A stretch of DNA of 64,000 nt from positions 1-64,000 of the forward strand of contig CASGCS010000008.1 of the NCBI GenBank assembly GCA_949300025.1. The letters are read 5' to 3'. Shown one piece after another: positions 1 to 64,000 of the stretch (the first letter of the stretch is position 1; every line of letters begins with the position of its first letter). The notes under the pieces were generated by a model that worked only from the letters and a program-made list of their open reading frames with translations, did not search any database and was not told where the DNA came from. Source of the stretch: an uncultured bacterium (GTDB lineage: Bacteria > Bacteroidota > Bacteroidia > Bacteroidales > UBA932). The position numbers and the translations under genes were made by a program.

Positions 1-416
1 AAGGCATCGGTAACACTCTCCGCCGGTGAGACCATAGAACTGATTGCGACCATCACTCCAGAGAACGCCACCGACAAGACTGTCACGTGGACTTCTTCTA
101 ACACAAGCGTCGCAACCGTTGCAAACGGTATGGTGACCGCTGTTGCCTCAGGTTCTGCAACAATTACGGCTCAGGCCGGAAATGCAAAGGCTGAATGCTC
201 AATAACGGTTAATCCTACAGAAGTGACATCTATCTCACTCAACAAGGCATCAGTAACACTCTCCGCCGGTGAGACCATAGAACTGATTGCGACCATCACT
301 CCGGAGAACGCCACCGACAAGACTGTCACGTGGACTTCTTCTAACACAAGCGTCGCAACCGTTGCAAACGGCATGGTGACCGCTATTGCCTCAGGTTCTG
401 CAACAATTACGGCTCA
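1..416 (+). repeat. tandem 243-bp BIG2-encoding repeat
   Basis: Bases 1-173 recur at 244-416 with a period of 243 bp (81 codons) and only about four substitutions, for example at the CGGTAA/CAGTAA and GGTATG/GGCATG positions. The array probably continues upstream of the window. Such near-identical in-frame units can expand or contract by recombination. Confidence 0.85.
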
Positions 417-510
417 AACCAATAACGGGTGCAGTGATACATGTCATATCGTTATCGTAAGCAAACCAGATGCTGGTGGATCAGAAGGTACAGGAGAAGA
501 AGAATGGTAA
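1..510 (+). CDS. BIG2-repeat surface protein, C-terminal part (5' end outside window)
   Basis: The frame is open from the first base and ends at TAA 508-510, so only the C-terminal 169 residues are visible. They contain two bacterial Ig-like (BIG2) units with the family pattern (VTSISLNKASVTLSAGET ... TWTSSNTSVATV ... ASGSATITAQ), spaced exactly 81 codons apart, then a short acidic Gly/Glu tail. BIG2 domains form extracellular beta-sandwich stalks in adhesins and cell-surface proteins, so the product is probably secreted or surface-exposed; the anchoring domain lies outside the window. The two units are almost identical at DNA level (about four differences over 170 bases), which points to recent duplication or homogenisation. 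The stop overlaps a possible upstream start of the next gene (ATGGTAA at 504-510), so the two are probably co-transcribed. Confidence 0.85.
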   Translation, partial: KASVTLSAGETIELIATITPENATDKTVTWTSSNTSVATVANGMVTAVASGSATITAQAGNAKAECSITVNPTEVTSISLNKASVTLSAGETIELIATITPENATDKTVTWTSSNTSVATVANGMVTAIASGSATITAQTNNGCSDTCHIVIVSKPDAGGSEGTGEEEW

Positions 511-533
511 ATATATTTAAAGTATTAAAAATT

Positions 534-3365
534 ATGAATACATGTATTAAAAGTTTAATCATTGCATGTGCGACTATTATGTGTTTCGCATGTACCGGAT
601 TCGAGGAAGAGCTTGACAACATTGGAGCCAATGGTGTTGATGTCACCATTACTGCAATGAGAGAGAGTTTTAATCCAAATACAAAGACTATTCGTGAATC
701 TGATGGTTCTGTAGAATGGTGTCCAAAGGATGAAATTAGCGTTTTCTATGGTGATGGGACAAATGGAGGCAGTAAATTTACCTCTCAAAATACAGAGCAG
801 GTTGCTATTGCAGAATTCAAAGGACGACTTGAAGGCATATCTGCAGGTGGCGAAAATTTTACACAAGGCAAATACCTATACGGTGTCTACCCGTACTCAA
901 TAAATACGGAATTTAATAATGGCACTGTGACCATGAGTCTTCCATCGTATCAAACCGCAACAGAAGGAACTTTTTCCAATGGGCTTTTTCCTACAATTGC
1001 ACGCGCACAGAGTTTTAATCTTGCATTTTATAATATTTGTGGAGGCATAAAATTTACAGTATCACGCAAAGATATAACTTCCGTCACTATCAAGGGCAAT
1101 AACGGCGAGAGACTGGGAGGAACAGCAAAAATTGTTTTTGACGAGTATGAAAAGCCTGCAGTTCTGGACGAAGAGGTTGAGAGCAAAAATGAAATAACGG
1201 TATACGCTCCTGCTGGAGGCACATTTGAGGCAGGAAAAGAGTATTATATTGTAACTTATCCTGCAACACTCAAATCAGGATTTACAATAACATTCCGCAC
1301 ATCTGATATGAAAGAAGGATTTTATGTGGATAACAATAAACGAGAAATCAAGCGTTCTGTTTTTAGCGTACTAAATCAGATTGACAACAATGTCAATTCC
1401 TGGACAGACATCACATCAAACGGTGGAGGCGAAAATAGCGGCATCTATCTGGGGATCATGGGATTCAATCAGCAATTGTATTCATATCCGATTAGCGAAC
1501 TTACTGAGAGCAGCAAAATAGGATTCGACTCATTTATTAATGATTTGAATACAAAGAATGGCACCTTATTGTATTATTCCGTTGACAAAACCATTACTAC
1601 AATGCAATCTGTTCCATTGCCTGCCGACCTTTCGACTGTAGCAATTGTGACATTCACTGACGGTTTGGATCAAGGTTCAATAATGATGAATGAGTCTTAT
1701 AGCAGCAATGCTGAATATCTGAATGCCCTTAATCACAGAATAATGAATGAGCCCGTAAATGGTCAGTCTATTACAGCCTATTCAATCGGCTTGCGAGGGC
1801 AGGATGTGGCAGACATCTCCATGTTTCAAGATAACCTTAAAAAACTTGCTTCGAAAGATGAATATGCAACAGAGGTTACAAGCATGGCTGAAGTTAACGA
1901 GAAGTTCAAGGAAATCGCGGAAAAACTATCTACTAGCAACTATGTACAAACAATCACTCTTAAGATGCCTGGCTTGCCAAATGGGACTTTAGTTCGCTTC
2001 ACATTTGACAATATAAAATCTGCTGAAAAATCAGAATTGTATATAGAGGGAACGTTCAATCTCTCCACACGTTCACTTGAAAATGTAAAATATGAAGGCT
2101 TGGAATCAACCTCAGGAACAGAAATTAAGGGAATTATCGACGGCATATTCGTAAGCTTTACTTTTGAAGGAGTCCATACAGAAAACAATAAACTAATCGA
2201 CAATCAATTTATTGATGAATGGACTTATATTACATCCAACAATGTATGGCAGATTAACTCTGAATTTGACAAAACTGAAAATTCAGACATAGTAACGGAA
2301 CGCAGTTCAGCTGCAATAATGCTTGTGCTTGACTGCTCAAGCTCACTTGGCAGTGACTTTCCTAAAGCCCAAACCAATGCAAAGGACTTTATCAATACAC
2401 TGTATGGTGCGGTCGGTGGAAATAGCGGTTCAGAGGAAAATCCTGATAATTCCATATATTCAACTACACCTAAAGACCTTACTTTGGCAATATGGAAAGA
2501 TGGAACACGTTATTATCTTTCTAAAGAAGAATATGACAAAGCGAATCTCTCTGATGCGGTTATTGAAGGCGTAACTGTTGTAAGTGGCGAAGAAAGTTTT
2601 ATTATTTCACTGGAAGATGTGCAAACCGATCGAATATCATCAGTAGAAACAGCAATGGACTTGTATGGAGATATTTTACCAACTGCTGATCAAGGGATAA
2701 TTATAAGCGCAAAATGGTATGATATAAATAACGCCATACAGTCATTTGGCGGGACTGCCCTTAGTGCTATCTACGACTACTATACCACTTCAACTACCCA
2801 GTCTTCTCTTTATTCTAGCTTCACTTCATGTATTTCTGGATCAGGAGGTGTCTTGTCCAACGGATCAGCTCCTTTTGTAAGAGGAGTCCAAGTTACTAAT
2901 AGCACTTCGGCTATACATTGGACAAATGTTAATGATTTGAAGTTATCGGTACTGATTAATGGTGCTCGGGAATTTTTAGATGAGCAGGAATACGATGCAA
3001 GAAAAGAGGAAATCAGTGTCATTGAAGGCGTCGCAGTTATTGCTGGGAACGAAGCGTTTGCGGTTCAATTAACAAATGCTCAAACCGATAACATATCATC
3101 GGTAGAAACAGCAATGGACTTGTATGGAAATATTTTACCAACTGCTAATCAAGGAAAGATTATAAGCGCAAAATGGTCTGATATAAATAACGCCATACAG
3201 TCATTTGGCGGGACTGCCCTTAATATTAACAACAATTACTATACTACTTCAACCACCCAGTCTTCTTCTTATTCTAACTATACTTCATGCATTTCTGGAT
3301 TAGGAGGTGTCTTGTCCGACGAATCAGCTCCTCCTTATATAAGAGGTGTTACTAATATTGAATAG
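534..3365 (+). CDS. fimbrillin-like / von Willebrand factor A lipoprotein with two DUF1566-like C-terminal units
   Basis: A 943-residue predicted exported protein. The start at 534 gives a hydrophobic signal ending in Cys (MNTCIKSLIIACATIMCFAC), probably a lipoprotein; ATG 504 is an in-frame alternative overlapping the upstream stop. Residues about 30-300 look like a Bacteroidales fimbrillin (Mfa-like) fold. Residues about 305-500 resemble a vWA domain without a clear MIDAS, and a second vWA-like start with a proper DxSxS MIDAS (LVLDCSSSLG, D600/S602/S604) follows. The last 300 residues are two related units 153 codons apart, ending in the Tyr/Ser/Thr-rich YYTTSTTQSS then RGV pattern seen in DUF1566/FISUMP-like domains. 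This suggests a surface adhesin or a tip/minor pilin. The composition is AT-rich compared with genes after 5 kb. The family assignment is from motifs; the exact role is unknown. Confidence 0.75.
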   Translation: MNTCIKSLIIACATIMCFACTGFEEELDNIGANGVDVTITAMRESFNPNTKTIRESDGSVEWCPKDEISVFYGDGTNGGSKFTSQNTEQVAIAEFKGRLEGISAGGENFTQGKYLYGVYPYSINTEFNNGTVTMSLPSYQTATEGTFSNGLFPTIARAQSFNLAFYNICGGIKFTVSRKDITSVTIKGNNGERLGGTAKIVFDEYEKPAVLDEEVESKNEITVYAPAGGTFEAGKEYYIVTYPATLKSGFTITFRTSDMKEGFYVDNNKREIKRSVFSVLNQIDNNVNSWTDITSNGGGENSGIYLGIMGFNQQLYSYPISELTESSKIGFDSFINDLNTKNGTLLYYSVDKTITTMQSVPLPADLSTVAIVTFTDGLDQGSIMMNESYSSNAEYLNALNHRIMNEPVNGQSITAYSIGLRGQDVADISMFQDNLKKLASKDEYATEVTSMAEVNEKFKEIAEKLSTSNYVQTITLKMPGLPNGTLVRFTFDNIKSAEKSELYIEGTFNLSTRSLENVKYEGLESTSGTEIKGIIDGIFVSFTFEGVHTENNKLIDNQFIDEWTYITSNNVWQINSEFDKTENSDIVTERSSAAIMLVLDCSSSLGSDFPKAQTNAKDFINTLYGAVGGNSGSEENPDNSIYSTTPKDLTLAIWKDGTRYYLSKEEYDKANLSDAVIEGVTVVSGEESFIISLEDVQTDRISSVETAMDLYGDILPTADQGIIISAKWYDINNAIQSFGGTALSAIYDYYTTSTTQSSLYSSFTSCISGSGGVLSNGSAPFVRGVQVTNSTSAIHWTNVNDLKLSVLINGAREFLDEQEYDARKEEISVIEGVAVIAGNEAFAVQLTNAQTDNISSVETAMDLYGNILPTANQGKIISAKWSDINNAIQSFGGTALNINNNYYTTSTTQSSSYSNYTSCISGLGGVLSDESAPPYIRGVTNIE
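2620..3234 (+). repeat. intragenic direct repeat in the vWA/DUF1566-like gene
   Basis: The stretch at about 2620-2775 recurs at about 3079-3234 with an offset of 459 bp (153 codons). It shares long identical runs such as GTAGAAACAGCAATGG (2643 and 3102) and CAGTCATTTGGCGGGACTG. It encodes the core of the two C-terminal DUF1566-like units, which indicates recent in-frame duplication or gene conversion. Confidence 0.8.
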
Positions 3366-3382
3366 CATAAAAATTATAAACT

Positions 3383-3427
3383 AAAGTGTGTCAAGTAAAG
3401 GAATTACCAACTTTACAGACACACTTT
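3383..3427 (+). terminator. Rho-independent terminator after the vWA lipoprotein gene
   Basis: A perfect 10-bp stem AAAGTGTGTC (3383-3392) / GACACACTTT (3418-3427) encloses a second 6-bp stem GTAAAG/CTTTAC (3395-3400/3411-3416), followed by an AT-rich ATTTATTTAT tail. It lies 18 bp after the stop codon. The A/T flanks could also let it work for the opposite strand. Confidence 0.8.
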
Positions 3428-3558
3428 ATTTATGAGCAATTCATATAATCCTGAACAGTTGGAAGTCAAAATTTCACTTTCAGGCAAAGACGGAGATTGG
3501 CACCGCTACTGGAGAATATGATGGACAGCACCATAAAACGACATGTATTCCTGCATTC

Positions 3559-4314
3559 CTAATTTCCACTCGAAACTTCTCCATGTGCTGTAATATTTCC
3601 AACTGCAGTAACATTTCCAACATGTAAATCTGTTAATTTCACCGGTGTTTCAATGTCAGTCATATCCTCATATGTTAAGCCATAACAGGTAGAAATAAAA
3701 GCCTTTACTACAATCCGTCCTAATGATGTTATTTTAAAGCCAGAAATAAATATGTGATTGTCAAGGAATGACCGGCACTCTATATATAATTGCGGAGCAA
3801 TTTGCTGTATTTTTACAAAATCCATATCATCGTACATATAAGGGAAGAGAGAACATAGCACCCCTATATTTTCCATGTGTCTTATTTCTTCTATGTCTAC
3901 ATTACCCACTTCTTTAAGCATATTAATGATAACACTTGAATTAGCTTTCACTGTTTCTCTCTGCAGGATTCTTGACAACAATGTAATGAAGACAATAATT
4001 GATAAAACTTTCAAATCTCTAACTGTTAAATCTTTTACTATTTCAATGGCCCGAAGATATATATCAACCTCATCTTCTTTACTTTGAAATTTTTCTAAAA
4101 GTAATTGATTTAATAAACTATGCCTTTCTATAGATTCTTTAGAAGAGACAAATAATTGATAAACAACATTATAAAAAGCCTCTATATTATCTAACCTGGA
4201 AAATATACCGTTAAGATTTAAACTTTTTGTTTCAGTTTTTTGTGACAAACTGTTCAAATAACCATCAGCAAATTTTTTAAAATTTTCTCTAATTTTTTCC
4301 TGATTCGACAACAT
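3559..4314 (-). CDS. LPO_1073/Vpar_1526-like protein, main part (probably frameshifted)
   Basis: A 251-residue, mostly helical protein with no signal peptide, starting at MLSNQEKIRENFKKFADG and ending in a Val/Gly/Thr-rich tail with DLHVGNVTAVGNITAHG. Length and layout recall the poorly characterised LPO_1073/Vpar_1526 family, whose members begin with a short Asn/Gly-rich segment. That segment is present just upstream in another frame (4330-4484), and one extra base in the A7 run at 4328-4334 would join the two into one protein of about 308 residues. The visible start at 4314 is therefore probably internal to the ancestral gene. The region is AT-rich, next to an IS remnant, and alone on its strand. 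The family call is from memory of the pattern and is tentative; the function is unknown. Confidence 0.55.
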   Translation of the reverse strand: MLSNQEKIRENFKKFADGYLNSLSQKTETKSLNLNGIFSRLDNIEAFYNVVYQLFVSSKESIERHSLLNQLLLEKFQSKEDEVDIYLRAIEIVKDLTVRDLKVLSIIVFITLLSRILQRETVKANSSVIINMLKEVGNVDIEEIRHMENIGVLCSLFPYMYDDMDFVKIQQIAPQLYIECRSFLDNHIFISGFKITSLGRIVVKAFISTCYGLTYEDMTDIETPVKLTDLHVGNVTAVGNITAHGEVSSGN

Positions 4315-4325
4315 ATCAGGAAAAG

Positions 4326-4484
4326 AGAAAAAAATGCATTATTGCTTAAATTAATTAAATCTCTTCCTGCCTGAGGGCTATTATTTGCATCTCCTTTAAT
4401 GGAATTGTGTGAAGACCTGTTCGTGGCTTTAATATTTAGTCCACCAAAAATTTTGGATATTATCTCTGTTATCAGTTTACACAT
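4326..4484 (-). pseudogene. N-terminal fragment of the LPO_1073-like gene, out of frame with its remainder
   Basis: Starting at ATG 4484 the strand encodes MCKLITEIISKIFGGLNIKA and then SSHNSIKGDANNSPQAGRDL, a polar Asn/Gly segment of the kind found at the N terminus of LPO_1073-type proteins. It then runs into a homopolymer of seven A on the plus strand (4328-4334). Reading on in this frame gives an unrelated basic tail; adding one base continues smoothly through PDMLSNQEKI into the 3559-4314 frame. This could be a disrupted gene, a slippage-controlled gene or a sequencing error. Confidence 0.55.
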
Positions 4485-4588
4485 AACTTAAAATAATCTA
4501 GTATTCTATTCGGTAGTGTTTCAACCGGTGCCCTAGAGTAGGTCATCAAACTTTCATGTTTTGCAAATATATCAATTTATCCGTTACC

Positions 4589-4755
4589 TCATCGACAGGC
4601 ATGCCTGCCAATGAGTGTTTTTATACGTCCGGAAACAGACTCCTCGTTAGGCATCGCACCGCGCATTCTCGTGACCCTTCGGAAGTCCTTTTGCAGCCGC
4701 TCTATCCAGTTCGTGGTGTATATCATGGACTAGATGCGTTGTTCACCGACCTCAA
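4589..4755 (-). pseudogene. IS256-family (Mutator) transposase remnant, C-terminal piece
   Basis: The reverse strand encodes MIYTTNWIERLQKDFRRV and then RMRGAMPNEESV, ending at a stop at 4589-4591. The YTTN.IE..... and RGAMPNEES pattern is characteristic of the C-terminal end of IS256/Mutator transposases. An in-frame stop lies just upstream (LEVGEQRI, stop, SMIYTTN) and the last residues (KTLIGRHACR) deviate from the family, so this is a decayed fragment. No full-length transposase or inverted termini are visible around it. Confidence 0.75.
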
Positions 4756-4883
4756 GCCAAAAGTAAGGGATACAGTGGAGTTACGAGGGAAAACAGGATG
4801 AAACTTGTTGACGAATACATATCACGTCATTGTTGACATAAGTATCATGAATTTTGTTGACTATACACCTTGCATTTTAAAAA

Positions 4884-5284
4884 CGGCTTCTTCGTATATT
4901 CGTCGCTGACGCGCCACATATACTGTGCAGTAGCGCCTGTCAATTTGCCAACATGATTTTCACTCTGCGTATATTCGGATGCGCTCCGCTTGCCGAATAT
5001 ACCGTGCAACTCCGCTAACTTGAGTTGTGATACGGCTTCTTCGTATATTTGGCCTGACGGCCACATATACTGTTCACGCCTCGGCAGAGCAAACGGAACC
5101 GCCTTGTCACATTCTGTTTGGAGATATATGCGTGCCTTACGGCACTCATACAGACACTCAAAACCTCAATAATGCAAACTAGTTTCCATTATTTCCGGTT
5201 TTTCGCATCTGCCACTTCGTTTTTATATCTCCAAACAGTGTAAATGCAAATAAATTTGCTCTGCTCTCGGCTTCTTCGTATATT
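4884..5284 (+). repeat. three copies of a 17-bp motif with associated palindromes
   Basis: CGGCTTCTTCGTATATT occurs at 4884-4900, 5033-5049 and 5268-5284. The ends of the first two copies start palindromes: 4894-4923 (GTATAT...ATATAC) and 5043-5070 (arms GTATATTTGGCC and GGCCACATATAC, one mismatch, loop TGAC). A third palindrome at 4969-5002 has perfect 10-bp arms GTATATTCGG/CCGAATATAC. A weaker relative lies at 5124-5151. The 4485-5254 stretch holds no convincing gene besides the IS remnant. Confidence 0.8.
5084..5264. repeat. imperfect inverted repeat, MITE-like
   Basis: Arms of 41-45 bp begin with a 10-bp match (GCAGAGCAAA 5084-5093 against TTTGCTCTGC 5255-5264) and end with a perfect 15-bp match (CTGTTTGGAGATATA 5114-5128 against TATATCTCCAAACAG 5224-5238). 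They flank 95 bp without a gene. The size fits a small non-autonomous element or an invertible segment. The right arm contains the -33 box of the racemase promoter. Confidence 0.55.
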
Positions 5285-5286
5285 TG
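5255..5286 (+). promoter_or_regulatory. Bacteroidetes-type promoter of the racemase/symporter pair
   Basis: TTTG at 5255-5258, a 20-base spacer and TATATTTG at 5279-5286 match the Bacteroides -33/-7 consensus. Transcription would start near 5292, about 20 bases before ATG 5314. This rules out the in-frame TTG at 5284 as the start codon. Confidence 0.75.
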
Positions 5287-5313
5287 ACTTCTTCAAACCT
5301 ATTTTTAATTTTT

Positions 5314-6009
5314 ATGCATACAGATAAGACACTTGGCGTGCTTGGAGGCATGGGACCCGCTGCAACCGCCGATTTTTTAAGAGTTCTTGCTGAGATAACT
5401 CCAGCAGAGACAGACCAGGAACATCCTAGAATGATTGTCTATTCACATACCGTTACGCCCGACAGGACAACCTTTATCCTTGGCAAAGGCCCAGACCCTA
5501 CGGAATATATCAAAGACGGGCTGAAAACCCTCATAGGCTGGGGAGCAGACCTGCTCTGCGTAACCTGCAACACTGCACACTATTTCATAGACCAGTTCCG
5601 CAGCGAAATTTCGAAACCCACCGTACATATAATAGACGAGACCATTGGGGAGGCCGCATCGCGCTCTCCGCAGGGAGCATGGCTTACAGCCACATTGGGA
5701 ACAATGAGAACAGGCCTCTATCAGAGACATGCCCAAAACAGCGGATATGCATTCAGGATTCCTTCGGAGCCGATGCAGGTAGATATACACGACGTAACAG
5801 ACATGGTAAAGGCCGGCAAGCACAAGGAAGCCGGAGAGAAGTTCAAAAAAATCGTGGAGCAGCTTTGGGAAATCGAGCGTCTGCCCATTGTAGGTGCCTG
5901 CACAGAAATTCCCATTGCATACGCCAACACGGGTCTCGAGCCAAAAATGGGCATATCGTGCCTTGAAGCTCTCGCCAAAGGCTGCGTAAGAGAACTTTAT
6001 TACAAATAA
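5314..6009 (+). CDS. aspartate/glutamate racemase family protein
   Basis: A 231-residue cytosolic PLP-independent amino acid racemase. The N-terminal GVLGGMGPAAT motif, the first catalytic cysteine in CVTCNTAH (Cys85) and the second in GACTEIP are the signatures of the Asp/Glu racemase (YgeA/RacX) fold, which uses the two cysteines as acid-base pair to invert the alpha carbon. Length is typical. The start at 5314 sits just after a strong promoter; the upstream TTG at 5284 overlaps the -7 box and is excluded. The gene is followed 14 bp later by a dicarboxylate symporter, so uptake of an acidic amino acid or dicarboxylate and racemisation may be linked. Substrate (aspartate, glutamate or other) cannot be fixed from sequence alone. 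Confidence 0.88.
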   Translation: MHTDKTLGVLGGMGPAATADFLRVLAEITPAETDQEHPRMIVYSHTVTPDRTTFILGKGPDPTEYIKDGLKTLIGWGADLLCVTCNTAHYFIDQFRSEISKPTVHIIDETIGEAASRSPQGAWLTATLGTMRTGLYQRHAQNSGYAFRIPSEPMQVDIHDVTDMVKAGKHKEAGEKFKKIVEQLWEIERLPIVGACTEIPIAYANTGLEPKMGISCLEALAKGCVRELYYK

Positions 6010-6023
6010 AATCGGCACGTCAC

Positions 6024-7259
6024 ATGAAAAAGATAAAAATCTCACTGCCGATACAGATTCTCATAGCGCTAGCATTGGGAGTGATATTCGGAATATTTTT
6101 CCATGAATATGTAAAATATATAAGCTGGGCCGGCGACATTTTCATAAGGCTGCTTAAAATGATTGTCGTACCCATCGTGGTATCGTCAATGATAGTGGGT
6201 GTGGCAAGCATAGGAAAGACCGGAGGGCTGGGCAGGATAGCCACAAAGACACTTACCTTCTATGTTGTCACCACCCTGGTCGCCACATTCGTTGGGCTTG
6301 CGCTCGTAAACACGATAGAGCCGGGCGTAGGCTCCTCTCTTGTAAACCAGGCCAGCAGCGCAGAACATCTGGCAGGCGCCGAAAGGGTTCCGCTCGGCCA
6401 GCAGTTGATAAACATTGTCCCGGAAAACATCTTCCAGGACCTTGTAGAGAACGACATGCTCGCCATCATCTTCTTCTCCATACTTTTCGGCTACTTTGTA
6501 ACCCTGGTGGGAGAAAAGTCATCTGCAACCATAATCAACTTCTTCGAGGCTGTCTTCGAAGTTATAATGAAAATAGTCCTCACCATTATAAAGGTTGCCC
6601 CGATAGGAGTCTTCGCAATCGTTGCAAAGATGATTTCCATGCAGGCGGGAGATATGGCAAAACTGGCGGACATAGCCCAAAGCCTTGGCCTTTTCGTACT
6701 GATTATATGGATAGGATGTGCAATACACTTCTTTATAATAATGCCGTCGATAGTCTACTTCCTGGGACATGAAAACCCATGGAGGCACATGAAAAAGATG
6801 TCTACCGCAATTCTTACCGCCTTTTCAACCTGCTCATCCGGAGCGGCGCTGCCCTTCTCAATGAAGGACTCGCAGGAAAAATGCGGAATATCCAACAAGA
6901 TTGCAAGCTTTACGCTTCCTCTGGGTGCCACCATAAACATGAACGGTACGGCTCTTTATGAAGGAGTTGCCGTAATATTCATAGCGCAGGTCTACGGTAT
7001 AGACCTCTCATTTTTGGAGCAGCTCATAATTGTAGTGACAGTCCTCTTTTCCGCAATAGGGGCTGCAAGCATCCCCATGGCGGGACTCGTAATGCTTTCG
7101 GTTGCACTTTCGGTTGCCGGGCTGCCCATGGAGGGTATTGGACTTGTACTTGCGGTAGAGCAGCTCTGCGATATGCCGAGAACCGCAACCAACTCATACG
7201 GAGATATGTGCGCGGCTGTGGTAATAGCCAAGTCGGAAGGAGAAAAACTTACTATTTAG
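6024..7259 (+). CDS. dicarboxylate/amino acid:cation symporter (DAACS family)
   Basis: A 411-residue inner-membrane protein with about eight hydrophobic segments and two re-entrant hairpins. It carries the DAACS hallmarks: a Ser-rich hairpin (FSTCSSGAALPFSM), the NMNGTALYEG segment corresponding to the conserved NMDGT ion-binding motif, and the substrate-binding DMPRTATNSYGD near the C terminus. Family members (GltP, GltT, DctA) import glutamate, aspartate or C4-dicarboxylates with sodium or protons. The Asp of NMDGT is Asn here, which may alter ion coupling. It follows the racemase by 14 bp and probably shares its promoter. Confidence 0.92.
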   Translation: MKKIKISLPIQILIALALGVIFGIFFHEYVKYISWAGDIFIRLLKMIVVPIVVSSMIVGVASIGKTGGLGRIATKTLTFYVVTTLVATFVGLALVNTIEPGVGSSLVNQASSAEHLAGAERVPLGQQLINIVPENIFQDLVENDMLAIIFFSILFGYFVTLVGEKSSATIINFFEAVFEVIMKIVLTIIKVAPIGVFAIVAKMISMQAGDMAKLADIAQSLGLFVLIIWIGCAIHFFIIMPSIVYFLGHENPWRHMKKMSTAILTAFSTCSSGAALPFSMKDSQEKCGISNKIASFTLPLGATINMNGTALYEGVAVIFIAQVYGIDLSFLEQLIIVVTVLFSAIGAASIPMAGLVMLSVALSVAGLPMEGIGLVLAVEQLCDMPRTATNSYGDMCAAVVIAKSEGEKLTI

Positions 7260-7269
7260 TTTAGAATTA

Positions 7270-7301
7270 TTTGCAGATTATAATTTTTATAATTAATTTT
7301 G
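7270..7301 (+). promoter_or_regulatory. promoter of the PerR-like regulator and rubrerythrin
   Basis: TTTG at 7270-7273, 20 bases, then TAATTTTG at 7294-7301 is a consensus Bacteroides promoter. The predicted start is near 7307, leaving a leader of only about 13 bases before ATG 7320. The TTG at 7299 lies inside the -7 box and cannot be the start codon. Confidence 0.75.
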
Positions 7302-7319
7302 CGCCATAAAAGTTTTGTT

Positions 7320-7727
7320 ATGCGCAATATAAAGGAAAAAATTCAGGGCTGCGGACTGAAGGCCACCCCCCAGAGACTCGCAATTTACAATTCGATGTGC
7401 AAGCTGGGGCATGCATCGGCCGACATGGTTGTGGAAATGTTAAAGGAGATTTTTCCCTCTATAACTGTCGCCACGGTATATAATGTATTGGAATCGTTTG
7501 TAGAGGCAGGGCTGCTCACACGCCGTCTCAGCATGAACCACAAGATGTATTTCGACGTAAACGTTTACGAACATGCCCACCTGTATGACACGGATTCAAA
7601 CATCTATACCGACTACGACGACCAGGAGCTGAACAGAATCGTATGGGCTCACGTAAAGGAGCACATGCCGCGGAATTTCAGGTTGAAAAACATAGACATA
7701 CAACTGATAGGAACAACACAACAATAA
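7320..7727 (+). CDS. Fur/PerR-family metal-dependent repressor
   Basis: A 135-residue winged-helix protein. The N-terminal half has the Fur DNA-binding pattern (GLKATPQRLAIYNSM, HASAD, ITVATVYNVLESFVEAGLL). The C-terminal half has the dimerisation and metal-binding strand (MYFDVNVYEHAHLYDTDS). The structural zinc cysteines of classical Fur are absent (HAHLYDTD instead of a CxxC-containing segment), as in several Bacteroidetes PerR homologues. The rubrerythrin gene follows 21 bp downstream without its own clear promoter, so this is most likely a peroxide sensor controlling itself and rubrerythrin. PerR rather than Fur is inferred from context. The start is set by the promoter geometry. Confidence 0.88.
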   Translation: MRNIKEKIQGCGLKATPQRLAIYNSMCKLGHASADMVVEMLKEIFPSITVATVYNVLESFVEAGLLTRRLSMNHKMYFDVNVYEHAHLYDTDSNIYTDYDDQELNRIVWAHVKEHMPRNFRLKNIDIQLIGTTQQ

Positions 7728-7748
7728 CAACCAACAAACATTTTTATC

Positions 7749-8324
7749 ATGGAGAGTTTAAAAGGAACACAGACAGAAAAAAATCTTCTGCTCTCATTTG
7801 CAGGAGAGTCTCAGGCCAGGATGAGATACACCTATTTTGCAAGCGTTGCAAAAAAAGAGGGTTATGAGCAGATCTCCGCAATCTTTACGGAAACTGCAGA
7901 TCAGGAAAAGGAACATGCAAAACGTTTCTTCAAGTTTCTGGAAGGGGGCAATGTAGAGATTACAGCTTCTTTCCCGGCCGGCATAATCGGAACTACCGCA
8001 CAGAACCTCAAGGCTGCCGCAGAAGGAGAGCATGAGGAGTGGTCAGACATGTATCCCGCATTCGCTGAAACAGCTGCAAAGGAAGGTTTTACCGAGATTG
8101 CAAATGTATTCAGGAATGTTGCAAGGGCAGAGGCTGAGCATGAGGCAAGATACCGCGCCCTGCTTGCAAGGGTGGAGAACGGAACCGTCTTCGAGAGAGA
8201 GACAGAGATTGAGTGGCAGTGCCGCAACTGCGGTTTTGTGCTCAAGGCAAAGAAAGCGCCTCTCAAATGTCCTGCATGCAACCATCCTCAGGCATATTTC
8301 GAGAGAAAGAAAGTAATAGATTAA
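7749..8324 (+). CDS. rbr: rubrerythrin
   Basis: A 191-residue cytosolic peroxide-scavenging protein. An N-terminal ferritin-like four-helix domain carries the di-iron ligands ([40 protein letters not shown]). A C-terminal rubredoxin-like domain has two CxxC knuckles (CRNCG and CPACN) that hold one iron. Length and domain order are those of classical rubrerythrin, which reduces hydrogen peroxide with electrons from NAD(P)H oxidoreductases in anaerobes. It is co-transcribed with the PerR-like regulator and followed by a strong terminator. Confidence 0.96.
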
Positions 8325-8344
8325 ACAATGTAACAACATTTCAG

Positions 8345-8380
8345 AAACCGGGCCGGGCAACCTGTCCGGTTTTTGTTTTT
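8345..8380 (+). terminator. terminator after rubrerythrin
   Basis: AAACCGG (8345-8351) pairs with CCGGTTT (8366-8372) around a GC-rich loop, followed by a T-rich tract (TTGTTTTT). It lies 20 bp after the rubrerythrin stop. Confidence 0.8.
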
Positions 8381-8441
8381 CACCGCATTCCAATACATAT
8401 CATGGATTATATTACCTGAATTACGGATATTGCCGGCGCCA

Positions 8442-8473
8442 TTTGCAAAAAAAGGGAGATTTTTATTTTTTTG
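8442..8473 (+). promoter_or_regulatory. possible promoter of the polyferredoxin/aldo-keto reductase operon
   Basis: TTTG at 8442-8445, a 20-base spacer and TTTTTTTG at 8466-8473 (one mismatch to TAnnTTTG) lie 44 bp before the start codon. The position is right but the T-rich context makes the match less specific. Confidence 0.4.
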
Positions 8474-8516
8474 CAGAAAATTACAATAACAACCAACACT
8501 AATTTCACAAAGGCTC

Positions 8517-10007
8517 ATGTTACGTAAAATCAGATTAACTTTTGCCTTGATTTTCTTTTTCATAATCCTGCTGCTCTTTTTAGACTTTACCGGAACTGTC
8601 CACGTCTGGATGGGCTGGCTCGCAAAAATTCAGTTCATGCCTGCAATCATGGCAATGAACTTCATTGTAGTTGCAATACTGCTGGCACTCACCCTGATTT
8701 TCGGACGCCTCTATTGCTCCGTAATATGTCCTTTAGGGGTATTTCAGGATATTGCCGCATGGCTGGGGAAAAAGGCAAGGAAAAACCGCTACTCATACTC
8801 TCCGGCTCTTTCTTGGTTGAGATACACGGTTTTAGGCATATTCGTCATTGCCCTTATCGCAGGCATCGGCTCACTTGTCGCGCTGCTGGAACCCTACAGC
8901 GCATTCGGAAGAATTGCTGGCAATCTCTTTTCTCCGGTCTACTCCGCAATAAACAATTGCCTGGCCTTCATAGCCGAGAGAGCAGACAGTTATGCCTTTT
9001 ACAGAACCGATATATGGATCAAGAGCATTCCCACATTTGCAATAGCTGCTGCAACATTTATAATAATCGTTGTTCTGGCATGGAGAAACGGCCGTACATA
9101 CTGCAATACAATATGCCCTGTGGGTACAATCCTGGGCTTTTTCTCCAGATTCTCATGGTTCAAGCCAATAATTGAGAGTTCCAAATGCGTCAACTGCAAG
9201 GCATGCGAAAAAAACTGCAAGGCATCGGCGATAAACATAGCCGGACATACCATAGATTACAGCCGCTGCGTTGCATGCATGGACTGCATCCAGAAGTGCA
9301 ACAAGGGAGCCATAAGTTATACCCATAAGGCAAAGGAGAAAGAGCAGCCATCTGCCGGCGGGAGGCCCGAAGAGATAAACAGCAACCGCCGCAGTTTCCT
9401 GACCGCAACCGCACTGGTTGCCACTGCCGCAACCGTAAAGGCTCAGGAGAAAAAGGTCGACGGAGGCCTGGCCATAATCGAAAAGAAGAAAATTCCGGAG
9501 CGCTCAACGCCGATTGTCCCTCCGGGAGCACTGAGCCTGAACAATTTCACACGCCACTGCACTGCATGCCAGCTTTGCGTCTCGGTCTGCCCGAACGGGG
9601 TATTGCGCCCATTTGCCGGGCTTATGACACTTATGCAGCCGGAAATGTCTTATGAAAGAGGTTATTGCCGCCCCGAATGCGTCAAATGCTCGGAAGTCTG
9701 CCCGTCGGGAGCCATACGGCCCATAACTGTAGCGGACAAATCCTCTATTCAGATAGGCCATGCCGTATGGGTGAGAGAAAACTGCATTCCTCTTACCGAT
9801 GGACAGAATTGCGGTAACTGTGCAAGGCACTGCCCTGCCGGAGCAATAGCCATGGTTCCTTCGGTCCCTTCAGACAGCAATTCAATTAAAATACCGGTGG
9901 TAAACGTAGAGAAATGTATCGGATGCGGTACATGCGAAAACCTCTGCCCCGCCCGTCCGCTCAGTGCGATATATGTGGAAGGGCATGAACATCACAGGAC
10001 CATTTAA
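8517..10007 (+). CDS. fused NapH/NapG-like membrane polyferredoxin
   Basis: A 496-residue iron-sulfur membrane protein. Residues 1-230 contain several transmembrane helices and two cytoplasmic CxxxCP motifs (CSVICPLG, CNTICPVG), the NapH/CcoG signature for quinol oxidation. Two 4Fe-4S clusters follow (CVNCKACEKNC, CVACMDCIQKC). After an internal NRRSFL at residues 290-295 and an alanine-rich hydrophobic stretch comes a second ferredoxin half with four more Cys-rich sites (CTACQLCVSVCP, CVKCSEVCP, CGNCARHCP, CIGCGTCENLCP), similar to NapG/NrfC. NapH and NapG are normally separate proteins, so this looks like a fusion. It probably passes electrons from menaquinol to the neighbouring exported aldo/keto reductase, 27 bp downstream. 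The electron path is inferred. Confidence 0.85.
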   Translation: MLRKIRLTFALIFFFIILLLFLDFTGTVHVWMGWLAKIQFMPAIMAMNFIVVAILLALTLIFGRLYCSVICPLGVFQDIAAWLGKKARKNRYSYSPALSWLRYTVLGIFVIALIAGIGSLVALLEPYSAFGRIAGNLFSPVYSAINNCLAFIAERADSYAFYRTDIWIKSIPTFAIAAATFIIIVVLAWRNGRTYCNTICPVGTILGFFSRFSWFKPIIESSKCVNCKACEKNCKASAINIAGHTIDYSRCVACMDCIQKCNKGAISYTHKAKEKEQPSAGGRPEEINSNRRSFLTATALVATAATVKAQEKKVDGGLAIIEKKKIPERSTPIVPPGALSLNNFTRHCTACQLCVSVCPNGVLRPFAGLMTLMQPEMSYERGYCRPECVKCSEVCPSGAIRPITVADKSSIQIGHAVWVRENCIPLTDGQNCGNCARHCPAGAIAMVPSVPSDSNSIKIPVVNVEKCIGCGTCENLCPARPLSAIYVEGHEHHRTI

Positions 10008-10034
10008 CATTTTCAAAGAAGCAAACCCACAGAT

Positions 10035-11429
10035 ATGAAAAAAGGAAAAGATATATCGCGCAGAAACTTTCTGAAAAAATTGGGAACGGGCGCCACCACT
10101 GTCACGGTTGCCGCCGCAGCCGCTGCATGCGGTTCCAAAAAAGGGAATCTTTCGGCATCGGCCTCAACAAAGAGGGAGATTCCTACCGATAAAATGACAT
10201 ACAGGGTAAACCACAACAATAACGACAGGGTATCTCTTCTGGGGTACGGGTGTATGAGATGGCCTATGGTTCCCAACCCGTCGGGGCAAGGCGAAATCGT
10301 AGACCAGGAGAGCGTAAACCGGCTTATAGATTTTGCGCTCGAGCATGGGGTCAACTACTTCGACACCTCTCCGGCCTACTGTCAGGGATATTCCGAAGGT
10401 GCAACAGGGGAAGCCCTTAGCCGCTATCCGCGCGAAAAATATTTAATAGCCACCAAACTCTCCAATTTTGCTCCTTCCACATGGAGCAGAGAGGGCTCCA
10501 TAAAAATGTATCACGACTCATTCAAGGAGTTGAGAGTGGATGTCATTGATTACTATCTGCTGCACTCGATAGGCAACGGCGGCATAGAGACATTCAACAG
10601 GCGCTATGTGGAAAACGGAATGATAGATTATCTTATCAAGGAGCGTAAAGCGGGAAGAATCAGGAATCTGGGATTTTCGTTCCATGGAACAAAAGAGGTG
10701 TTCGACCAGGTTCTGGCCATGCATGAACAGGTTCACTGGGATTTTGTACAGATACAGCTCAACTATGTAGACTGGCGCCACGCCTCCGGAGCAAATGTAA
10801 ATGCAGATTATCTCTATGCAGAACTGGTAAAGCGCAACATTCCGGCCATAATCATGGAACCGCTGCTCGGAGGGCGTCTTTCCAACGTCCCGGAGCATAT
10901 CATGATGCGTCTTAAAGAGCAGCGCCCCGATGAAAGCGTTGCATCATGGGCATTCCGTTTTGCAGGTTCGCACGAAAACGTACTTACCGTATTGAGCGGC
11001 ATGACATATATGGAGCATCTGCAGGACAATCTGCTCACCTACTCTCCCCTCGTTCCTCTCAATGAACAGGATTATGTTTTTTTGGAAGAGACGGCTCAGC
11101 TTATGCTGCAGTATCCGACAATCCCGTGCAACGACTGCAAATACTGCATGCCTTGTCCATACGGCATTGATATTCCGGGAGTGCTTCTGCACTACAACAA
11201 GTGTGTAAATGAGGGAAATGTCTCGAGATCCTCGCAGGACGACAACTACAAAAAGGCAAGGAGGGCCTTTCTGATAGGCTACGACAGAAGCGTTCCGCGT
11301 CTCAGACAGGCAGACCACTGCATAGGATGCGCGCAATGCAACGAACATTGCCCTCAAAGCATAGACATTCCGGCCGAGATGCAGCGCATAAACAATTTTG
11401 TAGAGCAACTCAAGCGACAGACGCTATAA
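10035..11429 (+). CDS. Tat-exported aldo/keto reductase with C-terminal 4Fe-4S ferredoxin domain
   Basis: A 464-residue protein. The N terminus has a twin-arginine motif (SRRNFLKKLG), a hydrophobic alanine stretch and a Cys (AACGSKK) suggesting a Tat-translocated lipoprotein. An aldo/keto reductase barrel follows with the usual catalytic residues: Asp and Tyr in FDTSPAYCQG, Lys in IATKLS and His in YLLHSIGN. The last 90 residues hold two ferredoxin-type Cys clusters (CNDCKYCMPCPYGIDIPG, CIGCAQCNEHCPQ). Such AKR-ferredoxin proteins are common in gut anaerobes but their substrates are largely unknown. The gene follows the NapH/NapG-like fusion and is followed after one base by a DUF1893 gene, so the three form an operon for a periplasmic reduction. 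Confidence 0.88.
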   Translation: MKKGKDISRRNFLKKLGTGATTVTVAAAAAACGSKKGNLSASASTKREIPTDKMTYRVNHNNNDRVSLLGYGCMRWPMVPNPSGQGEIVDQESVNRLIDFALEHGVNYFDTSPAYCQGYSEGATGEALSRYPREKYLIATKLSNFAPSTWSREGSIKMYHDSFKELRVDVIDYYLLHSIGNGGIETFNRRYVENGMIDYLIKERKAGRIRNLGFSFHGTKEVFDQVLAMHEQVHWDFVQIQLNYVDWRHASGANVNADYLYAELVKRNIPAIIMEPLLGGRLSNVPEHIMMRLKEQRPDESVASWAFRFAGSHENVLTVLSGMTYMEHLQDNLLTYSPLVPLNEQDYVFLEETAQLMLQYPTIPCNDCKYCMPCPYGIDIPGVLLHYNKCVNEGNVSRSSQDDNYKKARRAFLIGYDRSVPRLRQADHCIGCAQCNEHCPQSIDIPAEMQRINNFVEQLKRQTL

Positions 11430-11430
11430 A

Positions 11431-11856
11431 ATGGTTGAACTGATAGAAAGACTGTATGAAAGCGGCTGCTCCTGCGTCATAAGAAACAGAGCCGGAGAGA
11501 CAAGATATTTTTACAGACGGGGCGTTGCAGACCTCTACGAACTGGTCTGCAGCGACTCTGCTTTCCTTGAAGGAGCATCCGTTGCAGACAAGGTTGTAGG
11601 AAAAGCAGCAGCCGCCATTATGATAAAGGGAGGAATTTCACAATTGTATTCCACCGTGCTGAGCGAGCCGGCGGAAAAACTGTTCACCGCACACGGAGTT
11701 CAGGTTTCATGCGGAAAGATTGTTCCCTTTATTGAAAACAGAGACAAAAGCGGATGGTGTCCTATGGAAAGACTCTCCCGCAATGAAGATTCAATAGATG
11801 CGATTTTCTGCAAGATTGGAAATTTCCTTTCCGCAGTAAAAGAAGAGAGGTCCTAA
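11431..11856 (+). CDS. DUF1893 domain protein
   Basis: A 141-residue soluble protein without a signal peptide. The sequence matches the DUF1893 pattern, a cytidine-deaminase-like fold: an N-terminal CSCVIRN strand, a central [13 protein letters not shown] segment and a C-terminal [12 protein letters not shown]. Many DUF1893 proteins travel with iron-sulfur redox proteins and their biochemical role is not established. It begins one base after the aldo/keto reductase stop and clearly belongs to that operon. Its end overlaps the convergent sigma-factor gene by 4 bp. Confidence 0.8.
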
Positions 11857-12350
11857 TCCTGCAGCCGGTCTATCAGTTTCTGTTTTGAAAAGTGGATGCG
11901 GCTCTTTACCGTTCCCAGTTTCAGCCCCAGTTCTTCGGCAATCTCTTGATACTTGTATCCGTCTTCATGCATCTGGAACGGGATTCTGAATTCAGGCTCC
12001 AGCGAATTTATATGCCCTACTATCTCTCCATAGCCTAAATCGCTCTCGGGGCCGCGCTCTGCAGGTCTGCTGTTCAATACATACTCCTGCACATCTTTAC
12101 TGAACAGCGTCTGCCTGCGCATCCTTTTGCGATAATCGTTTATAAAGGTATTTTTCATGATTGTAAAGAGCCAGGCCTTGAGATTTGTAGAAAGGTCGAA
12201 TTTGTCGAGGTTGCTCAAGGCCCTGCAACAGGTCTCCTGCAACAGGTCTTCTGCATCGTCGGCATCGGATGTAAGCGAATATGCATACCTTTTTAGCGAA
12301 GGAGCAAGTTCCACTATCTGTTCATCGATTTTTCCGTCTCTCATATTCAT
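11853..12350 (-). CDS. ECF-type RNA polymerase sigma factor
   Basis: A 165-residue sigma-70 family protein. Region 2 is visible as [14 protein letters not shown] and [20 protein letters not shown]; region 4 as [27 protein letters not shown], a helix-turn-helix. Starting at [11 protein letters not shown] (12350) gives a typical ECF length; the longer upstream reading adds 33 residues of non-typical sequence. No anti-sigma factor gene is adjacent, unlike the FecI/FecR pairs common in Bacteroidetes. It converges on the DUF1893 gene with a 4-bp overlap and diverges from the tRNA-Ser gene. Target genes cannot be inferred. Confidence 0.88.
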
Positions 12351-12471
12351 GGCCGCATGCTGTTTGCTACATACAGGCAACGGAACGAAAAGCATGCCAC
12401 CGCATTTTATTGAACGGTATTGGACATAAAGAGAATAAAAATGGAACAAAACAACATTAAAAAAATATTTT

Positions 12472-12502
12472 ATTGCTATATTAAAAATATTGTTTACATT
12501 TG
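12472..12502 (+). promoter_or_regulatory. promoter of tRNA-Ser
   Basis: ATTG at 12472-12475, a 19-base spacer and TACATTTG at 12495-12502 fit the Bacteroides promoter with one mismatch in the -33 box. The tRNA begins 17 bp downstream. Confidence 0.6.
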
Positions 12503-12519
12503 CAGTCCCAAACGGGATT

Positions 12520-12604
12520 GGAGAGGTGGTAGAGTGGTCGATTACGGCAGTCTTGAAAACTGTTGAGCTGAAAGGCTCCGGGGGTTCGAATCCCTCCCTC
12601 TCCG
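12520..12604 (+). tRNA. tRNA-Ser (anticodon UGA)
   Basis: An 85-nt class II tRNA. The acceptor stem GGAGAGG (12520-12526) pairs with CCTCTCC (12597-12603) and a G discriminator follows. The anticodon loop CTTGAAA presents TGA between GCAGT and ACTGT. A long variable arm (GAGCTGAAAGGCTC) and a T arm with GGTTCGAATCC are present. CCA is not encoded. Confidence 0.96.
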
Positions 12605-12624
12605 CAAAAGGGTGCAGAAAAGTC

Positions 12625-12651
12625 GCCGAGCTTGCTCGAGCGGCTTTTTTT
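12625..12651 (+). terminator. terminator-like hairpin after tRNA-Ser
   Basis: GCCG...CGGC (within 12625-12644) followed by seven T (12645-12651), 21 bp after the tRNA. The inner part of the hairpin (GAGCTTGCTCGAG) can pair in more than one way. Confidence 0.6.
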
Positions 12652-12685
12652 GTATCCTTTTGCCACGCCCCGCCGCAGGCGGGCG

Positions 12686-13271
12686 GGGATGTGCGACCAA
12701 CGGGAGCAAATCCCTCGGAGAGGGAGTGATTGCTCTCCCTTCATTAACTACACCAAGCAGACAGGAAGCCCCGCTTCCAATGGAGGAAAAATAAATAAAA
12801 AACAAAGCTGTTGCGCAGGCAACAGCAGCCACCTTTTCTTGCAAGGGCCCCGCCCGGCAAGGGCGATAGGGAATGCGCAGCGAAGTGAAACGGAGCGAGC
12901 AAAATCCCAACCAGGTCACATGAAAAGCAGAATGTGCCTGACAGAAGTCAGGCGTTTTTCGTATCGGAGCTGACAGGGCAGAGCCCCTGCTCGGGGACTG
13001 GAAGTTTCGGTACGGGAAAGACAGGCGCAGCCTGACACATTCTGCGGAATTCATGTAAGACAGCCCGCGGCAGGGAATGGGAATGCGCAGCGAAGTGAAA
13101 CGGAGCGAGCAAAATCCCTCGCCGCTATAAACTGAAGAAACGACTGTCAGACCTTGCAAGGGCCCCGCCCGGCAAGGGCGATAGGGATGTCGGAGCTTGC
13201 GACGAAATCCCTATATTTCATCTGAAATATGGCAGTTTAAAAGTCCGTTTTATCCGAAATATGGCAGTTTA
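12686..13271 (+). repeat. structured repeat region downstream of tRNA-Ser
   Basis: No gene is supported from 12652 to 13407. A 40-bp unit that starts GGGAATGCGCAGCGAAG and ends AAAATCCC occurs identically at 12869-12908 and 13079-13118. Shorter hairpins with the same GGGAT...ATCCC ends lie at 12686-12714 and 13184-13211. A 34-bp unit beginning CTTGCAAGGGCCCCGCCC occurs identically at 12838-12871 and 13153-13186, directly upstream of two of them. A 16-bp direct repeat GAAATATGGCAGTTTA lies at 13224-13239 and 13256-13271. Long imperfect inverted arms (about 12916-12942 against 13028-13058) join part of the region. Confidence 0.8.
12936..12959 (+). terminator. hairpin with T-tract inside the repeat region
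   Basis: GCCTGAC (12936-12942), loop AGAA, GTCAGGC (12947-12953), then GTTTTT. It has the form of a factor-independent terminator but follows no recognised gene. It could end a non-coding transcript or be part of the repeat structure. Confidence 0.5.
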
Positions 13272-13407
13272 TTTGAAAAAATTATTACACCAAAGCAGAC
13301 GCACTTTCCGGAACAGCATCCCGACAGGTATTTGCAGGCCTTTGTTTGCGGGCTTGCTGTACCTGTCGGCCTTATGCTGAACAATCAACTGTTTAAACGG
13401 CAAATCG

Positions 13408-14013
13408 TTACTCCACAAACTTCACATAATCAGGCTTGCGCGGTGCGGGAGCAGGATATTCACCCGCAGGATAGCCGAGTATGCAGTTTCCTATGCCCTC
13501 ATAATCGCCTTCAATTCCCCACTCTTTCAGGAGCGCCTTGCCTTCCTCGCTGTCGAAGACCTCCTTTGCGCGGTGAATCCAGCAGCTGCCCAATCCCAGA
13601 GCATGGGCGGCATTCATAAGGTTGCCCATAACGAGCGCCCCGTCGTAAACATGCGTAGGAACATTCCTGTCTGCCAGTACCACCAGCACTACCGGCGCAC
13701 CGTAAAACGGATCGTTTTCCGAACCCATAACCCCGGCATTAAGGCGTGAGAGGGTATCGCGCACGGCCTTGTCTGTAACCGCCACGATAATCGGAGACTG
13801 TCTCCCCATTCCTGTAGGTGCGTATGTTCCCGCCTCTACCACCTTTTTAATCAACTCCATATCAGGAACCTTTTCCTGATACGAACGTATTGCACGACGC
13901 GTCTTGAGATTCTCGATAGTTTCATTCTTTGTCATAACCTGTTCATTTTGTGTATTCGTACATGATGCAAACAACCCTAACATCAGTACCAGTGATAAAA
14001 AACAATACTTCAT
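13408..14013 (-). CDS. nitroreductase family protein, predicted lipoprotein
   Basis: A 201-residue flavoprotein of the nitroreductase fold. FMN-binding and dimer features are visible: TRRAIRSYQEKVPD, GTYAPTGMGRQSP, a central GAPVVLVVLADR, then GLGSCWIHRAKEVF and a C-terminal LGYPAGEYPAPAPRKPD. The start at 14013 gives a lipoprotein signal (MKYCFLSLVLMLGLFASC) ahead of the enzyme; starting at the internal MTKNETIENL instead would give a cytosolic enzyme of usual length. An exported nitroreductase would be unusual. It lies 22 bp after aqpZ on the same strand and is probably co-transcribed. Substrate unknown. Confidence 0.85.
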   Translation of the reverse strand: MKYCFLSLVLMLGLFASCTNTQNEQVMTKNETIENLKTRRAIRSYQEKVPDMELIKKVVEAGTYAPTGMGRQSPIIVAVTDKAVRDTLSRLNAGVMGSENDPFYGAPVVLVVLADRNVPTHVYDGALVMGNLMNAAHALGLGSCWIHRAKEVFDSEEGKALLKEWGIEGDYEGIGNCILGYPAGEYPAPAPRKPDYVKFVE

Positions 14014-14035
14014 AAACCGATAATTCTTTATTTTA

Positions 14036-14710
14036 TTAATTCTCCTTTCCCAAGCATTTCCAGACACCTGCAGCAACGGCGCCGCCAAGCAGAGGAGCAA
14101 CGATAAAGAGCCAGAGCTGTGAAAGCGCCGCACCTCCCTCGAAGAGGGCCGGACCGATTGAACGGGCAGGGTTTACAGATGTTCCGGTAATCGGAATACA
14201 GACTATATGCACCAGAACAAGAGTAAGGCCTATCGCCAGGCCTGCCAGATTTCCTGCACCGCGTTTCCCGTCAGTAGAGCCGAGAACCACCAGCACGAAT
14301 ATGAAGGTGAACACGGCTTCAGCAATGAAAGCCGGGACCAGATTGCCCTCTGCAAAACTGTTTGCACCTGTCTCTGTCGCACCGGTCATAACTGCGCCGC
14401 TGTGCACCAGGGCATAAAGAATGGCGGAACCGATTACCGCTCCTATAACCTGCATGACCATATAGGCCAGAGCTTCGCCGCTTTTCATACGTCCGCCAAG
14501 CCATACGCCCAACGTAATGGCCGGATTGATATGGCAGCCGGAAACAGGGCCAATCGCATAAGCCATTGCCACAACCGAAAGGCCGAAAGCAAAGGCAATC
14601 GTAAGTACTGCAACCGTACTTGTAGCGCCGCCGTTGAATACTGCAGCACCGCAACCCATGAGGACCAGCACCATTGTGCCGATACACTCAGCAATTAATT
14701 TCTTTTTCAT
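14036..14710 (-). CDS. aqpZ: aquaporin Z-like MIP family channel
   Basis: A 224-residue inner-membrane channel with six transmembrane helices. Both pore NPA motifs are present: GCHINPAITLGVW in the first half and GTSVNPARSIGPALF in the second. The His before the first NPA region and the Arg after the second fit a water-selective aquaporin rather than a glycerol facilitator. Length is typical of AqpZ. The family provides rapid water movement during osmotic change. The nitroreductase gene follows after 22 bp. Confidence 0.94.
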   Translation of the reverse strand: MKKKLIAECIGTMVLVLMGCGAAVFNGGATSTVAVLTIAFAFGLSVVAMAYAIGPVSGCHINPAITLGVWLGGRMKSGEALAYMVMQVIGAVIGSAILYALVHSGAVMTGATETGANSFAEGNLVPAFIAEAVFTFIFVLVVLGSTDGKRGAGNLAGLAIGLTLVLVHIVCIPITGTSVNPARSIGPALFEGGAALSQLWLFIVAPLLGGAVAAGVWKCLGKEN

Positions 14711-14857
14711 TTTATGTATGGTTTGGAAATCATTTGCAACAGTGCCAAGTTACAACATTTTTTAAAATCAGCAGCTCTACGGCACTATAAATCTAAAGAA
14801 ATTGTCAATAAGAAAAACATCGCAGATGCAGCAGCGTGCAATTGTTCTCCAAATCAT

Positions 14858-16228
14858 TCAAAGCAAAGGAGTCATATATAAAGGCAGATACACAATGCCA
14901 TCTTCTCTTTTCACATCCTTGTCGTGGAGTACGTAGGGTGTCGACAATTGGGAGCCATACTTTGCCATGCACTTTTTCAATGAATTCAGCGTATAACGTT
15001 GTCCTGACTTAACCTCTATGGGTGAAATATTGTGCCTGCTGGTAGTCATCGGTTTGGCTATCAGAAAATCAATTTCCATGCGGTCCTCGGACGATGTCCT
15101 GGAACTGTTGCTGAAAAAATAAAGTTTGTGCCCTGCAGCCCTAAGCATTTGGGCAACGATGTTCTCCACCAGCATTCCTTTGTTCACTTCAAGTTTGTCG
15201 AACATCAGTTTCCGGTACAGGTCTGCACTTACAATTCCCCGCTCGTCGAAAGCATGGCTGACAAGCAGTCCGGTATCACCCATATAGCATTTCAACGTAG
15301 TGCGTTCTTCATTCAGTTTCAACCCTATGCCCGGCTCCGTGGAGTTATAGCAGCAGTTGATGATTTTAGCGTCATTCAACCAAAAGAAAGCCTGCGAATA
15401 ATCACGCATACGGGCTTCGTTCTGCAATGCAGACAAAAGAAACTTCTTTTCGCGCTTTTGCAATTGCCCAGGTATTTCTTCGAAGATGGCGGCGACTTTC
15501 GTTTCCTGACTGTCTGCATATTTATGAATATCATTGCGATAAAGGGCCAATATATCGCGTTTCACCTCATCCGTCTTTTCAAAATCCCGCGTTTCCACAT
15601 ATTTGGAAACAGCCTGCGGCATACCTCCTACTATCAGATATTGTCTGAAATAATCCATTGCCCGACGGTGGAAAGCCTCCATCGGAAGGAGTTTGTCGAA
15701 CCTCATCCGAATGTATGGCATCAGCATCTCATCTCCCATAGCCCACAGGAATTCCTCAAAGTCCATCGGGAACATTTCTATGGCATGTTCTTCGGAAGGC
15801 AGCATAATATCCTTGACATTCTTCTTTATGGAAACTAGCGAGCCTGTCTCGATGTAATCATAACGCCGGTCTGCCACCAAATGCTTGATGGCGGCACGTG
15901 CACGGGGACAAAACTGTATTTCATCAAATATAACCAAAGAACGGGCTTGCTCGTCTTTTGTCTGTCGTGGGGCAAGTTTCCGTCTGAAATAAAGCTCCAG
16001 ATTCATGAAAAGCATATCGAGATCGTCCAGATAAATATCGAAAAACTCTATCACTTGCGGACTTACCTTACTGAAATCCACCAGAATGTAAGACTCATAT
16101 TCCCTTTGCGCGAATTCTTCCACAATATAGCTTTTCCCTATACGTCTGGCTCCTTCTATCAACAGGGCGGTGTCGCCTTTATGGTTCTTCTTCCATTCCA
16201 ACAGTTTATCGTATATCTTCCTTTTCAT
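14858..16228 (-). CDS. AAA ATPase with DUF4143 domain
   Basis: A 456-residue cytosolic ATPase. Residues about 20-150 carry the nucleotide-binding site: Walker A in EGARRIGKSY and Walker B in SLVIFDEIQ. The C-terminal half is the DUF4143 winged-helix/nuclease-like region with EIDFLIAK and PIEVKSGQRYTLNSL. The family is abundant in gut Bacteroidetes, often as isolated genes or in defence-like contexts, and its function is unknown. The gene stands alone, with a phased repeat array upstream (16342-16487). The C-terminal E-x-D...E-x-K arrangement resembles a PD-(D/E)xK nuclease core, which is an inference. Confidence 0.88.
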   Translation of the reverse strand: MKRKIYDKLLEWKKNHKGDTALLIEGARRIGKSYIVEEFAQREYESYILVDFSKVSPQVIEFFDIYLDDLDMLFMNLELYFRRKLAPRQTKDEQARSLVIFDEIQFCPRARAAIKHLVADRRYDYIETGSLVSIKKNVKDIMLPSEEHAIEMFPMDFEEFLWAMGDEMLMPYIRMRFDKLLPMEAFHRRAMDYFRQYLIVGGMPQAVSKYVETRDFEKTDEVKRDILALYRNDIHKYADSQETKVAAIFEEIPGQLQKREKKFLLSALQNEARMRDYSQAFFWLNDAKIINCCYNSTEPGIGLKLNEERTTLKCYMGDTGLLVSHAFDERGIVSADLYRKLMFDKLEVNKGMLVENIVAQMLRAAGHKLYFFSNSSRTSSEDRMEIDFLIAKPMTTSRHNISPIEVKSGQRYTLNSLKKCMAKYGSQLSTPYVLHDKDVKREDGIVYLPLYMTPLL

Positions 16229-16290
16229 AATTCACATATTCAACTTTATCATTATGCAGATATTGCACATATTCAAGATTATTGTTTTGG

Positions 16291-16298
16291 CAAATATA
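16291..16298 (-). promoter_or_regulatory. -7 box of the DUF4143 ATPase promoter
   Basis: On the reverse strand TATATTTG (plus-strand CAAATATA 16291-16298) lies 63 bp before the start codon, with a TGTTG about 21 bases further upstream as a weak -33 element. Confidence 0.5.
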
Positions 16299-16341
16299 CA
16301 CATTTTCCAAATTATTTCACAACAGCTTGTACCAGCTTGAA

Positions 16342-16487
16342 AAAGTAGACACGGAAAAAATTTTTCAGTTAAACAATTTTTCCAAAGTAGACAATCGCGA
16401 TATTTTTGTCCGATTTGATTTTACAAAAGTAGACATTCTCTACAGATTTGCGTCATTTTCGTTTTCAAAAGTTTACATATTTCCTAA
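16342..16487 (-). promoter_or_regulatory. four-copy AAAGTAGACA repeat array upstream of the DUF4143 ATPase
   Basis: AAAGTAGACA at 16342-16351, 16384-16393 and 16436-16445, and the variant AAAGTTTACA at 16478-16487. Start-to-start spacings are 42, 52 and 42 bp, close to whole helical turns, so all copies face the same side of the DNA. They lie just upstream of the ATPase promoter, which suggests binding sites for a regulator. The rest of the 16229-16587 gap is AT-rich with two ACATATTCAA copies. Confidence 0.6.
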
Positions 16488-16514
16488 ATCGCTTTCAGGC
16501 AGCAACAGATAGCA

Positions 16515-16560
16515 TAAAAAAAGGGCAGCCCTTCAGGCCTTGCGGCTTGCGGGCTGCCCT
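16515..16560 (-). terminator. terminator of the fimbrial-type surface locus
   Basis: A perfect 10-bp stem AGGGCAGCCC (16522-16531) / GGGCTGCCCT (16551-16560) is followed on the reverse strand by a run of T (plus-strand A-run 16516-16522). It lies 28 bp beyond the stop of the FISUMP lipoprotein gene. Confidence 0.88.
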
Positions 16561-16587
16561 CGCAGCATACACAAAAAATATAAAGGT

Positions 16588-18918
16588 TTATTGAGAAATT
16601 CTTACACAACGGACGCTGAGGCCGAAATCGCGGCTCATTGTATTTGCCACTCCGTCCGATGAAACCTGGTACTGACCTACACTAAAACAGAAATGTGCTC
16701 CGCCGTATGTTTCAGTTCCATTGCTGCTTTTCCATGGAGCCGCTGCCCAATATGCACCTACATTGCCAGCATCAAATATTCCACCGTCAACTGCGCCTAA
16801 TTTTCCCCAACCGTCTGCGCTTCCGCACCTGTATCCGGCGGCAGGATAATAACTTGTATTCGCGAGCACTCCGTATTCATAAATAAAGTTTATTCCGTTA
16901 GCAGCCTTGGTTCCGCTTACCTCGCCACTGTTTTCCGTCCACGCTGGAATCATAGGCATACCCCACTTTATAGTAAATAATCCCCATAAATGCTGCTGAG
17001 GCATTTTATACCCCGGAGGGCACGGGTCATAGATGGATTTTTCAACATAATTATCAGCGGCATTTATATTGCCTGTTTCATGATTGGGATTACCCCAGAG
17101 CCAGTCCTGCTGATTTGCATAATCGTCTGCCTTTATCCAGTCATAGGTACCGGACGCACCCACCATAAATGCAGTAGGATGGGCTATAGCATATTCTATT
17201 GCCTCTTTTGTTCCGGTAATTTCCGCCACGTCAGCCACTTTTACAACGCTCCACCCGTAATTCCGATCGGTAGTAGTTTGGGCGGAACCGCTGAAAGCAA
17301 CGCCTTCTGTAACACCGGAAGCACCTTCTCCCCAACTGTTAGAGCCTATGAAAGGGTCTTTTCTTCCCCACTGATATAAAAGACCTGTAGAACCTATATC
17401 GCCGGCAGTTTTGTTTAGCGCCCCCAGATTCCTGTCCATCATCTCACATTTAACAGAACCCTCTTCACCTGATAGACCTCCTACCATAACAGGCGACCCG
17501 TAATCTCCGCCATATTTCAATGTGTCTGCATCGGTATAATCCGTTGCCCAGATATGCCAGTTCCAGATTATGTTGCCGCTATCGTCTGTAACGGCAATCA
17601 CTGCATTGCCCTGCGTGAGAGCGCTGCCAGCTACAGTGCGGAATTTCACTATTTTGTTCTCGGTGTCGAGAGTTACGTCTGTGATTACATCGTTTATGGA
17701 ATTACCTGTAGACCAGACTATGAAAGCGCCTTTAGGATTGAGGCTCTTGTCTCCGTTAAAAATCGGGTCCGAGTCAAAGAGAGCCTTGGCAGCATCTCTC
17801 TGGTTGGGGTGGAAATCGTTTTCATCAGTTGTAATGGACGCGTTGTTACCCATAACAGAAGCATCGAACTGATACAATGTACCCGGCTTGTTCACTATAT
17901 AGCAGTTGGCCGTCTCCTTCTCGGAAAGGTTCTCTGCATACTCTTCCAATTCGCCGGTAAGGGGCTGTTCATCCACATCCCACTTCGTTGTCTTTATGGT
18001 GAATGCAGCTTCGCTGCTCTGGTCTACGGTGAGTTCCAATGTGCGCCTGTAGCCCGCCTTGAGAGTCGTGTTCTTTACTGATACTGCCATTGTCTTGGCT
18101 GTCCCGTTTATTACAAGGTCTATCTTGAGGCCCAAGGTTGTACCCGCTACAGGAAGCAGTACCAGACCATTGCCGCTTTCAGTCGAAAGCGTTGTGCCGC
18201 TCGCTGTAAAAAGATCTTTGGACACTGCGTATGTGCCGGATGTTCCGCTTGCTTCCAATGCTTCCGCACCTATAGTATAGGTCGCGCTCTCCGAAAGGCC
18301 GCTGAGAGTTCCCCCGTTGCTCCCTATTTCAAGACTCTTTATCATCGCCCCATCTTTGGGAGATATCTTTATATCCAGTCTCGAGCAGAGCCTTTTAAGC
18401 TGCACCTCCATTGCATATTTCCCGTTTGCATCGGGAGCTACAGTCTCCTCGGTCGTAAGGGCCATGAAGTCCGTCCCGTTGGCAACGCTGCCCTTCCCGG
18501 CAGTCGGGGCGAAAGTTGCAGGATAGACAAAGTTGAAGGCGTACGCGCCACTGCGAAGAAGCAGTTTGTCACCTGCAGGGGCCGTTGTGCCGCTCTCTGC
18601 ATCGGTAACTTTGTAGACCGCGCTTTGCGCAGGGTCCGAAGTATAGGCAGGAGTGCCGCCTGCATTGTCATACACACGTACCGAAAACTCCGCATTGGCC
18701 GGCATGGGAGCCGCAGTCTGCTCATCTATCGCCTTTGTGCCTGAGGAGTAGGCCACAGCCTCGCCCCACAGCTCCGGAGAGCCGAGACCATTCATTGTAA
18801 AATCCATCTCGGCTATGTTGCCGTTCGGACCTTCCGCTTCGTTCTTCTGGCAGCCGGCCAGAATACATGCCACAAACAGCGGCAGCAAAGCGTAAAAAGA
18901 AATTCTCATCTTTTGCAT
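16588..18918 (-). CDS. fimbrillin-like FISUMP-domain lipoprotein
   Basis: A 776-residue predicted outer-membrane or surface lipoprotein with signal and lipobox at its N terminus (LFVACILAGC). Residues about 40-320 resemble a Bacteroidales fimbrillin A-like/Mfa-like domain (beta-rich, ending KAGYRRTLELTVD then TTKWDV). The C-terminal 400 residues form a FISUMP-type domain: MMDRNLGALN, LYQWGRKDPF, YDPCPPGYKMP and the terminal SRDFGLSVRCVR. Proteins of this form are tip or accessory subunits of Mfa/Fim-type pili or stand-alone surface lectin-like proteins. It is the last gene of a three-gene reverse-strand set with DUF5119 and DUF3575 genes, and ends at a strong terminator. Confidence 0.85.
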   Translation of the reverse strand: MQKMRISFYALLPLFVACILAGCQKNEAEGPNGNIAEMDFTMNGLGSPELWGEAVAYSSGTKAIDEQTAAPMPANAEFSVRVYDNAGGTPAYTSDPAQSAVYKVTDAESGTTAPAGDKLLLRSGAYAFNFVYPATFAPTAGKGSVANGTDFMALTTEETVAPDANGKYAMEVQLKRLCSRLDIKISPKDGAMIKSLEIGSNGGTLSGLSESATYTIGAEALEASGTSGTYAVSKDLFTASGTTLSTESGNGLVLLPVAGTTLGLKIDLVINGTAKTMAVSVKNTTLKAGYRRTLELTVDQSSEAAFTIKTTKWDVDEQPLTGELEEYAENLSEKETANCYIVNKPGTLYQFDASVMGNNASITTDENDFHPNQRDAAKALFDSDPIFNGDKSLNPKGAFIVWSTGNSINDVITDVTLDTENKIVKFRTVAGSALTQGNAVIAVTDDSGNIIWNWHIWATDYTDADTLKYGGDYGSPVMVGGLSGEEGSVKCEMMDRNLGALNKTAGDIGSTGLLYQWGRKDPFIGSNSWGEGASGVTEGVAFSGSAQTTTDRNYGWSVVKVADVAEITGTKEAIEYAIAHPTAFMVGASGTYDWIKADDYANQQDWLWGNPNHETGNINAADNYVEKSIYDPCPPGYKMPQQHLWGLFTIKWGMPMIPAWTENSGEVSGTKAANGINFIYEYGVLANTSYYPAAGYRCGSADGWGKLGAVDGGIFDAGNVGAYWAAAPWKSSNGTETYGGAHFCFSVGQYQVSSDGVANTMSRDFGLSVRCVRISQ

Positions 18919-18957
18919 AACTACATCATTTAATTATTTATTACTTCTCTTCGTGTT

Positions 18958-19935
18958 TCAATTCATCTCTTCAAGTTCGCCCTCCAAAGGCATTCCCGGA
19001 ACCCAATCAGTCGTCATTACAGTGCACACGAAATCGCCCGTAAGGATGTCCTCTATCGTAAACGACAGTTCCAGCGGTATTACCGGGGGCAATTCACCTC
19101 CGTTGCCCGATGCCAGCTCCTTCAACGCACCTGTCAGATCTGCATTGACATCATACCTTTTGCCGTTGCCGTCGGTTATGGCCGCCTCGAGCGTATTCGT
19201 CATTGCCGGGCTGTCTGGACCTGTAAGCAGGTCGAACAGTTCCATCGATGAGGTCATCTTATGCGTACTCCCAGATTTGGTTTCGCTGTACGGTGCCGCC
19301 TCGAAAATCTGACGGCACGAAAGGTCGGAAGAGACCCCGCTGCTCAGCTGCAGGGACGGGGAGACGCCGTTTACGGTTCCCTCCATGGAACTTACGCTCT
19401 CCAGACCAGATATATGTATAAGCATATAGACCCTCTTGGTCAGAGACCGGGGCTCAACCCTCAAACGGGTGGTATCGCCGGCCGTTACAACGAATGTCTC
19501 GCCTTCGGAATGAAGCCCTATGCCGTAGACCGAATGGGGTTCGCAAAGAAGGTCGCCCTCAGAAGGCTCGTCGCCGTCGAGATCCAGAGCATGGAGGTAG
19601 AGATTGCGGTACTCGTCCGCTCTCTTGATCCCAACGCTCTCCATATCTTCATTGTGTACGACCAATCTGTAGGAGTCTGCGGCAAGGTCGCCCTCGTAGT
19701 AATCTCCCTCGAGACCTTCGTGCATCTCCACTCCCTCTCCCTCCTCGAGATAGATGTTCAACCTCGCAGAGCCCGGAGAGACATTCTCCGGCCATACTAT
19801 CGAAACCTCGAGACGGCCCATTTCCTCCGGGACGGGACGCCGTTCGAGCGGACGCTTGACGCATCCCGTGGCTGCAACTGCAACCAGAACTATACATAGA
19901 CAGATTCCAGATATGTCGATATCCCTTCTTTTCAT
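18958..19935 (-). CDS. DUF5119 / FimB-Mfa2-like lipoprotein
   Basis: A 325-residue lipoprotein (signal ending VAVAATGC, then VKRPLERRP). The middle and C-terminal parts match the DUF5119 pattern found in Bacteroidales fimbrial loci, a relative of the FimB/Mfa2 pilus anchors: RLEVSIVWPE, an acidic loop, LTKRVYMLIHISG and the closing TTDWVPG..LEGE. Anchor proteins of this kind tether and limit the growing pilus at the outer membrane. It lies between the DUF3575 gene (gap 4 bp) and the FISUMP lipoprotein gene (gap 39 bp). The role as anchor is inferred from family and position. Confidence 0.8.
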   Translation of the reverse strand: MKRRDIDISGICLCIVLVAVAATGCVKRPLERRPVPEEMGRLEVSIVWPENVSPGSARLNIYLEEGEGVEMHEGLEGDYYEGDLAADSYRLVVHNEDMESVGIKRADEYRNLYLHALDLDGDEPSEGDLLCEPHSVYGIGLHSEGETFVVTAGDTTRLRVEPRSLTKRVYMLIHISGLESVSSMEGTVNGVSPSLQLSSGVSSDLSCRQIFEAAPYSETKSGSTHKMTSSMELFDLLTGPDSPAMTNTLEAAITDGNGKRYDVNADLTGALKELASGNGGELPPVIPLELSFTIEDILTGDFVCTVMTTDWVPGMPLEGELEEMN

Positions 19936-19939
19936 TCCC

Positions 19940-21028
19940 CTATCTGTTCGGTTTTCCGAAACGGTAAACTACATTCAATTTCACTCCAGGCAAAAAGCCC
20001 CCTTCATGTGTGGTATGGTCGTACCAATGGTGCTTTACGTCTCCCACCCACTCTATCTCGTACCATTCGCTTTCGGAGCGGCGGTAGCCGCCTTTAAGGC
20101 CAACCTCCACCGCCCAGTGGCGAGTTACGGGAAGCAGGTAGCCCGCACTTACGCTGGCGCCCCAGAACTTCTTCTTGTTGAAGGTGGGCCATTTCGAATA
20201 GAGGGCGTTCGCCTCTACAGACCATCGTTGCGCGAAATAGAGCTCGGCCGCTCCGTTGAGCATGGAATTCTTTATCCTGAAAAGAGAGTTCACACCTGCC
20301 CATGGCAATATGTTCGTCTTCAACGCCAGGAACGGACGGAAAGAACGCTCTTCTTCTTTTGAGGCAGATTTTGAAACAGGAGGCAGCATCTCCGCATATA
20401 GAGACGGGGAGGCCAACCGTTGAACAGGAGATGACGGCAGGCCGGGCAACTGCTCCGCATAAAAACAGGCTATGCACCGGCTCTCCCGCAATCGGGGAAG
20501 AACAGAAGATTTCAGATAACGCCACAACTTGCCATCGTCTATGGTGCGCAGCTCACCAGTAAACATCGAAGGGGTGTTGGCATCGCGCATCCCCTTGAAT
20601 AGCTCCGAATCACATATCTCCGACAGAGCGGAACCGCTCTCCAGTATTTTCCAGAAACCTTCCCAGTCTGCGCCAATGGAGAGGGTGTCTATTTCGGTAT
20701 ATCCCGTGTGGTTGCGCAGCCAGTCATACAGGGCCCTCGACCTCATGGAGGCGAGACGTCTGTTGAGGGCCGACCCTCCCTCAGGAGAGGCCGCGCCTAT
20801 CACCTTTATCTGCTGTAACTTTAAATAGGGCTTTCCCGACAACGTTTCAAGAGCAGAGCCGAAAGAGTCAAGATTGGACCTGTTGCCGCCAAGATCCAAG
20901 TCTATATCGGTCCTGTTTACATGAAAACGAATCTCGCATTCCAGGCAGAACCTGCCGCGCAAAGTATCCTGCGCACGGGCATCTGACAGAAACGGAATAA
21001 ATGCCAGCCAGAGGGCAAGGAATATCAT
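19940..21028 (-). CDS. DUF3575 protein with OmpA-like domain
   Basis: A 362-residue exported protein. Starting at 21028 gives a clear signal peptide (MIFLALWLAFIPFLSDARAQ). Residues about 30-130 look like an OmpA/peptidoglycan-binding type fold (VIGAASPEGG, NRRLASMRSRALYDWL). The last 140 residues are DUF3575 (LALKTNILPWAGVNSL ... VYRFGKPNR), an outer-membrane beta-barrel-like domain that often heads Bacteroidales fimbrial gene sets. A longer reading from ATG 21196 would place 56 residues before the signal peptide; the promoter lies just upstream of that ATG, so a long leader or a small upstream frame is possible. First gene of the fimbrial-type operon. Confidence 0.82.
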   Translation of the reverse strand: MIFLALWLAFIPFLSDARAQDTLRGRFCLECEIRFHVNRTDIDLDLGGNRSNLDSFGSALETLSGKPYLKLQQIKVIGAASPEGGSALNRRLASMRSRALYDWLRNHTGYTEIDTLSIGADWEGFWKILESGSALSEICDSELFKGMRDANTPSMFTGELRTIDDGKLWRYLKSSVLPRLRESRCIACFYAEQLPGLPSSPVQRLASPSLYAEMLPPVSKSASKEEERSFRPFLALKTNILPWAGVNSLFRIKNSMLNGAAELYFAQRWSVEANALYSKWPTFNKKKFWGASVSAGYLLPVTRHWAVEVGLKGGYRRSESEWYEIEWVGDVKHHWYDHTTHEGGFLPGVKLNVVYRFGKPNR

Positions 21029-21215
21029 TGCCTTTTCTATGGTTTTACATGAAAATGCTTTTGAATATTTACTGAAAACTAGTAAATTACGCGCGAGAGT
21101 ACGGCGGTGAGACTGTGTGTGTTTGTTTAGAAGAAAATCCGGAACTTCCAAATTTTCAGAGACTGAATATCTTCCTTTTACCGCCTTTTTTAACATACAT
21201 CCACTTTTCTGGCGG

Positions 21216-21245
21216 CAAAATTATAATTATCTGTATTTTAACAAA
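21216..21245 (-). promoter_or_regulatory. promoter of the fimbrial-type operon
   Basis: On the reverse strand TTTG (plus CAAA 21242-21245), an 18-base spacer and TAATTTTG (plus CAAAATTA 21216-21223). It lies directly after the AraC-family gene and would start transcription near 21210, giving a leader of about 180 bases to the ATG at 21028. Confidence 0.55.
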
Positions 21246-21249
21246 ATAA

Positions 21250-22182
21250 TTACAAATTTCTATATTCAGAGGGAGAGAATCCTGTCGCTTTTTTAAAATA
21301 TACACCGAAAAAAGACTGATTGGCAAAATTAAGCATGTCGCTTATCTGCTGTATGGAATATTGGCGGATACGCAAAAGAGCCTTGGCCTCCAGAATTACG
21401 TAATCCCTTATCCACTCTCCTGCATGGCGGCCGCTCGCCCGGTAAATGACCTGAGAAAGATATTTTGGAGTTATACAGAGTTTGTCTGCATAAAAACTTA
21501 TTGCCCGATCTGTTGTATGATGTTCCTTGAGCAAATCCAGGAAACTATTGAAAATCTGCATTTTTCTGCTTTTTGTTTCAACCGTTCCACCTCCGGCGCC
21601 GGAAGCCATAAGCTGGCAGCAGTTGCAGAAGAGCACGTGTATATAACTTACGAGTAGCTCTCTTTTATAAATATAGTCTGGCTGCTGCACCCTTTTGCGC
21701 ATCCTTTTGTATATATCAGCCGTCTCCTTTAAATCTTCATCGGGAAGATGCAGCAAAGAATTGTATGAAAGGAAACGCATAGCCAACATTGCTCCGCCCG
21801 GGTCTGCATCCTTAACGAAATTCTTGTCTGAAAAGGCAATCACTATTATTATACAATCTGAAGAAATCTCGATATTGCGGCCTATGTCGCCAGGCTGCAC
21901 CACCAGCACGTCTCCGCGACCGAGCCTGTACTCAGACAGATTCAGACTTACTTTCATTGAACCTTCGAGACAGACAAGCCCCATGTAAAACTCTATCTTG
22001 AATGGATAGGGAGAGGCCATAAAGGGAGCCGTCTCGCTGTCGGAAGCCAGGTCTATCGCTTTTCCGGAAGAATCCATATTGTCTGCCAGCATGAATTCAT
22101 TATTGTACAGGCAGGTTCTCTCATCGAAGGGCAGCATCATGAGATTCAGCGGACGGAATTCGCCGGGGTATTGCATAATCAT
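21250..22182 (-). CDS. AraC-family transcriptional regulator
   Basis: A 310-residue protein. The N-terminal two thirds resemble a cupin-like sensing domain (YRLGRGDVLVVQPGDIG). The C-terminal 100 residues hold the two helix-turn-helix motifs of AraC/XylS proteins (FYADKLCITPKYLSQVIYRASG; QQISDMLNFANQSFFGVYFKKATGFSPSEYR). The start is placed at ATG 22182; the upstream TTG at 22200 overlaps a -7 box. It is directly upstream of the DUF3575-DUF5119-FISUMP genes on the same strand, so it most likely controls that surface locus. The divergent RND efflux operon is an alternative target. Confidence 0.88.
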   Translation of the reverse strand: MIMQYPGEFRPLNLMMLPFDERTCLYNNEFMLADNMDSSGKAIDLASDSETAPFMASPYPFKIEFYMGLVCLEGSMKVSLNLSEYRLGRGDVLVVQPGDIGRNIEISSDCIIIVIAFSDKNFVKDADPGGAMLAMRFLSYNSLLHLPDEDLKETADIYKRMRKRVQQPDYIYKRELLVSYIHVLFCNCCQLMASGAGGGTVETKSRKMQIFNSFLDLLKEHHTTDRAISFYADKLCITPKYLSQVIYRASGRHAGEWIRDYVILEAKALLRIRQYSIQQISDMLNFANQSFFGVYFKKATGFSPSEYRNL

Positions 22183-22197
22183 ATCTCTTTTATGCCA

Positions 22198-22205
22198 CAA
22201 ATATA
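22198..22205 (-). promoter_or_regulatory. -7 box of the AraC-family gene
   Basis: Reverse-strand TATATTTG (plus CAAATATA) lies 15 bp before ATG 22182. No matching TTTG is found 19-21 bases upstream, so the -33 element is weak or the promoter depends on an activator. Confidence 0.45.
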
Positions 22206-22348
22206 CCTATTAGAATAATTTTTCATAGATAATTTATCCAAAACAGCGCAATATTCATCCTTTTGAACAACTGCTGCGCAAAACGCGACATTAATGTACA
22301 GTTGAAATATCTGACTTTTGCAGAAAGAAAATCAAAAAACGCATATAT

Positions 22349-23410
22349 ATGAAAGGATACGGAAAAATATGGATAATCCCGTTAGCAGCCCTGCTCTGCG
22401 CCTGTTCGAACGGAAACGACACTGTGCGACCTGTAAGAAGCGTATATGTCACGCAACCGGTGAAGATAAGCAATGAGAGAGTGAAAAGCTATCCGGGAAT
22501 AGTAAAGGCCGCCGAAGAGATAAACCTCGGTTTCAAGACAGCCGGACAGATAGAGAAGATTCTTGTAAAAGAGGGAGATTTCGTACATAAGGGGCAGTTG
22601 CTTGCAGAACTCGACAGTGCAGACTACCGCCTCGCAGTGGAAGCATTGCAGATACAGTACGACCAGCTGCGCGACGAGGTGGAACGCACCGCGCAGCTTT
22701 TCAGCCGGAAAAGCGTCTCTGCAAATGACTTCGAAAAAGCCTCCGCAGGACTCAGGCAGTTGGGGGTACAGTTGCAGGCAAACAAAAACAAACTGGAATA
22801 TACAAGGCTGTACGCCCCTGCAGACGGTTATATACAATCGGTAAACTTTTCCCCTGCCGAAATGATAAATGCCGGCACAGCGCTCTTCACCCTGCTCGAC
22901 TGCTCCGGAATGGAGGTAACGGCCAACATTCCGGCCGAAGATTATAAAAAGAGGGGGAACTTTTTATCATATCACTGTCGTGCGACAGGTATAGAGAAAG
23001 ATTTCAGCCTCGAACTGCTCAGCCTTACACCAAGGGCAGACAACAACCTGCTCTACAGAATAAAACTTGCCTTTACAGAAAATCCCGGAAATGAGATTAC
23101 GGCGGGCACGAATGCGGAGGTAGAGATAACAATGAGGGAAGATGAAACGGCAAACGGGTACACCCTCCCCTTGAATGCGCTTTTCAAGGAGGGAGAGCAG
23201 ACACGCGTATGGGTTATAGGGCCGGACACTACCGTATCGAAACGCATAGTCGAAACTGAAAACGAACTTTACGGCGGAGCGGCCGTGGTCACAGAGGGTT
23301 TGAACGGAGATGAAAACATCGTAAGCGCAGGGGTGAACGTACTGCATGAGGGAGAGAAGGTAAAGGTCACAGCCAGACCCTCGAAAAGCAATGTAGGAGG
23401 GCTTCTCTGA
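22349..23410 (+). CDS. RND efflux periplasmic adaptor lipoprotein
   Basis: A 353-residue membrane-fusion protein with a lipoprotein signal (IIPLAALLCACSNGND). The barrel-sandwich halves are visible as GFKTAGQIEKILVKEGDFVHKGQLLAELD and YAPADGYIQSVNF, separated by a coiled-coil hairpin at residues about 75-145 (YDQLRDEVERTAQLF and QLQANKNKLEYTRL). It links an inner-membrane RND pump to a TolC-type channel. Its stop overlaps the start of the pump gene (TGATG at 23408-23412), and a TolC gene follows, so all three parts of a tripartite pump are present in one operon. Confidence 0.9.
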   Translation: MKGYGKIWIIPLAALLCACSNGNDTVRPVRSVYVTQPVKISNERVKSYPGIVKAAEEINLGFKTAGQIEKILVKEGDFVHKGQLLAELDSADYRLAVEALQIQYDQLRDEVERTAQLFSRKSVSANDFEKASAGLRQLGVQLQANKNKLEYTRLYAPADGYIQSVNFSPAEMINAGTALFTLLDCSGMEVTANIPAEDYKKRGNFLSYHCRATGIEKDFSLELLSLTPRADNNLLYRIKLAFTENPGNEITAGTNAEVEITMREDETANGYTLPLNALFKEGEQTRVWVIGPDTTVSKRIVETENELYGGAAVVTEGLNGDENIVSAGVNVLHEGEKVKVTARPSKSNVGGLL

Positions 23411-26400
23411 TGAACAGGCTTGCCAGATTCTTTATGGAACGGCCGGTAATATTCTGGTCGTTCGTAGGTGCGATAATAATAGCCGGCATACTCTCGTTCA
23501 TACAGATGCCCAAGCTGGAAGATCCTGCGGTATCCGCAAAACAGGCGATGGTAGTCGTTCCATGGCCGGGAGCCTCGGCACACGAAATGGAACTTGAAGT
23601 CGCACAGATGATGGAGGAGGAGCTGCGCGCCCTGCCCAATGTAAAAAAGGTGAAGACCCAATGCAGCAATTCTACGGCCATGTTTACCGTAGAGTTCAAG
23701 ATGACCGTGCTCAACAAGGAGCTGGAACAGCACTTCGACCTGCTGAGGCGCAAGGTAAGCGATGCCGCATCGAAACTGCCGCAGGGATGCTACTCTCCCG
23801 TAGTCATAGATGATATGATGGATGTCTACGGTATATTCTATGCCCTTACGGCAGACGGCTACAGCTACGGCAGGATGTATGAATATGCAAAATACCTCAG
23901 GCGGGAGCTTTCGGATGTAGAGGGAGTGAAAAGAATCAACATTGCCGGAAACAGAGATGAAGTGATAAACATAATAATCTCAAAGGAGCAGATTTCGCGC
24001 AACGGCATAATTCCCACCCAGATTGCAATGGCGCTGCAATCTGCCGGAAAGACGGTAAATGCCGGCAGATATCTCGCTTCCGACGAGCGTATTGCAGTCT
24101 ATGTAGATTCAGATGTGGAGAATGAAGATGATATACGCGACCTTCTTGTCAGGAGCGCCGACGGGAAGGAGATACGCCTCGGAGATGTAGCACGGGTAGA
24201 AAGAGGCTATTCGGAACCCCAGCGCAACGGCTTTTTCGTAGAGGGGAAACCCGCAATCGCAATCTGTATTGCCATGGAGGAGGATGCAATCGTTCCCGAT
24301 GTGGGCAAGGCGGTGGATGCACGCCTTGCAGAAGCCATGAAGGCCCTGCCGGCCGGAATGGATACAGAAAAAATCTTTTTCCAGCCGGACAAGGTAAGCG
24401 AAGCCATCTCCTCATTTATGTGGAACCTGCTGGAATCGGTAGCCATCGTAATCCTTGTGCTTGTCTTTACGATGGGGCTGCGCAGCGGAATCATAATAGG
24501 GTTCGGGCTTGTACTTACGGTCGCGGTTTCGTTCCCGATTCTGCTCGGAATGGGCACCACGCTCCAGCGTATATCGCTCGGAGCATTTATAGTTGCCATG
24601 GGAATGTTGGTAGACAATGCAGTGGTTATAATGGACGGCATACTGGTAGACAAAAAACGGGGGCTCAAGCCTGAAACATACCTGTTCAGAATAGGCCGCA
24701 ATACGGCCATGCCTCTGCTCGGGGCCACAGTCATAGCCGCCTCTACCTTCCTTTGCGTCTATCTCTCGCCGGATACAGCCGGAGAGTATGCCGGAGACCT
24801 CTTTCTGGTACTCTGCGTAAGCCTGCTTGCAAGCTGGGTCCTGGCTCTCATTCAAGTTCCCATCTGCGCAAAGTCATGGCTTCCCGTAAAGGAAAAGCCC
24901 GGCAAGGAGGGTGAAGGGGTAATGAACTCTCCGGCGCACAACTTCGTACGCAGAACGATAGCCTTTCTCATAGGATACAAGAGGACAACAATCATAATTG
25001 CCTTTGCGGTGCTCGGGCTTTCCATTTTCGGGATGACGCGCGTAAAGAATCTCTTCTTTTCCGACTTCGACTACAAACAGTTTGTCGTGGAATGCTTCTT
25101 TCCCTCTGCCGCAGATGCCAACGCTGTACGCGACAACCTGTTGCAGATGAGTAAATTTCTATCGCAGAATCCGGAAATAGAGAGGGTTGCGGCCAGCCAG
25201 GGCAGCGCACCGGCCTTTTACTGCCTGGTAAGGCCCATGACCTCAGGCGGAGACTGTTACGGGGAGCTTATGGTAGACTGCAAGGATTACAAGACAGTAG
25301 TGGAGCAGATACCTGCAGTGCGCACCCTGCTCAGAGAGCAGTTCCCCGATGCCTATATAAGGATAAGAAAATATAACTTTTCAACATCTACCTCGCATAC
25401 CGTGGAGGTAGAGTTCTCAGGCCCCGACCCTGCCGTACTGCGCGAACTCAGCGCACAGGCGGAAGAGATCATGCGCAGAAGCCCCTATGTAGATGCCTAT
25501 TCGGTACAGAACAACTGGAAACCGGCCGGCAAGGCTCTCGTTGCCGAATACCTGCAGCACGATGCGATGCGCTCCGGCATAAACCGCGGCGATGTGGCCA
25601 ATGCCATACAGGCGGCAAATGAAGGGATGACCGTAGGGGTGCTTAACGAACAGGAGAGAATGGTGATGCTCAACCTGCAGGTGCGCAATGCAGACGGCAG
25701 CCGCATAAAAGACCTGAACGAGATTCCGGTATGGAGCGCCATGAACCTGCATGTTTCAGATGAAGACATTCAGGGACTTCTGAGCGGAAGCAGCGGAATG
25801 AGCGAACTGCAGGAGAAGATATTCAACTCGGTTCCGTTAGGGAACATAGTGGATGAAGTTGCCCTCGAATGGGACGAGGATGCTGTAATGCGCCTTAACG
25901 GGCGCAGGGTCATAGAGGCAGAGTGCGACCCCAACCCGCTGCGCAACGACGCCACACCTGCAAAGGTAGTATCCTCCATAAAGGATGAAATCGAGGCCAT
26001 ACCGCTGCCAGACGGCTACCGCATGCGCTGGGTAGGCGAAGGTGAGATACAGGGAGAGGCGATAGGCAACCTCATGAAGTTCGTGCCTATTACAATATTC
26101 CTGATTCTTGCAATCCTGCTGCTGCTTTTCAACAACTGGAAAAAGGTTATACTTATCATTATATGCTTTCCGTTCGTATTCTGCGGCATTACACCGTCGC
26201 TGCTTCTCAGCGGACAGCCCATGACCTTCATGGCCATAATAGGCATGATGGGGCTGATAGGAATGATGGTAAAGAACGCCATTGTACTTGTAGATGAGAT
26301 AAACAGGCTGCAGACAGAAGAGAAGCGGATGCCTTACACCGCGGTAATCGAGGCTACCGTATCGCGCGTCCGCCCGGTACTCATGGCTTCGCTTACCACC

Positions 26401-26556
26401 ATAGTGGGAATGATTCCGCTTGTAGGCGACCCCATGTACGGCTCCATGGCCATTACCATAATGGGCGGCCTTACAGTTGGTACAATAATAACGCTAATAT
26501 TGCTTCCGCTTATCTACTCCGCGCTGTTCCACATAAGAAAACCTGCAAACAATTAA
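23410..26556 (+). CDS. RND-family efflux pump permease
   Basis: A 1048-residue inner-membrane transporter of the AcrB/MexB superfamily. The N terminus (MNRLARFFMERPVIFWSF), two large periplasmic loops and twelve transmembrane helices are laid out as in the family. The proton-relay Asp region is present in GMLVDNAVVIMDG, and the TM10 motif in MVKNAIVLVDEI. Full length. It probably extrudes hydrophobic or amphiphilic compounds, possibly bile acids, antibiotics or metabolites. Multidrug (HAE1-like) rather than heavy-metal type is favoured but not proven. Confidence 0.93.
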   Translation: MNRLARFFMERPVIFWSFVGAIIIAGILSFIQMPKLEDPAVSAKQAMVVVPWPGASAHEMELEVAQMMEEELRALPNVKKVKTQCSNSTAMFTVEFKMTVLNKELEQHFDLLRRKVSDAASKLPQGCYSPVVIDDMMDVYGIFYALTADGYSYGRMYEYAKYLRRELSDVEGVKRINIAGNRDEVINIIISKEQISRNGIIPTQIAMALQSAGKTVNAGRYLASDERIAVYVDSDVENEDDIRDLLVRSADGKEIRLGDVARVERGYSEPQRNGFFVEGKPAIAICIAMEEDAIVPDVGKAVDARLAEAMKALPAGMDTEKIFFQPDKVSEAISSFMWNLLESVAIVILVLVFTMGLRSGIIIGFGLVLTVAVSFPILLGMGTTLQRISLGAFIVAMGMLVDNAVVIMDGILVDKKRGLKPETYLFRIGRNTAMPLLGATVIAASTFLCVYLSPDTAGEYAGDLFLVLCVSLLASWVLALIQVPICAKSWLPVKEKPGKEGEGVMNSPAHNFVRRTIAFLIGYKRTTIIIAFAVLGLSIFGMTRVKNLFFSDFDYKQFVVECFFPSAADANAVRDNLLQMSKFLSQNPEIERVAASQGSAPAFYCLVRPMTSGGDCYGELMVDCKDYKTVVEQIPAVRTLLREQFPDAYIRIRKYNFSTSTSHTVEVEFSGPDPAVLRELSAQAEEIMRRSPYVDAYSVQNNWKPAGKALVAEYLQHDAMRSGINRGDVANAIQAANEGMTVGVLNEQERMVMLNLQVRNADGSRIKDLNEIPVWSAMNLHVSDEDIQGLLSGSSGMSELQEKIFNSVPLGNIVDEVALEWDEDAVMRLNGRRVIEAECDPNPLRNDATPAKVVSSIKDEIEAIPLPDGYRMRWVGEGEIQGEAIGNLMKFVPITIFLILAILLLLFNNWKKVILIIICFPFVFCGITPSLLLSGQPMTFMAIIGMMGLIGMMVKNAIVLVDEINRLQTEEKRMPYTAVIEATVSRVRPVLMASLTTIVGMIPLVGDPMYGSMAITIMGGLTVGTIITLILLPLIYSALFHIRKPANN

Positions 26557-26566
26557 GATGATTATC

Positions 26567-27877
26567 ATGAAAAGAGAGATACTTACAGCTATTTGCATAA
26601 TATCTGCGCTTCCTGCACTCACGGCGCAGGAGAAACTCACGCTAACTTATGAGCAATGCCGCGAAATGGCTTTGAAAAAGAGCGAAGAACTGCTCCAGGC
26701 CAAAAACAGGGTGCATCAGGCAGAACTGGACAACAAAATAGCGGGCACCGCATATCTTCCGAATGTAAGCGGTTCGGCCATAGGAGCCTACATCCTTCCG
26801 GACCTCGACATGATGGGAATGGAGCTGAGAATGCGCGGGACATATATGGCCGGGCTCTCGCTCACACAGCCGGTTTATACGGGAGGCAGGATAAATGCCG
26901 GCAAACGGATGGCAAAAATCGGAGAGGAGGTTGCAGGCGAGCAGCTGCGCATGACACGCATGGAGATTATAGTCGAAGTCTGCAACTCCTACTGGAGTTA
27001 TGTCGCTGTCGGAGAAAAGGTAAAGATGCTGGAGAGCTACGTTGTACAGATGGACACCCTCTACGGCCAGGTTTCCACCGCAGTAAAGGCAGGGATGGCC
27101 ACTGAAAACGACCTGCTCAGGGTGGAGGCCGAACGGAGCAATATCCGTTATCAGCTACAGAAGGCTTCCAACGGCAAGGAGATGTGTAGCATGTCGCTTT
27201 GCAGGCTGATAGGCGCAGACTCCGGAACAGCTATAGAGGCCGCAGATACGGTCATCGCAACATGCGGAATGCAGAATCTTGCAGCCGGCATAGAAAAAAG
27301 GCCGGAACTTAAAATGCTGCAGGGGCAGGTCGGTGTCGTAGAACAGCAGCTGCGCATGGCCAGGGCCGAAATGCTCCCGACAATAGGTTCCTCGATAGGC
27401 TATACCTATTTCGGAAACATAAAGATGAACGGTTATGCAGATGCCGGGGGCGGGACTATGGTCCCCTACAGTGAAGAGTTCCGGGAGGGGATGGGAACAG
27501 CCATGCTGAGCATAAGCATTCCCGTTTTCCATTGGGGAGAAGGGCGTAAAAAGGTGCGCAAGGCACGCTATGAACTGGAAAACGCACAGCTTGAACTGGA
27601 AAAGAACAGGAAACTTCTTTCGCTGGAGGCTGAACAGGCGGCAAACAATCTGGAAGAGAGTGTATTTATGATTGAAACCGCAATTGCCGGAGTAAAACAT
27701 GCAGACGAAAACCTGCGCGTTACCCGCAACCGCTACGGTGCGGCAATGGCCACCCTTACCGAACTGCTCGATTCCCAGTCGCAATGGCAGCAGGCAAAAA
27801 GCAATCTGATAGAGGCCAAGACTCAGTACAAAATATATGAAACCCAATATCTTCGAGCCACAGGAGCACTTGAATAA
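26567..27877 (+). CDS. TolC-family outer-membrane channel of the RND operon
   Basis: A 436-residue outer-membrane efflux protein with a signal peptide (TAICIISALPALTAQ). Two related halves each carry long heptad-rich helices (LLQAKNRVHQAELDNKIAG; VGVVEQQLRMARAEMLPTIG; LELEKNRKLLSLEAEQAANN) and Tyr/Gly-rich strands. ATG 26558 (MII before MKRE) is an alternative start next to the pump stop. It completes the tripartite efflux system encoded from 22349. Confidence 0.9.
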   Translation: MKREILTAICIISALPALTAQEKLTLTYEQCREMALKKSEELLQAKNRVHQAELDNKIAGTAYLPNVSGSAIGAYILPDLDMMGMELRMRGTYMAGLSLTQPVYTGGRINAGKRMAKIGEEVAGEQLRMTRMEIIVEVCNSYWSYVAVGEKVKMLESYVVQMDTLYGQVSTAVKAGMATENDLLRVEAERSNIRYQLQKASNGKEMCSMSLCRLIGADSGTAIEAADTVIATCGMQNLAAGIEKRPELKMLQGQVGVVEQQLRMARAEMLPTIGSSIGYTYFGNIKMNGYADAGGGTMVPYSEEFREGMGTAMLSISIPVFHWGEGRKKVRKARYELENAQLELEKNRKLLSLEAEQAANNLEESVFMIETAIAGVKHADENLRVTRNRYGAAMATLTELLDSQSQWQQAKSNLIEAKTQYKIYETQYLRATGALE

Positions 27878-27909
27878 CCCCGAATGGACCGCAGAGTGAT
27901 ATTTTTGCT

Positions 27910-27925
27910 TATCTTTGCAAAGATA
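27910..27925 (+). promoter_or_regulatory. -7 box and 16-bp palindrome at the start of the polyene operon
   Basis: TATCTTTGCAAAGATA (27910-27925) is a perfect 16-bp palindrome. Its left half is a consensus -7 box (TATCTTTG), and the first gene starts at ATG 27945. No TTTG is found at the -33 position, so the operon may need an activator. The palindrome could be an operator, or just a coincidence of the AT-rich promoter consensus. Confidence 0.5.
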
Positions 27926-27944
27926 TACACTACGGAACATAACA

Positions 27945-28676
27945 ATGAAATATGCACTTGTAACCGGAGGTTCACGCGGAATAGGAAAAGCGGTCTGCAT
28001 TGAACTGGCAAAGAAGGGCATACCGGTAATAATCAATTACCAGTCCGACTCTGCTGCGGCCCAAGAGGTAAAAAGCCTTGTGGAGGCAGAGGGGGCGGAG
28101 GCGTCTCTGATGCGGTTCGATGTCGGGATAAAGGAGGAAACGGATGCCGCCCTTCTCAAATGGGAGGAGCAGCATCCCGATGATTATATTGCATATCTTG
28201 TAAACAATGCGGGCATTCGCAGAGACTCGCTGATGTTCATGATGAGCGACGAGAACTGGCACGATGTCATAAAGGTTGCGCTGGACGGCTTCTTCTATGT
28301 TACGCGCCGTCTGCTTCCCAGAATGATGATGCGCAGACATGGGGGCAGAATCGTGAACATGGCCTCTCTTTCAGGAATCAAGGGAATGGCCGGACAGGTA
28401 AACTACAGTGCTGCAAAGGCTGCTCTCATAGGTGCCACAAAGGCGCTGGCACAGGAAACGGCTTCACGCAACGTTACGGTAAACGCAGTCGCCCCGGGTT
28501 TCATAGAGACCGACATGACAAGGGAGCTGCCGGCCGAGGAGCTGAAGAAACTGATTCCCATGAACCGTTTCGGCAAGCCGGAAGAGGTTGCATCGCTGGT
28601 AGGCTTTCTGCTTTCAGACCGGGCGGCATATATAACCGGAGAGGTAATATCCATTCACGGAGGTTTATACACATAA
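27945..28676 (+). CDS. 3-oxoacyl-ACP reductase (FabG/ApeQ-like)
   Basis: A 243-residue short-chain dehydrogenase. The NADPH-binding glycine motif VTGGSRGIG, the NNAG strand and the Ser...YSAAK catalytic residues (ASLSG...VNYSAAK) are intact; the AVAPGFIETDM segment is typical of FabG. It would reduce the beta-keto group after each elongation. It is the first gene of the long operon, 33 bp after the start of the putative operator. The start at 27945 is chosen because the upstream TTG at 27915 lies within the -7 box. In aryl-polyene clusters this role belongs to ApeQ. Confidence 0.9.
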   Translation: MKYALVTGGSRGIGKAVCIELAKKGIPVIINYQSDSAAAQEVKSLVEAEGAEASLMRFDVGIKEETDAALLKWEEQHPDDYIAYLVNNAGIRRDSLMFMMSDENWHDVIKVALDGFFYVTRRLLPRMMMRRHGGRIVNMASLSGIKGMAGQVNYSAAKAALIGATKALAQETASRNVTVNAVAPGFIETDMTRELPAEELKKLIPMNRFGKPEEVASLVGFLLSDRAAYITGEVISIHGGLYT

Positions 28677-28686
28677 CAGTACCAAT

Positions 28687-29913
28687 ATGGCAAGAAGAGT
28701 AGTAATAACCGGCATGGGTATCTGGTCCTGTCTGGGTACAGAAATAGAGACGGTGAAGGATTCTCTCTATAACGGGAAATCGGGCATAGTGCTCGACAAC
28801 GACCGTCTCAAGTATGGCTACCGCTCGGGGCTGGTAGGTATGGTTGAAAAGCCCATACTCACAAAGAAAGACCTGGACCGCCACACCAGGGCAGGTATGT
28901 CTGAAGAGGCGGAATATGCATATATGGCAGCCCGACAGGCTTTTGCAATGTCGGGAATTGACAGCGCCCATCTGCGGGAAAACGAAGTAGGATGCATTTT
29001 CGGCAACGATTCGTCTGCAAAACCGGTAGTGGAATCGGCAAAGATAATGGATGAAAAGCACGACACCGAGATGCTGGGATACGGGCTCGTGTTCCAATCC
29101 ATGAACTCTACGGTAAACATGAATCTCTGCACGATATTCGGCCTGCGCGGGGTAAACTTCACCATAAGCGCAGCCTGCGCCAGCGGAAGCCACTCCATAG
29201 GAATAGGCTACATGCTTATAAAGCAGGGATTGCAGGATACCGTACTTTGCGGAGGGGCACAGGAGACTAACTACTACTCCATGGCCTCTTTCGATGCGCT
29301 CAGAGCCTTTTCGGTACGCATGGATGAGCCGCAAAAGGCCAGCCGTCCGTTCGACAGAGACAGAGACGGGCTCATTCCGAGCGGAGGTGCGGCAGCGCTT
29401 GTACTTGAAGAGTATGAGCATGCAAAGGCACGCGGAGCGAATATCCTTTGCGAAGTCGCAGGCTACGGCTTTTCAAGCAACGGCGGAGGCATATCGCAGC
29501 CGAGCGACAAGGGATGCGCCATTGCCATGCAGAGGGCAATGAAAGACGCGGCCATTTCGCCCGACGGCATAGATTATATCAATGCACACGCCACCTCCAC
29601 CCCCCAGGGAGACATGTATGAGGCACTGGCGCTGCAACAGTTGTTTGAAGGGAAACACGCTCTGATAAGTTCCACCAAATCAATGACAGGGCACGAGTGC
29701 TGGATGGCCGGGGCAAGTGAAATAGTCTACTCCATAATAATGATGCAGAACGGCTTCGTAGCACCGAACATCAACTTTGAAAACCCCGACCAGTATTCGG
29801 AAAGACTGAATATTGCCGCTGCAAGGGTAGATACACAGATAGATACGGTCCTCAGCAACAGTTTCGGGTTCGGTGGGACCAACAGCGCACTCATAATAAA
29901 AACCGTAAAATGA
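28687..29913 (+). CDS. beta-ketoacyl-ACP synthase (FabB/F-like)
   Basis: A 408-residue condensing enzyme with the full Cys-His-His triad: Cys164 in SAACASGSHS, His301 in INAHATSTPQG and His336 in STKSMTGHECWMAG. Size and the GHECWMAGASE segment are FabB-like, and the C-terminal NSFGFGGTNSALI is conserved. It lacks the C-terminal extension found in the other two ketosynthases of this operon. It may prime or perform a specific elongation step, as ApeR-type synthases do. It lies 10 bp after the reductase gene, and its stop overlaps the methyltransferase start. Confidence 0.92.
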   Translation: MARRVVITGMGIWSCLGTEIETVKDSLYNGKSGIVLDNDRLKYGYRSGLVGMVEKPILTKKDLDRHTRAGMSEEAEYAYMAARQAFAMSGIDSAHLRENEVGCIFGNDSSAKPVVESAKIMDEKHDTEMLGYGLVFQSMNSTVNMNLCTIFGLRGVNFTISAACASGSHSIGIGYMLIKQGLQDTVLCGGAQETNYYSMASFDALRAFSVRMDEPQKASRPFDRDRDGLIPSGGAAALVLEEYEHAKARGANILCEVAGYGFSSNGGGISQPSDKGCAIAMQRAMKDAAISPDGIDYINAHATSTPQGDMYEALALQQLFEGKHALISSTKSMTGHECWMAGASEIVYSIIMMQNGFVAPNINFENPDQYSERLNIAAARVDTQIDTVLSNSFGFGGTNSALIIKTVK

Positions 29914-31019
29914 TGGAACTCTCCCCCGCACTGGACAATGCATATACCCGAGACGACCTTACCGCCAGGCAGGCGCAGCTGAGGGCGGAATTCATTGCCT
30001 GGGGGCCGGCCATATTCCAGGCTACGCGGATAATGCTCAAGTACGGAATTCTGGAAATGCTCAGGGAGAGCGAAAACGGTCTCACTCTGGAAGAGATATG
30101 CAAAAAGACAGGGTTGGGAGAGTATATGGTCAAGTGCCTGCTTGAAGCTTCGCTTACAATCGGCACAATACTTATAGACCCAGACAGGGAACGGTACCGC
30201 CTGAGCAAGACGGGATGGTTCCTGCTCATAGACCCTGCCACAAAGACAGACATCAGGTTCAACCATGACGTGAACTATCTGGGATGGTTCCGCCTCGAAG
30301 AGTCATTCCTGAACGGAAGGCCCGAGGGGCTGCGCCACTTCGGGAACTGGGAAACGGTATATGAAGGGCTTTCGTCGCTGCCTGAAGAGGTGCAGGAATC
30401 ATGGTTTGCCTTCGACCACTTCTACAGCGACCACTCCTTTGACAGCGCGCTGGAAATAATCTTCGGCAACTACGCCCCCCGCACAGTTTTCGATGTGGGC
30501 GGAAACACGGGCCGCTGGGCGCTCAAATGCGTAGAGTATGACAAAAACGTAGAGGTTGTCATTCTGGATTTGCCGCCGCAGATAGAGATGATGCGCAAGA
30601 ACATTGAAGGGCGCAGCGGAGCGGAACGCATAAGCGGCTACGGGATAGATCTGCTGAAAAAGGAGGAGGAGTTCCCCAAAGAGAAGACTCCGGACATAAT
30701 CTGGATGAGCCAGTTCCTTGACTGCTTCGCACCGGAACAGATTGTCTCCATTCTGGAAAGGGCGGCGCACACAATGGCAAGAGAGAGCAGGCTCCTTATA
30801 ATGGAGACGCTTTGGGACAGACAGGTTTACGAACCTGCGGCATTGGCTCTGACAATGACATCGCTCTACTTTACGGCCATTGCCAACGGCAACTCCAAGA
30901 TGTACAACACCAGGGATCTGTGTGCATGCATAGAGAGAGCCGGGCTTGAAACAGAAAAGATGTACGACGGTCTCGGCCACGGGCATACGATTCTGGTTTG
31001 CAAACGAAAATTAAACTGA
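29910..31019 (+). CDS. SAM-dependent methyltransferase
   Basis: A 369-residue class I methyltransferase. The N-terminal 100 residues look like the winged-helix dimerisation domain of O-methyltransferase/C20-type enzymes (GILEMLRESENGLTLEEICKK). The SAM-binding motif I is VFDVGGNTG, followed by VVILDLPPQ and the acidic motif. Its start overlaps the ketosynthase stop by 4 bp (ATGA), so it is translationally coupled. Aryl polyenes and flexirubins carry methyl groups on the aromatic head, so it may methylate the head group or cap an acid or hydroxyl. The position of methylation is unknown. Confidence 0.83.
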   Translation: MMELSPALDNAYTRDDLTARQAQLRAEFIAWGPAIFQATRIMLKYGILEMLRESENGLTLEEICKKTGLGEYMVKCLLEASLTIGTILIDPDRERYRLSKTGWFLLIDPATKTDIRFNHDVNYLGWFRLEESFLNGRPEGLRHFGNWETVYEGLSSLPEEVQESWFAFDHFYSDHSFDSALEIIFGNYAPRTVFDVGGNTGRWALKCVEYDKNVEVVILDLPPQIEMMRKNIEGRSGAERISGYGIDLLKKEEEFPKEKTPDIIWMSQFLDCFAPEQIVSILERAAHTMARESRLLIMETLWDRQVYEPAALALTMTSLYFTAIANGNSKMYNTRDLCACIERAGLETEKMYDGLGHGHTILVCKRKLN

Positions 31020-31027
31020 TACACTAT

Positions 31028-31276
31028 ATGACACGAACAGAAATTGAAGAGAAAGTACGCTATTTCCTTATCGAGGATCTGGAAATAGACGAGGAAAAGA
31101 TTTTCCCCGATGCAAAACTTAAGGAAGACTTGGGAATAGACTCGCTGGACTTTGTAGATATTGTAGTCATCGTGGAGAAGACATTCGGCTTCAAGCTCAA
31201 GCCCGAAGAGATGCAGGGAGTGGACACGTACAGCAAATTCTGCGACTACATAGAGAGCAAGGTGGGAGACAAATAG
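31028..31276 (+). CDS. acyl carrier protein 1
   Basis: An 82-residue acidic ACP with the phosphopantetheine attachment site at Ser39 in LGIDSLDFVD. Helix II (DFVDIVVIVEKTFGF) and the third helix are typical. The start at 31028 gives the usual length; the longer frame from 30998 overlaps the methyltransferase. It lies between methyltransferase and LpxL-like acyltransferase genes, 8 bp from each. One of three ACPs in the operon, it probably carries the growing chain or delivers the product to an acyltransferase. Confidence 0.92.
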   Translation: MTRTEIEEKVRYFLIEDLEIDEEKIFPDAKLKEDLGIDSLDFVDIVVIVEKTFGFKLKPEEMQGVDTYSKFCDYIESKVGDK

Positions 31277-31283
31277 AGCGGAA

Positions 31284-32150
31284 ATGCCCGAACTCAGACA
31301 CGGCAGATGGAAAGGAAAGACAGACGGAGCGCCATGGATGCAGAAAACCCTCATAAAATGGTTCCGCCACACGTCTTTGTATCTCCCCTATTTCTGCATG
31401 GGGTGGATTGTCCCTTTCTACATGCTGTTCAGGCGTGAAGGATATGCAGCAACCTACAGGTTCTATCGCAAGAGATTCTGCATGAGCCGTGTAAAGGCGT
31501 TCATATATGTCTACTACAACCACTTCAGATTCGGACAGGTCATCATAGACCGCTTTGCCGCTTACGCAGGGCGCAGATTCGAATTCAAGATTGAGGGGGG
31601 AGAGTTGTTTGACACTCTGGAGAGCGGAAAGAAGGGATTCATCCAGCTCAGTTCACATGTTGGCAACTACGAACTTGCGGGATATTCCCTCATTCCCAGA
31701 CACAAGAGTTTCCATGCCCTTGTATATGAAGGCGAGACACAGACAATCATGGAATCACGTTCCAGAATCTTTGCCTCGCACAAGGTAAACATGATTCCCA
31801 TAAGCGGAGAGATGTCTCATATATTCCTAATCAACAAGGCATTGCTGCAGGGAGACATAGTAAGCATGCCTGGAGACAGGATTTTCGGCTCGCCCCGCAG
31901 CATAAAATGCACTTTCTTTGGCGAAACGGCGAAATTTCCGCTCGGCCCCTTTGCAATGGCGGAAAAAAGGGAACTGCCCTCCATTGCGGTCTTTGTAATG
32001 AAAGAGACGAGAAAAAAATATACGATATATGTACGCCCTCTCAAAGGAGAGACAGGCATGGATATATGCAGGAGTTTTGCAGAAGAATTGGAAAAAACGG
32101 TTAGAAAATACCCTGAACAATGGTTCAACTATTACGACTTTTGGATGTAA
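31284..32150 (+). CDS. LpxL/HtrB-like lysophospholipid acyltransferase
   Basis: A 288-residue membrane-associated acyltransferase. The HxxxxE active-site signature of the lipid A late-acyltransferase (LpxL/HtrB) family is visible in LSSHVGNYELAG, preceded by an N-terminal membrane segment (YLPYFCMGWIVPFYMLF). Later family landmarks are MPGDRIFGSP and the acyl-acceptor region. Such enzymes occur in aryl-polyene clusters, where they are thought to attach the polyene acyl chain to a lipid or sugar anchor. Its last 31 bases overlap the following dehydratase gene. Confidence 0.83.
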   Translation: MPELRHGRWKGKTDGAPWMQKTLIKWFRHTSLYLPYFCMGWIVPFYMLFRREGYAATYRFYRKRFCMSRVKAFIYVYYNHFRFGQVIIDRFAAYAGRRFEFKIEGGELFDTLESGKKGFIQLSSHVGNYELAGYSLIPRHKSFHALVYEGETQTIMESRSRIFASHKVNMIPISGEMSHIFLINKALLQGDIVSMPGDRIFGSPRSIKCTFFGETAKFPLGPFAMAEKRELPSIAVFVMKETRKKYTIYVRPLKGETGMDICRSFAEELEKTVRKYPEQWFNYYDFWM

Positions 32151-32548
32151 ATCCATTGGACATACTGCCGCAGCGCCCGCCTTTTGTAATGATAGACAAC
32201 CTGATACGCTACGACGAGCGTATTGCGGCCACAAGACTGGAGGTAAAGGAGAACACCATGTTCGTATATGACGGCGAACTGTCGGCGGCGGGTATGATAG
32301 AGAATATGGCACAGACCTGCGCCGCCCGTCTGGGGTATTACAACCTGATAAGCGGCCTTCCGGTCAAGATAGGCTACATAGGAGCCATAAGCGGCCTGCA
32401 CATTTCGCGCACGCCCAAGGTCGGAGAGATTCTGGAAACCGAAATCTGCGTAGAGGAAGAGGTCTTTGGCGTCACGCTCGTAAACGGAAAGAGCCGTATT
32501 GCAGACCGGACCGTAATGGAGGCCAGGATGAAAATAGTAATACAATGA
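32120..32548 (+). CDS. hot-dog 3-hydroxyacyl-ACP dehydratase (ApeP-like)
   Basis: A 142-residue single hot-dog domain protein. LDILPQRPPFVMIDNLIRY is the conserved N-terminal segment of ApeP/FabZ-type dehydratases. The central helix is GELSAAGMIENMAQTCAARLGY, with Glu as the likely catalytic acid, and GYIGAISGLHI follows. It starts 31 bp inside the preceding acyltransferase gene. It would form a double bond after reduction, probably as a partner of the second dehydratase at 38163, because in E. coli ApeI and ApeP work together. The catalytic His usual in FabZ is not evident here. Confidence 0.8.
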   Translation: MVQLLRLLDVNPLDILPQRPPFVMIDNLIRYDERIAATRLEVKENTMFVYDGELSAAGMIENMAQTCAARLGYYNLISGLPVKIGYIGAISGLHISRTPKVGEILETEICVEEEVFGVTLVNGKSRIADRTVMEARMKIVIQ

Positions 32549-32964
32549 AAGAGCTGACAGAGAAGATAAATTTTGAAATACGTTTCAACGAGGTGGACTC
32601 CATGGGAGTGGTATGGCATGGAGCATACCCGCTCTATCTGGAAGACGCCCGCGAAGCATTCGGCAAAAAATACGGGCTGGATTACCTTACAATATTCGGC
32701 AACGGATGCTTTGCCCCCATTGTGGAACTGAATTTCAAATACAAAAAGCCCTTGCTGTACGGGATGCACCCTGCTGTTGCAATAAGATATGTCTCCACAG
32801 ACGCTGCAAAGATTCTCTTCGACTACACCATATACGACACTGCCGACAATACGGTGGTTGCAACAGGCCGCTCCGTGCAGGTCTTTACAGACACCTCACA
32901 CCGGCTGCTGTGGTTTAATCCTCCGTTCTACGAAGAATGGAAAAGAAAGTGGCTTGACAGATGA
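32545..32964 (+). CDS. 4-hydroxybenzoyl-CoA-type thioesterase (ApeK-like)
   Basis: A 139-residue hot-dog thioesterase. The 4HBT signature is clear: RFNEVDSMGVVWHGAY then YLEDARE (Asp near the start as catalytic residue), ending in WFNPPFYEEW. It begins in a 4-bp overlap with the dehydratase stop and ends in a 4-bp overlap with the next ketosynthase, so all three are translationally coupled. In aryl-polyene systems ApeK has this family and may edit or release acyl chains. Confidence 0.86.
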   Translation: MKELTEKINFEIRFNEVDSMGVVWHGAYPLYLEDAREAFGKKYGLDYLTIFGNGCFAPIVELNFKYKKPLLYGMHPAVAIRYVSTDAAKILFDYTIYDTADNTVVATGRSVQVFTDTSHRLLWFNPPFYEEWKRKWLDR

Positions 32965-34721
32965 TTGCAAAAATATCGGACTACATACTCTCTCCGCTTG
33001 CAATGGGGACTCATGCCAACTATCTGGCCGTAAAGGAGGGGAAAAGCGCGCTCTGCAGGTACGACAGCCTGTGGGGGATGAAAGGACCTTTCACTGCCTC
33101 ATTGTTCGATAGCGACGCCGTTTCCGCCGCCTGCGCCGAAGAGGGCATTGACGAGAGTTCATACTCCAGATTCGAGCGCATAGCCATAATTGCCGCAGCC
33201 CGCGCGCTGAGACTCTGTCCGGAGATAAATCCGGCAGAGAGAAGCGTCATTTTCATAATATCCACCACAAAGGGAGGATGGGCAGGCGAAGGAGACCTTC
33301 TACCGGCAGAGTCCGCAGGCAGAATAGCAGGGAGATTCGGCAACCCGAACAGCCCGGTTGTGGTCTGCAACGCATGCATATCCGGTCTGTGCGCACAGAC
33401 CGAGGCGGCCGCCGCATTGGAAAGCGGGAGGTGGAAGCATGCCGTTGTAATAGGCGCAGATATACTTACTCCATTCATATTGAGCGGATTCTGCTCTTTA
33501 AACGCCACTTCGCAACAGCCGTGCCGGCCGTTCGACGAAGAGAGATGCGGCCTCAACCTTGGAGAGGCGGCCGCCTGCATCATATATGGAAACCGTTCAC
33601 CGGAAGAGTGCCGCGGCGCTGGCTGGCATATTGTCTCAGTGGCGCTCAGCAACGACGCCTTCCACATCACAAACCCCTCAAAAAACGCTGAAGGTGCGTA
33701 TATTGCACTCAGAGAGACTCTTAAAGAGGCCGACATGCAGGATATTGCCTTTATAAACGTACACGGTACGGCAACACTCTTCAATGACGAGATGGAGGCT
33801 GTAGCCATAGACAGGGCAAAAATTGCAGAACTGCCTGTCAACGGACTCAAAGGCTTTTTCGGACATACGCTCGGAGCGGCAGGGGTAATCGAAACCCTTA
33901 TCTCGATGGAGGCATTGGAAGAGAGGACAGTACTTGCCACAAAAGGGTTCGGCAGCCTGGGAGTGAGCAAAAAGACAAATATTTCATGCCTCAACAGAGA
34001 AGCGCACGGGAACGCATTTATAAAGATGATGTCGGGCTTCGGCGGCGGCAATGCAGCCATGCTTTTCAGCATGAAGAAAGAGGAAAAAAGAGAGGAAAGG
34101 GGCCACAGAACTGTCGCAGGGCTGGATATTACACATAAAATAACCATAACGCCACAGTCCGTGATTGCAGACGGAGTCGTTCTACAGACAGAAACTCAGG
34201 GAGAGCAGATGCTGAAAGAACTTTATCGCAAATATGTGAAAGACTATCCCCGATTCTACAAGATGGACCCGCTGTGCAAACTCGGATTCATAGCCTCGGA
34301 ACTGCTGCTCGATGCCGAAAGCAAGGCGGAGGGCATCTCTCGTTTCAGCGGAAAGAGCAGAAGAGGCGTCTTGCTGGCAGGCGGGAAAGGCTCCATCTGC
34401 GCAGACATGGCCTATCTGCAGACAATAAGGCATCCCGACAGTTACTATCCCAGTCCGTCGGCCTTTATCTACACCTTGCCCAACATAGTGACAGGCGAGA
34501 TTGCCATACGGAACGGATACCATGGAGCAACCTTCTACATAATGATGGAGAACGGGGAAAAGGAGTTGGAACAACTTATGCTCCGGACACTGCTTTACTA
34601 CAGATGCGAGAGCCTTGTAGGAGGGGTGATAGATATGGAGGGGCCCGAAAATTTCAAGGCCGAACTGTATATTGCAAAACAACGGACCGAACCAGAAGCA
34701 AATGAAGTTACAAAAAAATGA
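32961..34721 (+). CDS. beta-ketoacyl synthase with C-terminal chain-length-factor-like domain
   Basis: A 586-residue protein. Residues 1-385 are a complete ketosynthase with Cys139 (VCNACISGL), His268 (NVHGTAT) and His302 (GFFGHTLGAAG). A charged linker (KKEEKREERGH) leads to about 190 further residues with the layout of the Ketoacyl-synt_2/chain-length-factor family: a LCKLGFIASELL helix, GVLLAGGKGSICADM, and YPSPSAFIYTLPNIVTGEIA, where the nucleophile Cys is replaced. In E. coli APE systems the ketosynthase ApeO and the Cys-less factor ApeC are separate subunits; here both appear in one chain. Its start overlaps the thioesterase stop by 4 bp. The CLF assignment is by motif and position. Confidence 0.82.
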   Translation: MIAKISDYILSPLAMGTHANYLAVKEGKSALCRYDSLWGMKGPFTASLFDSDAVSAACAEEGIDESSYSRFERIAIIAAARALRLCPEINPAERSVIFIISTTKGGWAGEGDLLPAESAGRIAGRFGNPNSPVVVCNACISGLCAQTEAAAALESGRWKHAVVIGADILTPFILSGFCSLNATSQQPCRPFDEERCGLNLGEAAACIIYGNRSPEECRGAGWHIVSVALSNDAFHITNPSKNAEGAYIALRETLKEADMQDIAFINVHGTATLFNDEMEAVAIDRAKIAELPVNGLKGFFGHTLGAAGVIETLISMEALEERTVLATKGFGSLGVSKKTNISCLNREAHGNAFIKMMSGFGGGNAAMLFSMKKEEKREERGHRTVAGLDITHKITITPQSVIADGVVLQTETQGEQMLKELYRKYVKDYPRFYKMDPLCKLGFIASELLLDAESKAEGISRFSGKSRRGVLLAGGKGSICADMAYLQTIRHPDSYYPSPSAFIYTLPNIVTGEIAIRNGYHGATFYIMMENGEKELEQLMLRTLLYYRCESLVGGVIDMEGPENFKAELYIAKQRTEPEANEVTKK

Positions 34722-34727
34722 AAAGAT

Positions 34728-34988
34728 ATGGAAGAACTTGTGCATGAACTGAAGGAGAAGATAATTGAGACACTGAACCTCGAAGAGATGTCGGCAAACG
34801 ATATAGATGCAGAGGCGCCCCTTTTCGGAGAGAGCGGCCTTGGGCTTGATTCGATAGACGCCCTTGAACTTATCGTGCTGCTGGAAAAGCAGTATGGCAT
34901 AAAGCTCGACGACCCTTCACAGGGAAAAGAGATATTCAAGTCTGTAAACACAATTGCGCAATACGTTGCCCTGCACCGTACAAAATAG
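34728..34988 (+). CDS. acyl carrier protein 2
   Basis: An 86-residue acidic ACP with the attachment Ser42 in LGLDSIDALELIVLLEK, the ISA/DSI form common in polyene-type carrier proteins. It sits 6 bp after one ketosynthase-CLF fusion gene and 10 bp before the other, suggesting that it is the carrier used during elongation by these enzymes. Confidence 0.92.
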   Translation: MEELVHELKEKIIETLNLEEMSANDIDAEAPLFGESGLGLDSIDALELIVLLEKQYGIKLDDPSQGKEIFKSVNTIAQYVALHRTK

Positions 34989-34998
34989 GGAAAGAATC

Positions 34999-36792
34999 AT
35001 GAGCGGGAGTGCCGTATACATAACTGGAGCCGGGATAATATCGGCCATCGGCAACAGTATTGCAGAGACATCCAAGTCGCTTTCGGCGGGGATTTCGGGC
35101 ATAGGGAAGCCTGAAATTCTCAAGACCTCGCACACAGAGCTGCCGTGCGGAGAGGTAAAACTCACAAACCCACAGTTGTGCCATGCCCTGAATATCGGAG
35201 ATGGGCAGAAATACAACCGCACCGCCCTTCTCGGCATTCATGCCGTGCGGCAGGCCATAAGTCAGGCCGCCCTTACTGAAAAGCAGACCGCCGGCGCGCT
35301 TCTCTTCTCAGGCACCACTGTGGGAGGGATGGACAGCACTGAAAAGCACTTTCTGGAGATGGCAGATGAAGGGAAACATCTTGAATTGCTCACCACTCAT
35401 GATTCAGGCTCCACGACCGAGCTTATCTCAGGTTACTTCGGCATCCTGCCGGAAAATACAGTGACAATCTCCACCGCATGCTCCTCTGCCGCCAACGCAA
35501 TAATAGAGGGAGCAGAGATGATAAAGGCCCGCAAGGCAGAGATTGTAATTGCAGGAGGAAGTGAAGCGCTGAGCAGATTCCACCTGAACGGATTCAATTC
35601 TCTCATGATTCTGGACCACGAGCCGTGCAGGCCCTTCGACAAGAACCGCAAGGGCCTCAACCTCGGAGAGGGTGCCGCATTCATTGTCCTGGAAAGCGAA
35701 GAATCGCTTGTCAGAAGAAATGCCAGACCGCTTGCCGTACTTGCAGGATATGGCAACCGCTGCGACGCCTTTCACCAGACAGCATCTTCGGAGAATGGAG
35801 AGGGAGCGGTGCTGGCAATGGAAGAGGCAATGGATATGGCCGGAATGGAGCCTGTGGAGATTGATTATATAAACGCCCACGGCACGGGCACCCCCAACAA
35901 CGACCAGAGCGAAAGCAGGGCTTTGCAAAGGGTTTTCGGGAAAAAGATACCGCCCGTATCGAGCACAAAATCCTTTACAGGCCATACTACTTCGGCCGCA
36001 GGTGCAATAGAGACCGTAATAAGCCTGATAGCCCTTACCGAAGGGATTATCCCGGCCAATCTGGGATGGAAAGAGCAGATGGAGGGGGGCATCACCCCAA
36101 CATCAGGCGTAAGAGGGGCATTGCTGCACAATGTAATGTGCAACAGTTTCGGCTTTGGAGGAAACGACTCTTCGCTTATCATATCCAAGGGGGAGTGCGC
36201 AAAGAGAGAATTTCCGCAGGAAGAGGTAAAGATAAAATGCGTTTCCACCGCAAGTCTGGACCCTGCAGACGAGATCTCTCTCACAAGGCTGAAGGAGTTT
36301 GTCCCGCCAATGGAGTCGCGCAGGCTGTGCAAACTGCTGAAAGGAGCCCTGCTCACCTCGCTTTCAGCATTGCGCGAAGCCGGTATTGAATCGCCCGACG
36401 CAATAATTGCCGGAACATCGTACGGGATGCTTGAAAACAGCGAGAAGTTTCTCCTGCAGATGTGCAGAGAGGGGGAGAAAGAACTCAGCCCCACGCTTTT
36501 CATGCAGAGCACCCATAACACAATGGCCGGAATGACAGCCATAAAGACAGGATGCCACGGCTTCAACATAACCTATACGCACCTCTCCGCGGAGAGGGTG
36601 CTTGAACTCTGCAAGGCAAATGCAGAGATACTCATAAGGCAGGGCAAAGCCAAGAATGTACTGATAGGATACCATAACGAGGTTACCCCGCTGCTGCATG
36701 AGATGATTTTAAAACTCAACGGAAAAGACCTTCCCATTGGAGTGACCTCCATTTCCATGGTCATGGAAAAGGAAAATGAACAAGGATTGTAA
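34999..36792 (+). CDS. second beta-ketoacyl synthase with C-terminal chain-length-factor-like domain
   Basis: A 597-residue protein with the same layout as the ketosynthase at 32961. The N-terminal part has Cys161 (ISTACSSAANA), His294 (INAHGTGTP) and His329 (KSFTGHTTSAAG). The C-terminal 200 residues again resemble a Cys-less chain-length factor: LCKLLKGALLTSLSALREAG, AIIAGTSYGMLENSEKF and LSPTLFMQSTHNTMAGMTAI, the best-conserved segment of the Ketoacyl-synt_2 family. Start at 34999 (MSGSAVYITGAGI); the longer frame from 34954 overlaps the ACP. Two such fusions in tandem suggest a heterodimeric or sequentially acting elongation machinery. Confidence 0.83.
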   Translation: MSGSAVYITGAGIISAIGNSIAETSKSLSAGISGIGKPEILKTSHTELPCGEVKLTNPQLCHALNIGDGQKYNRTALLGIHAVRQAISQAALTEKQTAGALLFSGTTVGGMDSTEKHFLEMADEGKHLELLTTHDSGSTTELISGYFGILPENTVTISTACSSAANAIIEGAEMIKARKAEIVIAGGSEALSRFHLNGFNSLMILDHEPCRPFDKNRKGLNLGEGAAFIVLESEESLVRRNARPLAVLAGYGNRCDAFHQTASSENGEGAVLAMEEAMDMAGMEPVEIDYINAHGTGTPNNDQSESRALQRVFGKKIPPVSSTKSFTGHTTSAAGAIETVISLIALTEGIIPANLGWKEQMEGGITPTSGVRGALLHNVMCNSFGFGGNDSSLIISKGECAKREFPQEEVKIKCVSTASLDPADEISLTRLKEFVPPMESRRLCKLLKGALLTSLSALREAGIESPDAIIAGTSYGMLENSEKFLLQMCREGEKELSPTLFMQSTHNTMAGMTAIKTGCHGFNITYTHLSAERVLELCKANAEILIRQGKAKNVLIGYHNEVTPLLHEMILKLNGKDLPIGVTSISMVMEKENEQGL

Positions 36793-36807
36793 ACAGAAAT
36801 CGGAATT

Positions 36808-37164
36808 ATGTGGAAATTAATCCCTATATCGCTTTTACAGTGCGTCCTGCTCTCCGTAGGACAGGTACTGCTGAAGTTTGCACTGCAAAGAATCCCGCCA
36901 TTCGGCTGGACACGCGAATTTTGGCTGTCGCTAATATGCCAATGGCAGTTTCTTGCCTGCGGAGCCTGTTTCTTTGCCTCCTCAATGCTATGGATATATA
37001 TTCTCAAGATTTTCCCGTTGGGAATAGCCTACCAGATGCTCAGCCTCTGCTATGTGATTACCATGGTACTCTCGGTGCTCGTGTTCCATGAAAGCGTTCC
37101 GCTGCACCGCTGGATTGGCTGCCTGCTGATTATGGGCGGCTGCATACTGATTCTCAAGCCCTGA
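36808..37164 (+). CDS. small EamA/SMR-type membrane protein
   Basis: A 118-residue protein with four transmembrane helices, the size and topology of small multidrug resistance or ArnE/ArnF-like flippase subunits (QVLLKFALQRI near the start, FPLGIAYQMLSLCYVITMVL in the third helix, GCLLIMGGCILI at the end). ArnE/F flip a lipid-linked sugar across the inner membrane. Within this operon, between ketosynthase and LolA-like genes, it could flip a lipid- or glycan-linked intermediate. This function is inferred from family and neighbours only. Confidence 0.75.
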   Translation: MWKLIPISLLQCVLLSVGQVLLKFALQRIPPFGWTREFWLSLICQWQFLACGACFFASSMLWIYILKIFPLGIAYQMLSLCYVITMVLSVLVFHESVPLHRWIGCLLIMGGCILILKP

Positions 37165-37167
37165 AAA

Positions 37168-37788
37168 ATGAAACACCTTTTAATCATACTGTTTGCAATG
37201 GTCTCATTTCCTCTGGCTGCCCAGCGGCAGGCAGGCAATCCAGAGGTGATGATAGAGGAAATATGCGAAGCAGCGTCGGAGATACACTCCCTGCAATGCA
37301 AATTCAGACAGACGAAAAACCTTTCGCTGCTTGCAACAGAGATGGTCTCCACAGGCAGAATGTATTATAAAGAGGGCATGCTCAGATGGGAATATCTATC
37401 GCCCTACAGGTATATTTTCATAATAAACGGGGAGAGTGTGCTGCTCGATTCCCCCTCTGGGAGCAATGTCATAGATACAAAAACGAACAAGATGTTCGGC
37501 AGCATTGCCAATATAATGATGAGCAGCCTGACAGGCAATATAACAGACACGGAAGAGTTTGACACGCTCATGCTGGAGGAGAAAGAGGGGTGGATTGCAG
37601 AACTTACACCGGTAAAGAAAGAGATGCAGCAGTTTTTTACAAAGGTGAGGCTCCATATAAACCCTGTTGAAAAGAGTGTCGAAAAGGTAGAACTTTTGGA
37701 GAAGGGGGGCGACACCACCCTGATAGAGATGACGGAGATTGAAAAAAACGTTTCTGTAGATGACTCGGTATTTGAAATCTTGCACTAA
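37168..37788 (+). CDS. LolA-like periplasmic carrier protein (ApeL-like)
   Basis: A 206-residue exported protein with a signal peptide (ILFAMVSFPLAAQ). The fold pattern is that of outer-membrane lipoprotein carrier proteins: LQCKFRQTKNLSLL, STGRMYYKEGMLRWEY, PYRYIFIINGESV and a C-terminal FEILH. LolA-like proteins in aryl-polyene and flexirubin clusters (ApeL) are thought to shuttle the hydrophobic polyene lipid through the periplasm. It lies 3 bp after the small membrane protein and overlaps the next gene by 29 bp. It is distinct from housekeeping LolA by context. Confidence 0.82.
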   Translation: MKHLLIILFAMVSFPLAAQRQAGNPEVMIEEICEAASEIHSLQCKFRQTKNLSLLATEMVSTGRMYYKEGMLRWEYLSPYRYIFIINGESVLLDSPSGSNVIDTKTNKMFGSIANIMMSSLTGNITDTEEFDTLMLEEKEGWIAELTPVKKEMQQFFTKVRLHINPVEKSVEKVELLEKGGDTTLIEMTEIEKNVSVDDSVFEILH

Positions 37789-38176
37789 TCTCACGGCTCT
37801 TGTCATGCTGCTTTTGGTTGCAGGAGTGCAAAAAAGTGCAGCACAGGAGAATGTGCGCAGGTACACTATGGAAATTTCGCACCCCCGCGGAGAAATGTCG
37901 GGGCTCTGCATTGTGAGGAAAGATGGGGGCGGAGGAGCGTTGAGCGTGATAAACCAGTTCGGTATCAAGGCATTCGATGCCATCTATGACGGCAGGCGGA
38001 ACAGGATGAAACTGTTCAACGTTGTAGGGCCGCTCGACAGATGCCGCATAAAGAGGGTGATTGCAAAGGATCTGCGACCGCTGTTCCAAGTGTCAGATAC
38101 GTCCGCCATTGGAATTACAAATAAAAGATATGGAATAAATTATAAGCTGGTACCGTTAGAAGATGCTGAACAATGA
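37760..38176 (+). CDS. exported protein of unknown function in the polyene operon
   Basis: A 138-residue protein with an N-terminal signal peptide (LTALVMLLLVAGVQKSAAQ) and a compact beta-rich domain (TMEISHPRGEMSGLCIVRK, NQFGIKAFDAIYD, RRNRMKLFNVV). I do not recognise a family with certainty. Its place between the LolA-like carrier and a dehydratase corresponds to that of the DUF3261 lipoprotein (ApeN) in Enterobacteria, so it may help localise the product at the outer membrane. It lacks a lipobox Cys. It overlaps the LolA-like gene by 29 bp and the dehydratase by 14 bp. Confidence 0.72.
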   Translation: MTRYLKSCTNLTALVMLLLVAGVQKSAAQENVRRYTMEISHPRGEMSGLCIVRKDGGGGALSVINQFGIKAFDAIYDGRRNRMKLFNVVGPLDRCRIKRVIAKDLRPLFQVSDTSAIGITNKRYGINYKLVPLEDAEQ

Positions 38177-38549
38177 TTTTTTTTACGTAAGGGAGAGCGA
38201 TTTTTCAGGCCCGGAGCCGTCGGCAAGGATTGTGCTCAACCCTGAACATGAAATATACAGAGCCCACTTCCCGGGAGAACCCATAACTCCCGGAGTATGC
38301 CAGATTCAGATTGTTTCCGAGCTCCTTTCGCTCTGCCTGAATGCAAAGACATTCCTTACAGATGTCAAAAACGTAAAATATCTCTCGGTGATTTCCCCGC
38401 TCGAGACAACTGATCTCACGGTAGTTTTCAAGAAAATGGAACTGGCTGGAGAGAGATGCAGCATCTCGGCCCGGATTGAAGGAGATGGCCGTATTTTTTC
38501 CAAACTGTCAATGACATTCCATGTGGTGCGTAATAGTTCCGACATATAA
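38163..38549 (+). CDS. FabZ-like 3-hydroxyacyl-ACP dehydratase (ApeI-like)
   Basis: A 128-residue hot-dog protein. YRAHFPGEPITPGVCQIQIVSELL carries the FabZ-type catalytic His and the conserved FPG.P..PG.. turn; VKYLSVISPLE is the next family segment. It probably forms the dehydratase pair with the protein at 32120, as ApeI with ApeP. The last 29 bases overlap the glycosyltransferase gene. Confidence 0.86.
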   Translation: MLNNDFFYVRESDFSGPEPSARIVLNPEHEIYRAHFPGEPITPGVCQIQIVSELLSLCLNAKTFLTDVKNVKYLSVISPLETTDLTVVFKKMELAGERCSISARIEGDGRIFSKLSMTFHVVRNSSDI

Positions 38550-39246
38550 CAACGGCGGCTCCATAGAGCAGGTCGTCACAGATATACTGCGCCATACCCG
38601 CAACGTAATCGTAGTTGACGACGGTTCAACGGACAACACCGCGCAAATCCTGCGCAAGATGGGGGTTTCAACCGTAACTCACCCGCACAACATGGGAAAG
38701 GGGGCGGCCCTGAAAACCGGGTTCCGGAAAGCCCTTGAGGATGGGTTCACGCATGCCGTTACCATAGATGCAGACGGGCAGCATTTTGCAAAGGACATTC
38801 CCCTCTTTACAGAGGCCATGGAACGCAACCCCGGGGCCTTGATTGTGGGCTGTCGCAACCTTTCCGAAAAGAACATGCCCCAGAAAAACAGTTTTGCCAA
38901 CAGGTTCTCAAATTTCTGGTTCACGGTGCAGACAGGGATCAGGCTTCCCGACACACAGACAGGATACAGGCTTTACCCGTTGGCTTCCATGCGCAGGGCA
39001 GGCTTCATAACCTCTCGCTATGAGGCCGAACTGGAGCTGCTGGTCTTTGCAGCATGGCACGGCATCAGGCTCATACCCGTTAAAATAGATGTGTACTACC
39101 CTGTCAGGCGAATCAGCCATTTCAGGCCTGTATACGATTTCCTGCGGATTAGCCTGCTCAATATTCTGCTCTGTTTTCTCGCAGCAGTGTACGGTTATCC
39201 GATGAAATTCGTATATTGTATCAAAAAGCGCAAGAAGAGGCAATGA
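38521..39246 (+). CDS. family 2 glycosyltransferase (DPM1/ApeJ-like)
   Basis: A 241-residue GT2 enzyme of the GT-A fold. Donor-binding motifs are VVDDGSTDNTA and the DADGQH (DxD) motif; NMGKGAALKTGFRKAL and SRYEAELELLVFAAWHG are typical of dolichol/polyprenol-phosphate mannosyltransferase-like proteins. The C terminus is hydrophobic. In E. coli a glycosyltransferase and an acyltransferase are joined in one APE gene; here they are separate. It would add a sugar to a lipid carrier or to the polyene head. Its stop overlaps the exporter start by 4 bp. Confidence 0.87.
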   Translation: MWCVIVPTYNNGGSIEQVVTDILRHTRNVIVVDDGSTDNTAQILRKMGVSTVTHPHNMGKGAALKTGFRKALEDGFTHAVTIDADGQHFAKDIPLFTEAMERNPGALIVGCRNLSEKNMPQKNSFANRFSNFWFTVQTGIRLPDTQTGYRLYPLASMRRAGFITSRYEAELELLVFAAWHGIRLIPVKIDVYYPVRRISHFRPVYDFLRISLLNILLCFLAAVYGYPMKFVYCIKKRKKRQ

Positions 39247-42200
39247 CAAGGCTCTTTCTGAAAATATACGATCTGCTTTCAAGGCATCGCACGGCGGCAG
39301 GGACGGCAACGGTTCTGCTGCTGGCTCTTTTTGCCGCCCTTGCGGCAAGAATGCACTATGATGAAGACATATCGGCCTTCATACCGCTTGACAGGCAGAA
39401 CGAAAAGTACTCTGAAATTTTCAACAGCACAGGTGGAGAAAACCGCATAGCGGTCATCTTTAAGGAAAAAGAGAATGACAATACTGCAATTACACGGGCG
39501 ATGGAGCGTTTTGCTGAGATTGCTGCATTACGCGACACCTCCTGCATGATACGGAACTTGCATGTAAAAAGCAGCGGAGACGATGCAACGGGGCTGATAA
39601 GCGCGATATGGCAATGCTATCCGCTTCTGCTCACAGATGCGGATTACGGCAGGCTGGACTCGCTTGCCTCCCGGGAAGGATTCTTTACGGAAAGGATGAA
39701 CGACAATAAGATGATGCTCATGCTTCCCGGAAGCGGAATCGCCGCACAAGGCATTTCATACGACCCGCTGCAGGCAAGCGGAAAGATTCTGAAACGGCTG
39801 CAGGCATTGGGAAACGGCAGCGGATATGAGACCTCCGACGGATACCTGTTTAAGGATGGGTGCGGGATAGTGCTGCTGGAATCGCCCTTTGGAATCAGCG
39901 AATCGCAGAAGAACGGAGAACTGCAACATCTTTTGGACTCCTGCATGGCTGAAACGGCTTCAACTGAAAACGGAATCACCATCTCGGCAGTGGGCGCTCC
40001 GCTGATAGCGGCGACAAACGCCACTCGCATAAAGAAAGACACCGCCCTGGCTATAGCCATTGCCGTGGTTCTGATATTTGCCGTCCTGCTCTACACTTTC
40101 CGCAGAATGTCTGATTTGCTCTGGATAGCCGTGTCTCTCCTTGCCGGATGGATTTTCGCTCTTGGGACAGTCTCGCTCATAAGAGATTCCATCTCCCTCA
40201 TAGTAATAGGAATCGGCTCGGTAATCATAGGCATTGCCGCCAACTATCCGCTGCATCTGATAGACCATCTCAAACATGAGACAAACATGCGCGAAGTGCT
40301 CAGGGAGATGGTCCCGCCGCTGCTTGTGGGAAACATAACCACTGTCGGCGCATTCCTCTGCCTGCTTCTGCTTGATGCACGGGCCATGAAAGATCTCGGT
40401 CTTTTCGCTTCGCTGATGCTCATCGGTACAATATTGTTTACACTTGTATGTCTGCCGCTCTTTGTAAAGCCTCACAAAGACGGCAAGAACAGAGGCGGGA
40501 GCCTGCTGCCCGGACGGTTCTCACTCTCCGGCCACGGCAGAAAAAGCACGGCGCTCTTCTGCGGCCTGGTTGCCTTCACACTGGTGCTATGGTTTTTCGG
40601 GAAAAAGACATCGTTCAATTCCGACATGAGTTCCATCAACTATATGGAACAAAGCCAGAGAGAAGACCTGGCCCTGCTCTCCAAGGGCACCAGGCAGGCC
40701 AACATATTCGCTGTTGCAGAGGGGACCACTCTTGAAGAGGCCCTCAGATGCAACGAAAGACTTTGCGAAAAAATAGCGGAGATACAAGGCATAGAACAGG
40801 TCTCGGGTATAGACGGACTTATACTCTCAGACTCCCTGACTGAAAGAAGAGCCGCCCTTTGGAAAGATTTCATATCGCGCCGCCAGCCGGCAAAAGAGGT
40901 GGCACTGGCATCTGAAAAGGCTGGATTCAGAAACGAGGCATTCGCTCCGTTCTATGAAATGGCTGCAGACCCCGATGCCGTCGTGCAGAGATACAAAAAC
41001 GAAAAGAGCCTCAAGGAGACAATAGGACGGCAGTTCATACTGCAGAGGGAAGATGGGTACAAGATAGTGAACCTTATTGCCGCCTCCGCCGAAAATGAAG
41101 AGAGCGTAAAGGAGAGCATCGCGCTTGCCGCACCGGAAAAGGCATTCGTCTTCTCGCGCTCCGACGTGAGCGGTCATCTTGCCGAAACGCTCTCAGACTC
41201 ATTCGACTACATAGGTGCAGTATGCAGCATCGCAGTCTTTCTGTTCCTGTGGCTGTCGTTCAAAAGCATTGAACTTGCAATCCTGGCCTTTCTGCCCCTT
41301 GCAGTAAGCTGGGTCTGGATTCTGGGCATAATGGGGATGCTTGGCATGCAGTTCAACATAGTTAACATAATTCTCGCCACATTCATATTCGGGCAGGGAG
41401 ACGACTACACGATTTTCATAACGGAAGGACTGATGTATGAATATACCACCGGAAAGAGGCGGCTTGCCATATATAAAAGCAGTGTAGCCACATCGGCAGT
41501 GATAATGCTGATTGGAACCGGCGCCCTCATAGTAAGCAGACATCCGGCCATGCTCTCCCTTGCAGAGGTTGCTGTCATAGGTATGATAACCGTGGTTGCA
41601 ATGGCCTACACACTGCCTCCGCTCATTTTCAGATACCTTACCCAAAAAGGAGGCAGGCAGAGAGAATATCCGGTAACACTCCGGAGAGTGGCGTCAACGG
41701 CTTTTGCGCTTTTCTGCTTTGTATCGAGCCTCTTCTGCTTTATGATACCCTATACCCTTCTTGTATACAAGCCGCTCAGAAAATTCGGCAAGGGGGAAAA
41801 GTCATACCACAGGCTGCTGCAGAAGGTTGCCCACTTTGTAATCAGGCATGTGCCCGGGGTTAGGTTCAGGGAGATAAACAATCATGCCGAGACATTCTCC
41901 TCTCCTGCGGTAATAATCTGCAACCACCAGTCACATCTCGACGTGATGGCAATAATGCAGCTGTCGCCAAAAATCATAATCCTGACAAATGACTGGGTCT
42001 GGAGAAACCCTTTCTACGGAGCGGTAATACATGCAGCCGAGTTCCGCCCCATTTCAAACGGATATGACAGGAATCTTCCATCTCTGAAAGAACTTGTAGG
42101 GAGAGGTTACAGCATAGTGCTCTTTCCCGAGGGTACGCGCACTCCAGACGGGAATATCGGACGTTTCCACAAAGGCGCCTTCACCCTGGCAAAGGAACTG

Positions 42201-42470
42201 GGAACAGACATTGTTCCGCTCTACCTGCACGGGCTGTACGATGTAATGCCAAAGCATGATTTCATGCTCAGACGCGGCAGCGTTACAATAGAGGTGGGCC
42301 GGAGGATAGCGACAGATTCATTTAAAGAGATGACAGACCGACAGATTGCCAATGCAATGAGGTCTGCATACAAAGAGAAATACGCACAGCTCCGGCAAGA
42401 GCTGGAGACAGAGGAGTACATGGCTCCATATATTGCATACAGGAACAAATACAAGGTCAAGATTGTATGA
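39243..42470 (+). CDS. MMPL/RND-type exporter fused to a PlsC-like acyltransferase
   Basis: A 1075-residue protein. Residues 1-820 are an MMPL transporter: an N-terminal helix, a periplasmic domain, six transmembrane helices including SLIVIGIGSVIIGIAANYPLH, a second periplasmic domain and six more helices with LATFIFGQGDDYTIFITEG. After a further helix (FCFVSSLFCFMIPYTLLV), residues about 860-1060 form a PlsC/LPLAT acyltransferase with NHQSHLD (His895, HxxxxD) and LFPEGTRTPDG. MMPL proteins (ApeM) export polyene lipids; a fused acyltransferase suggests that the final acylation is coupled to export. The start at 39243 overlaps the glycosyltransferase stop. Confidence 0.88.
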   Translation: MTRLFLKIYDLLSRHRTAAGTATVLLLALFAALAARMHYDEDISAFIPLDRQNEKYSEIFNSTGGENRIAVIFKEKENDNTAITRAMERFAEIAALRDTSCMIRNLHVKSSGDDATGLISAIWQCYPLLLTDADYGRLDSLASREGFFTERMNDNKMMLMLPGSGIAAQGISYDPLQASGKILKRLQALGNGSGYETSDGYLFKDGCGIVLLESPFGISESQKNGELQHLLDSCMAETASTENGITISAVGAPLIAATNATRIKKDTALAIAIAVVLIFAVLLYTFRRMSDLLWIAVSLLAGWIFALGTVSLIRDSISLIVIGIGSVIIGIAANYPLHLIDHLKHETNMREVLREMVPPLLVGNITTVGAFLCLLLLDARAMKDLGLFASLMLIGTILFTLVCLPLFVKPHKDGKNRGGSLLPGRFSLSGHGRKSTALFCGLVAFTLVLWFFGKKTSFNSDMSSINYMEQSQREDLALLSKGTRQANIFAVAEGTTLEEALRCNERLCEKIAEIQGIEQVSGIDGLILSDSLTERRAALWKDFISRRQPAKEVALASEKAGFRNEAFAPFYEMAADPDAVVQRYKNEKSLKETIGRQFILQREDGYKIVNLIAASAENEESVKESIALAAPEKAFVFSRSDVSGHLAETLSDSFDYIGAVCSIAVFLFLWLSFKSIELAILAFLPLAVSWVWILGIMGMLGMQFNIVNIILATFIFGQGDDYTIFITEGLMYEYTTGKRRLAIYKSSVATSAVIMLIGTGALIVSRHPAMLSLAEVAVIGMITVVAMAYTLPPLIFRYLTQKGGRQREYPVTLRRVASTAFALFCFVSSLFCFMIPYTLLVYKPLRKFGKGEKSYHRLLQKVAHFVIRHVPGVRFREINNHAETFSSPAVIICNHQSHLDVMAIMQLSPKIIILTNDWVWRNPFYGAVIHAAEFRPISNGYDRNLPSLKELVGRGYSIVLFPEGTRTPDGNIGRFHKGAFTLAKELGTDIVPLYLHGLYDVMPKHDFMLRRGSVTIEVGRRIATDSFKEMTDRQIANAMRSAYKEKYAQLRQELETEEYMAPYIAYRNKYKVKIV

Positions 42471-43963
42471 AACGGCAGGTCGTAATAATAGGCAGCGGAC
42501 TCGGAGGTTTGTCGGCAGGAGTGATTCTTGCCAGAAACGGCTATCAGGTAACTGTTCTGGAACAGAACAGCCGTATAGGCGGATGCCTGCAATGTTTTTC
42601 GCGCAACGGAGTAAAGTTTGAGACGGGCATGCATTTCATAGGGAGTGCAGACAGGGGGCAGATTCTTTACAGATTGCTGCACTATCTCGGTATATACGAC
42701 CGCCTTACGCTCTCCAGACTTGACGAGAACCGCTACAATGTCGTCTCCATCATGGGAGAGAGATTCAGCTTCGCAAACGGCAGAGAGAACTTCATTGAGC
42801 AGATGGCCGCCCGCTTCCCTTCGCAAAAGGCAAACCTTGAACGCTATCTTGACATTGTAGAAAGCATAGCGGAGGCCTCCTCCCTGCACAGTCTGAAAGA
42901 CAAGACCGGAAATGCAATAAATACAGAATACCAGCTGCGCTCCATAAACGATGTTATAGAGCGTACTGTTTCAGACCCGCTGCTCCAGAAGGTTCTGGTC
43001 GGAGACCTTCCCCTTTATGCGGCGGAACGCGACAAGACCCCATTTTCAGTCCACGCATTCGTAATGGACTTTTACAACAGGAGTTCGTTCAGGATTGCAG
43101 GAGGAAGCGATATTGTAGCCACCTCGCTGGCCGAAGTGCTTGAATCCTGCGGAGGAAAGATAATCTGCGGAAAGAAAGCTGCACAAATCTGCTGCAAAGA
43201 GAGACTTGCGTCAGGCGTGAAGTGCAGCGACGGAGATTTTTTCCCGGCAGAGCAGATAATTTCCGCAATCCACCCCATGCGCACGATGGAACTGCTGGAA
43301 GAGTGCAGCCAGATACGCCCCATATTCAGAAAACGGATAAACTCCATGCCGCAGACCATTGGCGCCTTTTCGCTCTATCTTCAGTTCAGAGAGGGAAGTG
43401 TGCCCTACATGAACCACAACTTTTTCTCATATAACACAGAGAGCCCGTGGGGGTGTGAAAAATATACAGAGGAGCAATGGCCCAAAGGTTACCTTTACAT
43501 GCACGGATGCCAGAATCCCGGACAAAGGTTCGCGCAGTCAGGCATGGTAATCTCCTACATGCGCGCAGACGAACTTGCCCGGTGGCAGCACACCTCAACC
43601 GGCCGCAGGGGAGCCGAATATTCAGAATTCATCTTATCGCGGGCGGAAAGGCTGATAGAATCGCTGGAAAGAGACTTTCCTCTGCTCAGAGGCAACATAG
43701 CAAGATACCATACCTCCTCTCCCCTGACCTACCGCGACTATACAGGAACTCAGGATGGCTCCATTTACGGCGTGGCAAAGGACATTACGCTGGGCAGCGC
43801 CGGCAGAGTGCCCCACAAGACCCGTATTCCAAACCTCTATCTTGCCGGACAAAATGTAAATTCACACGGAATTTTAGGAGTAATTGTAGGATCTGTTGTA
43901 ACTTGCAGCGAATTTTTGGGTTCAGAGTACCTTTACAGAGAGATTTCGGAGGCAGATAAATGA
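42467..43963 (+). CDS. CrtI/retinol-saturase-like FAD oxidoreductase 1
   Basis: A 498-residue FAD-dependent enzyme. The N terminus has the dinucleotide-binding motif (VVIIGSGLGGLSAG) with the acidic end of the second strand (VTVLEQ) and RIGGCLQCF. The C terminus shows the FAD-contacting NLYLAGQNVNSHGILGVI, characteristic of phytoene desaturase, carotene isomerase and all-trans-retinol 13,14-reductase relatives. It would desaturate, saturate or isomerise the conjugated chain. It overlaps the exporter gene by 4 bp and the next, related gene by 4 bp. Confidence 0.88.
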   Translation: MKRQVVIIGSGLGGLSAGVILARNGYQVTVLEQNSRIGGCLQCFSRNGVKFETGMHFIGSADRGQILYRLLHYLGIYDRLTLSRLDENRYNVVSIMGERFSFANGRENFIEQMAARFPSQKANLERYLDIVESIAEASSLHSLKDKTGNAINTEYQLRSINDVIERTVSDPLLQKVLVGDLPLYAAERDKTPFSVHAFVMDFYNRSSFRIAGGSDIVATSLAEVLESCGGKIICGKKAAQICCKERLASGVKCSDGDFFPAEQIISAIHPMRTMELLEECSQIRPIFRKRINSMPQTIGAFSLYLQFREGSVPYMNHNFFSYNTESPWGCEKYTEEQWPKGYLYMHGCQNPGQRFAQSGMVISYMRADELARWQHTSTGRRGAEYSEFILSRAERLIESLERDFPLLRGNIARYHTSSPLTYRDYTGTQDGSIYGVAKDITLGSAGRVPHKTRIPNLYLAGQNVNSHGILGVIVGSVVTCSEFLGSEYLYREISEADK

Positions 43964-45492
43964 AAGGTTCGGGAAAAGAAACAGTTATAATAGGCGGAGG
44001 GCTCGGAGGGCTTGTTACCGGGGCACTTCTCTCAAAGGAGGGGTACAGGGTCACCGTCCTGGAAAAGAACGGCATAATCGGAGGAGGACTGCAATGTTTC
44101 CGCCGCCGCAACACCATATTCGAGACGGGAATCCACATATTGGGCGGCTTTACCGAGGGAGGCTCGCTGAACAAGATATGCGGTTATCTGGGCATACTCG
44201 ACAAATTGGATATACGCCACACCGACAGCGACTGCATAGATTCCATTGCATTCGGCAACGGTGAGGAACACTACCGCCTTCCGCGCGGAAAAGCGGAATT
44301 CGAGGCATATCTCTCACGCCTCTTTCCCGGTCAGGCAGAAGGGTTGCACCGCTACATGGATGCCATGTGGGCGTTGAGCGAAGAGGTAGACCTCTTTTAT
44401 CTGAGAGAAGAGAGCGGAAATCCGCTGCGGGGCCACTCCTCGGAATTTCTGATGCCGGCAGACAGGTTTATTGCAAAATATGTCTCAGATCCTGTGCTTG
44501 CAGAACTTCTGGCCTACATGAACCCTATGTATGCAGGAGTGGCAGGACATACTCCAGCCTTCATCCATGCCCTTATAAACGTGCTCTATATAAATGGCTC
44601 CAGCATGTTTGCCGGAGGCAGCCAGCAGATGGCAGACGCCCTGGCCCGGGTAATCGAGGATGGCGGCGGAGAGGTACATGCAGGCGACCCTGTAACGGAA
44701 ATAGCCGTGGAGGAGCGTATGGTAACGCATGTTGTGACCGGAAGCGGAAAGGAATACAGGGGTGAACTCTACATATCCGACATTCACCCGTGCTCGCTGC
44801 TTGAACTGTTGCCGGAAAAGGCATTTGTAAAGTCGTATCGCAGCAGACTGCAGGAGATACCCAACTCATATTCGGCTTTTTCTCTCTACATAAAATTCAA
44901 GGAGGGTGCCGGGCAACCCTTTGTCAACCACCCGTGTTACTACCAGAAAGAGCATGGACGGGTCTGGAAACTCGATGAATATGACAGCTCCTACCCTCAC
45001 GGCTTCATGTATCTGACCCCTCCGTCAAAAAATCAGGGCAGATGGGCCGAACGTATGACGGTAAACTGCCCGATGCCGTTCAGTGCGGTAGAAAGGTGGG
45101 CCGGAAGCAAGACAGGGAACCGTCCGGCCGAATATTATGGATGGAAAGAGGAAATAAAAAGGAGAATTCTTGAGAATCTGGAGATTGTCTCTCCCGGTAT
45201 AAATGAGAGAATTGAATTCTGCTTTGCCTCGTCGCCCCTTACGATACGCGACTTCTACGGTACCAAGGAGGGGGCCATTTACGGCTACAACAGAGACTGC
45301 ACCAATATGGCCCTCTCTCAAATCGCCATAGCCACAAAGGTGCGCAACCTGCTGCTTACCGGACAGAACATAAATCTGCACGGTATCTGCGGAGTGCCGC
45401 TTACCGCCATCCAGACAGCAGAGTGCATAGCGGGCAGAGGTGTAATTGTAAGAAAAATAAACGAAGATTATGAAAGACGAAAACAGGTTTGA
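43960..45492 (+). CDS. CrtI/retinol-saturase-like FAD oxidoreductase 2
   Basis: A 510-residue paralogue of the preceding protein. It shares VIIGGGLGGLVTGALLSKEG, GGGLQCFRRRNTIFETGIH and the C-terminal NLLLTGQNINLHGICGV, and it likely arose by tandem duplication with considerable divergence. Two such enzymes in tandem parallel the paired desaturases or isomerases of carotenoid pathways and may act as a heterodimer or in sequence on the polyene. Its end overlaps the acyltransferase gene by 23 bp. Confidence 0.88.
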   Translation: MKGSGKETVIIGGGLGGLVTGALLSKEGYRVTVLEKNGIIGGGLQCFRRRNTIFETGIHILGGFTEGGSLNKICGYLGILDKLDIRHTDSDCIDSIAFGNGEEHYRLPRGKAEFEAYLSRLFPGQAEGLHRYMDAMWALSEEVDLFYLREESGNPLRGHSSEFLMPADRFIAKYVSDPVLAELLAYMNPMYAGVAGHTPAFIHALINVLYINGSSMFAGGSQQMADALARVIEDGGGEVHAGDPVTEIAVEERMVTHVVTGSGKEYRGELYISDIHPCSLLELLPEKAFVKSYRSRLQEIPNSYSAFSLYIKFKEGAGQPFVNHPCYYQKEHGRVWKLDEYDSSYPHGFMYLTPPSKNQGRWAERMTVNCPMPFSAVERWAGSKTGNRPAEYYGWKEEIKRRILENLEIVSPGINERIEFCFASSPLTIRDFYGTKEGAIYGYNRDCTNMALSQIAIATKVRNLLLTGQNINLHGICGVPLTAIQTAECIAGRGVIVRKINEDYERRKQV

Positions 45493-46621
45493 CGATATTC
45501 GCCCATACAGGGATTCGGAGATTCCTGCGGCAATGCACCGTATAGCCGAAAGCGCCTTTTTCCCGCTGATGGCCTCCTATATCTTTCCCGACCGGGATCT
45601 GGAAAGCGTGAGGGAGATGATAAAATCCATCCGCACCACAGACCAGTTTCAGGCAAAGGTCATGTACTATATGAACGCACAGGTCGTAAAACGGACAATA
45701 AGCTGTTTCACCTATGGAGGAGTGGAAAACATATCTCCGGAAAAGGGATACCTGTTCATAGCCAACCATCGCGACATAGTATTGGACTCAAGCCTTCTGC
45801 AGTATCTGCTTTTTGCAAACGGACGCCGCACGAGCGAAATAACCTTTGGGGCCAACCTCATGCACAACAGGCTGATTGTAGATATAGGCAAGTCGAACAA
45901 GATGTTCAGGCTCGAAAGGCCCGGAGGCAACATAAAGGAGTTTTACCGCTCTTCGGCCCATGTAAGCGAATACATAAGGGAGGCGGTCTGCAAGCGGAAC
46001 AGTTCGGTATGGATAGCTCAGCGCAACGGACGCACCAAGGATGGAAGAGACCTTACAGACCAGGGGGTGATAAAGATGCTGGGAATGAGCGGCGGCACCG
46101 ACAAGATAGACGCCATGGACAGGCTTGGCATCGCTCCTGTTGCCATAAGTTACGAATGGGAACCCTGCGATATACTTAAAACACTGGAACTCTACGAAAA
46201 AAGAGAGACGGGCCAATATATAAAGAAACCCGGAGAAGATATAAACAGTATTCTGACGGGCTTTATACAGCAAAAGGGAGCCGTACACATTGAAATCTGC
46301 AAGCCGCTCGGCAGGGAAGAACTCGAAGAGTATGCCCCTCTTACAAGAAGCGACTTCAACCGGGCCGTGGCAGCGCTTATAGACAGAAGGATTCATGCAT
46401 CATACCGCCTTTCGCCGAACAACTACATCGCACACGATTTGCGTTACGGCAAGAGGGAATTTGAAGACAAATACACTCCGGAACAGAAATTAAAGTTTGA
46501 AATACACATTGCCGAACTCAGGGATTACGAACAGAGTTGCGACATTGAAGTTCTTTCCGACATCCTTACAGGCATCTACGCAAACCCCATAGACTATATA
46601 TCCCAAACAGAACGAGTATGA
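45470..46621 (+). CDS. glycerol-3-phosphate/1-acyl-glycerophosphate acyltransferase-like protein
   Basis: A 383-residue cytosolic or peripheral membrane protein of the LPLAT superfamily. The acceptor motif appears as IANHRDIVLDSS; a later WIAQRNGRTKDG corresponds to the second block. Proteins of this type (beginning FDDIRPY.D.E.P) are widespread in Bacteroidales as predicted PlsB-like acyltransferases. It is coupled to its neighbours (23-bp overlap upstream, 4-bp overlap downstream with an ACP), so within this operon it could transfer the product from an ACP to a glycerolipid. It is the third acyltransferase domain encoded here. Confidence 0.8.
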   Translation: MKDENRFDDIRPYRDSEIPAAMHRIAESAFFPLMASYIFPDRDLESVREMIKSIRTTDQFQAKVMYYMNAQVVKRTISCFTYGGVENISPEKGYLFIANHRDIVLDSSLLQYLLFANGRRTSEITFGANLMHNRLIVDIGKSNKMFRLERPGGNIKEFYRSSAHVSEYIREAVCKRNSSVWIAQRNGRTKDGRDLTDQGVIKMLGMSGGTDKIDAMDRLGIAPVAISYEWEPCDILKTLELYEKRETGQYIKKPGEDINSILTGFIQQKGAVHIEICKPLGREELEEYAPLTRSDFNRAVAALIDRRIHASYRLSPNNYIAHDLRYGKREFEDKYTPEQKLKFEIHIAELRDYEQSCDIEVLSDILTGIYANPIDYISQTERV

Positions 46622-46860
46622 AGGAAGAGATAAAGACACTGCTCGAAAATGCGCTTCCGCTGATAAATCCGGAATCGGATTTTCTTTTTGCCGAACTGGA
46701 TTCGCTCGGGGTGGCTACAATACTGCTGACGCTTTCAGAAAAATACGGCATAAGGCTGGACCACACAGACGCCACTCCCAGAAATCTGAAGAACATTGAG
46801 GCTCTTGCCGCACTGGTGGAGCGCAAACTTGCAGAAAAGGCTGCCGGAAAAGAGAAGTAA
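46618..46860 (+). CDS. acyl carrier protein 3, N-terminally short
   Basis: An 80-residue ACP-like protein with the attachment Ser29 in AELDSLGVATILLTLSEKYG. The segment before the serine is shorter than usual (about 28 instead of 35 residues), and the C terminus is charged. It overlaps the acyltransferase stop by 4 bp and ends one base before the AMP-ligase gene. Pairing of an ACP with an acid ligase corresponds to loading of the starter acid (ApeE with ApeH in E. coli), so this is probably the starter-unit carrier. Confidence 0.83.
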   Translation: MKEEIKTLLENALPLINPESDFLFAELDSLGVATILLTLSEKYGIRLDHTDATPRNLKNIEALAALVERKLAEKAAGKEK

Positions 46861-46861
46861 A

Positions 46862-48199
46862 ATGGAGAAAATAGAGGAATATCTCTACCGTAACGCCGAA
46901 CTTTACCCCGGGAAGAGGGCTGTGGTATGCGGCTCACAGGAGTTGACATACTCCCAGTTGCTGAAAGCCGTGGAATCCCGTGCAAAAGAACTGCGCGGCA
47001 ATGGAGAGGGCAACGGCAAGCCCTGTGCCATGCGTACGGTGCAGAATTCCGGTTTTCTTACAGACTACTTTGCCATCCACCTTATAGACGGGATTGCAGT
47101 TCCGCTGGAGAGCAATATTCCGCAGGAGCGCCTCAAGGAAATTGAGAGACTGATTGCAGAGACAGAGGCTCCCGACAAATGTGCAGACATACTCTTTACG
47201 ACCGGAACTACCGGAAAAAGCAAGGGAGTAATGATAAGCCACCAGACAATTATCGCCAACGGAGAAAATCTGGTGCAGGCCCAGGGCTTCTCGGAAGAGA
47301 CGGATTTCATCATCTGCGGGCCGCTCAACCATATAGGCTCTCTCTCAAAAATATACCCTGTACTCATTGCCGGAGGAACGCTTCACGTTACCGAGGGACT
47401 GAAAGAGCCGGGGGCATTTTACAGGGCCCTCGGCAATGCCGGGAGACATGCAACCTTCCTTGTCCCGTCTGCAATAAGAATGCTTCTGACATTCAGTTCG
47501 GAGGAACTCAAAAAACATGCATCCGCACTTGATTTCATAGAGACCGGAGCCGCACCCATATCCCAGACCGACATGGAGGAGTTGTGCCGCATTCTGCCAG
47601 ATACGCGCCTTTACAACACATACGCATCTACCGAAAGCGGCATATTGTGTACATACAATTTCAACCCTACGTGTGGAGGTGAAGAGTGCATTGCCGGCTG
47701 CCTTGGCCGCCCCATGAAGCACTCAGGAATATTCATTACTGAAAACGGGACGGTCGCCTGCAGCGGAAAGACCCTTATGCTGGGCTATGCGGCAGACCGT
47801 GCCGCCACGGAGAGTATAATGAAAGAGGGAATTCTGTATACGAACGACTGCGGCAGGATAGACGGGCGCGGCAGGCTGCACCTTACCGGAAGAAGAGACG
47901 ACACAATAAACGTGGGAGGACTCAAGGTCTCACCCGTAGAGGTTGAGAACGCCGCCCTTTCACACCCTTCGGTGGCAGATTGCATCTGCATAGCAGAGGA
48001 GCATCCTCTTCTGGGAAACCAGCTCAAACTTCTTGTGGTGCCTGCATCCGGAGAGAAGTTCGACAAAAGGGAGATTGCCCGCCACCTGGGTTCAAGACTG
48101 GAGAGTTACAAGATTCCCTCGCTTTACCAGAGAGTGGAGAGCATAAAACGCACATACAACGGCAAGGCAGACCGCAAATATTACCGGCAGAAATCCTGA
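46862..48199 (+). CDS. AMP-dependent acyl/aryl acid ligase (ApeH-like)
   Basis: A 445-residue adenylate-forming enzyme. Core motifs are intact: the phosphate-binding loop LFTTGTTGKSKGV, the A5 motif NTYASTESG, the hinge region LTGRRDDTINVGG and the C-terminal lysine in TYNGKADRKYY. It is shorter than typical acyl-CoA synthetases, like the ligases of polyene clusters. It likely activates an aromatic or other carboxylic starter and loads it onto the adjacent ACP. The start at 46862 sits one base after the ACP stop. It is the last gene of the operon and converges on cysK with a 3-bp gap and no clear terminator. Confidence 0.86.
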   Translation: MEKIEEYLYRNAELYPGKRAVVCGSQELTYSQLLKAVESRAKELRGNGEGNGKPCAMRTVQNSGFLTDYFAIHLIDGIAVPLESNIPQERLKEIERLIAETEAPDKCADILFTTGTTGKSKGVMISHQTIIANGENLVQAQGFSEETDFIICGPLNHIGSLSKIYPVLIAGGTLHVTEGLKEPGAFYRALGNAGRHATFLVPSAIRMLLTFSSEELKKHASALDFIETGAAPISQTDMEELCRILPDTRLYNTYASTESGILCTYNFNPTCGGEECIAGCLGRPMKHSGIFITENGTVACSGKTLMLGYAADRAATESIMKEGILYTNDCGRIDGRGRLHLTGRRDDTINVGGLKVSPVEVENAALSHPSVADCICIAEEHPLLGNQLKLLVVPASGEKFDKREIARHLGSRLESYKIPSLYQRVESIKRTYNGKADRKYYRQKS

Positions 48200-48202
48200 A
48201 AA

Positions 48203-49111
48203 TCAGTCATCGAATGGAGAAAACATTGTGGTGGAGAGATATTTTTCAGCCCTGTCAGGGAAGAGTACCACAATATTTCCGGATTTTATCCTCGCCGCCG
48301 TACGCACTGCTGCAAGCATGGCTGCACCGCTGCTCATCCCGGCAAAGATACCCTCTTTGGCTATGATCCGGCGGGCCATCTCTATGGCCTCCTCACTCTC
48401 GATGAGTTCCTGAATATCAATTTTGGAAGGATCGTAGATGCCGGGGACTATAGCCTCTTCCATATTCTTCAACCCCTGTATATAGTGACCTTTGATAGGC
48501 TGCGCGCAGACAACCGTTATGGAAGGTTTCATTGTTTTCAGGAATTTTGAAAGCCCCATGAGGGTGCCCGAAGTACCGAGCGCACATACAAGGTAATCTA
48601 TATTGCCCGATGTCTGCTGCCAGATTTCCAGAGCCGTACTCTCATAATGGGCAAGATAATTCGCCGCGTTCGAGAACTGGTCCGGCATGAAATATTTGCC
48701 GGGATTCTCCGCCACCAGTTTCCTGGCCATTCTTATGGCCCCGTCGGTACCCTCTTCCGCAGGCGTAAGAATCACCTTTCCCCCGTAGGCCCTTATAATC
48801 TTGCGCCGCTCTATGGAGACAGCGGAACTCATTACTATTTCCACAGGATAGCCGCGCACGATTCCTATTATCGCAAGACCTATACCGGTATTTCCGGAAG
48901 TAGCTTCGATTATAGTCTGGCCGGGGCGCAGCCTGCCGCTTCTTTCGGCTTCTTCTATCATTTTCAGGGCAATCCTGTCCTTTATGCTGCCGGTCGGATT
49001 GAATCCCTCGAGTTTTGCAAAAATATTTACATCGGGATTCGGCGACAGCCTGTTGATTCTAACCATCGGCGTCATGCCGATTGTCTGAAGTATGTCATCC
49101 TTGACATTCAT
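48203..49111 (-). CDS. cysK: cysteine synthase A
   Basis: A 302-residue PLP enzyme that makes cysteine from O-acetylserine and sulfide. The PLP lysine is in NPTGSIKDRIA, the substrate-binding loop is EATSGNTGIGLA, and the phosphate loop is GTSGTL. The start at 49111 (MNVKDDILQTIGMTP) avoids a 31-bp overlap with the upstream gene and gives the usual length. Last gene of the reverse-strand ileS operon. CysM is possible, but the sequence near the active site fits CysK. Confidence 0.9.
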   Translation of the reverse strand: MNVKDDILQTIGMTPMVRINRLSPNPDVNIFAKLEGFNPTGSIKDRIALKMIEEAERSGRLRPGQTIIEATSGNTGIGLAIIGIVRGYPVEIVMSSAVSIERRKIIRAYGGKVILTPAEEGTDGAIRMARKLVAENPGKYFMPDQFSNAANYLAHYESTALEIWQQTSGNIDYLVCALGTSGTLMGLSKFLKTMKPSITVVCAQPIKGHYIQGLKNMEEAIVPGIYDPSKIDIQELIESEEAIEMARRIIAKEGIFAGMSSGAAMLAAVRTAARIKSGNIVVLFPDRAEKYLSTTMFSPFDD

Positions 49112-49124
49112 ATTCAAAACAGAT

Positions 49125-49739
49125 TTAAATTCCCTGTAAAAATCCGGCTCCTTCACGCACTATTTCAGCCTCCCTGCCGGTACAATCCACTATTGTGGAG
49201 ACTTCCGTTCCTCCAATACCTCCGTCGATTACAAGATCCGCCGCATGCCCCCACTTCTCCTCTATAAGTTCGGGATTTGTGAGATATTCAATGTCGTCAT
49301 TCCGGTCATACGGCAGTGAAGAGCACATCAGAGGCGCATCCAGTGCCCTGGCTATCTCGCGTATTACCGGATTGTCAGGCATACGAACTCCTACTTCCCT
49401 GCGGTTTCTGAATATCTTCGGCAGATGCGATGTAGCGTTGAGCAGGAAGGTAAAGGGGCCGGGGAGATTGCGTTTCATCAACTTGAACGTAGCGTTGTCT
49501 ATCTTGGCATAAAGCGTTATGCTGCTTATGTCGTAGCATACGATAGAGAGACGGTTCTTCCTGGGGTCTATTCCCTTGATACGGCAAATCCTCTCCACCG
49601 CCCGCTCCTTAAGCGCATGACAGCAGAGGGCGTAGACCGTATCGGTGGGAGCTATTATCACTCCGCCGTTTTCGAGAAGCTCCGTTATCTGCTTCATTGT
49701 CTCGGGGCTGTTCTGCTTATCGTAAAGTCTTACAGGCAT
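49125..49739 (-). CDS. Sua5/YciO/YrdC family protein
   Basis: A 204-residue protein of the YrdC fold. GGVIIAPTDTVYALCC is the family's nucleotide/threonylcarbamoyl-binding entry, followed by IKGIDPRKNRLSIVC, LPGPFTFLLNAT and VGVRMPDNPVIREI. The single-domain length and the RKNRLS variant are closer to YciO than to Sua5/TsaC, so a role in t6A tRNA modification is likely but not certain. The start at 49739 leaves 10 bp to lspA; the longer frame runs into lspA. tsaB lies elsewhere in this window. Confidence 0.85.
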   Translation of the reverse strand: MPVRLYDKQNSPETMKQITELLENGGVIIAPTDTVYALCCHALKERAVERICRIKGIDPRKNRLSIVCYDISSITLYAKIDNATFKLMKRNLPGPFTFLLNATSHLPKIFRNRREVGVRMPDNPVIREIARALDAPLMCSSLPYDRNDDIEYLTNPELIEEKWGHAADLVIDGGIGGTEVSTIVDCTGREAEIVREGAGFLQGI

Positions 49740-49749
49740 GGCAGAAGGG

Positions 49750-50382
49750 TTATTTGTCGAAATATCTGAACAGATTCTTCCTCTGGAAAAGGAGAAGGTA
49801 AACTCCGCCGACCGAAATGCAGGCATCGGCGAAATTGAATATGGCGCGGAAAAAGATAAATCTCTCTCCTCCCTTGAAAGGGACCCATTCCGGAAGAGTA
49901 GTATCAATTATGGGAAAGTAGAACATGTCTACCACCTTGCCCATAAGGAGCGGTGCGTATCCGCCGCCTTCGGGCAGAAAAGTCGCGGTATCGAACCATG
50001 TAGACTCACTGAAAAGCTGTCCGTAAAAAATGCAGTCTATCACATTTCCTATGGCTCCTACAAGCACAAGGGAGATTCCCACAAGCAGCCCCGTGGAAAC
50101 CTCCTTTTCTTTCAGAAGTCTTCTTTTTATGAAGAAGATTATAAACGCTATGAGAGCTATCCTGAAGAGAGTGAGGAAGATTTTTCCGAAATCCCCTCCG
50201 AACTTGAGTCCGAAAGCGAAACCGCTGTTCTCGGTAAAGCAGATCTGAAACCACTCCTGGCCTAAAACATAAATGCTGTCGCCGATGGCCATGTTCAACT
50301 TTACCACTATTTTTATCACCTGGTCTATTATGAGCAGACCGGCCACAAACAGCGATATTGCAACTCCCCTGGACAGTTTCAT
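49750..50382 (-). CDS. lspA: lipoprotein signal peptidase II
   Basis: A 210-residue inner-membrane aspartyl protease with four transmembrane helices that removes signal peptides from prolipoproteins. Conserved features are IDQVIKIVVK in helix 1, TENSGFAFGL, and the two catalytic aspartates in GAIGNVIDCIFYG and FNFADACISVG. It is longer than enterobacterial LspA because of a loop after the first Asp, as in other Bacteroidetes. It lies 9 bp after the dksA-like gene, a conserved arrangement. Many proteins in this window carry lipoboxes and would be substrates. Confidence 0.94.
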   Translation of the reverse strand: MKLSRGVAISLFVAGLLIIDQVIKIVVKLNMAIGDSIYVLGQEWFQICFTENSGFAFGLKFGGDFGKIFLTLFRIALIAFIIFFIKRRLLKEKEVSTGLLVGISLVLVGAIGNVIDCIFYGQLFSESTWFDTATFLPEGGGYAPLLMGKVVDMFYFPIIDTTLPEWVPFKGGERFIFFRAIFNFADACISVGGVYLLLFQRKNLFRYFDK

Positions 50383-50391
50383 ACGGCAAAA

Positions 50392-50814
50392 CTATCTCTG
50401 GTTCTTTGCCTCTACGGAAAGTGTTGCGTGAGGGACCAGCATCAGTCTCTCTTTGGGAATAAGTTTCCCTGTAACCCGGCATACGCCGTAAGTCTTGTTC
50501 TCGATTCTGACAAGTGCCGCCTCCAAAGACTGTATGAACTTGTATTGTCTCTGGGCCAACTGTCCCGACTCCTCTTTGGAGAGCGCAGATGCTCCCTCCT
50601 CCATAACATGGAACGTAGGAGAAGTATCCTCTACATCGTTGCTTGTACTGTGGGTAATGGCTGCACGCAAATGCTCATAATCATCGCGCGCCTTTTCGAG
50701 TTTCTTAAGGATGATAGCCTTGAACTCCTGCAACTCCTCGTCACTGTACCTTACTTTTTCCAATTGGGGGGTTTGATTATCATCTACCTTTCCCTGAGCC
50801 TGTCTGCTATCCAT
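50392..50814 (-). CDS. DksA/TraR-type zinc-finger protein
   Basis: A 140-residue protein with an N-terminal coiled coil (ELQEFKAIILKKLEKARDDYEHL) and a C-terminal finger-like segment YGVCRVTGKLIPKERLMLVP. Only one of the four zinc cysteines of E. coli DksA remains, which is the usual state of this protein in Bacteroidetes. DksA binds the secondary channel of RNA polymerase and modulates stringent control; this is expected here by homology. It sits between ileS (29 bp) and lspA (9 bp). Confidence 0.85.
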   Translation of the reverse strand: MDSRQAQGKVDDNQTPQLEKVRYSDEELQEFKAIILKKLEKARDDYEHLRAAITHSTSNDVEDTSPTFHVMEEGASALSKEESGQLAQRQYKFIQSLEAALVRIENKTYGVCRVTGKLIPKERLMLVPHATLSVEAKNQR

Positions 50815-50843
50815 GATGCTTTTGTTTTTGTTTATAATGTTTG

Positions 50844-53800
50844 TTATACCCTGTCAATTTTTATACCTATTCTGCTGTTCTCCTCCCACTCCACTTCAAC
50901 CGCTCCTGCAATTTCATCCGCCAGGACTATTTCCGTGCAGAGCGTCTGGGAGCAGACATAGTCTCTGAATGACTCCAGCGCCTCTGCTATCTCCTTTCTG
51001 TTCGAGACTGTAGCCCTTATCTTGTCTGTCACCTCAAAGTTACACTCTTTTCTCAAATTCTGTATCCTGTTTACAAGTTCTCTTGCAATTCCCTCCCTTC
51101 TGAGAGGTTCGGTAATTGTAATGTCCAGTGCGACCGTGAGTTTGCCCTCCGAAGCGACAAGCCAGCCCGGCATGTCCTCGGAGGTTATCTGGTAATCTTC
51201 GCTTTCAAGAGATATTTCGGTACCGCCGACAGTGAACGAATAACTTCCGCTCTTCTCTATCAAGGCTATCGTCTTCTGGTCGAAGAGGGCGAAAGCGGCG
51301 GATATATCCTTCATGAATTTGCCGTATTTCTTGCCCAGCGTCTTGAAGTTGGGCTTTATCTTTTTGGTAATCAGCCCTTCGGTATCATGTATAAATTCTG
51401 CTTCCTTGACATTCACCTCGTTGAGTACAAGTTTCTTTACCTTCTCGAACATCATCTCTATAGAACTGTCCAGAACAGGTATCACTATCCTGGCCAGCGG
51501 CTGCCTTACCTTTATGTTCACTTTCCTTCTGAGGGCCAGAATCATAGAAGAACTTATCTGAGCCAGTTCCATTCTCTGTTCCAACTCCTTGTCTATAAGC
51601 GACAGGTCATGTTCGGGCATAATGACCATGTGAACCGAACTCTCGCCGTGTCTTTGCGACACTGCATTCAGATCCAGGAAAAGACGCTCCATAAAGAACG
51701 GGGCTATCGGCGCCGCCAGAATTGCCACCGTCTCCAGGCATGAGTAAAGGGTCTGATATGCCGCGAGTTTGTCGCTGTCCATAACCCCGCCCCAGAATCT
51801 CTTTCTGTTAAGACGCACATACCAGTTGCTCAGATGGTCGCATACGAAATTCTGTATCATGCGGCCGGCTGCCGTCACGTCATAATTTTCATAACTCTCC
51901 TTCACCCCCTTTATGAGGGAATTCATATATGAGATAATCCAACGGTCTATCTCGGGCCTTTCGCAAACCGGAACCTGAGGCTCCCTTGCCGTAAAGCCGT
52001 CTACATTCGCATAAAGTGCAAAGAATGAATAAGTATTGTATAGTGTTCCAAAGAACTTTCTCTTTACTTCGTCCACGCCTGCCTCGTCGAACTTGAGATT
52101 GTCCCACGGCTGCGCATTGGTAAGCATATACCAGCGGAGCGAATCTGCACCATATTTTTCCAGGGCCTTGAAAGGATCCACCGCATTTCCGAGCCTTTTG
52201 CTCATCTTGTTGCCATCCTTGTCGAGCACCAGGCCGTTGGCAACCACATTCCTGAAGGCCACCTTATTGCTTACCATCGTGGAAATTGCGTGGAGGGTAA
52301 AGAACCATCCGCGTGTCTGGTCCACACCCTCTGCTATAAAGTCGGCAGTCTGTCCGAACTCCGGAGAGGAGAGCTTTGCAAGCCCTTCCTGTGCATAAGG
52401 CATCGCTCCCGAATCAAACCAGACGTCTATAAGGTCTGTTTCCCTCTTCATTGGTTTGCCCGAGGGAGAAACAAGAATCAACTCATCTACATAAGGGCGG
52501 TGCAAATCTATCCTGTCGTAATTCTCTGCAGAGAAATCTTCCGGAACGAATCCTTTCTCTTTCAAAGGATTGTTCTTCATAAAGCCTGCCGCCACAGATT
52601 TTTCCAGTTCATTGTACAGTTCGGCAACCGAACCTATGCACTTCTCCTCTGTCTTGTCTTCGGTTCTCCATATCGGAAGCGGCGTTCCCCAGTATCTGCT
52701 GCGTGAAAGATTCCAGTCCTGCAGATTTTCGAGCCACTTTCCGAACCGTCCGCTGCCGGTACTTTCCGGTTTCCATTTTATTGTCCTGTTCAGTTCCACA
52801 AGTTTCTGCTGAACGGCGGTAGTCTTTACGAACCATGAATCAAGCGGATAGTAGAGCACAGGCTTGTCTGTCCGCCAACAGTGAGGGTATGAGTGTACAT
52901 GTTTCTCTATTCTGAAAGCCTTGCCCTGCTGCTTCAATGCCACACAGATGTCTACATCTATCGTATCTGCATCCGGAGGAAGGGTCGGGTCATAGGCATT
53001 CTTTACGAACCTGCCGGCAAAACGGGCATATTCATCCATGTTCACCCTCTCCTTGACAAAACTCTCCGAAAGGTCCTCTATCCTGAACATTTTGCCGGTC
53101 CTGTCTACCATTGGCTGAAAAACCCCATCCCTGTCCACCACGAAGAAAGGCGGTATATTGTTGAGTTTGCCTACCTTGTCGTCGTCCGCTCCGAAAGTCG
53201 GCGCTATATGGACGATACCCGTACCGTCCGATGTGGTGACATAGTCTCCGGTTATGACACGCATCATACCCTCTTCCGGTTTCATCCACGGTATCAGCTG
53301 TTCATATCTTATGCCTGCCAGTTGCGGGCCGCATATTGTCTGCTCCGAAACCTTGAACGGTATAAGCTTGTCTCCCGGCCTGTAGTCTGAAAGTGCCAGT
53401 TCTTCCGCCTTCCTGTTGAAATGGGCATAAAGCAACTCCTTTGCAACGACATAGGTTGCAGGAGCGCCGCTGTAGGGATTGAACGAGCGCACCTTAATAT
53501 ACTCTATCGCAGGGCCTACGCACAGGGCCACATTGCTGGGGAGCGTCCACGGAGTCGTGGTCCACGCCAGAAAATAGAGTTCATCGTCACCTGTCTCGAA
53601 AAGAGGATCTTCATACATGAAGGCAGACTTCTCATCCTTTATCACCCTGAACTGGGCAACCACGGTCGTATCCTTCACGTCTCTGTAACATCCAGGCTGA
53701 TTGAGTTCGTGCGAACTCAGCCCTGTCCCCGCTGCGGGGGAAAAGGGTTGGATTGTATATCCCTTGTAGAGCAATCCCTTGCCATACAAATCTTTCAACA

Positions 53801-54284
53801 AATACCAGAGTGTCTCTATATAACGGTTGTCGTAGGTTATGTAGGGATTCTCCATGTCTACCCAGTAACCTATCTTCTCTGTCAGTGCAACCCATTCGCG
53901 GGTATATTTCATCACCTCCTTCTTGCAGGCCTTGTTGTAATCATCCACGCTTATCTTCCTGCCTATATCCTCCTTTGTGATTCCGAGCATCTTCTCCACA
54001 CCCAGTTCTACCGGCAGCCCGTGCGTATCCCAACCGGCCTTTCTATATACATAATATCCGCTCTGGGTCTTGAATCTGCAAAATACATCCTTGATTGCGC
54101 GGGCCATCACATGGTGGATACCCGGCATTCCGTTGGCAGAAGGAGGGCCTTCGAAAAAGACGAACTTCTTTGCCCCCTCTCTTGCCTTGAGGCTCTTTTC
54201 AAAACAATTCTCATCTTTCCACTTCTTTAATATAGAATTGTTTATCTCTACAAGATCTAAGTTTTTGTATTCTGCGAATCCCAT
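50844..54284 (-). CDS. ileS: isoleucyl-tRNA synthetase
   Basis: A 1146-residue class I synthetase charging tRNA-Ile. The HIGH-type motif appears as PSANGMPGIHH near residue 50, and the KMSKS loop as KMSKRLGN. The editing domain (TTPWTLPSN) lies between them, and a long C-terminal anticodon-binding and extension region follows. The length is typical of the Bacteroidetes/eukaryote-like IleS clade. It is the first gene of the reverse-strand operon with the dksA-like, lspA, Sua5/YciO-like and cysK genes, and is divergent from cvpA. Confidence 0.96.
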   Translation of the reverse strand: MGFAEYKNLDLVEINNSILKKWKDENCFEKSLKAREGAKKFVFFEGPPSANGMPGIHHVMARAIKDVFCRFKTQSGYYVYRKAGWDTHGLPVELGVEKMLGITKEDIGRKISVDDYNKACKKEVMKYTREWVALTEKIGYWVDMENPYITYDNRYIETLWYLLKDLYGKGLLYKGYTIQPFSPAAGTGLSSHELNQPGCYRDVKDTTVVAQFRVIKDEKSAFMYEDPLFETGDDELYFLAWTTTPWTLPSNVALCVGPAIEYIKVRSFNPYSGAPATYVVAKELLYAHFNRKAEELALSDYRPGDKLIPFKVSEQTICGPQLAGIRYEQLIPWMKPEEGMMRVITGDYVTTSDGTGIVHIAPTFGADDDKVGKLNNIPPFFVVDRDGVFQPMVDRTGKMFRIEDLSESFVKERVNMDEYARFAGRFVKNAYDPTLPPDADTIDVDICVALKQQGKAFRIEKHVHSYPHCWRTDKPVLYYPLDSWFVKTTAVQQKLVELNRTIKWKPESTGSGRFGKWLENLQDWNLSRSRYWGTPLPIWRTEDKTEEKCIGSVAELYNELEKSVAAGFMKNNPLKEKGFVPEDFSAENYDRIDLHRPYVDELILVSPSGKPMKRETDLIDVWFDSGAMPYAQEGLAKLSSPEFGQTADFIAEGVDQTRGWFFTLHAISTMVSNKVAFRNVVANGLVLDKDGNKMSKRLGNAVDPFKALEKYGADSLRWYMLTNAQPWDNLKFDEAGVDEVKRKFFGTLYNTYSFFALYANVDGFTAREPQVPVCERPEIDRWIISYMNSLIKGVKESYENYDVTAAGRMIQNFVCDHLSNWYVRLNRKRFWGGVMDSDKLAAYQTLYSCLETVAILAAPIAPFFMERLFLDLNAVSQRHGESSVHMVIMPEHDLSLIDKELEQRMELAQISSSMILALRRKVNIKVRQPLARIVIPVLDSSIEMMFEKVKKLVLNEVNVKEAEFIHDTEGLITKKIKPNFKTLGKKYGKFMKDISAAFALFDQKTIALIEKSGSYSFTVGGTEISLESEDYQITSEDMPGWLVASEGKLTVALDITITEPLRREGIARELVNRIQNLRKECNFEVTDKIRATVSNRKEIAEALESFRDYVCSQTLCTEIVLADEIAGAVEVEWEENSRIGIKIDRV

Positions 54285-54301
54285 TTGCTTTTATTTTTGA
54301 A

Positions 54302-54332
54302 TTTGCAAAGATAAAATAAATACCTATTTTTG
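54302..54332 (+). promoter_or_regulatory. promoter of cvpA
   Basis: TTTG at 54302-54305, a 19-base spacer and TATTTTTG at 54325-54332. The predicted start is near 54338, 25 bases before ATG 54363. The TTG at 54330 is within the -7 box and is not a start codon. Confidence 0.7.
54306..54313 (-). promoter_or_regulatory. -7 box of the ileS promoter
   Basis: Reverse-strand TATCTTTG (plus CAAAGATA 54306-54313) lies 21 bp before ATG 54284. It sits within the spacer of the divergent cvpA promoter, so the two promoters overlap and may compete. Confidence 0.6.
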
Positions 54333-54362
54333 AAAAAAAAAGCCGTAATAATATACCTGTCA

Positions 54363-54857
54363 ATGGATTTGAGTGTCATAGACATAGTTGTGGCGGTCAT
54401 CATAACAGCCTGTGCGATTTTCGGGGCGATAAAGGGTTTCATCTCCCAAATCGTAAGCATAATTTCGCTGATACTCGGCATCTGGTGTGCCTGCAAGCTC
54501 TCGGAACTTCTTGCCAGATATGTAGAGGAGTGGTTTTCACTCGGAGAATCTGCCGTCTATATTGTCTCTTTCATAATAATACTGGTTGTGGTGATAATTC
54601 TATGCCACTTCATAGGCAAGGGGATAGAGAAGATAGTAAGACTTACCATGATGAACTGGCTCAACAGGATGCTCGGATTCCTGTTTGCTGCGGCCAAAGT
54701 AGTCATAATCATGTCTGTTGCCGTCTATATTCTTGATTATATTGATAATGCATGGAATCTGATTCCCGAAGGCCTTTCCGGCAAATCACTATTCTACTCT
54801 GCATTTTTAAAAATTTCACATACGTTTTTCCCTTATCTGCAAAGCATCATAGGCTGA
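54363..54857 (+). CDS. cvpA: CvpA family membrane protein
   Basis: A 164-residue inner-membrane protein with four transmembrane helices: IDIVVAVIITACAIFGAIKG, ISLILGIWCACKLS, YIVSFIIILVVVIILCHFIG and LGFLFAAAKVVIIMSVAVYI. The GAIKGFISQ turn and the LNRMLGFLFAA segment are CvpA landmarks. CvpA was named for its effect on colicin V production and is linked to envelope homeostasis. Here it lies directly upstream of a colicin V-like export module, but the gene is common in Bacteroidales without such modules, so the link may be accidental. The start is set by the promoter at 54302-54332. Confidence 0.88.
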   Translation: MDLSVIDIVVAVIITACAIFGAIKGFISQIVSIISLILGIWCACKLSELLARYVEEWFSLGESAVYIVSFIIILVVVIILCHFIGKGIEKIVRLTMMNWLNRMLGFLFAAAKVVIIMSVAVYILDYIDNAWNLIPEGLSGKSLFYSAFLKISHTFFPYLQSIIG

Positions 54858-54932
54858 AAAGCGTCGACAAAACGCAAAAATTTATCTTTTTACACTTTTT
54901 TTCCGCAACCTCTGCCCAGATTTGCATAAAAA

Positions 54933-55103
54933 ATGAAAAGGGAGGATAAAAATATCTTGCTCTCTGAAGAGATTGCAAAATGTGTGGAGTGGATTATTGT
55001 AAAAAGAGCTCCCAAATCTGTGAAAGGTTATATAACGCTGCTTGTTGCAGTAGTTCTCGCTCTGCTCCTCTCGATTTATTATTTGGTTAGTTTTAACGGT
55101 TGA
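54933..55103 (+). CDS. small single-span membrane protein upstream of the peptide exporter
   Basis: A 56-residue frame from ATG 54933 to TGA 55101-55103. It has a charged N terminus (MKREDKNILLSEEIAKC), a basic segment (KRAPKSVKG) and one hydrophobic helix (TLLVAVVLALLLSIYYLV) ending in SFNG. Positive residues before the helix predict the N terminus inside. I do not recognise a family. The position between cvpA and the C39 exporter gene, with a terminator-like hairpin after it, fits a small immunity or accessory protein, though it could be unrelated. It has no double-glycine leader. Confidence 0.6.
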   Translation: MKREDKNILLSEEIAKCVEWIIVKRAPKSVKGYITLLVAVVLALLLSIYYLVSFNG

Positions 55104-55108
55104 CACCG

Positions 55109-55181
55109 GTAGGGGCGTTGGCGTGCAGTTGGCTTGAAAGGGGGAAGCAAGCGGTGAAGTTGGCAACGCCTCTACTTTTTT
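55109..55181 (+). terminator. long-stem hairpin with T-tract between the small membrane protein and the exporter
   Basis: GTAGGGGCGTTG (55109-55120) pairs with CAACGCCTCTAC (55164-55175) over 12 bp with one G-U, followed by six T (55176-55181). The 43-base loop is long for a simple terminator. It lies 6 bp before the exporter's start, so it could act as a partial terminator or attenuator. Confidence 0.6.
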
Positions 55182-55187
55182 AAGAAG

Positions 55188-57479
55188 ATGTCCCGCACGG
55201 GAAGAACTGAACAGGATTTGAAGATGGCAAGAGGGGAAGGAAAAGCTGTAAAGGTGCGCCAGTTGCAAAGTTACGACTGCGGAGCCGCATGCCTCGGTTC
55301 TGTGGCCGGATGGTATGGAGTCTACTGGCCGCTTATCAGGATAAGATACCTTTGCGGCTGCACTGAAGAGGGAATTTCCGTAAAGGGAATCATGGACGGG
55401 GCCGTAAAGATGGGATTCTACGCCAAGGCCTACAAGTCTCCGGAGAAAGAGACGGCTGTTTTCCGCGAAGCCAGAATACCCATAATAGTCCATATCAGGA
55501 CAGAACTGAACATGCTCCATTTCGTTACCGTATACGGCCTGAGCGGAGGTAAGGTAAAGATCATGGACCCTGCCTCCGGAGAGTTCCGCAAAGTTCCGGT
55601 GGAGGTATTCAAAGAGCAGTGGACAGGCATTCTCATACTCATAACTCCGGGAAACAATTTCAGGAAAGAGGGCGGCAGGAGAAAGAGCCTTATGGACTTC
55701 TACAAAATTCTGCTTTTCCACAAAAAGGAGATGCTGCTGCTCCTGCTCGGCTCTGTGGCCGTCATGGTATGCGGCATATTCTACTCCATCCTGCTGCAGC
55801 AGATCATAGACAATGTCATATTGGAGGGGAACAAGCCGCTTCTGAGGGCGGTTGCATTTATCATTACAGTGGTGACGCTGCTTATGCTTATGCTGGACTA
55901 CTCCAGAAACATGCTGGCTCTCAGATGCGGAATCAGAATAGACTGCCGCCTTGCCGTTGCATATCTGAGAAAACTCTTTGCCCTTCCGCTGCGATTCTTT
56001 ACCCAGTACCGGGCGGGGGATCTGAATTCCAGGATAGCAGATTCGTTCAAGATAAGGGAGGTGCTGTGCGAAGGCATTGTGTCCGTTGCCGTCAATTCGC
56101 TTGCCGTTCTATGCTGCATTGCGCTCATGTTTGTCTATGACAGAGGCATGGCATTGCTTGTACTTCTCTATATTCCGCTTTATGTGCTCCTTTTCTACAT
56201 ATCCAAACGCATAAACAAGAAATACAACCGGAAACTGGCTGCAAAGGGGGCGGAGTTCGAGTCTGAAATCATAGGAGACATAAATGCTGTCGAAACCATA
56301 AAATATTACAATACGGAGGAACTTGCTCTGGAAAGGATAGAACGCGGCTATGCTGAAATAGCCGAACTTTTCCACAATGGGGGACGGGCCGTGACGGGAT
56401 TCGACGCCGCAGCGCAGACACTCTCGCGCACGCTGCTCTCTTCTATTCTCATCCTTGGAGGTTTTTACTCCATAGAAGGGCATATAACTGCCGGAGAACT
56501 GGTCTCTTTCTATACACTGTGCACCTTTTTCACCTCTCCGCTCAACAGTCTGATAAACCTGAACAACCTTATGGCCGAAGCCGATGTCTCCATTGAAAGG
56601 CTCACCGAAATTCTGGATGCGGAGGATGAAACGCTCCGGGAAACCCCTGAATACGGGATGCTGCCGGAAAAGCCGCTGGATATCAGTTTCAGAAACGTGG
56701 TCTTTTCATATCCCGGCCGGGAAAACATATTCAATGGAATAAACCTCACCTTCAAAAGCGGGGAGATGGTTGTGATAACAGGCAAAAGCGGCTCCGGGAA
56801 AAGCACTCTGCTTTCGCTTGTCATGGGAGAGCATCCGCTCGAAGGAGGAGAGATAACAATAGGACATATTGCTGTAAGAAACCTCAACATAAGAGAGTTG
56901 AGAAGACATATAACTATGGTTCCCCAAAAGTCGCGCCTTATAAACGGCACCTTTCTGGAAAACATCACTTCGCAGCGGGAAGGCTGCCGGATGGAAAGAG
57001 TGCAGCAGATATGCGAAAGGCTCAATCTTGGAGAGTTGATAAACGCAATGCCGTTCGGCCTGCATACTGCCGTAAACGAGACCGAGACAAAGCTCTCGGG
57101 AGGCGAAATCCAAAGAATAGCGATAGCCAGGGCCCTCTACAGAGACTCGGGCATCTACCTTTTCGACGAGCCTGTCACCTCTGTTGACGAAGAGAACAGA
57201 AAATTGATTGTAGACCAGATCAACCTGCTTAAAAAAGAGGGGAAAAGCGTAGTTGTCGTAACTCATGACCTTGAGGCTTTCTACAGATACAATGCTGCGA
57301 TAGACAAAATAATAATGATAGATAAAATGAGTGCGCACTCGAAGGTGGAGGTCTGCACACCGTCTTTGCAGACAAAATTTAAAACAAGTGACTATGGAAA
57401 AGATTTGTCTTTACAGGGTGAGGCTTCAGGAACTCAGCCCGACCGAACTGGAGATGAGAGGAGGAATCTCGTGGGATAG
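55188..57479 (+). CDS. peptidase C39-containing ABC exporter (PCAT)
   Basis: A 763-residue inner-membrane exporter that cleaves double-glycine leaders and exports the peptide. The N-terminal C39 protease has Cys31 (QLQSYDCGAACLGS), His111 (NMLHFVTVYG) and Asp127 (KIMDPASG). A six-helix ABC membrane domain spans about residues 165-450. The ATPase domain has Walker A (ITGKSGSGKSTLLSLV), signature (LSGGEIQRIAIARAL), Walker B (GIYLFDEPV) and the H-loop (VVVTHDLEAF). The tail after residue 715 is atypical, and its coding region overlaps the first peptide gene by 86 bp. ATG 55224 is an alternative start giving Cys at residue 19, closer to the family norm. Two leader peptides follow directly. Confidence 0.93.
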   Translation: MSRTGRTEQDLKMARGEGKAVKVRQLQSYDCGAACLGSVAGWYGVYWPLIRIRYLCGCTEEGISVKGIMDGAVKMGFYAKAYKSPEKETAVFREARIPIIVHIRTELNMLHFVTVYGLSGGKVKIMDPASGEFRKVPVEVFKEQWTGILILITPGNNFRKEGGRRKSLMDFYKILLFHKKEMLLLLLGSVAVMVCGIFYSILLQQIIDNVILEGNKPLLRAVAFIITVVTLLMLMLDYSRNMLALRCGIRIDCRLAVAYLRKLFALPLRFFTQYRAGDLNSRIADSFKIREVLCEGIVSVAVNSLAVLCCIALMFVYDRGMALLVLLYIPLYVLLFYISKRINKKYNRKLAAKGAEFESEIIGDINAVETIKYYNTEELALERIERGYAEIAELFHNGGRAVTGFDAAAQTLSRTLLSSILILGGFYSIEGHITAGELVSFYTLCTFFTSPLNSLINLNNLMAEADVSIERLTEILDAEDETLRETPEYGMLPEKPLDISFRNVVFSYPGRENIFNGINLTFKSGEMVVITGKSGSGKSTLLSLVMGEHPLEGGEITIGHIAVRNLNIRELRRHITMVPQKSRLINGTFLENITSQREGCRMERVQQICERLNLGELINAMPFGLHTAVNETETKLSGGEIQRIAIARALYRDSGIYLFDEPVTSVDEENRKLIVDQINLLKKEGKSVVVVTHDLEAFYRYNAAIDKIIMIDKMSAHSKVEVCTPSLQTKFKTSDYGKDLSLQGEASGTQPDRTGDERRNLVG

Positions 57480-57582
57480 CGTAGTAAAGGTCATCAAGAT
57501 TGTCGCGAAGGTCGTTAATTTCATCCGTGACTACAAGGATGACATGAAAAACGGATTTGAAAAAGGATGGAGGATGTTGTGA
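57394..57582 (+). CDS. double-glycine leader peptide 1 (putative bacteriocin/signal precursor)
   Basis: A 62-residue precursor starting inside the exporter gene. The leader has the class II pattern LQELSPTELEMRGG with conserved hydrophobic spacing and Gly23-Gly24 before the cleavage site. The predicted mature part of 38 residues begins ISWDSVVKVIKIVAKVVNF, a cationic amphipathic helix, and ends FEKGWRML; net charge is about +3 and it has no Cys. The next peptide gene starts in the stop codon (ATGA overlap at 57582). The C39 exporter directly upstream is the expected processing enzyme. Antimicrobial or signalling activity is inferred. Confidence 0.85.
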   Translation: MEKICLYRVRLQELSPTELEMRGGISWDSVVKVIKIVAKVVNFIRDYKDDMKNGFEKGWRML

Positions 57583-57782
57583 TGAAAGGACTGGTTGAAC
57601 TCAGATTAAATGAATGCGCGGCCATATATGGCGGCAAGCGCGATGAAAACGTAGCCAAGATAATAGGATTTGTAGCACAGTGTGTGGGTGCACTCTCCAA
57701 GATGGTCTATCTGGCCATGAAGAGGGGCCACCAGGCCTTCTTGTGGAAGTATGGAGGAAACGGTGTCTACAGCTGGAGATAA
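57582..57782 (+). CDS. double-glycine leader peptide 2 (putative partner peptide)
   Basis: A 66-residue precursor from ATG 57582, overlapping the stop of peptide 1; a longer frame from ATG 57567 is possible. The leader reads LVELRLNECAAIYGG with Gly17-Gly18. The 48-residue mature part is strongly basic (about +6), has one hydrophobic helix (NVAKIIGFVAQCVGALSKMV) with a single Cys and an aromatic C terminus with KYGGNGVYSWR. Translational coupling to peptide 1 suggests equal production, as in two-peptide (class IIb) bacteriocins. The end is followed by a perfect terminator at 57811-57835. Confidence 0.85.
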   Translation: MKGLVELRLNECAAIYGGKRDENVAKIIGFVAQCVGALSKMVYLAMKRGHQAFLWKYGGNGVYSWR

Positions 57783-57810
57783 CCTTCTGAAGCATCTGCT
57801 TGAAAAGACG

Positions 57811-57835
57811 AAAAGAGGGCCCCCTCCCTCTTTTT
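57811..57835 (+). terminator. terminator of the peptide-exporter operon
   Basis: A perfect 9-bp stem AAAAGAGGG (57811-57819) / CCCTCTTTT (57826-57834), loop CCCCCT, running into a T-tract. It lies 28 bp after the second peptide gene and separates it from the TolC gene. Confidence 0.88.
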
Positions 57836-57866
57836 AAAAAATAAGTGCAAAACGGAATTTTTAAAG

Positions 57867-57874
57867 TATATTTG
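57867..57874 (+). promoter_or_regulatory. -7 box of the tolC-like/adaptor/tsaB operon
   Basis: TATATTTG at 57867-57874 lies 17 bp before ATG 57892, right after the terminator. There is no TTTG at the -33 position. The TTG at 57883 would leave no leader and is not taken as the start. Confidence 0.5.
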
Positions 57875-57891
57875 CGCCGATATTGGAGATT

Positions 57892-59214
57892 ATGGGAAGG
57901 TTTCTGACACTCTCTGCATTGCTGCTCTCCCTCTTTGCAGCAAATATTGTCTCGGGACAGAATGAATGGTCTTTGGACAGATGCATAAATTACGCACTTG
58001 ACAACAACATCGAGATAAAACAGCAGCAACTTGCCGTAGAACAGGGCAGGAACAACATACTGCAATCAAAACTGAGCCTGCTGCCGAGCGTAAACGGCTC
58101 TTTGAACCACAGCATGAACTGGGGAAAATCTGTCAACGTACAGGATTTGCAGATCATGACAACCCTGGCCCAGAGCACCAGTGCCAGTCTGAGCGCATCC
58201 ATGCCGCTCTTCAGCGGACTTACCAACCTCAGAAGCATTGAAAGCAACAGAATACAGTTGCAAATATCAGAGCAACAGGTAGAAAGTCTTAAGGACAATA
58301 TTACGGTTCAGGTTACGCAAGCCTATCTTGAACTGCTTCTTGCAATTGAAATAGAGAAGGTTGCAAACGAAAGTTTCAAAAGTGTAGAGGCGCAGGCGGA
58401 ACGCACCAAAACCATGGTAAATGCCGGCAATCAGGCATACAGTGCCCTGCTGGATATGGAATCGCAGCTTGCCAACGAAAGGGTGCAGCTGGTTTCTGCG
58501 CAAAACGATGTAAAAAGCAGTTGTATGAACCTCATGCAGTTGCTGAACCTGCCTCACGACACTCCGTTTGAAGTTCCGGAATACAGCATAGACGAGGTTG
58601 CTCTGCCGCTAATCTCTCCATATACCGCAGACGCCGTTTTCGAAGAGGCTCTCGGACTGCCGCAAATCAGGATGGCGGAGTTCGCCCTGGAAAAGAGCAA
58701 GACAGACTACAAGATTCAAAAAGGGGCGGCATATCCATCAATTTCAGTTTCGGCAGGATACGGGACCTATTACAGCGACAGCCGTGAAGGCGCCTTCTTT
58801 TCTCAGTTCGAAGACAACAGGAACCCTTCGCTTGGCTTTGGCATGAGCATTCCCATTTTCAACGGCTGGAGGAGCAACACCTCCATAAGAAATGCCAGGC
58901 TCAATGTAAAGAGTGCGGAACTCGAACTGGAAAAGAGCCGCCAGAATCTTTACAAGGAGATACAGCAGGCATGCAACGATGCCGTAAATGCCTATGCCAA
59001 GCTCGACGCTGCACAGAAGAACGTAGAGATGGCGGAGGAATCCTTCAAGAACACCGAAAGCAAATTCAATCTGCGCATGGTAAACGGCACAGACTACACG
59101 GTTGCCAGAGCGAACCTTTTCAAGGCACAGTCTGAATATTACCAGAATAAATTCCAGTATATCTTCCAACTTAAAATCCTCGATTTTTACAGAGGCATTC
59201 CCATTAAACTGTAG
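57892..59214 (+). CDS. TolC-family outer-membrane channel
   Basis: A 440-residue outer-membrane efflux protein with a signal peptide (LTLSALLLSLFAANIVSGQ). The two TolC repeats are visible: DRCINYALDNNIEIKQQQLA and the matching second-half helix MAEFALEKSKTDYKIQKGA, each with long coiled-coil helices, and strand segments such as SISVSAGYGTYYSD. It has its own -7 box and is followed 4 bp later by an adaptor gene. Placed just downstream of the C39 exporter, it could provide the outer-membrane duct for the peptides. It might instead serve a separate efflux system whose ABC part lies elsewhere. Confidence 0.9.
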   Translation: MGRFLTLSALLLSLFAANIVSGQNEWSLDRCINYALDNNIEIKQQQLAVEQGRNNILQSKLSLLPSVNGSLNHSMNWGKSVNVQDLQIMTTLAQSTSASLSASMPLFSGLTNLRSIESNRIQLQISEQQVESLKDNITVQVTQAYLELLLAIEIEKVANESFKSVEAQAERTKTMVNAGNQAYSALLDMESQLANERVQLVSAQNDVKSSCMNLMQLLNLPHDTPFEVPEYSIDEVALPLISPYTADAVFEEALGLPQIRMAEFALEKSKTDYKIQKGAAYPSISVSAGYGTYYSDSREGAFFSQFEDNRNPSLGFGMSIPIFNGWRSNTSIRNARLNVKSAELELEKSRQNLYKEIQQACNDAVNAYAKLDAAQKNVEMAEESFKNTESKFNLRMVNGTDYTVARANLFKAQSEYYQNKFQYIFQLKILDFYRGIPIKL

Positions 59215-59218
59215 TGGC

Positions 59219-60448
59219 ATGAAAAAGAAAAAAAGCAAGAAGAGTCTGTTCCTTACAATAGCGGGAGGTGTCATCCTGCTTCTTGTCATAATATCCGTAT
59301 TTTCCAAAGGCGATGAAGGTATCGCCGTAACGCTTGCATATCCTCAGGTCTGCCCGATAACGGAAACAGTTCCCGCCAACGGTCGAATCCAGCCTGTCAC
59401 TGAAGTCAAAATCAGCCCTGACGTTTCAGGAGAGATTGTTGAACTGAATTGCGAGGAGGGAGACAGGGTAAATGCCGGAGATCTGCTCATAAAGATAAAA
59501 CAGGACCTGTACATTTCCGCGGTAGAACAGGCGGAAGCCTCCCTGAACTCAGTGAAGGCACAATACCTGCAGCAGAAAGCCCAGTTGATACAGATTGAGG
59601 CGGCCCATAAGAGGAACAAGAGCCTGTTTGAGCAGAAAGCCATTTCACAGCAGGAACTCGAAACATCGACATCTCAGTACCAGGTGGCGGTAGAACAGCT
59701 CAACGCGGCAAAATACAATATCAAAAGTGCAGAAGCAGCATTGAAGGAGGCGCGTGAGAATCTTGTCAAGACAACAATCTATGCTCCCATGAGCGGCATA
59801 ATATCAGACCTTGCCGTAGAAAAGGGCGAAAGGGTTGTCGGCACCAGCCAGATGGCCGGCACCGAAATGCTCAGGATTGCAGATATGGAAAAAATGGAAG
59901 TGCTGGTAGACGTAAATGAAAATGACATAATAAGGCTTTCGCAGTCAGATACGGCCGACATAGAGGTAGACGCCTATCCGAACCGTAAATTCAAAGGAGT
60001 TGTAACACATATAGCCAACTCGGCAAACAGCACTGGAGCAACCGTTTCCGCAGACCAGGTAACCAATTTCGAGGTCAAGGTGAAGATTCTGCCGGAATCG
60101 TATAGAGACCTTCTGGAAAAGAACCCTATTCCGTTCAGGCCCGGCATGTCGGCCTCTGTCTCCATAATCACCGATTACAGGGCAGATGCCATTGTAATTC
60201 CCATACAGGCCATAACCACCCGTACCGAACTGGCAGATTCTTCGGCGACAAACGAGGTGAACGAATTTGTTTTCGTATACGATTCCATTACAGGAAGAGT
60301 GGCCCCTCAGGTGATAACCACCGGAATACAGGATATGATGAACATTGAGGTGCTCAGCGGGCTTACAAGGCAGAGCAGGATTGTAACCGGGCCTTACAGA
60401 GCCATAAACAGAGAGTTGAAAAAAGATTCGGAGGTAACTGTACATTAA
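59219..60448 (+). CDS. HlyD/MacA-type periplasmic adaptor protein
   Basis: A 409-residue membrane-fusion protein anchored by one N-terminal helix (LFLTIAGGVILLLVIISVF). The lipoyl-like halves are ISPDVSGEIVELNCEEGD and IYAPMSGIISDLAVEKGE. Between them lies a coiled-coil hairpin of about 110 residues (EQAEASLNSVKAQYLQQ ... NIKSAEAALKEAREN). The beta-barrel and membrane-proximal domains follow. The layout is MacA-like, so its partner is probably an ABC transporter. The C39 exporter 1.7 kb upstream is the nearest candidate. It lies 4 bp after the TolC gene and one base before tsaB. Confidence 0.9.
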   Translation: MKKKKSKKSLFLTIAGGVILLLVIISVFSKGDEGIAVTLAYPQVCPITETVPANGRIQPVTEVKISPDVSGEIVELNCEEGDRVNAGDLLIKIKQDLYISAVEQAEASLNSVKAQYLQQKAQLIQIEAAHKRNKSLFEQKAISQQELETSTSQYQVAVEQLNAAKYNIKSAEAALKEARENLVKTTIYAPMSGIISDLAVEKGERVVGTSQMAGTEMLRIADMEKMEVLVDVNENDIIRLSQSDTADIEVDAYPNRKFKGVVTHIANSANSTGATVSADQVTNFEVKVKILPESYRDLLEKNPIPFRPGMSASVSIITDYRADAIVIPIQAITTRTELADSSATNEVNEFVFVYDSITGRVAPQVITTGIQDMMNIEVLSGLTRQSRIVTGPYRAINRELKKDSEVTVH

Positions 60449-60449
60449 T

Positions 60450-61187
60450 ATGGAACACGAATTCATATTGCTGATTGAAACAGCCGCGGAGGCCTGTTCT
60501 GTCGCCCTTTCTGACAGAGGGCGGATTGTGGTTGAAAAATATACTGACATCCCCAAATCGCATGCTTCGGCAATTGCAGTATTCATAGAAAGCATCTTCA
60601 AGGAGACCGGTATTTCCGCCGTGGATTTGAGTGCCGTTGCAGTAAGCGAAGGACCGGGGTCATACACCGGGCTGAGAGTCGGAGTAAGCTGCGCCAAGGG
60701 GCTGTGCTACGGTGCAGACATTCCTCTCATTGCCGTAAACACGCTTGAAGCCATTGCACAATGTGCAATAGACAACGCTCTGGTAAAGGATGCCTCATAT
60801 ATAGTACCTATGATAGATGCCAGGAGAATGGAGGTTTATACTGCGACATTCACCCGGGAATGTAAAATGACAAGCCCCAGCACCGCACTTGTGCTTGCTC
60901 CGGAAAGTTTCAGCAGGGAACTCTCGGAGGGCAAGGTCCTCTTTACCGGAAACGGTGCGGAAAAGTTTATGAACCTTATTCCGGAAGAGTCAAGGCCGAA
61001 CGTGCTTTTCGCCCCCCAGTTGCCGCATGCTTCGGGCCTCAGGGTGCGTGCGCACAAATCACTGCAAAAAAAAGAGTTCGAAAACTGTGCATATTTCGAA
61101 CCCTTTTATCTCAAGGACTTTATTGCCGGAAAGCCCAAAAATCTTCTTGCAGGAATGTTTCAGATGCAATCTGCAAAACCTCGCTAA
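60450..61187 (+). CDS. tsaB: tRNA threonylcarbamoyladenosine biosynthesis protein TsaB
   Basis: A 245-residue ASKHA-fold protein needed, with TsaD and TsaE, for t6A37 formation on ANN-decoding tRNAs. Family motifs are LIETAAEACSVAL at the N terminus, the conserved SEGPGSYTGLRVGVSCAKGL and a central VPMIDARRMEVYTATF. Length is typical. It follows the adaptor gene by one base, and its end overlaps the convergent thioredoxin-fold gene by 4 bp. Confidence 0.93.
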   Translation: MEHEFILLIETAAEACSVALSDRGRIVVEKYTDIPKSHASAIAVFIESIFKETGISAVDLSAVAVSEGPGSYTGLRVGVSCAKGLCYGADIPLIAVNTLEAIAQCAIDNALVKDASYIVPMIDARRMEVYTATFTRECKMTSPSTALVLAPESFSRELSEGKVLFTGNGAEKFMNLIPEESRPNVLFAPQLPHASGLRVRAHKSLQKKEFENCAYFEPFYLKDFIAGKPKNLLAGMFQMQSAKPR

Positions 61188-62341
61188 AAGAGCCTTGCAA
61201 GGGTGCGGCTGAGTTTTGCTGTATCAAACTGGTCCTTTTCTACGATATTGCCTTCGGAATCGAAGATGAACATCGCCGGGATTCTCTGCAAAGCATAGGT
61301 GGCCAGAGCCTGGGAAGAAGCCCCGCGCCCGTCGCACACGTTAATCCATGGCAACTGCTGCTCCTTTACCACAGATGCCCACAGAGCCTTGTCTGAATCT
61401 ACACAAACCTGATAGATGTTCAAACCTGCACCGGCATATCTGTCATAAATCTTTTTCAGTTCCAGATTATACATCTTCTGTTCCGCATTGGCGGCAGACC
61501 AGAAGAGAAGAATGAACGGCTTGCCCTGCAGGCTGGAAAGCTTGTGCATCCTGGACTCTGTATCCGGCATCTCCAGTTCAGGATAGGCCAGTTCCGAAGC
61601 CTCTGAAAGCCTGTTGCCCAGTTCCACCAGCCTCTGAAGGTTGTCTGCATCGTTTTTCAGCGATTTCACATAGGCAGAATTGGGATAGAGCGGGCTGAGG
61701 GAATCGTATGCGGTCTTGAAATAGATAAAGTCCATATCGTCTGCAAACAGTGCAAGATTGTCGCTGAATCTCCTGTAAAGAAGAATTACATTCGTAAACG
61801 ACCTGGGATTGGACATGATCCTTTTTATGGCCTCTCTCTTCTCTGTTACATAGAGAGAGTTTATCTCCTTGTTGAGTCTTTCATAGAGCGGCCGATCATC
61901 AGCCTCCGCTGCATCTGAAATGGCTATGGCCAAAGAGTCGAACCTTGCAGTGGAACTGTATATCTCCTTCTCTATTTCAGAAAGAAGCACAGACTCGTCG
62001 GAACCTTTTACGGTCAAAGAACTGCCAAGTGTGTCAACATTCACGGTAATTTTGTCTCCGCCCTTGACTATCAGTGAAGCCAGTCTTTTTCTGTTGTATG
62101 ATACATAGAAAAACTCGGGAGCGTCTGATGCAACGGCAGCCTCGTATCTTACCGCACCGCCGGCGTCTGTCTTGAGCGTATCCACAACATCAATCCTGTT
62201 TACGGAGAGTTTGGAGAGTATTATCTCCCTGTTTCCCGCCCCTTCTATGTTGAACTGCAAACTCGCGGTGTCGTCTTTGGCGCAGCCTGCAAGGAAGAGC
62301 GACAGGGCCGACACGCAGATTATTTTGTATAAAATTTTCAT
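61184..62341 (-). CDS. TlpA/DUF4369-like thioredoxin-fold lipoprotein lacking CxxC
   Basis: A 385-residue lipoprotein (signal ISVSALSLFLAGC region ending LFLAGCAKDD). Residues about 25-130 look like the N-terminal DUF4369-type beta domain (IEGAGNREIILSKLSVN), and a helical middle part follows. The C-terminal 140 residues have the TlpA/AhpC fold: GKPFILLFWSAANAEQKMYN, then VCVDSDKALW and RIPAMFIFDSEGNIVEK with the cis-Pro. The position of the redox CxxC is occupied by SAANAE, so disulfide chemistry is not expected and the protein may be a binding or structural relative. It is the last gene of the reverse-strand ribF-greA-HIT set. Confidence 0.85.
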   Translation of the reverse strand: MKILYKIICVSALSLFLAGCAKDDTASLQFNIEGAGNREIILSKLSVNRIDVVDTLKTDAGGAVRYEAAVASDAPEFFYVSYNRKRLASLIVKGGDKITVNVDTLGSSLTVKGSDESVLLSEIEKEIYSSTARFDSLAIAISDAAEADDRPLYERLNKEINSLYVTEKREAIKRIMSNPRSFTNVILLYRRFSDNLALFADDMDFIYFKTAYDSLSPLYPNSAYVKSLKNDADNLQRLVELGNRLSEASELAYPELEMPDTESRMHKLSSLQGKPFILLFWSAANAEQKMYNLELKKIYDRYAGAGLNIYQVCVDSDKALWASVVKEQQLPWINVCDGRGASSQALATYALQRIPAMFIFDSEGNIVEKDQFDTAKLSRTLARLF

Positions 62342-62356
62342 ATTCCGATATTTGAC

Positions 62357-62764
62357 TTATAAGGATTGTTCATTGAATATTCCGGCAATCTTTTCCGCTA
62401 TCCCGGCAAACTCCTCGCTTTCCAACGAAAGTTTCTCCTTCTTGAAGTCGAGGTCCGCCTCGCTCTGCAGCGGGACAAGATGGATATGCACGTGCGGAAC
62501 CTCCATTCCGAGCACCGCCACACCTATTCTCTTGCATGGAACAGCCTTCTGAAGGGCGGCAGCCACTCTCTTTGCAAAACTCCACAGTCCTGAATACTCC
62601 TCGTCGCCAAGCGCAAAGATATAGTCGCTCTCCCTCTTTGGAATTACCAGCGTATGGCCTTTGGCCATGGGAGCTATATCCAGAAATGCATAATAGTTCT
62701 CATCCTCCGCAACCTTGTATGAAGGGATTTCCCCCTTTACGATTTTTGTAAAAACAGATGCCAT
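62357..62764 (-). CDS. HIT family nucleotide-binding protein
   Basis: A 135-residue protein of the histidine-triad superfamily, hydrolysing purine nucleoside phosphoramidates or related nucleotides. The signature HVHIHLVPL is intact near the C terminus, and FTKIVKGEIPSYKVAEDENY and the segment DIAPMAKGHTLVIPKR are the N-terminal landmarks. It lies one base after greA and 15 bp before the thioredoxin-fold gene on the same strand. Confidence 0.93.
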   Translation of the reverse strand: MASVFTKIVKGEIPSYKVAEDENYYAFLDIAPMAKGHTLVIPKRESDYIFALGDEEYSGLWSFAKRVAAALQKAVPCKRIGVAVLGMEVPHVHIHLVPLQSEADLDFKKEKLSLESEEFAGIAEKIAGIFNEQSL

Positions 62765-62765
62765 A

Positions 62766-63239
62766 TTAAATCGATATGTCTAAAATTTCAAAATTTATTA
62801 TGCCGCTCGGCGCCTTTACCTCAACCTTGTCTCCCTTTTTCTTGCCTATGAGGGCCTTGCCGATAGGGGTTGCTGCAGCGAGTTTTCCCTCCCTGATATT
62901 GGCTTCGCTCTCGCCCACCAGAGTGTACTCCATAACTGCATTTGTCTTGAGATTCTTGATTTTCACTTTGTTCAGAATCTGAACACAATCTGTGTTTATC
63001 TTAGACTCGTCTATCACGCGAGCATTGGCTATCAAGTCTTTAAGTTGAGAAATCTTCAACTCGCACAACCCCTGGGCTTCGCGGGCAGCATCATACTCCG
63101 CATTTTCAGACAAGTCTCCCTTGTCTCTGGCCTCCGCTATCTGCTTTGAGATAGAAGGCCTCTCTACAGAAACCAAATGGGCCAGTTCCGCCTTCAGTTT
63201 CTCCAATCCTTCCGCTGTCAAATAATGTACTTTTGTCAT
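62766..63239 (-). CDS. greA: transcription elongation factor GreA
   Basis: A 157-residue factor that rescues backtracked RNA polymerase by stimulating transcript cleavage. The N-terminal coiled coil carries the catalytic acidic tip (ISKQIAEARDKGDLSENAEYDAA). The C-terminal FKBP-like domain has VGESEANIREGKLAAATPIG and ALIGKKKGDKVEV. The start at 63239 (MTKVHYLTAEGLEKL) gives the normal length; the upstream in-frame extension overlaps the promoter. Confidence 0.95.
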   Translation of the reverse strand: MTKVHYLTAEGLEKLKAELAHLVSVERPSISKQIAEARDKGDLSENAEYDAAREAQGLCELKISQLKDLIANARVIDESKINTDCVQILNKVKIKNLKTNAVMEYTLVGESEANIREGKLAAATPIGKALIGKKKGDKVEVKAPSGIINFEILDISI

Positions 63240-63287
63240 ATCAGATAAAATTAAAAAGAATCCCGATGGTTTCAGGACCCTTTGATG

Positions 63288-63295
63288 CAAAGGTA
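63288..63295 (-). promoter_or_regulatory. -7 box of the greA promoter
   Basis: Reverse-strand TACCTTTG (plus CAAAGGTA 63288-63295) lies 48 bp before ATG 63239. No good -33 TTTG is found. Confidence 0.4.
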
Positions 63296-63311
63296 TAAAA
63301 AATATTTGGAA

Positions 63312-63695
63312 TTAATACTCCTTGTACTTAGGTTTCATCAATTCAGAGAAGAGGACAATATCTTCAGGAGAAGATTTAAGCCTCTCCTTCAGTGAGGAAA
63401 CCTTTTCCGGGACATTGTCCTTTTCGGCCGCGGCCGCAGGCTCAAGGGGTCCGGTAGAGCACAGTCCCTCATCTTCTGCAGAGAGAGGAGGCATTTCAGA
63501 GAGTACCGGCGTCTGCTCCGGGGGAAAGGGTTCCTGCACCACGGAAACTTCAGGCTCCTCCTGCTGCAAGTCTGAGTTCTTGGCGGCAGCTTTTTTCTTC
63601 TTCTTTTTGCTGCCTTCATATGAAGAGTACAGGCCCGCCAGAAGAGTAAGCACTGCTATTACAATGGAAAGTATGTCTGAATCTGCATAATACAT
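63312..63695 (-). CDS. small membrane-anchored protein with acidic, proline-rich tail
   Basis: A 127-residue protein with one N-terminal transmembrane helix (ILSIVIAVLTLLAGLYSSYE), a lysine run just after it (SKKKKKKAAAK), then a low-complexity Glu/Pro-rich segment and a helical C terminus (EKVSSLKERLKSSPEDIVLF). The lysine run predicts a cytoplasmic C-terminal tail. No family is recognised. It lies 11 bp after ribF on the same strand. Confidence 0.75.
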   Translation of the reverse strand: MYYADSDILSIVIAVLTLLAGLYSSYEGSKKKKKKAAAKNSDLQQEEPEVSVVQEPFPPEQTPVLSEMPPLSAEDEGLCSTGPLEPAAAAEKDNVPEKVSSLKERLKSSPEDIVLFSELMKPKYKEY

Positions 63696-63706
63696 ATAAA
63701 CACTCT

Positions 63707-64000
63707 TTACAGGCCTGCCTCGAGACGCTCTATCGCCTCAGCCTTGTTACGCTGCAGTTCTGCCTTCAAATCGTCTACAGAAGCGAACTTTACCTCGTCC
63801 CGGATCTTGTAGACAAACTCCACGGTCAAATCCAGACCGTAAATATCTTCATCGAAACCTATAATGTTGGTCTCTATTGTCAGTTCACCGTGCGAGGCCA
63901 CTGTAGGCCTTACTCCGATATTGGTAATGCCCACGTATCTGCGCCCGTTTACGGTAACATATACGCCATAGACACCATTTCCGGGGACCGCTTTCAGAGG
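63707..64000 (-). CDS. ribF: bifunctional riboflavin kinase/FAD synthetase, C-terminal part (cut by window end)
   Basis: The frame is open to the end of the window, so the gene's 5' part lies beyond 64000. The visible 97 residues are the riboflavin kinase domain: PGNGVYGVYVTVNGRRYVGI then TNIGVRPTV, with the conserved ETNIIGFDEDIYGLDLTVEF and IRDEVKFASVDDLKAEL. RibF phosphorylates riboflavin to FMN and adenylates it to FAD. The stop at 63707 is 11 bp before the small membrane protein gene. Confidence 0.92.
   Translation of the reverse strand, partial: PLKAVPGNGVYGVYVTVNGRRYVGITNIGVRPTVASHGELTIETNIIGFDEDIYGLDLTVEFVYKIRDEVKFASVDDLKAELQRNKAEAIERLEAGL

Follow-up and report, generated by a model that had tools for sequence, protein, structure and literature searches.

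A two-peptide, bacteriocin-like cassette with its own C39 exporter in a family of Bacteroidales

A cassette consisting of smp, a C39 peptidase-containing ABC exporter (PCAT) gene, pepA and pepB lies at one and the same chromosomal site in roughly half the genomes sampled from a family of gut Bacteroidales. From its sequence and distribution it looks like a standard part of the genome, not an occasional extra, and one that resembles a two-peptide antibacterial system. By analogy with class IIb bacteriocins, smp-C39-pepA-pepB may well make a two-peptide, membrane-active, bacteriocin-like agent with a class IIb-like way of working, a judgement that is evenly balanced. Bacteroidales dominate animal guts, yet to our knowledge the order has yielded few small unmodified bacteriocins other than bacteroidetocins. 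Matched peptides that come with a dedicated exporter in about half of the family's sampled genomes would form a large, apparently undescribed reservoir of natural peptide pairs. No description of the cassette was found in the open-access literature, and none is given in the portions consulted of the RiPP survey of Bacteroidales (PMC10352776) or of the Hungate1000 bacteriocin survey (PMC13289728). The question this would raise is why a bacteriocin-like system became core and stays under purifying selection, and the availability of conserved pairs from many species makes it directly testable.

Layout of the cassette and its exporter

The window is the whole stretch of DNA analysed, 64,000 nt of contig CASGCS010000008.1 from an uncultured member of the family (GTDB lineage UBA932). 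An earlier note on this DNA had described a 56-aa membrane protein, a C39 exporter and two coupled genes with double-glycine (GG) leaders. Every part was found at its given position; these parts and the neighbouring elements are as follows.

54933 to 55103, + strand: smp, 56 aa, charged N-terminus and one C-terminal transmembrane (TM) helix; possibly an immunity protein or an accessory to the exporter
55188 to 57479, + strand: C39 peptidase-containing ABC exporter (PCAT), 763 aa; from Pfam domains and the closest solved chains, ComA and PCAT1
57394 to 57582, + strand: pepA, 62 aa; leader 57394-57465 (24 aa), mature part 57466-57579 (38 aa)
57582 to 57782, + strand: pepB, 66 aa; leader 57582-57635 (18 aa), mature part 57636-57779 (48 aa)
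54917 to 54924, + strand: -7-like box CAGATTTG of the putative cassette promoter; its form, CAnnTTTG, is a variant of the Bacteroidales box TAnnTTTG
57810 to 57835, + strand: terminator-like hairpin at the cassette end, from folding; same place in 31/33 genus loci
57867 to 57874, + strand: -7-like box TATATTTG of the separate tolC-macA unit, outside the cassette; TAnnTTTG
57892 to 59214, + strand: TolC-family outer membrane protein (Pfam OEP); neighbour, possible outer-membrane exit
59219 to 60448, + strand: MacA/HlyD-type periplasmic adaptor (Pfam/NCBIfam); neighbour and possible partner, also present without the cassette

The coupling of the small genes in the window is a TGATG overlap. The pepA leader and cleavage site read MEKICLYRVRLQELSPTELEMRGG|ISWDS..., with GG at residue 24, and those of pepB read MKGLVELRLNECAAIYGG|KRDEN..., with GG at residue 18. 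The mature parts of 38 and 48 residues were rightly called basic, with computed net charges of +3 and +6.

The exporter is a PCAT, combining a C39 domain that carries Cys-His-Asp with ABC membrane and ATPase domains. The C39, ABC_membrane and ABC_tran models all score over the Pfam cut-off, and the score against TIGR01193 is 393 bits, below its curated cut-off of 524 bits. The catalytic triad is intact as the earlier note had it; Cys31, His111 and Asp127, together with Gln25, Walker A and the H-loop residues, are invariant in the ten genus exporters compared. Among solved structures, streptococcal ComA and PCAT1 come closest. Enzymes of this type cleave their substrates after GG and export them across the inner membrane. 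The true start of the exporter may be the ATG at 55224. Its frame extends 86 nt into pepA, a detail absent from the earlier note; of the species compared, two show it, that of the window and its nearest relative (G002). This tail of about 48 aa (57340-57479 of the window) runs over the pepA leader in a different reading frame and differs little between the two species; as they alone of those compared carry it, the tail was rejected as a functional domain.

The peptide pair

With profiles built from part of the same members on which they were run, pepA followed by pepB was found in 70 of 70 cassette loci of the genus and family. The pair occurs in none of the cassette-less loci, one of which (L104) has a weak pepA-like match. 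The genus loci were gathered by exporter search alone, so the peptides formed no part of the selection, and every genus locus found by its exporter has both. For the family loci a pepB match was the selection criterion, and there only the detection of pepA is independent.

Between the window and G002, the mature part of pepA shows six synonymous and no non-synonymous differences, and that of pepB 15 and none. In other close pairs synonymous change per site is far above non-synonymous change, with the single exception of pepA in G014 against G023 (dS 0.07, dN 0.06). This excess indicates that pepA and pepB are proteins under purifying selection, which is strong in the mature parts. The idea that the short frames are open by chance, beside an exporter of another substrate, would fit the lack of a database family match; it is already contradicted by the conservation of the pair and by the substitution counts of both mature parts, and is highly improbable. 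The earlier note had named a lack of conservation of the small frames as grounds for giving up its module, and the opposite was found.

GG is kept in every aligned pepB and in every pepA except one. In pepA it is followed by a helix, a Tyr that is invariant in the genus set and G54xxxG58 close to the end; in pepB G36 lies mid-helix within an [AG]xxxG motif, which in the window's own pepB is AxxxG at the conserved position. A GxxxG-type motif ([GA]xxx[GA]) is present in 44/44 pepA and 53/53 pepB members, and strict GxxxG in 42/44 and 38/53, against shuffled maxima of 18 and 19; as the members are homologous, these counts show conservation and not independent repeats. The median charge of the mature parts is +2 for the 44 pepA and +3 for the 53 pepB members, and their helical moment is about 2 sd above that of shuffles. 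AlphaFold, run without an alignment, predicts a single long helix for each mature part with modest confidence (mean pLDDT 73 and 67). The two are distant paralogues (hhalign 96%, E 3.5e-9). At least two Cys occur in the core of 0/53 pepB and 2/44 pepA members. With two-Cys cores almost absent and no sign of a modification enzyme in the cassette, the peptides are most simply taken to be linear and unmodified.

Scans of the single proteins and of all alignment members placed pepA, pepB and smp in no Pfam or NCBIfam family, and no match to a known bacteriocin or immunity family of either database rose above the cut-off. Single members gave sub-threshold matches to lactococcin G-beta, Bacteriocin_IIc, ComC and BlpC, the best class IIb match being lactococcin G-beta (E 0.009). 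Profile searches of the PDB with pepA and pepB returned chance matches only and no relative.

Neighbourhood, transcription and inheritance

The usual order in the genus is ileS (on the minus strand), cvpA, smp, C39, pepA, pepB, tolC, macA and tsaB, beyond which lie a thioredoxin-like gene, HIT and greA on the opposite strand. The names of neighbours other than the cassette genes, TolC and MacA are putative and come from reading of the sequences. The same gene order is found in other genera of the family. In four loci (L035, L065, L067 and L075) the block from C39 to tsaB has the opposite orientation with respect to ileS/cvpA and greA/HIT, and block order is unchanged.

The cassette most likely forms a separate transcription unit, to judge from its upstream box, the hairpin behind it and a separate box before tolC. 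CAnnTTTG occurs no more than 90 nt upstream of the smp start in 25/26 genus loci, where shuffles lead to an expectation of 0.7. An initial scan upstream of the cassette for TAnnTTTG had been negative and that form was set aside as the cassette's box. TAnnTTTG itself is found between pepB and tolC in 33/33 genus loci. The hairpin has a stem of 10 bp, and the 61-nt fold reaches -15.1 kcal/mol (z -2.4). The terminator had earlier been described as strong; the hairpin stands, and its strength was slightly overstated because the T run belongs to the stem.

In one subclade (G015, G009, G030, G012 and others) a conserved promoter block of about GTAAATTTTACCGGATGGTTTGG precedes the cassette, e.g. at G015:C30:12450-12473. 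It has two to 12 matches per genome in all, and the reversed control has none. Copies also stand before DUF3575, lipoprotein-like, DUF1016, AbiEi, YoeB-type and IS200-like transposase genes, and the block could act as the operator for a regulon not yet described. Further GG peptides were sought behind its other copies and none were found.

The limits of the cassette are set by three genomes that lack it, G038 of the same genus and G044 and G045 of other genera. In these, about 75-180 bp separate cvpA from tolC, and smp, exporter and peptides are all missing between them. This adjacency defines the cassette as smp-C39-pepA-pepB and shows tolC-macA to be independent of it. The junctions (L100, L107 and L108 for G038, G045 and G044) can be used as empty sites.

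The order of genes also bears on the route of export. tolC directly follows the cassette in 36/37 genus loci and TolC-MacA is present in most family loci, a layout recalling microcin V, which uses a C39 exporter, an adaptor and TolC (as cited in PMC10352776). The peptides would then be dedicated substrates of a type I route, with C39, MacA and TolC as one system. This is unlikely, since tolC-macA stands beside cvpA without the cassette in the three genomes above, and G034 has the cassette with no tolC-macA in the 6 kb downstream. The promoter-like box and the hairpin likewise separate the two units, and the distances of TolC correlate more closely with those of MacA (r 0.95) than either set does with C39 (0.64 for TolC, 0.62 for MacA). 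On these grounds of placement, signals and distances, TolC-MacA was rejected as a dedicated part of the cassette. For a class IIb-like pair, the neighbouring TolC-MacA would be a possible, non-dedicated route across the outer membrane.

The membership of smp in the module is well supported by its placement. Frames of 45-65 aa with one TM helix precede C39 in most genus and family loci, and smp is absent from the junctions that lack the cassette. In the rearranged loci L035 and L085 the smp-like frame keeps to C39 and not to cvpA. By the criteria used, smp went undetected in several cassette loci.

The pepA-pepB pair occurs in 37/39 genus genomes, nearly always beside cvpA and tolC. A genus-only pepB profile matched 128/300 family genomes, and a widened profile matched 167/300, in 12/26 genera, including 37/39 in the genus; three of the matches, in genus g23, are marginal (E 0.004-0.009), and some of the family genomes with no match are incomplete. 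The sample holds one genome per species. Among 295 genomes of the order, nearly all from other families, the scoring sequences were family members and fragments of long frames and nothing else; the fragments, from frames of 260-545 aa, were regarded as chance and discarded. The cassette is present in one copy per genome. C39 distances track those of IleS (Mantel r 0.79, 0/500 permutations), an agreement that argues for vertical inheritance, and the cassette evolves faster (mean exporter distance 0.63 vs 0.27 for IleS). The favoured explanation is an early gain in the family, at the cvpA/tolC junction, with vertical inheritance from then on. A scan of genome contigs with patterns from the exporter alignment proved too general, with one useful locus (L110, in a Bacteroidales MAG from roe deer rectum, apparently G013).

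Proposed function and likeness to known systems

Class IIb systems such as lactococcin G, plantaricin EF and carnobacteriocin XY share with the cassette the adjacent GG-leader genes in an operon with a C39 exporter, and the helical, mostly cationic cores of 30-50 aa with GxxxG-type motifs in both peptides. A small one-TM protein is a further likeness, cf. CbnZ. The differences are the Gram-negative host, the sub-threshold homology and the position of smp first in the operon; the cassette is also near-fixed in the genus and spread through the family, whereas class IIb systems are sporadic. Judged by homology, the cassette is not a class IIb member, and its likeness is one of layout and anatomy.

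Under the class IIb-like reading, the precursors would dock by their leaders on the C39 domain, be cut after GG and be exported, as is usual for the exporter family. The mature amphipathic helices are then predicted to pair through their GxxxG-type motifs into one active unit, which by class IIb analogy would permeabilise the membranes of competing, probably related, bacteria. AxxxA, GxxxG and SxxxS motifs are characteristic of two-component bacteriocins according to the Hungate1000 survey (PMC13289728), and together with the one-TM smp the motifs strengthen the analogy.

The place, size and topology of smp suggest that it could protect the producing cell at its inner membrane. Among the short immunity proteins known from two-peptide bacteriocins of Gram-positive hosts are CbnZ, with 42 aa, one TM helix and the N-terminus inside, BrcI with 53 aa and AbpIM with 55 aa (PMC6957408). 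The earlier proposal of smp as a possible immunity factor holds as to its place in the module, and smp matches CbnZ-type proteins in size and topology; it has no family match, and some loci lack a detected smp.

The same proposal had the module secreting a two-component antimicrobial or signal. Secretion by the C39 exporter and the existence of two partner peptides are well supported by the conserved GG sites and the conserved pairing. Near-fixation and core status are unusual for a bacteriocin, and the points against a weapon are the presence in 37/39 genus genomes, the spread through the family, the IleS-like distances, the single copy and a selection that is purifying, not diversifying. A self-directed role, such as a signal or autolysis, is therefore kept alongside the weapon reading.

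Action of the exported pair on its own producing population, as a pheromone or as an autolysis or biofilm factor, would explain why it is core, slowly evolving and vertically inherited, and is a tentative possibility. The pair, widespread in one family, would be core machinery directed at self or kin (signal, programmed lysis or kin discrimination) with class IIb anatomy, a view to be held with the same reserve. There are precedents: GG peptides and C39 proteases serve autolysis in Neisseria without killing competitors (PMC11798529), and in Synechococcus (the cyanobacterial EbfG) they act in biofilm formation (PMC4997328). One pepA member matches the pheromone models ComC (E 3e-5) and BlpC (4e-4), where the common part is likely the leader, and the subclade promoter block also precedes DUF3575, lipoprotein-like and toxin-antitoxin genes. 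Against this, neither the cassette nor its flanks showed a receptor histidine kinase or a regulator, and a GxxxG-type pair with a small one-TM protein suits a pore-forming pair better than a pheromone.

The Nap autolysis system of Neisseria (PMC11798529) likewise combines a C39 peptidase with several cationic GG peptides, also in a Gram-negative host, but belongs to a horizontally acquired island with an FapF-type outer membrane channel, a regulator and the LagC-like NapI, none of which were found here. Class II microcins such as microcin V share the GG leader, C39 exporter, nearby TolC and adaptor and a Gram-negative host; they differ from the present two peptides, independent TolC-MacA unit and vertically inherited chromosomal locus. 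Bacteroidetocins are single peptides with at least two cysteines in the mature part and leaders of 15-16 aa; a 5-TM protein is encoded next to them and, in most cases, so is a thiol oxidoreductase (Coyne et al. 2019, PMC6671954). The cassette shares with them a Bacteroidetes host, GG-leader peptides and a C39-type exporter, but has two peptides, almost no paired cysteines and smp, cvpA, tolC, macA and tsaB as neighbours. As Cys pairs are almost absent and the 5-TM protein and the thiol oxidoreductase are missing, the pair is not a bacteroidetocin.

A second, separate C39 system is present in the window's genome on contig C23 (L099:7954-11848). Its three consecutive genes encode a cysteine-rich GG precursor of 80 aa, a protein of 436 aa for which position alone suggests an adaptor, and a C39 exporter of 727 aa. 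In G055, from another genus, three differing small frames with GG leaders lie upstream of tolC-macA (L104:37-240, 270-455 and 622-786), and these are possibly divergent versions of pepA and pepB.
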